A stretch of DNA of 27,973 nt from a virus: the IMG/VR virus record IMGVR_UViG_3300010885_026001, positions 1 to 27,973 of that record; one strand, given 5' to 3'. Positions 1 through 27,973 of the stretch are shown here, piece by piece. The notes beneath the pieces were generated by a model. That model searched no databases and had not been told where the DNA came from. It worked only from the letters and a program-made list of their open reading frames with translations. A program made the position numbers and the translations under genes. Position 1 is the stretch's first letter. Every line of letters starts with the position of its first letter.

Positions 1-198
1 ATAGTACCAGGACCAGTTAATATAGCAAACCTTAAACCAGATAACGTACCTGACGTACCACAAAATCTTAAAGATATTGCTAATGGACCAATAACAAATC
101 CAATACCCGGAATTCAAATTCAAGCAAGACCGTTCCAGGATCAAGTTCCTAGCAGTGCATATCCTACCAACGTAAATAATACACCGTTTACAATATAA
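1..198 (+). CDS. C-terminal fragment of an unidentified tail/baseplate protein
   Basis: An open frame runs in from the left edge and ends at TAA 196-198, giving 65 residues of a protein whose start lies outside the window. The visible part is rich in Pro, Asn and Gln (for example NLKPDNVPDVPQN and NNTPFTI at the end). It has no charged or hydrophobic core pattern, so it looks like an extended, low-complexity tail rather than a folded domain. It lies eight bases upstream of the gp5-like gene on the same strand, so it is probably another baseplate or tail gene of the same late operon. In T4 the gene before 5 is 53, but nothing here is distinctive enough to assign it. The reading frame is clear; the function is unknown. 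Confidence 0.6.
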   Translation: MVPGPVNIANLKPDNVPDVPQNLKDIANGPITNPIPGIQIQARPFQDQVPSSAYPTNVNNTPFTI

Positions 199-206
199 AG
201 GAAAAC

Positions 207-1682
207 ATGTCAGACCGGAGAGCAGGTAATAAGTTACCAAATTGGGCATCAAGAGAAAGTACACCGGGTGTACGAGTTGACTCTGGTCCCCATCAAGGTA
301 TTGTAAAAAATAATTCTGATCCAGCAAGACTTGGTAGACTACAAGTGTGGATTCCTGATCTTGGCGGCGAAGAAACCGAACCCAGTAACTGGTTTACTAT
401 TGCTTATGCGAGCCCTTATTTTGGATCAACGTCGGGATTACCAGGAGTCCAAGATCAAACTAGGTTTGGCAACGAACAGCAAACTTATGGCTTTTGGGCA
501 GTACCACCGGACATAGGCAATTTTGTATTGGTTACTTTTGTAATGGGCGACCCATCTAGAGGTTTTTGGTTTGCATGTATTCCAAACACACCGGTTACAC
601 ACATGGTTCCTGGAATTGCTAGAGCAGTTAATGCCAATAAAACACTGACTGATGATCCGGCAATCAAGGGAAGAGTAGATGTTACTACAGATTTTTTACC
701 CGTAACTGAACTTAACACCAATAACACACAAAGAGACAACGATCCAAATTTTGTAACTGCACCCAAAACCGCGCATATCTTTCAAGCCAACATTGTGCTT
801 GATCAAGGACTTGAAACTGATTACATAAGAGGAACAATAACAAGTAGTAGTCAACGAGAGACCCCCAGTCAGGTATTTGGGATCAGTACACCAGGTCGAG
901 CATATCCAGACACCGCAGTGGACTTTCCTGATATTGATGCATTATTAAATTCTGGGCAATTGCCTATCTTTCTGTTACAGCAGTTTCCTGCTCGTAAGGG
1001 CGGGCATACCTTTGTAATGGATGACGGCGATATCAAAGGCGTTGACAATTTGGTCAGACTGCGTACAGCCGGCGGACACACTATCTTGATGAACGATACC
1101 GAAGATATTTTTTATATAATCAACAAGTCGGGCAATGCATGGGTAGAACTAACAAAGAATGGCAGCATTAATATTTACGGCAACGAAGATCTTAATATTA
1201 GAACAAAGCGCAATTTAAATTTACATGCTGATGCCAATGTTAATATTCATGCTGGAGATACACTAAAGATATTCGCCGAAAACAATATCAAAATACAAAC
1301 ACAAACTTATCAAACAATTGCACTAAAAGATTATCAATTGAATGCAGGAAAAGTGGGCATGATCAGCGACACCGAATTAGCATTGAAATCCACTACTGGT
1401 GGTTGGAAAACGTCAGCTGACCTAGTATTAAAAGGCAGAAAAATATATTTAAATTCAGTTGAGCCAAAGGTGCCAACAGTGATTCCACATTTTGAGTTTT
1501 ACCAACAGATAACAACCGAATACGATAACACAAAGAAAAAATGGAAAATGGCAAAAGATAGATTTGAAAGTATCTGCCCATTTACTCCTACACATGAGCC
1601 TTGGAGCCGAATAACTGGTGAATTAAAGTTAATTAGTGGCAAGGTTGTATCAGCAACCACTCAAACCCCGAGTATTAAATGA
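207..1682 (+). CDS. gp5: gp5-like baseplate hub spike/needle, without lysozyme domain
   Basis: This should be the central membrane-piercing spike of the contractile tail. Residues about 25-135 look like the gp5/VgrG OB fold (GRLQVWIPDLGG, then FWAVPPDIGNFVLVTF). Residues about 135-260 form a linker with TSSSQRETPS and FGISTPGRA. From about 262 to 417 there is a beta-helix of short alternating strands (GHTILMND, then repeats such as LNIRTKRNLNLHA, VNIHAGDTLKI, NNIKIQTQ), typical of the trimeric gp5/VgrG needle. The C-terminal part carries FTPTHEPW, a motif I associate with phage spike proteins. T4 gp5 (575 residues) has a lysozyme domain between OB fold and helix. This 491-residue protein has none there; a lysozyme-like domain follows as the next gene. 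Start ATG 207 has a good ribosome site, AAAGGA, just upstream. Its stop overlaps the next start as ATGA. Confidence 0.85.
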   Translation: MSDRRAGNKLPNWASRESTPGVRVDSGPHQGIVKNNSDPARLGRLQVWIPDLGGEETEPSNWFTIAYASPYFGSTSGLPGVQDQTRFGNEQQTYGFWAVPPDIGNFVLVTFVMGDPSRGFWFACIPNTPVTHMVPGIARAVNANKTLTDDPAIKGRVDVTTDFLPVTELNTNNTQRDNDPNFVTAPKTAHIFQANIVLDQGLETDYIRGTITSSSQRETPSQVFGISTPGRAYPDTAVDFPDIDALLNSGQLPIFLLQQFPARKGGHTFVMDDGDIKGVDNLVRLRTAGGHTILMNDTEDIFYIINKSGNAWVELTKNGSINIYGNEDLNIRTKRNLNLHADANVNIHAGDTLKIFAENNIKIQTQTYQTIALKDYQLNAGKVGMISDTELALKSTTGGWKTSADLVLKGRKIYLNSVEPKVPTVIPHFEFYQQITTEYDNTKKKWKMAKDRFESICPFTPTHEPWSRITGELKLISGKVVSATTQTPSIK

Positions 1683-2356
1683 TGACAGGTATAGATAAAG
1701 CAGCAGAAACTGTTCTAATAGACAAAGCACCTAGAAGTTTACTTTTAGATGCCGATGCTCCTTATGGTTCGACAATAACAAAAATTAACAATAATATTCC
1801 TACATTAACAAAATTTGAAACCAAATGCCTGATGATACAATTGGCATACATGGAAAGTGAATCTAATGTGGCTGCAGTAACAGCAACCAAGTTTGGCAAA
1901 TATCAAGTGACTGATTATCTATTGCAAAAATACGAGTACAGGGATAGCAATGGATGGACCAGCCTTGATGGTATTGACACAGACGATGTATTTTTGGCAA
2001 GTTCTAAAATACAAGATAAAATCATGCAGAGATTCCTGGAAGAGAATTATATCAAACTTATAAGTGCAGGAGCAATACAGGATAACGATTCTAAAGATAT
2101 TGTGTCCGGAATGCTGGCAGTAGCCTATCAATTCCAAGATGCAGAAAATCCTGATGTTATTAAAATAGATAAAATATCTGATAATATTTTATTGTTAATA
2201 AAAAACGAAGTAAACAATAATTACACTGCAACTAAGGCCAAACTTTGGAGAGATAACGGAGATCAAGTTGACAGCAGTGGCCGATCCGGGGGACTATACT
2301 TCAATGCCGGACAATACGCTATACAAAATTTAGCAGCAGATGTACCTGTAAGTTAA
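1679..2356 (+). CDS. Tail-associated lysozyme/transglycosylase-like protein
   Basis: This 225-residue protein probably cuts peptidoglycan during tail penetration. Residues 57-77 read AYMESESNVAAV followed by KFGKYQV. This matches the ES-x(n)-AV-x(n)-GKYQF pattern of lysozyme/transglycosylase-fold phage proteins, in which the Glu before Ser is the acid catalyst; here that would be Glu59. A second conserved-looking block near the C-terminus (GMLAVAYQFQDA, then AKLWRDNG, GRSGGLYFNAGQYA) resembles the rest of such a fold. No signal peptide or membrane segment is visible, so it is unlikely to be an endolysin exported by its own signal. Its start (ATG 1679) overlaps the stop of the spike gene as ATGA, implying translational coupling and a partnership with the spike. 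T4 has these two functions in one polypeptide. The family reading is from motifs only; the catalytic residue is inferred. Confidence 0.65.
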   Translation: MMTGIDKAAETVLIDKAPRSLLLDADAPYGSTITKINNNIPTLTKFETKCLMIQLAYMESESNVAAVTATKFGKYQVTDYLLQKYEYRDSNGWTSLDGIDTDDVFLASSKIQDKIMQRFLEENYIKLISAGAIQDNDSKDIVSGMLAVAYQFQDAENPDVIKIDKISDNILLLIKNEVNNNYTATKAKLWRDNGDQVDSSGRSGGLYFNAGQYAIQNLAADVPVS

Positions 2357-2369
2357 GGTAAATAGGGAT

Positions 2370-2747
2370 ATGGCAAATAAATATCACGGTTTTAGTACTG
2401 TTAATCAAGTTAAAAAATTTAAATTGACTGATTTAGACTTGGTCAAACGCGATCTATTGAATCATTTTGCTATACGTAAAGGCGAAAAGCTAATGCAACC
2501 AAATTTTGGATCAATAATTTGGAACATGCTGTACGAGCCAATGACACCAGAAGTACAAGCTATAATTACTGCCGACATCAAAAGAATCGTTGATTACGAT
2601 CCAAGACTAAATGTCGACGGAGTATTAATAAACGAGTTAGATTATGGTCTACAAATACAAATTGATCTAACTTATCTGCCGGGAAACTACTCAGATCGGT
2701 TAACCCTACAGTTTGATAGTCAAAATCGAACACTTACACGGTCATAA
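2370..2747 (+). CDS. gp25: Baseplate wedge protein gp25 (GPW/gp25 family)
   Basis: A 125-residue protein, close to T4 gp25 (132). gp25 binds gp6 and the sheath-proximal part of the baseplate and helps start sheath assembly. The sequence has the family order. An N-terminal DLDLVKRDLLNHFAIRKGEK is followed by MQPNFGSIIWNMLYEP, the 'p.fGs.l..lLFEP' core, then the helix PEVQAIITADIKRIV and YDPRLNVDGV with beta strands to the end. Start ATG 2370 has AGGG four bases upstream. It sits between the lysozyme-like gene and gp6, as expected for wedge partners. Nothing is missing or truncated. Confidence 0.9.
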   Translation: MANKYHGFSTVNQVKKFKLTDLDLVKRDLLNHFAIRKGEKLMQPNFGSIIWNMLYEPMTPEVQAIITADIKRIVDYDPRLNVDGVLINELDYGLQIQIDLTYLPGNYSDRLTLQFDSQNRTLTRS

Positions 2748-2767
2748 AATACCCAGTTTTTATAATC

Positions 2768-2775
2768 GATAAATA
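2768..2775 (+). promoter_or_regulatory. T4-type late promoter-like box before gp6
   Basis: GATAAATA lies in the 47-base gap between gp25 and gp6, 19 bases before the gp6 ATG. It matches the T4 late promoter TATAAATA at seven of eight positions. The same ATAAATA core recurs at two other gene junctions (20550 and 22585). A start about six bases downstream would give a short leader containing the gp6 ribosome site (AGGT 2785-2788). No -35 element is expected for this promoter class. In AT-rich DNA single matches arise by chance, so confidence rests on position and recurrence. Confidence 0.5.
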
Positions 2776-2794
2776 ATAAACAATAGGTATAACT

Positions 2795-5700
2795 ATGGCA
2801 ATTACTACTAGACAAACCAGTTTATTGGTCCAACAAGATTGGACTAAAGTATATCAAACCTTCCGCGAAGCCGACTTTCAAAGTTTTGATTACGAAACTT
2901 TACGTAAGTCAATGATTGAATATTTACGTAGCTATTATCCCGAGGACTTCAATGACTTCACTGAAAGCTCCGAGTACATTGCGTTAATTGATTTGATAGC
3001 CTTCTTGGGACAAAGCCTAGCATTTAGATCAGATTTAAATGCCAGAGAGAATTTTATTGACACAGCTGAACGTCGAGATAGTATTTTAAAACTAGCAAGA
3101 TTGCTAAGTTATAGCCCCAAGCGCAATGTTCCGGCAACTGGTTTTTTAAAAATTGATAGTGTAAGCACTACAGAAAACGTGTTTGATAGTACTGGAAATA
3201 GTTTAAACAATTTAATCATCTCGTGGAACGATACCACAAATGACAACTGGCTAGAACAATTTACAGCAATATTAAACGCAGCCTTGGTAAGCACACAGGC
3301 TATAGGAAAACCCGGAGCCAGTCAAAAGCTTAATGGCATAAAAACAGATGAATATGCCATTGATATTTTAAATAATCTTGTTCCTGTTTATAACTTTAAA
3401 GCCAGTATAGCTGGATCAACCTTCCCATTTGAGGTAGTAAGTTCTACTAGCTCGGGACAGAGTTACATTTATGAATCGGACCCCGCGCCAAATGGACGAT
3501 TTAATATTCTATACAGGAACGATAATCAGGGCAACGACTCAAATAACACTGGATATTTTTTATACTTTAAACAGGGAGATTTAAAAACTTTAGATTTTAC
3601 CATCAATGATACCTTGCCTAATAGAGTAGTAAGTATAAATTTTGATAATATTAACAATTCAGATGTCTGGTTGTACGCACTAAATTCAAGTGGATCGCCG
3701 TCGGAACTTTGGAAGCAGGTTCCAGCAGTGAATGGCATTAACGTAATTTATAACAATACAACAGATAGAAATCTCTATAGTGTGAGTACAAGAGCCAATG
3801 ATCAAATTGATTTAGTTTTTGGTGATGGTAGTTTTACTAATATTCCAATTGGCCAATTTAGATTATATTATAGACAATCAAACAATTTGTCTTACAAGAT
3901 TACTCCTGATGAAATAGCCAACGTTCCGATCACAATTGCATATAGAGGAAGAACCGGACGTGCTGAAACACTAACTGTTCGTACAAGTTTAAAATATACG
4001 ATTGCCAATGCTAGCGCACGTGAGACCTTAGAATCTATTAGAACAAAAGCACCTCAACAGTATTATACGCAAAATCGTATGATCACTGGCGAGGATTATA
4101 ATATTCTTCCTTACACATCATTCAATGACATTATTAAAGCCAAAGCAGTTAACAGATCAAGCTCGGGTATAAGTCGTTATCTAGACGTCATTGATGCTAC
4201 TGGAAAATATTCAAGTACAAATATTTTTGCTCAAGACGGTATAATCTATAAAGAAAATTATACAGATACGGTAAACTTCCAATTCACTAGTAGTACTGAA
4301 GTTAATTATGTTATTCAAAATTTAATTAAACCGTTAATATCATCAATTACAACCAGACATTTGTATTACGCCACGGCCACACGATTTAATATAGAAGGCA
4401 GTGTTATACCGGTAACTTCTATAGTTACTGGATTAGCATATAAAATTGTAACTAAAGGCGTAACTGATTTTACAGCACTTGGTTCAGAAAGCAATGACAT
4501 TGATGCAGAATTTGTAGCGACCGCAGATGGTACCGGAAATACCGGTGGTGGCACTGTTAAGCGTCTAGGGGTATGGAATTTACAAACCAGCGACAATGGC
4601 AAATCCACCGGAACATTTAGTAGCCCAAATTATACATATCTATTGCAAGGATCACTGATAAGATTCGTTGCACCAACAGGAAAATATTTTGACGCTCAAA
4701 ATAGACTACAAGTTGGTACAGTAAGTACTGAATACCAAAAGACGGATTTTTGGACCAGCGTGGTAAGTTATAACAATCCGGGATCAAACTCAACGGCTAC
4801 GTTGAGTGTTTATGTACCAACAGGGGCAATTATTGATGTAGTAATTCCGGTATTCCCAATTGATTGGGCAACGTCATTGACGGATACTATTAAAAATAAT
4901 ATTTTAAGTTACAAAACCTTTGGTTTACGATATGATCTAACAACTCAACTTTGGGTATTGATTGATGAGGCTAATTTATCATCAGGGGAGTTTAGTCTAG
5001 CGTATGCCGGCAGCACTGCAAATACTGGATTAGATGCAAGTTGGTTTTTAAAATTTACGTACAGTAATCAATCATACACCGTTGTTAATAGAGGATTAAA
5101 TTATCTATTTCAAAGCGTCAGAGAAACAAGATTTTACTTTGATCCTGATATTAAAGTGTATGATAGTAAAACAGCTACTACCAAAAAAGATGGAATTAAA
5201 GTATTAAGATCAAATACCCAACCAGATTCTGCAGATGCATTATATTATTCTAAGACATTTAGAATTTGGAACAGAGTTGTCGGAGTTGATGGGTACGAAG
5301 ATAATAGAAAAATACTAGTTACATTTCCTGATGAAAATTTAGATACAGTGCCAGATGATCCTGATTTATTTGAGGACGTTGTTGCTTCTAATATTAACAG
5401 TCAGAATAAGTTTGTATTTTTTCAAAAAGTAATTGATCAATATCAATTTTCTCGATTTGATCCGCTTGACCAGAGTTCTGTGGTATCGGCTTATGCAGAC
5501 TCTGATGCCATATTAATCTATCTGAATCTTTATACGACGGGAACTTTATTTTATGCGACCAACGATGATGCCTTTTATATTTCTGCCGGTACAAGTATAA
5601 CACCAACATCAGACTATCAGGCCAAGACAGGTCGTCAATCAATTTTGTTTCAGTACGCACACAATGCTCCTAACAATCGTAGAATAGATCCGAGTCCAAA

Positions 5701-6253
5701 TAATATCATTGACTTGTATCTGTTGACAAAAACGTACAGTAACGATTATTTTGCTTATATTCAGGATACCAGTAACAAACTGCTAGAGCCAGCTGCACCT
5801 TCCAATGAAGAATTAAAAATACAATTTGGAAGTATTGAAAATTATAAATCTATCAGTGACAGTATCATTTACAATACTGCAAAGTTTAAACCTTTGTTTG
5901 GCGCCAAAGCAGAGTCTGTTTTGCGTGCAACCTTTAAGGTAGTTAAAAATTCTTCTGTTAATATTACTGATAATGATGTAAAGAGTAAAGTAGTCGCAGC
6001 ACTAAATGATTATTTTGATATCAATAATTGGGATTTTGGCGAAAGTTTTTATTTCAGTGAATTAAGTGCTTATCTACATAATGCTTTAGTACCATATGTG
6101 AGCAGTATTATCATTGTTCCTACAACTTCTTCGTCAAGTTTTGGAACCTTATTCCAGATTAATGCAGAGCCAAATGAAATTATTGTCAGTGCGGCTACTG
6201 TTGATAATATTCAAATTATAAGTGCAATTACCGCTGGACAGATTAATCAATAA
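2795..6253 (+). CDS. gp6: Baseplate wedge protein gp6, enlarged
   Basis: gp6 forms the continuous ring that joins the six wedges of T4-like baseplates. The 1152-residue product carries recognisable gp6 features. The N-terminal block has DFNDFTESSEYIALIDLIAFLGQSL and RSDLNARENFIDTAERRDSILKLARLLSYSPKR. A middle segment has YRGRTGRAETLTVR, TKAPQQYYTQNRMITGEDYN and DIIKAKAVNRSSSG. The C-terminus has GESFYFSEL, LHNALVPYVSSIIIVP and GTLFQINAEPNEI. T4 gp6 is 660 residues, so this protein is much longer. One added piece, residues about 545-590 (YKIVTKGVTDFTALG, EFVATADGTGNTGGG), resembles a module in the next gene's product. Start ATG 2795 has AGGT six bases upstream and a late-type promoter box before it. 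Identity is secure; the role of the extra length is unknown. Confidence 0.88.
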   Translation: MAITTRQTSLLVQQDWTKVYQTFREADFQSFDYETLRKSMIEYLRSYYPEDFNDFTESSEYIALIDLIAFLGQSLAFRSDLNARENFIDTAERRDSILKLARLLSYSPKRNVPATGFLKIDSVSTTENVFDSTGNSLNNLIISWNDTTNDNWLEQFTAILNAALVSTQAIGKPGASQKLNGIKTDEYAIDILNNLVPVYNFKASIAGSTFPFEVVSSTSSGQSYIYESDPAPNGRFNILYRNDNQGNDSNNTGYFLYFKQGDLKTLDFTINDTLPNRVVSINFDNINNSDVWLYALNSSGSPSELWKQVPAVNGINVIYNNTTDRNLYSVSTRANDQIDLVFGDGSFTNIPIGQFRLYYRQSNNLSYKITPDEIANVPITIAYRGRTGRAETLTVRTSLKYTIANASARETLESIRTKAPQQYYTQNRMITGEDYNILPYTSFNDIIKAKAVNRSSSGISRYLDVIDATGKYSSTNIFAQDGIIYKENYTDTVNFQFTSSTEVNYVIQNLIKPLISSITTRHLYYATATRFNIEGSVIPVTSIVTGLAYKIVTKGVTDFTALGSESNDIDAEFVATADGTGNTGGGTVKRLGVWNLQTSDNGKSTGTFSSPNYTYLLQGSLIRFVAPTGKYFDAQNRLQVGTVSTEYQKTDFWTSVVSYNNPGSNSTATLSVYVPTGAIIDVVIPVFPIDWATSLTDTIKNNILSYKTFGLRYDLTTQLWVLIDEANLSSGEFSLAYAGSTANTGLDASWFLKFTYSNQSYTVVNRGLNYLFQSVRETRFYFDPDIKVYDSKTATTKKDGIKVLRSNTQPDSADALYYSKTFRIWNRVVGVDGYEDNRKILVTFPDENLDTVPDDPDLFEDVVASNINSQNKFVFFQKVIDQYQFSRFDPLDQSSVVSAYADSDAILIYLNLYTTGTLFYATNDDAFYISAGTSITPTSDYQAKTGRQSILFQYAHNAPNNRRIDPSPNNIIDLYLLTKTYSNDYFAYIQDTSNKLLEPAAPSNEELKIQFGSIENYKSISDSIIYNTAKFKPLFGAKAESVLRATFKVVKNSSVNITDNDVKSKVVAALNDYFDINNWDFGESFYFSELSAYLHNALVPYVSSIIIVPTTSSSSFGTLFQINAEPNEIIVSAATVDNIQIISAITAGQINQ
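4427..4566 (+). repeat. 'TYKI-TDF' module copy 1, inside gp6
   Basis: This segment encodes a compact Gly/Thr-rich unit of about 45 residues: GLAYKIVTKGVTDFTALG, then EFVATADGTGNTGGGTV. A second copy lies at 13598-13740 in the giant protein (GKTYKIKDSGTTDFVAIG, VFVATGTGVAGTTGTAY). The shared order is YKI, a short gap, G-x-TDF-x-A-[LI]-G-S, then FVAT and a Gly-rich end. The DNA of the two copies is clearly diverged, so this is not a recent duplication. The function is unknown; it looks like a portable small beta domain. Confidence 0.6.
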
Positions 6254-6265
6254 ACAGGATAAGAA

Positions 6266-9200
6266 ATGGCTGCAGTTAAATCTATACAATTTTTGCCCGA
6301 AGTATTTAGAACTGACACTAATAGAAAGTTTTTAAATGCCACCGTTGACCAACTAATTAGTGAACCACAATTAACAAAAATTGATGGTTATATTGGTAGA
6401 AAACTGGCACCTAGTTATAAAATCACTGATAACTATATCAGTGAGCCGGGCAGTGATAGACAACACTATCAACTTGAGCCATCATTGGTTATTAAAAATC
6501 CTGTTACAGACAAGATTGAATTTTCAACCACCTACCCAGATTTAATAAATCAAGTCAAGTATCACGGGGGTTTAGTTAATAATCACGATCGTTTATTTGA
6601 CAGTGAGTATTATTCGTATGATCCAAAAGTTAATTTAGATAAATTAATTAATTTTAATCAGTACTACTGGTTAAAAGATGGGCCCAATGCTGTTACTATT
6701 TCTGCCCTTGGGTTTCCGTTAAATTATACTTTTAATGTTGTGTATGACTCGGCATCTAAGACATACTTGTTTACTGGACAAGATAATATTCCAAATCCAA
6801 TGCTTACATTGGCTCGAGGAGGAACATATGATTTTGTTGTGAACGAACCTGGGTATCCTTTTTATATTCAAGGTAAACCTGGCTCGTCGGGGTATGACAC
6901 ACTTAATCCAAATATTAATACAAGAGAAATATTAGGAGTTTTGAATAATGGAACTGATTTTGGAGTAGTCAGATTTGTTGTTCCCTTAGAAACAGCTCAG
7001 GACCAATGGAACAGTATGTATCAGGCTGGCACTGCCGACTATGCAACTCTTTTAAGTTTCAAGGATGTTCAGGGTGTAACACCTGAAGAATTAAACTCAC
7101 TGCTAGGTGGATTAGATGGAATAACATATTCATTAGATAACAAAAAAATAATTTTCGTTAATAACGAGAAAATTGATGATGAGTTTTGGAATGAGTCGCC
7201 GGCAGTTGTAGCTGACGGTGTAGTATATTTTGACTATTATGATAGCGCAACTTTTGATAGTTCTCTGTATGAATATGTAGAATATGTACCAATTGGTAAA
7301 AGAAATGACATATATTTAATTCAAATTATAAAAGATTCTTCCGGGACTGATAGAATTGTGCTTTCTCCGTATACTTCTGTTGACGATAATCAAAAAATTA
7401 AAGTAAAGGCCGGCGGAACCTTTTCGGGAAAAGAATTTTATAGCGCACTTGGTTTGCTAACTCCGGTACCTTATATATCGGCTAACCTAAGTAATTTATA
7501 CTATCAAAACGGTGCAACCAATGAAGCTGCCGGCTTCATTAAAATTATTAATCCTACAGCAGAAACAATTGATCCTGACCAAGAAATTATTGGCAAGATT
7601 AGCTACACATCACCACAAGGTGTAATTTTTACCAATGGGTTAAAAGTTGTATTTGATTCAACCGCAACAGTAGCTTATCAAAATAAAACTTATTACGTTG
7701 AAGGAGTCGGAACAGCTATTAGATTAATATTGGTTGACAATTTAACAGCCGACGAACTCAATGGAGATTTAAGTGTACCAGATTATCTAACTATTAATCG
7801 TGCCAGTATTGATCAAAATGCCTGGAGTCGTACTAATAGATGGTTTCACTCTGAAGTTATACAAAAAACAGCAGATTATCTTAAAACAACTGCAAATTTT
7901 GATCAGACTCTAAGAGCCAAAAGACCAATAATTGAATTTGACGCAGATTTACAACTTTATAATTTTGGTACGCTAGCCAAAAAACCAATACAGATATTAG
8001 ATAACATCATCACTAGTGCATACACTCAAGTACAAGGTGTAATTTGCCCAGTCGTAGCAGGAATACCAACAAGCCATACATTTACCGTTGGCGCTCAATC
8101 AGTGACTCTGACTAACGGAGATAGAGTTGTATTTTCCACGGATGAAAACAATAATGTAAGAGATAAAATTTTTGTATTTTCTATAGTAAAGGACGCAATT
8201 TCTCCGGCAGAATACAAAGCATATATCGAAGAAGCAGAAGACTATGAGGTCAGTCCGGGGCATGTATTGATAGTGCAACACGGTAGTAACGGCAGCAAGC
8301 AGTGGTATTACAATGGATCAACGTGGGTTTCCGCACAACAAAAAATATCAATTAACCAACATCCTCTATTTGATATAGTTGACGATAGTGGAGTAAGTCT
8401 TGCCGGAACTGCAACATATCCAGGATCAAGTTTTTCGGGGACTAAGATTTTTTCCTATAAAGTTGGTACCGGTACTGCTGATCCTATATTAGGATTTCCT
8501 CTTAGCTATAAAAATTTCCAGGCACAAGGAGATATTGAGTTTGTAAATGACTATGATGCTGATACATTTAATTACATAATTAGTGGAGGCGCATCCAGTA
8601 GCCTTGGTACTAACTCTGGATTATTGCAAAAAAATCTAGATAGAACTACTTCTATTAGACAAAATATTTGGACCATTGTTAATGATTTTACAAAGCAATT
8701 TCAAATATATGATTTTGTCTATGATGGTACAACATGTTTATTCCCTGTAGATGATCTTCCTAATCCCAGCGTTAACTCGCCTAATATAAAAGTCTACTTA
8801 AATAATAATCCGTTAACTTCAAAAGATTTTGCTGTTACACGGGTAGTTGACCGATATGCAGTAGTGGTGAATCAAGACATATTGACCGCGAATGACGCAA
8901 TTTTTATTTTATTATACAACAGCACTAAATCGCTTCCAAATGCATATTATGAGATTCCCACAAACTTAGATATCAATGGCCAAAATAAAAATTTAAATGT
9001 TTTAACACTGGGCCAGATGCGTAATCATTTGGTTACTATTAAAAATAAAAGTTTTTCAATTATTGGAAATGTTCCTGGTAATAGTAATTTAAGAGATCTT
9101 ACTTATACAAATATTGGGGGCAGTATTTTACAGCACAGTGCTCCTGTATTGTATTCTAGTTTATTTTTAACGCACCCTACAATGAATTTTGTAAATGCGT

Positions 9201-12200
9201 TAAAATTAGCCAATCAAGAATATTCAAAATTTAAAATTAAGTTTCTAGAATTAGCAGCCAATCTTGACTTAGACAGAACTGATATTCCCAATTGTGTTGA
9301 TACAATTATAGGTAAAATAAACAATTTAAAAAATAACTCTTTTCCTTGGTACTATAGTGACATGATCCCTTATGCAGCAATGGGGTTCAATAAAATATCT
9401 TATACAATTTTATCATCAACTATCAGATCTTATGAAATGTCATCTATATTTCAGGATGCTGTTTTACAAAATAGAGCAGTTTTTGTGTATCTTACCAGGA
9501 CGGTTAAAAATAAAACTACGACTCTTTTATTGATAAAAAATAAAGATTTTTATTTTGAACAAACAAGACCTGCTATCACATTCAATGAAAGTTTTACTTT
9601 ATTATATCAAGACAAAATTGATATAGTGGAATATGCTGATACCAATGGTAGTTATATTCCCGAGACTCCTACTAAACTTGGTATATACCCTCGGTTTATT
9701 CCGGAGATTTTTGTTGACAATACCTATAGAGAGCCTGTTACAGTAATACAAGGGCATGACGGTAGTATTACTCCTAGCTTTGGTGATTACAGAGATGATA
9801 TTTTACTAGAATTAGAAAGAAGAATTTATAATAATTTAAAAGTTGAATACAATCCTAACAATTTCAATTTATATGATTATCTGCCAGGTAAATTTAGAAA
9901 TACTGGATACACCAACGCAGAATTTAATCAGATTCTGAGCTCGGCATTTTTTCCATGGATTGGGAATAATAAAGTAGATTATACTACTAATAGCACATTT
10001 AAATCTTCAGATCCGTTTACCTGGAACTATAAAAACTTTCGCGACGTAGTCAATGGGGAGACTCTTCCTGGTACATGGCGCAGCATCTATAAATATTTTT
10101 ACGATACTGATAGACCACATACTCACCCATGGGAAATGTTGGGGTTCAGTGAACAACCAGATTACTGGAATGATAGATACGGCCCTGCTCCTTATACCGC
10201 CGGTAATGCCATATTATGGAGTGACCTAAGTCAGGGCTACATCCATTCAGGCAATCGCGCCGGTTTTGATATTAGATATCGTAGACCTAATTTAAACAAA
10301 TACATTCCTGTAGACGAGTCCGGTGCACTAGTAAGCCCGGAAAAAATTCTAGTAGTAGACTTTGATAGTGCCAATGCAAATACCAGTTATTCCATTGGTG
10401 ACCATGGTCCAGCTGAAACTGCTTGGAGGAGAAGCAGTGAATACCCTTTTTCTTTGCACCTGGCGCTAGCATTAACAAAACCTGCAAAATATTTTTCATT
10501 GTTGTCAAACATCACAAACTATTATAGAGACAATGTTACTGCACAGTTCTTAATTAATTCTACTAAACAGCATTTAACACCTGATGCAGTTTTGATCAAT
10601 GGGTACGAAAATGCAGGCGTTGTTGAAAATAGTGCAGGATATATTAACTGGATCGTAGATTATGTAAAAAATCTAGGAATAAGTGATGCTTCTTCCATGG
10701 TCAAAGATAATTTATCCAAACTTTCAATACAACTAGCATATAAAATTGGTTCATACACTGACAAAAAATTTATAACCTTATTGGCAGAACAAAGTAGTCC
10801 TACCAGTATTAACGACAGTATTGTTGTGCCTGATGAGAATTATCGCATTGAACTGTATAAAAGTACCCCGGTTAGTAAAGTTCAGTATAGCGCAGTCATA
10901 GTAGAAAAGTCCGCAGCAGGTTATACGGTATCCGGATATAGCACAACGACTCCTTACTTTTTTATAATACCTAGTGTACCAAATAATAACTCTTATGTTA
11001 TAACGCAAGGAAACTCACGGGCAGTAATTTATAACGATTATAAAAAAACAAAACTAACCATTCCGTACGGCTTTGAATTTAATACAAAACAACAGGTAGT
11101 TGACTTCCTAGTAGGATATCAGAGGTATTTAATAGCACAAGGATTTGTGTTTACGGATACTGAAAGCGCATTAGAAGAAAAACAAGATTGGGTATTAAGC
11201 GCAAAAGAATTCTTACACTGGGTCGAGCAAGGATGGCGCACCGGTAGCGTGCTAGTGTTGACACCAGTTAAAACCACATTAAAATTTTATAACAACCTGG
11301 CAGTGGTTGATGAGATTAAAAATATTCCTTTTGGCTCACGAATACTAGATATAAACAATAAAGTAATTAAAAATAATAATTTTACTGTATTTAGAGAAAA
11401 TAATTTATTTACAATACAATCCAATGGTGAGCAATCCATTGGCTTTGCTGAGTTGAATGTAGTGCAATACGAGCATCTATTAATAATAGATAATCAAACA
11501 GTATTCAATGACATTATTTACGCACCAGAATTAGGAAATCGTCAGTATAGATTAAAATTACTAGGCTCTAAAACCAGTAACTGGAATGGAAGTCTTGAAC
11601 TTCCTGGGTTTATTTATAATAGCCCTAATTTTGACACATGGAGTCCCGGCGCCGATTATCTCAAAGGCTCAATAATAGAGCACAAATCAAAATATTATAC
11701 TGCTTTACAAAATATTATTGCATCAGATAAGTTCCAGTCTAGTAGCTGGAAACTGATTTTAAATAGTGAACTAAAATATGGAATCACCAATAACTTTGCT
11801 ACAAATGCAGGACAAAGTTTACAATTTTATGACATTGATAATCAACCATTCAATGAGACACTGCAATCTTTCAGTAACGGATTAATAGGATTTAGGAATA
11901 TACAATTTTTTAGCGACCTAGGCATTGATACAACTACTCAAAGTAAATTTTATCAAGGACTGATAAAACAAAAAGGCACACTTAATTCTATTGTTGCACT
12001 TAAAGGTGCCATATTTAATAATATTAATACGGACATTAATATCTATGAAAATTGGGCAATCAGAGTAGGGGAATATGGCGCATTAGATGATAATCAATAT
12101 ATTGAACTGGCACTAGATGAGCGAAAAGTAACTAACAATCCGTCGACCATTCAATTCAATGATTCGACAACTATAGTGGATTCTGATGTAGTTTCCTATA

Positions 12201-15200
12201 CATTTAATGATTTGTATAAAATTAGCGGAGACTGGGATCCTCGTGTATTCAGAACTCAATCAACGGCAATTACGGAATCTATTACTCCGTTGCCAATTGC
12301 TGGCTATGTTTATCAACCTGATATAGATTCAACCTTGTTTGATTTAAGTAACTATCAAAGTCTCAATCGACAAATTGACGAAATTGGAACCGGATGGAAA
12401 TTATGGGTAGCAAGAAATTTTAAAAAAGAATGGGATGTATTACGGGCAAATATAGTTCACGGAATTACCTTTGCAATTCGTTATAACATCAATTCTGACG
12501 CAGAATTTGTACACAACGAACCGCACAGTTTAGTAGTTGACGATATTGTAGTAATAAAAAGTTTTGATAGCAGATTTGATGGCGCATATAAAGTTAAAAC
12601 TATTATTGACTCTACTAGGTTTACTGCAGAACTTTATCAAAATTTGATGAGCCTCATTGAACTAGGAGCAGTAGTTGGTCAAGGTATTTTATACAAATTA
12701 TCATCAGTACGAGTTTCACATGCCACAGATATAGAATCCATTAAACCCAATCAAGGGTGGATCACTAACGATAAAATTTGGGTAGATAATTTAGATAATT
12801 ATTCAAATTGGGGAGTTTATAAGAAAACTGACCCTTGGAAATACAGCAATAAATTTACATTGAATCAAAGTCAGGCAGCTGGATTTGATCATTTTGGAGC
12901 CAAGATAAGTCTTAAGTCTGATGGACAAGTATTCTATTCAGCAGCACCTGATTCAGGGCAGGGAAGAATTTCAGTTTTTCAACTAAGCAGATTAAACGAT
13001 ACTTATACGTATACTCCAGTTGCTTCAATCATTGGTAAAAATTCTAATTTAGAGTATCTTGGCGGATCATTATCTAACGGAAATAATTTACTAGCTGCAG
13101 GAGCATATAAAAGTTATTCCAATCAAGGCTTTGTTTATATCTATAAAGATCAAATTTTACAGCAGATTCTAGTAGAATCTTCTGGAACATCCGACAATAA
13201 ATTTGGATACTCCTCGGCAATGTCCGACGATGGAAAATTTTTATACATTGGAGCGCCAGGTAGTAATAAAGTTTATTGTTATGGGTTAGCATCACAAAGA
13301 ACGGAATTAGTAAATGTGTACTATGGCGACGGTAGTACTACTACGTTTACTTTACCTGCTGCCACCCTAGATGCAACATCAGTTATTGTTTATAATCCTT
13401 TATCATCAACCGAGTATATACCCGTAATAGATTATACAATTGCACAGTTTACAACAGGAATATCAAAGTATAGTGTTTCAGGAACTCCGCCAAGCACCCA
13501 AAATTCGTATTATAATGTAAATGCCACCGGAGGAGCCGGAACAGGGGCAAAATTTAGTGTGGCAGTAACAGTGCAAGGACCCGGAGCTTTTACTAAATTT
13601 GTTGTTGGTAAAACTTATAAAATTAAAGATTCAGGAACAACAGACTTTGTTGCCATTGGCTCAGTTGACAACAATCCTGGCACCGTATTTGTAGCAACAG
13701 GTACAGGTGTTGCAGGCACAACCGGTACAGCATATACTTGTGATGTGTCCTTATCTAATGCCGGTACTGGGTACGTAGCCAATAATGTACTAACGATCTC
13801 TGGTGCTAGTATTGGTGGTACTTCTCCTGCCAATGACGTAACAATAACAGTTACTTCTGTGACCAATGGCACAAATATTGTGTTCACTGCAATACCTGCG
13901 GCAAGTCAGAAATATCAGATATTCCTAAAACCTTATTATTACACATTAATGGCAACTTTGCCCAACGGTGCAGAAGCCCCAAGTACCTCTAATTTTGGAT
14001 ATAGTGTGTCGTGTAATTCGGATGGATCAACTGTAGCAGTAGGTGCTCCAGGGGAAACAATCAACGTTGGTAATTCAAGTTATTCAAATTCGGGAGCTGT
14101 TTACGTATATCACAGAACAGTCACTGACTTTGTAACCAGTGGGCTTGGTACATATACTCCGCCTGATGCATTTAATGTGATCAGAAATGTTAAATTAAAC
14201 GGTAAAGATCTAGTAGAAGTAACATCAACTAATATAACCGGTGACTACTATATCTCCGGATCTTCGGTGCAATTTGGTGCATACTCTACTCCTATAAGGG
14301 CACAAAAGTTAACAATAGAAACAAATCAATTTGTTTTTGATCAAAAATTAGCAGGGTTATCGGGCACCAATTTTAGATTTGGAAGTGATACTGACTTTTG
14401 TTCAAGCGGTTGCAATATTATAGTTGCATCACCCGGATATATATATGGCGGGTATCAAGCTGGAGCAGTGACTAGAATTGTAAATGCAGGTAGGATTTAT
14501 GGTTCAATCACTGGCACAAAATCCAATCCTACAGTCACCGCGGGGCATAGTATTGTTATCAACAATGTAAACATTGTGTTTAGCTCTAGCACACTTGATT
14601 CTGTAGTCACAGTGATCAATCAGACATTCATTCCTGGAGTGACTGCAGAAAACATTAACAATAAATTAAAGATTACAAGTCGAGTAGTAGTTCCTGGGCA
14701 AAAATTAGATATTAAACAAGGAGTTGGGACTCCTTTCACTGATCTAGGCATCAATTTATATCAATCAACACAAAATATAACACATCCGGGCCCAGTGACA
14801 GGTGAAACATTTGGAATAGCAGTTGCATTAAATGCAGATTCCACTGTACTTGCCATTGGTAGTCAAGGTGGAGATTCAACAATACCAACCAGCATTGACA
14901 ACGGAAACACAACATTTGATAAATTAAGTACAGAGATTGTAGAGTTAAGAAGAAATTCTGGATCGGTATACATTTATGATTTATTAAACAATCCTTTTGA
15001 AAACATTGAGTATCCTTCAATTTTTACACTGTCGCAAAATCTATACGGAACAGAATTACAATCTGGGTATAATTTTGGACAATCAGTTAAATTAAACAAT
15101 ACCGCTTTGTTTGCTGGAGTAACAAACGACAATGAGTTCAGTCAAGAAAACGGAAGTGTGTATTATTATAGCAATAGCACTGCCACCCCAGGATGGGATT

Positions 15201-18200
15201 TAATTAGATATAAAGAAGCCAGAATTGAGCTAGATGCAGTTAATTCAATCTTTACTTACGACTCGGAATCATCATTGATGATGGATTTCTTTGATTTTAT
15301 TGATCCAGCTAAGGGAAAACTATTAGGGATAGTCGATCAAGAAATTGATTATAGAGAAACTCATGATCCTGCTTCTTATAATTCTGCTAGTAGAAATGAT
15401 ACAATAAAAAATACAAATTTTTATTGGACTGATAGGCAAGTTGGAAGAACATGGTGGGACTTATCCTTGACAAGTTTTATTGACTACGAACAAGGAAGCC
15501 TGGCATATAGAACTAAAAACTGGGGGGCGATATTCCCAGGGAGTCAAATTAAAATTTACGAGTGGGTCAAAAGCTCGTATTTGCCTAGCCAATATGTTGC
15601 CACTGGCAACAATGGAGTACCAAAGCATCCCGACGATTCGGCATATTCAATAGCATCAACAGTTGATCCGGTTACTGGTATTATTGTTCAATATTATTAT
15701 TATTGGGTCGGGAACAAATCTACAGTTGATTCTGTAATAGCGCATCGCAATTTAAGTATTAAATCCTTGGAGTCTTATATATCAAATCCCAAGGATCAAG
15801 GAATTCCTTATATTGCGTTAATCGCACCAAATAGTTTTGCCATTTATAATTCTAATAATAACCTAAGATCGAATAAAATTATACTACACCTTGATCTAGG
15901 ACTAGGCAAAGGGCAAGGTGTAATTCATAGTGAATACGAGTTAATACAACAAGACAATGAGTTACAGATATTTCCACAAAAAATAATTGACAAACTCAGA
16001 GACAGTCTTGTGGGAGTTAACGGTCAAGGGGCACAGGTTCCTGACTTTTTATTACCCGTGCAGGACCGTTATGGCGTATTGTTTAATCCTAGACAATCAA
16101 TGTTTGTTGATCGACAGGCAGCATTAAAAATATTTGTTCAAACTGCAAATAATATTCTTTACCAATACCCTGTATTTCTTATCACCAATCCAAGCACTTT
16201 ATATGCTGAAGAGTCATTGCCAACATCAGGATTTGATTCCCAAGTTGACTCTGCTACACAATTATCTTATTTAGATGCGAATCTGCTCGCAGATGGGTAT
16301 AAGATTTTAATTCCCAGAGACCCAGATTTCAATGATAGATGGACGATCTACGAATACAAGAGCGCAACTGCATCTTTCCAAATTTTAAAAATACAAAATT
16401 ATAAAACTCCGTTATATTGGTCAAAGTTGGATTGGTATGCCAGTGATTTTGAACAAGGTAGCAAGATTGATTTTATAGTACCAACCTATGGCGATATCCA
16501 AACTTTAACATTGTCGGCCGGGAACCTAATTAAAGTGTTAGACAATGGTAATGGACAATGGTTAATTTATTTGGTACAGACTGATTTAAGTTTAACTTTA
16601 AAAGCGGCACAAAATGCAACATTCTCAATTGATACTTCAATCTACGATGTTACACTTGGCTCAGGGCTAGATTCAACATTGTTTGATATAGATCAATTTG
16701 ATACGCAAGTTGTGCAAGAATTAAGTTATATATTTAATAGCCTATATACAGAAATTTTTATCAAAGATTTGGCCATTAAGTTTAACGAATTATTTTTTGC
16801 AATAATAAATTTTATATTCACTGAGCAAAAAGCCACTGACTGGATTTTTAAAACTAGTTTCATTGATGCATATCATAATTTACGTAAGTTAGAACAAATA
16901 CCTAACTATGTTAAAGATGATCAGACTTTTTATGAAAATTATATCAATGAAATCAAACCGTATAGAACAAAACTTAAAGATTATGTTCCTATATACAGCG
17001 GCATAGATGCAGGTATTATAAGTTGGACCGATTTTGATTTACCTAGTCGTTATAACAACAACACCGGTACTTTTAGTGCACCTGGTGATCCAACAGTCCT
17101 GTCATCTACTAGTCCTTATACTGAATGGTATGATCATTATCCCTATCAGGTTTCTGATTTTATAATTGGAAACGTAGGCGTTGGATACGCTATAGCTCCA
17201 AATGTTGAAATAACCGGCGGAGGTGGATCGGGTGCAACTGCTATCACTACAATTGATCCAAGTACTCAGACTCTGACTGGAATTGTAGTTACTAATTCTG
17301 GTAGTGGATATACATCTACCCCTACTGTTACAATAAATGGAGTGGGATCGGGCGCCGTTGTTTATCCCTTGTTAAAAAATCAATACTTTAACCCAGAGCC
17401 GGCATTAAGTTATAATTTAGTTAGAACAACTGATACTACGCTCAAATTTGATAGGATTTTATATGACTCGAATGTGCAAATATGGCAACCTGGTGTAGCA
17501 TACCCGGAAACAGTTATTGCTACTGGGTATGGATCCAGTAGTAACATATGGATACAAAGCGGTAACATTATTTCATACCAAAACGAACCGTTCAAGGCCA
17601 AAGCCACTGCAATATCAAATGGTTCGGTATTTGATTATACATTATTTGACAGGATTGATAATTCCAATGTTCTGCTAACAGCAACAGATAGGATAAAAGT
17701 TTTCTATCAACCTAGTGCAGGCATGCCCAATAATAGTTATTCTGAATTAATAACTGGAATTGATTACCCAGGGGCAAAAGTCACAGCGGCAAAATTTACT
17801 GCCAACAGTGTTGAAATATCAAGCAATATTATAAATTTTAATTACATTGGGTTAACTATTACCAGTGCAAATATAGAAATTGTTGATTTTAGAAAATTAG
17901 GATTTGAGATAGATAATTCTATTAGAGTCCAAGGAAATTACAATTTTGACTTTAAGAATAGCGGATATTTTAAAATAATCAATGTTGAAAATCACTACAT
18001 GACGTTGGCCGGGGAACCAATAGAAACAACTTACAGAATGTTATTAGATATCCCAATTACTGCAAACTCTGGAGATATTATAACACAGGCCAATGTTTCT
18101 GGAAATGCTTATGTATTAAAAGACTTGGTTAATTCTAGATTTGTTGATATTATACATACCACAACCGGATTCCAACAAACAACTGCAGTTGGTACATTAG

Positions 18201-20539
18201 CTGAAACATATCCAATTGTGACAGTTGGTGATCCTGAGAATATTTACATTAATGGGGTAACATCTCTTGCCACAGTAGAAGAAATTACCACCGGTGGTAA
18301 TGCCAATGTTACAATTAGCTATTTAGAATTGGATACATCAATTTTAGATTCTAATATATATAGTCAATATACAGACACAGCATTGGGTACTAGACCCGAA
18401 GATATCAATATTGCAGGCGGTGCCTATGTTGATACATATAGCAGTCATGCACCAGAAGAGTTGATACCTGGTAGAATGTATGATGCATTGGAGATAAGAG
18501 TATTTTCAAATAATACATCCAATACCGCTGCATACGGATTTAGAATTTTTAATCCAATGAGTAGAGATCCAGAATTTACACGAATAAGCTTAGACAATAC
18601 TACTACCCTTTTAAAAGATTTAAACGTAACTGATAGTTTTATTTTTGTCAATGATGTTACTAAATTACCTGCTCCGGCTCCTGACAGCGGTACTCCTGGC
18701 GTAGTTTATATCAATGGCGAACGGATACATTATTATCAATTTTATTCCACACTAGATATCGCATATGCGATTCCGTGGCAAGCAGGTATATTGTATCCTG
18801 AACAGTCTATTATATCAGTTGATCTAGGAACATTATATTCTAATGTTAAATCTAATGTTGGAGGAGTAACATTTGACATTAGAGCGTACTCAACAGGATA
18901 TACAGCGTCTTTAAATACTAGCAATATTCAATTGAGCGTAGGCAACGTATTTGCAATCACCGGCGATCAACTTGGTGGAGTTTCGTCGACAAACAATGCA
19001 AAAATTAAAATAGATACTGACGGGTTACGTATTTTTTATACTGCAACTGGTGTTCCTGCAGCAGCAGACAGTATAACCTATCAAGTGTTGGGTAACATAT
19101 ACGCTAACGCAAATTCTTATATAAACTCAGCAAATATTCAGATGGTGTATCCTAACACAATATCGCAGCTAAGACGAAGTGTTGACGGGACAGGAGCACC
19201 TGCAACACATGCCGCAGGAAGTCTTGTAGTTGACAGCAGCTCGCAACAAATCATCCCGGACTCGGGAATTAGATCGGCAAATGTGTACACTGTTGGAAAC
19301 TTAATAGCAACCAGCAATGTAACATATAAAATGACATTGACTAATCCTATTACTGCAAATATAGGCGATTATATATCACAATTTAGTAATGCTAATGTTC
19401 GTGTACTGGAAAGTGTTGTTAATTCTAATGTTGTAGCAGTTAGCCTTGAAAGTATAGATTTTACATCATATGCCTGGCGGGCAAATACACTATCCGTTGC
19501 AAATAATCTTAGTATTAGTGCTCAGGACACAACTATGACCGACGTGTTCTTCAAGTCAGACGGTACAAAGATGTATTCAATAGGATCTAGTGGTGACAAG
19601 GTATATGAATACACGCTGGGAACAGCATGGAATGTCGCTACGGCAAGTAACGTAGCGGCCAAAAGTGTAAGCACACAAGAAACTGGCGGGGGCGGGCTAT
19701 TCTTTAAGCCTGATGGTACCAAAATGTACATAATAGGAAGCAGTCAAGACAGAGTGTTTGAATATACATTGAGCACACCATGGAGAGTTAATACAGCCAG
19801 CAATGTAGGTACTTCAGTGCAAACAAGTTCAGGTGGTACTAGCGAATCTAGTCCACAGGCGTTATTCTTCAGGCCCGACGGTTCAAGTTATTACATAGTT
19901 GGAACAGCTTCAGACAGAGTCATGCGTTATGACATGACAACACCATGGCAAGTGAACACCGCTGCTTATTACTCACAAAGTTCTAGCATCACCTCAATTG
20001 AGACATCACCAACCGGATTGCACTTTCACCCAGATGGAAAAAAGATGTTCGTTGTAGGTAACACTAACGATCGCATAAGAGAATACGATCTAGCTACAGC
20101 ATGGGATCCTAGTACTATAACACTAGTAGCTAGTTCGCCAATTTTATCTGGTGCTAGTCCAAGTCCTCAAGGTATGTTCTGGAAACCAGATGGCACCCGC
20201 GTGTTTGTAGTAGATAGTATCTCAGATCAAATTACTGCATACAACGTTGCTACCAGCACCTACATTTATGTGACATCATCAATCCCTGTAGTTGCAAATG
20301 CTGCTATGCTTAGAGTAAATGTTGTTTCTACAACCAGTACGATACGTACCACTGCAAATATATTGGCATTTGATGTATTAGGTACAATAAATCCAAATGG
20401 TAATGTTGTTACCAAAACAATCACTGGAAACATCCTAACTAGCAATCTATGGATCCCAGTAAGATCTGGCGTAGGATTAGAAAATAGCACATTAGACGGG
20501 GCAGTATTTATTAGACAGGAGCCTAGTTATAAGCCATGA
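6266..20539 (+). CDS. Giant modular baseplate/virion protein in the gp7 position
   Basis: One frame of 4757 residues, opened by ATG 6266 with AGGA six bases upstream. It sits between gp6 and a gp8-position gene, where T4 has gp7 (1032 residues), so a gp7-like wedge role is inferred. Direct gp7 homology is not evident to me. Visible parts: N-terminal block with INFNQYYWLKDGP (about 128-141); a cupredoxin-like segment LTLARGGTYDFVVN...YPFYIQG (about 169-253); INQHPLFDIVDDSG (about 695); HPWEMLGFSEQPDYWNDR and YGPAPYTAGNAILW (about 1285-1320); FG-GAP propeller (2200-2968); GVLFNPRQSMFVDRQAALKI (about 3270); INEIKPYRTKLKDYVP (about 3558); two Gly-rich 'G-x-GY-x-P-V-I' units (3635-3705); LGTRPEDINIAGGAYVDTYS (about 4040); QLRRSVDGTGAP (about 4300); five-repeat propeller (4412-4667). 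These blocks recall very large structural proteins of marine T4-like phages. No catalytic motif or membrane segment was seen. Confidence 0.75.
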   Translation: MAAVKSIQFLPEVFRTDTNRKFLNATVDQLISEPQLTKIDGYIGRKLAPSYKITDNYISEPGSDRQHYQLEPSLVIKNPVTDKIEFSTTYPDLINQVKYHGGLVNNHDRLFDSEYYSYDPKVNLDKLINFNQYYWLKDGPNAVTISALGFPLNYTFNVVYDSASKTYLFTGQDNIPNPMLTLARGGTYDFVVNEPGYPFYIQGKPGSSGYDTLNPNINTREILGVLNNGTDFGVVRFVVPLETAQDQWNSMYQAGTADYATLLSFKDVQGVTPEELNSLLGGLDGITYSLDNKKIIFVNNEKIDDEFWNESPAVVADGVVYFDYYDSATFDSSLYEYVEYVPIGKRNDIYLIQIIKDSSGTDRIVLSPYTSVDDNQKIKVKAGGTFSGKEFYSALGLLTPVPYISANLSNLYYQNGATNEAAGFIKIINPTAETIDPDQEIIGKISYTSPQGVIFTNGLKVVFDSTATVAYQNKTYYVEGVGTAIRLILVDNLTADELNGDLSVPDYLTINRASIDQNAWSRTNRWFHSEVIQKTADYLKTTANFDQTLRAKRPIIEFDADLQLYNFGTLAKKPIQILDNIITSAYTQVQGVICPVVAGIPTSHTFTVGAQSVTLTNGDRVVFSTDENNNVRDKIFVFSIVKDAISPAEYKAYIEEAEDYEVSPGHVLIVQHGSNGSKQWYYNGSTWVSAQQKISINQHPLFDIVDDSGVSLAGTATYPGSSFSGTKIFSYKVGTGTADPILGFPLSYKNFQAQGDIEFVNDYDADTFNYIISGGASSSLGTNSGLLQKNLDRTTSIRQNIWTIVNDFTKQFQIYDFVYDGTTCLFPVDDLPNPSVNSPNIKVYLNNNPLTSKDFAVTRVVDRYAVVVNQDILTANDAIFILLYNSTKSLPNAYYEIPTNLDINGQNKNLNVLTLGQMRNHLVTIKNKSFSIIGNVPGNSNLRDLTYTNIGGSILQHSAPVLYSSLFLTHPTMNFVNALKLANQEYSKFKIKFLELAANLDLDRTDIPNCVDTIIGKINNLKNNSFPWYYSDMIPYAAMGFNKISYTILSSTIRSYEMSSIFQDAVLQNRAVFVYLTRTVKNKTTTLLLIKNKDFYFEQTRPAITFNESFTLLYQDKIDIVEYADTNGSYIPETPTKLGIYPRFIPEIFVDNTYREPVTVIQGHDGSITPSFGDYRDDILLELERRIYNNLKVEYNPNNFNLYDYLPGKFRNTGYTNAEFNQILSSAFFPWIGNNKVDYTTNSTFKSSDPFTWNYKNFRDVVNGETLPGTWRSIYKYFYDTDRPHTHPWEMLGFSEQPDYWNDRYGPAPYTAGNAILWSDLSQGYIHSGNRAGFDIRYRRPNLNKYIPVDESGALVSPEKILVVDFDSANANTSYSIGDHGPAETAWRRSSEYPFSLHLALALTKPAKYFSLLSNITNYYRDNVTAQFLINSTKQHLTPDAVLINGYENAGVVENSAGYINWIVDYVKNLGISDASSMVKDNLSKLSIQLAYKIGSYTDKKFITLLAEQSSPTSINDSIVVPDENYRIELYKSTPVSKVQYSAVIVEKSAAGYTVSGYSTTTPYFFIIPSVPNNNSYVITQGNSRAVIYNDYKKTKLTIPYGFEFNTKQQVVDFLVGYQRYLIAQGFVFTDTESALEEKQDWVLSAKEFLHWVEQGWRTGSVLVLTPVKTTLKFYNNLAVVDEIKNIPFGSRILDINNKVIKNNNFTVFRENNLFTIQSNGEQSIGFAELNVVQYEHLLIIDNQTVFNDIIYAPELGNRQYRLKLLGSKTSNWNGSLELPGFIYNSPNFDTWSPGADYLKGSIIEHKSKYYTALQNIIASDKFQSSSWKLILNSELKYGITNNFATNAGQSLQFYDIDNQPFNETLQSFSNGLIGFRNIQFFSDLGIDTTTQSKFYQGLIKQKGTLNSIVALKGAIFNNINTDINIYENWAIRVGEYGALDDNQYIELALDERKVTNNPSTIQFNDSTTIVDSDVVSYTFNDLYKISGDWDPRVFRTQSTAITESITPLPIAGYVYQPDIDSTLFDLSNYQSLNRQIDEIGTGWKLWVARNFKKEWDVLRANIVHGITFAIRYNINSDAEFVHNEPHSLVVDDIVVIKSFDSRFDGAYKVKTIIDSTRFTAELYQNLMSLIELGAVVGQGILYKLSSVRVSHATDIESIKPNQGWITNDKIWVDNLDNYSNWGVYKKTDPWKYSNKFTLNQSQAAGFDHFGAKISLKSDGQVFYSAAPDSGQGRISVFQLSRLNDTYTYTPVASIIGKNSNLEYLGGSLSNGNNLLAAGAYKSYSNQGFVYIYKDQILQQILVESSGTSDNKFGYSSAMSDDGKFLYIGAPGSNKVYCYGLASQRTELVNVYYGDGSTTTFTLPAATLDATSVIVYNPLSSTEYIPVIDYTIAQFTTGISKYSVSGTPPSTQNSYYNVNATGGAGTGAKFSVAVTVQGPGAFTKFVVGKTYKIKDSGTTDFVAIGSVDNNPGTVFVATGTGVAGTTGTAYTCDVSLSNAGTGYVANNVLTISGASIGGTSPANDVTITVTSVTNGTNIVFTAIPAASQKYQIFLKPYYYTLMATLPNGAEAPSTSNFGYSVSCNSDGSTVAVGAPGETINVGNSSYSNSGAVYVYHRTVTDFVTSGLGTYTPPDAFNVIRNVKLNGKDLVEVTSTNITGDYYISGSSVQFGAYSTPIRAQKLTIETNQFVFDQKLAGLSGTNFRFGSDTDFCSSGCNIIVASPGYIYGGYQAGAVTRIVNAGRIYGSITGTKSNPTVTAGHSIVINNVNIVFSSSTLDSVVTVINQTFIPGVTAENINNKLKITSRVVVPGQKLDIKQGVGTPFTDLGINLYQSTQNITHPGPVTGETFGIAVALNADSTVLAIGSQGGDSTIPTSIDNGNTTFDKLSTEIVELRRNSGSVYIYDLLNNPFENIEYPSIFTLSQNLYGTELQSGYNFGQSVKLNNTALFAGVTNDNEFSQENGSVYYYSNSTATPGWDLIRYKEARIELDAVNSIFTYDSESSLMMDFFDFIDPAKGKLLGIVDQEIDYRETHDPASYNSASRNDTIKNTNFYWTDRQVGRTWWDLSLTSFIDYEQGSLAYRTKNWGAIFPGSQIKIYEWVKSSYLPSQYVATGNNGVPKHPDDSAYSIASTVDPVTGIIVQYYYYWVGNKSTVDSVIAHRNLSIKSLESYISNPKDQGIPYIALIAPNSFAIYNSNNNLRSNKIILHLDLGLGKGQGVIHSEYELIQQDNELQIFPQKIIDKLRDSLVGVNGQGAQVPDFLLPVQDRYGVLFNPRQSMFVDRQAALKIFVQTANNILYQYPVFLITNPSTLYAEESLPTSGFDSQVDSATQLSYLDANLLADGYKILIPRDPDFNDRWTIYEYKSATASFQILKIQNYKTPLYWSKLDWYASDFEQGSKIDFIVPTYGDIQTLTLSAGNLIKVLDNGNGQWLIYLVQTDLSLTLKAAQNATFSIDTSIYDVTLGSGLDSTLFDIDQFDTQVVQELSYIFNSLYTEIFIKDLAIKFNELFFAIINFIFTEQKATDWIFKTSFIDAYHNLRKLEQIPNYVKDDQTFYENYINEIKPYRTKLKDYVPIYSGIDAGIISWTDFDLPSRYNNNTGTFSAPGDPTVLSSTSPYTEWYDHYPYQVSDFIIGNVGVGYAIAPNVEITGGGGSGATAITTIDPSTQTLTGIVVTNSGSGYTSTPTVTINGVGSGAVVYPLLKNQYFNPEPALSYNLVRTTDTTLKFDRILYDSNVQIWQPGVAYPETVIATGYGSSSNIWIQSGNIISYQNEPFKAKATAISNGSVFDYTLFDRIDNSNVLLTATDRIKVFYQPSAGMPNNSYSELITGIDYPGAKVTAAKFTANSVEISSNIINFNYIGLTITSANIEIVDFRKLGFEIDNSIRVQGNYNFDFKNSGYFKIINVENHYMTLAGEPIETTYRMLLDIPITANSGDIITQANVSGNAYVLKDLVNSRFVDIIHTTTGFQQTTAVGTLAETYPIVTVGDPENIYINGVTSLATVEEITTGGNANVTISYLELDTSILDSNIYSQYTDTALGTRPEDINIAGGAYVDTYSSHAPEELIPGRMYDALEIRVFSNNTSNTAAYGFRIFNPMSRDPEFTRISLDNTTTLLKDLNVTDSFIFVNDVTKLPAPAPDSGTPGVVYINGERIHYYQFYSTLDIAYAIPWQAGILYPEQSIISVDLGTLYSNVKSNVGGVTFDIRAYSTGYTASLNTSNIQLSVGNVFAITGDQLGGVSSTNNAKIKIDTDGLRIFYTATGVPAAADSITYQVLGNIYANANSYINSANIQMVYPNTISQLRRSVDGTGAPATHAAGSLVVDSSSQQIIPDSGIRSANVYTVGNLIATSNVTYKMTLTNPITANIGDYISQFSNANVRVLESVVNSNVVAVSLESIDFTSYAWRANTLSVANNLSISAQDTTMTDVFFKSDGTKMYSIGSSGDKVYEYTLGTAWNVATASNVAAKSVSTQETGGGGLFFKPDGTKMYIIGSSQDRVFEYTLSTPWRVNTASNVGTSVQTSSGGTSESSPQALFFRPDGSSYYIVGTASDRVMRYDMTTPWQVNTAAYYSQSSSITSIETSPTGLHFHPDGKKMFVVGNTNDRIREYDLATAWDPSTITLVASSPILSGASPSPQGMFWKPDGTRVFVVDSISDQITAYNVATSTYIYVTSSIPVVANAAMLRVNVVSTTSTIRTTANILAFDVLGTINPNGNVVTKTITGNILTSNLWIPVRSGVGLENSTLDGAVFIRQEPSYKP
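13303..13970 (+). other. Nested insertion between propeller blades 3 and 4
   Basis: About 220 residues separate blades 3 and 4. The outer layer is a beta domain beginning YYGDGSTTTFTLPAATLDA and EYIPVIDYTIA, and it resumes as IVFTAIPAASQKYQIFLK. Inside it is a second unit that opens GGAGTGAKFSVAVTV and resumes as VSLSNAGTGY, LTISGASIGG and NDVTITVTSV. Inside that, between AVTVQGPG and TAYTCDVS, is the 'TYKI-TDF' module (13598-13740). So three domains are nested within a loop of the propeller. The layers are inferred from where each motif set breaks and resumes. Confidence 0.55.
13598..13740 (+). repeat. 'TYKI-TDF' module copy 2, inside the giant protein
   Basis: It encodes VVGKTYKIKDSGTTDFVAIG, then VFVATGTGVAGTTGTAY, residues about 2445-2492 of the giant protein. 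It pairs with the copy in gp6 at 4427-4566, with the same motif order. It is the innermost layer of the nested insertion. Confidence 0.6.
19505..20265 (+). repeat. Five-repeat beta-propeller near the C-terminus of the giant protein
   Basis: Five repeats of 51-55 residues are obvious. Each has [VLAG]-x-F-[FHW]-[KRH]-[PS]-DG-x-x-[MYV]-[YF] followed by [IV]-[GD]-x-x-x-D-[KRQ]-[VI]-x-x-Y and [LMV]-[GSTA]-T-[AP]-W. First-line examples are FFKSDGTKMY, FFKPDGTKMY, FFRPDGSSYY, FHPDGKKMF and FWKPDGTRVF, with the key Phe at residues 4428, 4479, 4534, 4586 and 4638. The strand order resembles YVTN/NHL/SMP-30-like propellers. Base composition looks richer in G+C than most of the gene: 28 of 60 bases at 19681-19740 and 25 of 60 at 19741-19800 by hand count, against 11 of 60 at 9181-9240. 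That, and regular spacing, suggest a late-acquired module. A ligand-binding role is inferred. Confidence 0.75.
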
Positions 20540-21237
20540 TAAATCCGCAGATAAATAATGATATGAAAGAAAATATGGAATCTTTGCCTAACACTATCGA
20601 AGAACAACGCGAGCCTGATGAAAAAAGCGGAGTTTATGTCCAGGGATATATAAAAATCTTTGATCCAGAATCTGGAGAAGTGTTTATTGACAAGCGTAAT
20701 GCTATTCATTATGAAAATATTTCAGAAGCAATTGGATACTGTTTGGCAAATAAAGGGCAGAGTTACATTTACGAAATGCATTTTGGTAATGGCGGAACCA
20801 GCGTTGACCCCACCGGAATCATTAATTATCTTCCTTCAAACACAAATACAAGTAACAGTAACTTGTACAATCCAACTTTTGCTAAAATAGTTGATAATAC
20901 CAGCACCTTAAACACAGATCCTACACGAAATAAAATTGAAATAAGACACACTCCCGGAAAAGTTTATACTGACATTGTGATTAGTTGTCTACTAGATTAT
21001 GGCGAGCCTGCCGGGCAGGCTGCTTTTGACAATAGTACGAATTTAAACGAAACCTATACTTTTGATGAATTAGGGCTTAAAGCTCGCAGTAACGATGGCA
21101 CTAGTGGGCTGACTACTACTGGTAAACTTCTTACGCATGTGGTATTTCATCCAGTTCAAAAATCTTTAAATAGATTAATTCAAATTGATTATACTGTGCG
21201 TATTCAAACCTTGACCAATTTAAGTAGTATAGGATAA
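20536..21237 (+). CDS. Baseplate wedge-type structural protein in the gp8 position
   Basis: A 233-residue protein after the giant gene, where T4 has gene 8 (334 residues). It begins with a charged leader, then GVYVQGYIKIFDPESGEV, NAIHYENISEAIGYCLA and YIYEMHFGNGGTS. The C-terminal half has GKVYTDIVISCLLDYGEP, TFDELGLKAR and LLTHVVFHPVQKSLNR with a final YTVRIQTL strand. The last motif recalls phage baseplate proteins, but I cannot tie it firmly to gp8, gp9 or gp11. ATG 20536 overlaps the giant gene's stop as ATGA, with AGGAG 14 bases upstream, which is rather far. A late-promoter-like box at 20550 lies inside the first codons. A transcript from it would use ATG 20563 or 20575, both in frame, giving 224 or 220 residues. 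No membrane segments are seen. Confidence 0.6.
   Translation: MINPQINNDMKENMESLPNTIEEQREPDEKSGVYVQGYIKIFDPESGEVFIDKRNAIHYENISEAIGYCLANKGQSYIYEMHFGNGGTSVDPTGIINYLPSNTNTSNSNLYNPTFAKIVDNTSTLNTDPTRNKIEIRHTPGKVYTDIVISCLLDYGEPAGQAAFDNSTNLNETYTFDELGLKARSNDGTSGLTTTGKLLTHVVFHPVQKSLNRLIQIDYTVRIQTLTNLSSIG
20550..20557 (+). promoter_or_regulatory. T4-type late promoter-like box at the gp8-position gene
   Basis: GATAAATA here is identical to the box before gp6 at 2768, and the flanks also agree (next bases AT). It overlaps codons 5-8 if translation starts at 20536. A transcript beginning about six bases downstream would start at or near ATG 20563, so this box only makes sense if the gene can start at 20563 or 20575. 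Confidence 0.4.
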
Positions 21238-21241
21238 TACG

Positions 21242-22576
21242 ATGTCTTACTATGTTAATAAAACTGATGGCACAGCTATACTAGTACTTGATGGTACAAA
21301 AGATACTACAAGCACTAGTTTGACTCTAATAGGAAAACTGTCAACCACTTACGGTGAAGTACAGAACGAAAACTTTGTACATCTACTAGAAAATTTTGCA
21401 TTAAGTACAAGTCCACCTTACCCAATCATGGGGCAATTATGGTACGATGTCTCTGCAGACAATATTAAATCTTACAATGGAACTACATGGATTGCTGTAG
21501 GCAGTAATATTGTAGGTAATGTTTCGTTAACTGGAAACTTGTTTGTAGGACCAAATGCTTTTCAGATACAAGATCTTGGCGATGTCTCAATTACTAACAA
21601 AGTAAGTGGAGGTGATATCAGCTTGTATGCAAACATTGCTGGCACAAATACTAGAACCCTATATATCAACGGTGGCACTGGGTTAATTGAGGCTGCTGCC
21701 AATGCCTCGGCCAACTATGGGTTAACTACCAAGATCTATGTTGATAGCTTATTAAACGCTGTATACGCAAACACAACCAGCTACTCTTCGACAAATTTTA
21801 TCGCAGTTTATGCGAACCTGGCTACAAGGACCAACGAAGCAAATAGTTTACGTGCAAATATTACAGCAGCAAATGCAACTATACGATCAATAAATTCTCA
21901 ATTGAGTACTAGCATTATCTCAAATGCAGCAGCATTATCGGCAAATATCAGTACAGTAAGTACATTGGTCACAACAGCGAATGTTAATATGAAATCATAT
22001 GTTGATGATCAAATTACTAATATTACATTGACACCTGGTCCGCAAGGTCCAGCTGGGGCTACAGGTGCGACCGGTGCAGCAGGTCCTGCGGGTAGTAGTG
22101 CAACTATTCCGTCAGGGATTGTCGTTATGTGGTCCGGTAGTTCTGTTAGCATTCCATTGGGCTGGTTATTATGTAATGGATCAAACGGGACACCAGATCT
22201 CAGAGACCGATTTGTCATAGGGGCCGGAAGTACGTATAATGTTGGTACAACTGGTGGTAGCAAAGACGCAACATTAATTTCTCACTCGCACGGTGCATCA
22301 GTTACTGAGGATGCACACAAGCACTTTATCTCTGCGATCCACTTAGATAACAAAGACTTTGGTGGAACTGGGCGAACTAACTACCAGCATCATGGACTAG
22401 TAGCCGACGGTGATCCAGAAACCTCGGGGCAAAACGATCCAAACAAGGCAGCAGGAAGTTATACTTCAAGCGTAACAACTGGGGTAACAGTTTCTATTAA
22501 TTCGCAAGGATCCGGGAACGGAATCAATGCTAATTTACCGCCGTATTACGCACTTTGCTACATAATGAAAACATAA
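21242..22576 (+). CDS. Tail fibre with collagen-like stretch and tail-collar domain
   Basis: A 444-residue fibre likely to contact the host surface. The N-terminal domain (TSLTLIGK, NENFVHLLENFA, PIMGQLWYD, YNGTTWIAV) is shared with the next gene and probably anchors the protein. Residues about 150-260 are Ala/Asn/Ser/Thr-rich, as in a fibrous shaft. Residues about 266-286 are seven G-X-Y triplets (GPQGPAGATGATGAAGPAG) able to form a collagen-like triple helix. From about 289 a phage tail-collar domain follows: IPSGIVVMWSGS, PLGWLLCNGSNGTPDLRDRF, IGAGSTYNVG. It then has SHSHG (His348 and His350) and ends PPYYALCYIMKT. The HxH pair recalls the metal-binding histidines of T4 short and long tail fibre tips; metal binding here is inferred. 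AGGA lies seven bases before ATG 21242. Confidence 0.82.
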   Translation: MSYYVNKTDGTAILVLDGTKDTTSTSLTLIGKLSTTYGEVQNENFVHLLENFALSTSPPYPIMGQLWYDVSADNIKSYNGTTWIAVGSNIVGNVSLTGNLFVGPNAFQIQDLGDVSITNKVSGGDISLYANIAGTNTRTLYINGGTGLIEAAANASANYGLTTKIYVDSLLNAVYANTTSYSSTNFIAVYANLATRTNEANSLRANITAANATIRSINSQLSTSIISNAAALSANISTVSTLVTTANVNMKSYVDDQITNITLTPGPQGPAGATGATGAAGPAGSSATIPSGIVVMWSGSSVSIPLGWLLCNGSNGTPDLRDRFVIGAGSTYNVGTTGGSKDATLISHSHGASVTEDAHKHFISAIHLDNKDFGGTGRTNYQHHGLVADGDPETSGQNDPNKAAGSYTSSVTTGVTVSINSQGSGNGINANLPPYYALCYIMKT

Positions 22577-22584
22577 AAACACAG

Positions 22585-22592
22585 CATAAATA
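22585..22592 (+). promoter_or_regulatory. T4-type late promoter-like box before second fibre gene
   Basis: CATAAATA, seven of eight matches to TATAAATA, lies in the 40-base gap between the two fibre genes. It is 24 bases upstream of ATG 22617 and ahead of the ribosome site GGAG (22602-22605). A start about six bases downstream leaves a leader that contains that site. It is the third gene-junction copy of the ATAAATA core. Confidence 0.5.
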
Positions 22593-22616
22593 ACTAAAGT
22601 TGGAGAATAGACAAAA

Positions 22617-24221
22617 ATGGCCTATAATATAAATTTATCAAATGGTACTACGTTAATTTCAGGAGGGTTGACGGACGGTACAATTGATCAAACAAATTCA
22701 AGCTTGACCCTAGTAGGTAAAAATTATCCTGGATATGGCGTATTTTTAAATCAAAATTTTGTACAATTAATAGAAAATTTTGCTAGATCAAGTGCCCCTA
22801 CTGCTCCGTTAGTGGGGCAATTATGGTGGGATTCAGGAGTTAAAGTTTTAAAAGTTAACGCAGCAACCGCCAAAGGTACATCAAATTCTGCCTGGAAAGT
22901 GATATCAATGATAACCTCAAGCAGAAGTTACACTGGTACTCCGGTTGTTGGTGAACAATGGTGGGATAGTACAAATTTACAATTAAAGGTCTGGAGTGGA
23001 AGCACCTGGACTATCATTGGGCCGGCTGGTACATCTAGTACTGGTAATACCGGTGCAGTACCTGACACTATTGCCGCCACAGCTCCTATTGCAACTTATG
23101 TTGTCCTGAAGTTTTACATTGATAATGTTCTTGTAGGAATCTGGAGTAAAGAAGCAAATTTTAGCACTTCAGTTCTTGGGTTTGCTTCAATTGGTCGCGG
23201 CTTAAATTTAAGCACAGCTATTACCCAAGCATTCTATGGTAATGCTGACGTTGCTAATAACTTAAATTACAGTGGAGTTAGTACACCTGCTACTAGCTTT
23301 TTACGAAACGATCAAAATGGCACAATTAACGGATCGCTTTCGTTAACAAACGATACCGGTATCAAATTTGGTACAGCAAGTAATTTTGAAGGTTATGTTA
23401 GTAGCAATGATGTAATTTTAAGGAACGTAACAAATAACGGAAATCTAGTTCTAAGTGTTAAATCCAGTTCGGTTAATACCCCATTTTTAAAAGGTAATGC
23501 CATTTCGGGATTGCCAGAAGCTTATGCTAATCCAACCTCAGGATCAAGTGGTTACACACTAGCAACTAAAGATTATGTTGATACTTTACTTGGTGGCGGA
23601 ACAGGAACAGCAATATATTCCGCAAGTTTAGTACCAAGTGCAAACTTAACTTATAATTTAGGATCAACTACAAGTTGGTGGAATAATTTATATGTTGCTT
23701 CAATTCAAGCCCAATCAATTCAAGTTTCTACATTTACATCTAGTATTAGACCAAGTGCAAATTTAACATACGATCTAGGCGGACCCACCGCCTGGTGGAA
23801 TACCATATACGGGACTTCTGTACATGCAAAATACGCTGACTTGGCCGAACGTTTTGAAGCAGACCAACCTTACTTGCCGGGAACCATTGTGGGGCTTGGT
23901 GGAGCGAAAGAAATCACCGTTGTGACTGAAGAATTAAGCGAAGAAGTATTTGGCGTCATAAGTACAAAAGCTGCTTACCTAATGAATTCAGGAGCAGGAT
24001 CAGATTCTACACATCCTCCGGTAGCGGTACAAGGGCGGGTTCCAGTAAAAGTTGTTGGACGAATTCGTAAAGGCGATCGATTGGTTGCAGCCGGTAATGG
24101 ATTGGCCAGAGCCGGCGCCAAACATGAGTTGACTCCGTGGAATGTGTTTGGACGAAGCCTAGAAGATAAAAACACTGATGGCGAAGGCACAGTAGAAGCC
24201 ATAGTTAAATTAAATAGTTAA
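22617..24221 (+). CDS. Tail fibre with peptidase_G2-like C-terminal domain
   Basis: A 534-residue paralogue of the preceding fibre at its N-terminus (SSLTLVGKNYPGYG, NQNFVQLIENFA, PLVGQLWWDS). A second 'GEQWWDSTNLQLKVWSGSTW' unit follows, so the anchoring motif is partly repeated within the protein. The middle is Asn/Ser/Gly-rich with NGTINGSLSL-type fibre repeats. Two copies of PSANLTY-[ND]-LG-x(4)-WWN precede the C-terminal domain, which begins KYADLAERFEADQPYLPG at about residue 404. It continues with VFGVISTKAAYLMN, PPVAVQGRVPVKVVGRI and KGDRLVAAGNGLARA. This end is common in marine phage fibres and resembles the peptidase_G2 type, which in some phages cleaves itself off after trimer assembly. 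Cleavage here is unproven. GGAG lies 11 bases upstream of ATG 22617. Confidence 0.78.
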   Translation: MAYNINLSNGTTLISGGLTDGTIDQTNSSLTLVGKNYPGYGVFLNQNFVQLIENFARSSAPTAPLVGQLWWDSGVKVLKVNAATAKGTSNSAWKVISMITSSRSYTGTPVVGEQWWDSTNLQLKVWSGSTWTIIGPAGTSSTGNTGAVPDTIAATAPIATYVVLKFYIDNVLVGIWSKEANFSTSVLGFASIGRGLNLSTAITQAFYGNADVANNLNYSGVSTPATSFLRNDQNGTINGSLSLTNDTGIKFGTASNFEGYVSSNDVILRNVTNNGNLVLSVKSSSVNTPFLKGNAISGLPEAYANPTSGSSGYTLATKDYVDTLLGGGTGTAIYSASLVPSANLTYNLGSTTSWWNNLYVASIQAQSIQVSTFTSSIRPSANLTYDLGGPTAWWNTIYGTSVHAKYADLAERFEADQPYLPGTIVGLGGAKEITVVTEELSEEVFGVISTKAAYLMNSGAGSDSTHPPVAVQGRVPVKVVGRIRKGDRLVAAGNGLARAGAKHELTPWNVFGRSLEDKNTDGEGTVEAIVKLNS

Positions 24222-24236
24222 AAGGAAATATCAAGC

Positions 24237-25190
24237 ATGGCATACTCACAAAGCGGGCTCATTGAAGCCACAGATTATAATACTTTAGCAGGAGCTAATA
24301 CCAGCATCACAGCCACAGACATAAACAGTGTTTGGGCCTGGGGTGCAAACAGTAGAGGTTATGGACAAACTGCAGTAGCATCTGTCTCGGCAGCCAGTAC
24401 TGTTACTGCAACACAGTGGGCGTCATTGATCAATACACTGAATAGTGCTAATGTCCATATCTATGGAACACCATCTGGCTTAACTGCAAATACAGCAGGA
24501 CAACTGATTGGATATTCAGGAAGTTTACAAACTAAAATTAATAGTGCTAATTCTCAAAGAATGTTGTTTTCGTCAAACTCGGCTGTGGTTACCAATGTTG
24601 GTGCATTAACAGCATATGCAGCATGGACCAGTGCAACAACCAGTGCAACATTATCGCGTGCTTTTGGCACTCGTGTGACTTTTAGTAATGGTCCTGACGC
24701 AGCTAGATTCTTTTTTAATGCTGGCGGAAGACTAAAATTTAATGTCAGTGCAACTGCAGATGCCGTCGCGCGATCCGTTGCAGCAAAGGCAGTTGTTGAT
24801 GGATTGGGCGGCATTGGTTTATTTGCTGCTAATACAAATGCTGGTAGAACTGGCACCGGTGCTACATTAGGTACCAATGATACCGCTAAAGGATATTATA
24901 CTTCTCCTTTTAATGCCAATACAACTGTAGTGTCGTTCACTAGTACCACAGCAAGTTATACTTCAGATACTGGTAACATTACAGTTAAACCTGGTGGATC
25001 CCAGGGATCATATGGTGCCAATGGTAATACTATTGATTTTTGGATGAACATAAACTCAACTCAAGGTACTGGCGCACTATCATTTAATGATTCATTGAGC
25101 TTAACTGTTACAGCTACAGTGGATGTTTCTTTCCCAGAAACGACCAATCTAGCCAATACTTGGGGTGCAGTTATAGTCACCAGACTATAA
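24237..25190 (+). CDS. Fibre-like virion structural protein
   Basis: A 317-residue protein rich in Ala, Ser, Thr, Asn and Gly, lacking Cys and nearly devoid of acidic or basic clusters, as in beta-rich fibre proteins. The N-terminus reads MAYSQSGLIEATDYNTLAG, NSVWAWGANSRGYGQ and TATQWASLINTLN. The middle has RFFFNAGGRLKFNVSAT and a later GYYTSPFNANT. The block 'FFNAGG-x-[IL]-[RK]-[FI]' resembles a group of marine phage structural proteins I recall near tail fibres. I cannot name the exact part. It does not share the N-terminal anchor of the two preceding fibres. AAAGGA ends about ten bases before ATG 24237. It is the last gene before the promoter/hairpin at 25200, so it closes the structural operon. 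Confidence 0.6.
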   Translation: MAYSQSGLIEATDYNTLAGANTSITATDINSVWAWGANSRGYGQTAVASVSAASTVTATQWASLINTLNSANVHIYGTPSGLTANTAGQLIGYSGSLQTKINSANSQRMLFSSNSAVVTNVGALTAYAAWTSATTSATLSRAFGTRVTFSNGPDAARFFFNAGGRLKFNVSATADAVARSVAAKAVVDGLGGIGLFAANTNAGRTGTGATLGTNDTAKGYYTSPFNANTTVVSFTSTTASYTSDTGNITVKPGGSQGSYGANGNTIDFWMNINSTQGTGALSFNDSLSLTVTATVDVSFPETTNLANTWGAVIVTRL

Positions 25191-25199
25191 TCTAAAGTC

Positions 25200-25228
25200 T
25201 TTACAATTTAAACTGGTTAGTGTATAAT
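25200..25228 (+). promoter_or_regulatory. Sigma70-like promoter for the glycosyltransferase cluster
   Basis: TTTACA (25200-25205, five of six matches to the -35 consensus) and TATAAT (25223-25228, a perfect -10) are separated by 17 bases. This is the best host-type promoter I found in the window. Transcription would start near 25235, about 24 bases before ATG 25259. No Shine-Dalgarno motif is visible in that short leader. It lies exactly at the change from fibre genes to the glycosyltransferase-like cluster, which suggests this cluster is transcribed early or independently of the late genes. Confidence 0.65.
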
Positions 25229-25245
25229 AGTACTCTAACCAGTTT
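25210..25245. repeat. Perfect 11-bp inverted repeat enclosing the -10 box
   Basis: AAACTGGTTAG (25210-25220) is the exact reverse complement of CTAACCAGTTT (25235-25245). The 14-base loop holds the TATAAT -10 box. Readthrough RNA from the fibre operon would form a stem-loop here. RNA starting from the local promoter (about 25235) would lack the left arm. It could be an operator, a weak terminator for the late transcript (only a broken T-rich stretch follows), or an RNA processing site. A weaker five-bp hairpin (AGACT/AGTCT, 25182-25200) lies just upstream over the fibre gene's stop. Confidence 0.7.
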
Positions 25246-25258
25246 CTACATTTACGTT

Positions 25259-25573
25259 ATGAACAATATTAATACATTAGTCAACGAGATTCGTCTGGCC
25301 ACAGACTATCAAATTAACAAACGAATTCTCAGAGAAAAAATTCAAACAGATTTACACATGGCACACGCAGGTGGTATGTTCAAGATTACGCCTGAACTTA
25401 TAGCATTTGTCAAGACTTGGCCAGTAGACGAAATCTATTTAGAAGATACATATCAAAATCCCGTAAAGATTGATCGGCAGACATTCCTAGTGACAGCACA
25501 GCAGCACTATCAACAGGTAATGAATCGTTGGCACAACGAACATGAACAAATTAAAAAAATCCGAAAAATCTAG
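25259..25573 (+). CDS. Small conserved-looking phage protein of unknown function
   Basis: A 104-residue soluble protein, mostly helical by pattern. It reads INKRILREKIQTDLHMAHAGGMFKITPELIAFVKTW, then EIYLEDTYQNPVKIDR and QQHYQQVMNRWHNEHEQ, ending in a basic KKIRKI. I recall similar small proteins in marine T4-like phages but know no function. I chose ATG 25259 rather than GTG 25220 because the upstream sigma70-like promoter would start transcription near 25235, after the GTG. No ribosome site is evident. The 3' end overlaps the next gene by 32 bases, tying it to the glycosyltransferase cluster. It has no signal peptide or membrane segment. Confidence 0.65.
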   Translation: MNNINTLVNEIRLATDYQINKRILREKIQTDLHMAHAGGMFKITPELIAFVKTWPVDEIYLEDTYQNPVKIDRQTFLVTAQQHYQQVMNRWHNEHEQIKKIRKI

Positions 25574-26330
25574 AGGCATTGTGGCATTTGCTAACAATAC
25601 CCCTCAAATTGATTATGTCAAAATTGCAGAACAAACTCTAAAAGTTGCCAGTCGGGTATTAGGACTTCCGTATACTATACTCAGTGATATAGATACCAAT
25701 ACTGAAAATAAAAGATACGATATAGATACTGGCGAATTCGTTCCATGGCGTAATAGCAATAGGTATCAAGTGTATGAGCAAAGTCCATACAATGAAACCC
25801 TGGTTATTGATGCAGACTATCTAGTACTAGATCACAATTTATTAAAAATATTCTCCCAACCATGGGATTACTTGTTACAAAGACATACTGTGGCATTGAC
25901 ACAACAGTTTCCCACAGTCATGGGACCAAACAGTTTGCCTTTTGTTTGGGGCACAGTGTTTGCATTTAGAAAAACCGTCAGAGCAAAGTTATTTTTTGAT
26001 CTTGTTGGTCGTGTGCAAAACAACTACGGCTATTACAGATCGCTGTTCAACATGCAAGAAAGAAATTACCGTAATGATTATGCATTTGCTGTTGCGGATA
26101 TATTGTTAAATGGATACAGCGTAGCAACAGCAACTATTCCAGGCACAATGATCACGGTGGATCAAGTCATTGATTCTATTCAAATTAAAAACAATCAACT
26201 GGTTATCAAGGATAGCGATCGTGCATATGTTGTACCGCGCACCAACTTGCACATAATGAGTAAAGCATATTTGCAAAGTGACAATTTTGCACAACTGGTA
26301 GAACAATTAACTAATAATGACCCAGCATAA
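25542..26330 (+). CDS. GT-A-like glycosyltransferase-type protein, copy 1
   Basis: A 262-residue protein with the outline of a GT-A (GT8-like) sugar-nucleotide transferase. It has an N-terminal beta strand RGIVAFANNT and a helix VKIAEQTLKVASRVLGLPYTILSD. The strand ETLVIDADYLVLD follows, with a D-x-D motif (Asp90-Ala-Asp92) that would hold the metal and nucleotide-sugar, then WGTVFAFRK. Later NDYAFAVADILLNGY resembles the acceptor-side Asp block of such enzymes. It is clearly paralogous to the next gene. Its substrate is unknown: phage DNA bases, virion proteins or host surface glycans are all possible. ATG 25542 overlaps the upstream gene by 32 bases and no ribosome site is evident, so it probably depends on coupling. 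An internal GTG at 25581 would cut the first strand and is less likely. Confidence 0.6.
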   Translation: MNKLKKSEKSRGIVAFANNTPQIDYVKIAEQTLKVASRVLGLPYTILSDIDTNTENKRYDIDTGEFVPWRNSNRYQVYEQSPYNETLVIDADYLVLDHNLLKIFSQPWDYLLQRHTVALTQQFPTVMGPNSLPFVWGTVFAFRKTVRAKLFFDLVGRVQNNYGYYRSLFNMQERNYRNDYAFAVADILLNGYSVATATIPGTMITVDQVIDSIQIKNNQLVIKDSDRAYVVPRTNLHIMSKAYLQSDNFAQLVEQLTNNDPA

Positions 26331-27159
26331 AGAACAACAAGGATTTGTAACTGTAGCTGCCAATACTGCAGACACTGACTATCTACGACTTGCATATTTG
26401 CAGGCATTAAATATCAAAGCAACACAACGTATTACGAGTTATGCAGTCATAGTTGATGCTGCCACTGCTGCACAAGTTCAAGATCGTCATAGAGCAGTAT
26501 TTGATTACATAATTGAAGCGCCTGCAAGCACCACAGGTCCATTTGGTCTAGAACCTGCAGTATTTTGGCTGACACCTTTTAAAGAAACTATTAAGATTGA
26601 AAGTGATCTACTGTTTACTAGAAGCATAGACCACTGGTGGACCACATTTAGATTACGTGACGTAGTGTTAAGTACAGGGTGCCAAACTTATCAACAACTG
26701 CCGGCTACATCAAGACGTTACAGAAAATTATTTGACGATAACAATTTACCCGATGTTTATAATGGTCTAATGTATTTTAGATTCAGTCAAACTGCTGCTA
26801 GCTTTTTTAGAACAGCACGAGAAATATTTGAACAATGGCCTGCAGTAAGAAACTCGTTACTTGGATGCAGTGACGAATATGCCAGTACTGACGTTGCATA
26901 TGCCATTGCTGCCAATATTGTAGGACCGGAACAGTGTACATTGCCAGCTGCAGATTTTGTAAATTTTGTACACATGAAACCCAGTATCAATGAATATGAT
27001 GAAGCGGCATCGTTTAAGGATGTATACGTAACTGAATTTGATCGTGGTATGATTAGAATTAATAATGTTAATCAATATCACCCACTACACTATCATGATA
27101 AAAGTTTTGCAACAGAGGAAATGATTGATTACTATGAACAACGAAGAATTTTGGGCTGA
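26317..27159 (+). CDS. GT-A-like glycosyltransferase-type protein, copy 2 (altered DxD)
   Basis: A 280-residue paralogue of the preceding protein. Block by block, FVTVAANTADTDYLRLAYLQ matches the first strand and helix, and ETIKIESDLLFTRSIDHWW matches ETLVIDADYLVLD. DVYNGLMYFR matches the WGTVFAFRK strand, and STDVAYAIAANI matches NDYAFAVADI. The D-x-D position reads Glu95-Ser-Asp97, so the first Asp is replaced by Glu; activity may differ or be lost. The segment EPAVFWLTPFKETIKIESD is typical of transferases that place a strand before the metal site. The C-terminus has HPLHYHDKSFATEEMIDYYEQRR. ATG 26317 overlaps the previous stop by 14 bases. The pair probably arose by tandem duplication followed by divergence. 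Its substrate is unknown. Confidence 0.58.
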   Translation: MTQHKEQQGFVTVAANTADTDYLRLAYLQALNIKATQRITSYAVIVDAATAAQVQDRHRAVFDYIIEAPASTTGPFGLEPAVFWLTPFKETIKIESDLLFTRSIDHWWTTFRLRDVVLSTGCQTYQQLPATSRRYRKLFDDNNLPDVYNGLMYFRFSQTAASFFRTAREIFEQWPAVRNSLLGCSDEYASTDVAYAIAANIVGPEQCTLPAADFVNFVHMKPSINEYDEAASFKDVYVTEFDRGMIRINNVNQYHPLHYHDKSFATEEMIDYYEQRRILG

Positions 27160-27508
27160 GGTTTGGAGATTAGTAGACGATTGCAATCGGCAACGTCCTG
27201 TGCTTGCAAAAGAATATAGATTATACTATAACGATGATGGTACCGTAATTGGTTTATGGGAAACAGGTCACCCTGCAGGTGAAAACTACGTTGTATTAGA
27301 TGATCCAAACATATTCCACAGGATATCGACTAATTTATTAAAGGTGGTTGATAACAAATTAACAATAATTGACACAACACCTAGATATCGTGTAAACTTA
27401 GTAAAAGGTACTTCTGGACAGCGTGTAGTAAAAGGGCATGCAGCCGTAGCGTTAACACACAAAGAAGAATACCCGGAAATAGAATATTATGAACCAAAAA
27501 ATACTTGA
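27134..27508 (+). CDS. Hypothetical protein within the glycosyltransferase cluster
   Basis: A 124-residue protein that I do not recognise. It starts MNNEEFWAEVWRLVDDC and continues with KEYRLYYNDDGTVIGLWETGHPAGENYVVLDD. Alternating strands follow (LLKVVDNKLTIIDTT, YRVNLVKG), with an acidic, Tyr-rich end EYPEIEYYEPK. This suggests a small beta-rich domain. ATG 27134 is preferred over TTG 27125, three codons earlier; GAGGAA 12 bases upstream could serve as a weak ribosome site. It overlaps the paralogue upstream by 26 bases and the glycosyltransferase downstream by 20 bases, so all are likely translated as one unit. No membrane or signal segment is present. Confidence 0.6.
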   Translation: MNNEEFWAEVWRLVDDCNRQRPVLAKEYRLYYNDDGTVIGLWETGHPAGENYVVLDDPNIFHRISTNLLKVVDNKLTIIDTTPRYRVNLVKGTSGQRVVKGHAAVALTHKEEYPEIEYYEPKNT

Positions 27509-27973
27509 TGTAGCAGACTTAGATTGCGTCTTTCTTACCTACGACGAGCCTAAAAAAGAAGAATTTTGGATTAAGGTACAAAACATGACGCCTTGGGCAA
27601 AACGAGTTGACGGGGTCAAAGGGTCAGATGCTGCACATAAAGCAGCAGCCGCAGCCAGCAGTACTGAATGGTTTGTATTAATTGATGGTGACAATGTTCC
27701 AGATCCGGACTTCTTTAATTTACAGCTACGTATCAACCCAGAACAAGAAGGCGGAGCATTTCGTTGGAAGGCACGCAATATCGTTAATGGATTACGTTAC
27801 GGTAATGGTGGATTGAGTGTGTGGAGCCGTGACTTTGTGAACACGATGCGTACACACGAAGCCAGTGACGGCAGTGACGAAACTGCAGTAGAGTTTTGTT
27901 TTGATCCGAAGTATTTTGCTATGCATAATTGTTACAGCACTACATATCCAAACGGTACTCCCAAGCAAGCATG
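27489..27973 (+). CDS. Glycosyltransferase-like protein, 3' end outside window
   Basis: The frame from ATG 27489 stays open to the window end, giving 161 residues. It reads VFLTYDEPKKEEFW, PWAKRVDGVKGSDAAHKAA, then STEWFVLIDGDNVPDPDFF. It continues with RWKARNIVNGLRYGNGG, LSVWSRDFV and YSTTYPNGTPKQ. The D-G-D motif at Asp66-Asp68, in a strand preceded by EWFVLI, fits the metal/nucleotide-sugar site of GT-A transferases. The block GVKGSDAAHKAA and the NGL-x-YGNGG block are what I recall from putative glycosyltransferases of marine T4-like phages. It is not obviously paralogous to the two transferase-like proteins upstream. The start overlaps the previous gene by 20 bases. Substrate unknown. 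Confidence 0.68.
   Translation, partial: MNQKILDVADLDCVFLTYDEPKKEEFWIKVQNMTPWAKRVDGVKGSDAAHKAAAAASSTEWFVLIDGDNVPDPDFFNLQLRINPEQEGGAFRWKARNIVNGLRYGNGGLSVWSRDFVNTMRTHEASDGSDETAVEFCFDPKYFAMHNCYSTTYPNGTPKQA

Follow-up and report, generated by a model that had tools for sequence, protein, structure and literature searches.

A small TYKI-TDF module nested within other modules of a giant phage virion protein and inserted in many other virion proteins

The giant virion protein and its nested loop

The window analyzed here is the whole of a 27,973-base virus record from IMG/VR (IMGVR_UViG_3300010885_026001), which represents an uncultivated phage. Its genes are aligned in the order of a gp5-like ORF, a 225-aa ORF, a gp25-like ORF, a gp6-like ORF and an ORF coding for a 4,757-aa virion protein, and this giant ORF is located downstream of the gp5-, gp25- and gp6-like baseplate genes (Table 1). 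The giant protein exhibits propeller matches to FG-GAP_2, SGL and Lactonase of Pfam. The FG-GAP_2 match covers two stretches and scores 36.1 bits against a cut-off of 23, and FG-GAP propeller membership is thus met. Near the C-terminus, repeats at window positions 19700–20260 (aa 4480–4665) match SMP-30 and Lactonase propellers above cut-off and represent a second propeller besides the FG-GAP one. GGGGSGA...GSGY repeats at 17186–17368 of the same ORF match PHROG 460 'head closure Hc2', probably through the repeat rather than through whole-protein homology.

Table 1. Coordinates of the features in the window and of the loci compared for the self-nested unit
Feature	Position	Strand	Basis or remark
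gp5-like ORF	207-1682		
gp25-like ORF	2370-2747		authors' reading of the sequence
gp6-like baseplate wedge ORF	2795-6253		PHROG 10646
Second TYKI copy, inside the gp6-like ORF	4406..4549	+	profile 1e-15; empty counterpart in L018, flanks 51% and 62% identical
Giant virion structural protein, 4757 aa	6266..20539	+	PHROG 10938 'virion structural protein', E=0
FG-GAP-like propeller repeat directly before the loop (FGYSSAMSDDGKFLYIGAPGSNKVYCYG)	13202..13288	+	sequence; aligns with FG-GAP-like repeats of relatives
Outer module, first half (YGDGSTTTFTL...DYTI)	13319..13441	+	outer model bits; unsplit in L014-L018
Middle module, first half and linker (...YYNVNATGGAGTGAKFSVAV)	13442..13570	+	middle model positions 1 to ~20; excision border aa 2393
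TYKI-TDF module, innermost layer	13571..13729	+	excision optimum; profile match 4e-16; AlphaFold2 fold; information borders
Middle module, second half (YTCDVSLSNAGTGY...DVTITVTSV)	13730..13864	+	middle model positions 21-65; excision border aa 2533
Outer module, second half (NGTNIVFTAIPAASQKYQIFLKPYYYTLMATLP)	13865..13963	+	model and excision scan; empty version in L016
FG-GAP repeat after the loop	13988..14110	+	Pfam FG-GAP_2, aa 2575-2615
Middle-type module, unsplit, elsewhere in the giant protein	18836..19018	+	middle model E=4.7e-07, model positions 15-65
TYKI-in-TYKI, gene after the distal-tail gene	L101:4244-5188 vs L207:12286-13074		

A loop flanked by FG-GAP repeats carries three nested layers at aa 2346–2568 of the giant protein. 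The loop contains an outer module whose C-terminal part is interrupted by a middle module, and a hairpin of the latter is in turn interrupted by the TYKI-TDF module (hereafter TYKI). The two halves of every layer match their counterparts in unsplit modules of relatives. Models of the middle and outer modules were built from relatives only, leaving the window out. The best fragment scored 46.0 bits with the middle model, and after removal of the TYKI layer the match extended over the full model with 70.9 bits; the outer model rose from 28.2 to 51.5 bits once both inner layers were removed. We also scored all cuts of 25–74 aa with the middle model and of 100–169 aa with the outer model (9,525 and 7,385 cuts, respectively). 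The middle model was best served by excising 51 aa at aa 2434–2484 (94.3 bits against a median of 57), with near-equal shifts up to aa 2438–2490, and the outer model by excising 141 aa at aa 2393–2533 (63.5 bits against a median of 32). These optima are not a chance pattern, and the borders emerge from the scan, not from the parsing of the first-pass annotation. The length of TYKI is about 51 aa by excision and 47 aa by conservation. Phmmer matches of the outer module to designed armadillo proteins were rejected, as no single stretch passes and they are apparently repeat artefacts.

AlphaFold2, run with 78 sequences on the TYKI unit alone (a 54-aa model), predicted three strands and a short helix with a pLDDT of 86 and a pTM of 0.70. 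When the 231-aa region was modeled, confidence was confined to the TYKI block (block means 77–95), and no confident continuous fold was predicted across the region from this shallow alignment. Because the alignment is shallow outside TYKI, the 231-aa model is no test of the outer and middle layers, and with model confidence low there, neither the folds of these layers nor the closeness of the module ends is structurally established. Foldseek found the TYKI fold in uncultured-phage proteins, eleven of them at probability 1.00 with a TM to the query of 0.70–0.90. It gave no PDB fold match to the unit at E≤0.001, and no PDB chain carries the unit.

Variants of the loop in relatives

A direct search of viral contigs with the full 378-aa region returned no matches, and neither did blastn and tblastn of isolate phages. 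Homologues of the giant protein were therefore retrieved with a conserved upstream part as the query; L-numbers designate the fetched loci. The outer module occurs alone and unsplit in the loop of L014–L018, as a pair in L042, and split by two middle modules without TYKI in L020. L033, L057 and L080 have two outer modules with a middle module between them. TYKI occupies the last hairpin of an outer module in L058, likewise in L055, L076 and others, and the loop carries TYKI without an outer module in L280, L102, L135, L153, L264 and L288. The full three-layer nest is that of the window, and none of the relatives found has a wholly empty loop. Among 71 aligned segments, some stretches of which are misplaced, the outer and middle positions are filled in most, whereas the TYKI position of the window is filled in only two, the window included. 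The outer and middle layers at this loop are therefore an old feature common to many relatives, and TYKI at this position is a local addition. We regard the loop between the propeller repeats as a probable insertion hotspot in a large virion protein.

The first-pass annotation, which was made without database searches, had read these layers as a domain split by a second domain, itself split by a TYKI-TDF module, between propeller blades 3 and 4. The strings it quoted are present in the giant ORF where it placed them, and the nesting held in the models and the excision scan. The loop does lie between propeller blades in that FG-GAP repeats stand on either side, the blade numbers being that annotation's own count. 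The two checks that it had named both came out in its favor: relatives without one or more of the layers exist, and TYKI is predicted to fold as its own unit, the longer model being of low confidence elsewhere.

Hosts, borders and presence/absence of the TYKI unit

TYKI is not peculiar to the loop. The window holds a second copy, and the fetched loci hold at least 356 copies, of which 202 are distinct at 95%, spread over 256 ORFs; the same search of reversed sequences gave zero matches. One phage record carries 19 copies and another carries 15. With the module masked, the hosts fell into 65 clusters, an upper figure because some clusters are truncated ORFs or fragments of one another, and they represent about 60 host families. 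PHROG labels were sought for 39 hosts: 20 were head, tail or connector proteins, one was a lysis protein (amidase), two were unknown and 16 had no match. The labeled virion hosts include baseplate wedge, tail sheath, distal tail, adaptor, fiber and internal virion proteins, and no replication protein was present among the 39 hosts scanned. One 1,273-aa tail sheath protein (L234:3471-7289) carries TYKI and a middle-type module, both ahead of the sheath match. TYKI-like segments also occur in small 'MGRPLK...' proteins (259–287 aa) of jumbo-phage relatives (L301, L303 and L304); these small proteins resemble abundant cyanophage virion proteins.

In isolate phages TYKI was rare. Partial matches at E≤0.01 occurred in 2 of 50,697 isolate-phage records, in a BLAST search that masks low-complexity sequence; tblastn placed a partial copy in cyanophage S-TIM54. 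A protein scan of bacterial genomes gave at least 597 candidates and no relative, and a DNA pattern search of 84,980 prokaryote genomes was therefore added. It hit 31 places, and 14 loci, mostly MAG contigs, carry TYKI by profile. In three of these loci (L310, L316 and L331), which are prokaryote-labeled contigs, TYKI lies within FG-GAP-like proteins, again in a propeller-like context; two of the three are titled Planctomycetia and Singulisphaera.

The borders of the unit are sharp. Across 234 full copies, information rises from about 0.1–0.3 bits outside to 2–4 bits at conserved positions inside, and the change occurs within a few residues at both ends of a unit of ~47 aa (A-G-S-F...G-T-G-T-A). 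At third codon positions the unit largely shares the usage of the host gene, with few deviating columns, and its GC3 correlates with that of the host gene (0.85). Since silent positions largely follow host codon use, the conservation acts on the protein, and conservation at this level despite free silent positions argues that the fold is under selection. No curated family in Pfam, PHROGs or NCBIfam matched TYKI above cut-off. The closest Pfam family was YjbE, with a best E of 9e-4 among 25 members and 16.5 bits against a cut-off of 27.9 for the first member, and 78 members gave no PHROG match at 0.01. The best NCBIfam match (glucokinase, 0.0025) was disregarded. The motif was not found in the literature searched.

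Strict empty counterparts, in which gaps are small and either flank is at least 30% identical, were found for 133 TYKI copies in 16 host families, including both copies of the window. TYKI thus meets the test of a promiscuous virion module, as it occurs in unrelated virion proteins and is present or absent at homologous sites. In the giant family, at least nine TYKI sites were mapped, at window aa about 597–610, 648, 2345, 2407, 2440, 2643, 2890–2901, 2957 and 3322, and several further copies near the C end remained unmapped. L131 and L221 have reciprocal filled and empty sites.

The clearest case is a distal-tail gene, which carries TYKI in L207, L268 and L271 and lacks it in L140. The DNA of L140 and L207 is 96–98% identical on both sides of the site. 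L101, which is 90–94% identical, also lacks TYKI there; in its next gene, a TYKI unit is split by a second TYKI, and L207 and L140 have the unsplit version. The inner unit of L101 is 88% identical over 154 bases to the distal-tail insert of L207. A tree of 37 distal-tail proteins, made with the TYKI module removed, needs three presence/absence changes (bootstrap 5–95% range 3–3), and its well-supported branches force at least two. The filled pair L207 and L353 is nested within supported clades of empty relatives, and a gain is the simpler reading there. TYKI was thus likely gained more than once at this site, as the tree supports, although loss is not excluded for every change. In another observation, a 'GTGITAGT..IT...GTGTYTVSxSQTV' repeat lies inside a TYKI unit in the giant ORF of L060 (near aa 4406–4500), and TYKI lies inside such a repeat in ORF 496-2865 of L229, so that two promiscuous units are nested reciprocally.

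Copies within one genome were also compared. In five of six pairs, the units were 57–77% identical and the flanks beyond the first 12–24 bases were 15–36% identical; the sixth pair (L117 3887/4067) was excluded, being out of register in the ungapped comparison. The palindrome test detected no hairpin in 80 copies (mean fold z of −0.34, 9% below −2), and no clear target duplication was visible when the L207 distal-tail site, the one site with near-identical flanks, was read by eye.

Proposed explanation, rivals and known systems

Our results show that TYKI is a small unit that occurs in about 60 phage protein families, is present or absent in frame and nests in other modules and in itself; that it has a fold of its own is predicted by the model. 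An account that combines a hotspot loop with a promiscuous TYKI unit is, as a whole, the likely one. We infer that units would be copied by recombination into exposed loops, whether from phage to phage or from gene to gene within one phage, and that such insertion may be tolerated because the unit folds alone with its ends close together. What retains the units may be an adhesive or shielding surface that they give to the particle, an inference without binding or display data. Such a role has been proposed for phage Ig-like domains. That nearly all labeled hosts are virion proteins suggests a particle-surface role; weak adhesion or shielding in particular rests on analogy without binding data, and we hold it only tentatively, with the balance slightly against it. 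The repeated insertion at exposed loops proposed in the first-pass annotation is thus supported with the qualification that TYKI alone is local to its position in the window, and its view of a new baseplate surface is not shown, being inferred from gene order and host proteins. A further refinement is that TYKI is promiscuous across many phage virion proteins.

Could TYKI instead be selfish DNA that spreads in frame through coding sequence, like a Rickettsia palindromic element, with no benefit to the virion? The sharp DNA borders between copies of one genome, the recent presence/absence difference together with a close copy in the neighboring gene of a relative, and the up to 19 copies per phage record speak for this view. 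We consider it unlikely, however, because the copies form no hairpin, the L207 site shows no evident target duplication, conservation is at the protein level with silent positions largely following host codon use, and DNA selfishness alone does not predict hosts that are nearly all virion proteins where labeled. A bolder reading, in which TYKI moves between virion genes as a discrete DNA cassette, driven by dedicated machinery or by a phage recombinase, remains possible: it is favored by the sharp borders and disfavored by the lack of a hairpin and of a clear target duplication. If true, TYKI would be a protein domain that behaves like a transposon and actively remodels the surface of phage particles.

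Two further rivals fare worse. One holds that the modules descend from a common ancestor and that many lineages then lost them, without repeated gains. The wide presence of outer and middle modules at the loop in relatives speaks for it, and these two layers probably do have an old origin followed by losses. As a general explanation it is very unlikely, given the at least nine mapped sites of TYKI in the giant family and its presence in dozens of unrelated protein families, the reciprocal sites of L131 and L221, and the filled L207 and L353 within supported clades of empty relatives. The region could also be one continuous domain whose three motifs are accidental in a Gly/Thr/Ser-rich sequence; G, T, S and V are indeed abundant in it, and it has recurring short motifs. 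The excision optimum, the absence of reversed-sequence matches, the precise empty counterparts and the predicted independent folding of TYKI all but exclude this reading.

TYKI is a new family whose behavior is of a known kind, since mosaic virion proteins and promiscuous Ig-like domains are known. Two of its features we did not find described: that it nests in itself and in other modules, and that its presence differs between phages so recently that the change can be studied. Evidence for domain gain in phage virions usually comes from mosaics that are old and diverged. Here, a widespread unit with sharp borders, one layer of a three-layer nest, is present or absent in phages that share about 97% DNA identity, which makes the rate and mechanism of in-frame insertion measurable. 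As TYKI is absent from the family libraries searched yet reaches 19 copies per record, many 'hypothetical' virion proteins may be better parsed once it is recognized and masked.

Ongoing fragment shuffling, over-represented in receptor-binding, baseplate and endolysin proteins, was described by Smug et al. 2023 (PMC10684548). That survey covered RefSeq phages and ECOD domains, whereas TYKI is rare in isolates and in no library searched. Rickettsia palindromic elements and PARCEL repeats (PMC2996958) are both short pieces of coding sequence that are inserted, in frame, into numerous unrelated genes. TYKI shares in-frame insertion of a short unit across unrelated genes with both but has no palindrome, and its labeled hosts are almost only virion proteins. 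FG-GAP (integrin-type) propeller repeats resemble the scaffold around the loop, as the FG-GAP_2 match above cut-off indicates, whereas the inserted modules themselves are not FG-GAP repeats. Ig-like domains of phages, found in Hoc, tail and baseplate proteins, are small beta units that are exchanged between phages and have a presumed surface role. TYKI resembles them as a small beta unit on many different virion proteins. It is not Ig-like, however, because the three strands and short helix of its model are too few for an Ig sandwich; it matches no Ig-like family and no PDB fold at E≤0.001, is about half as long, and inserts internally and inside itself.
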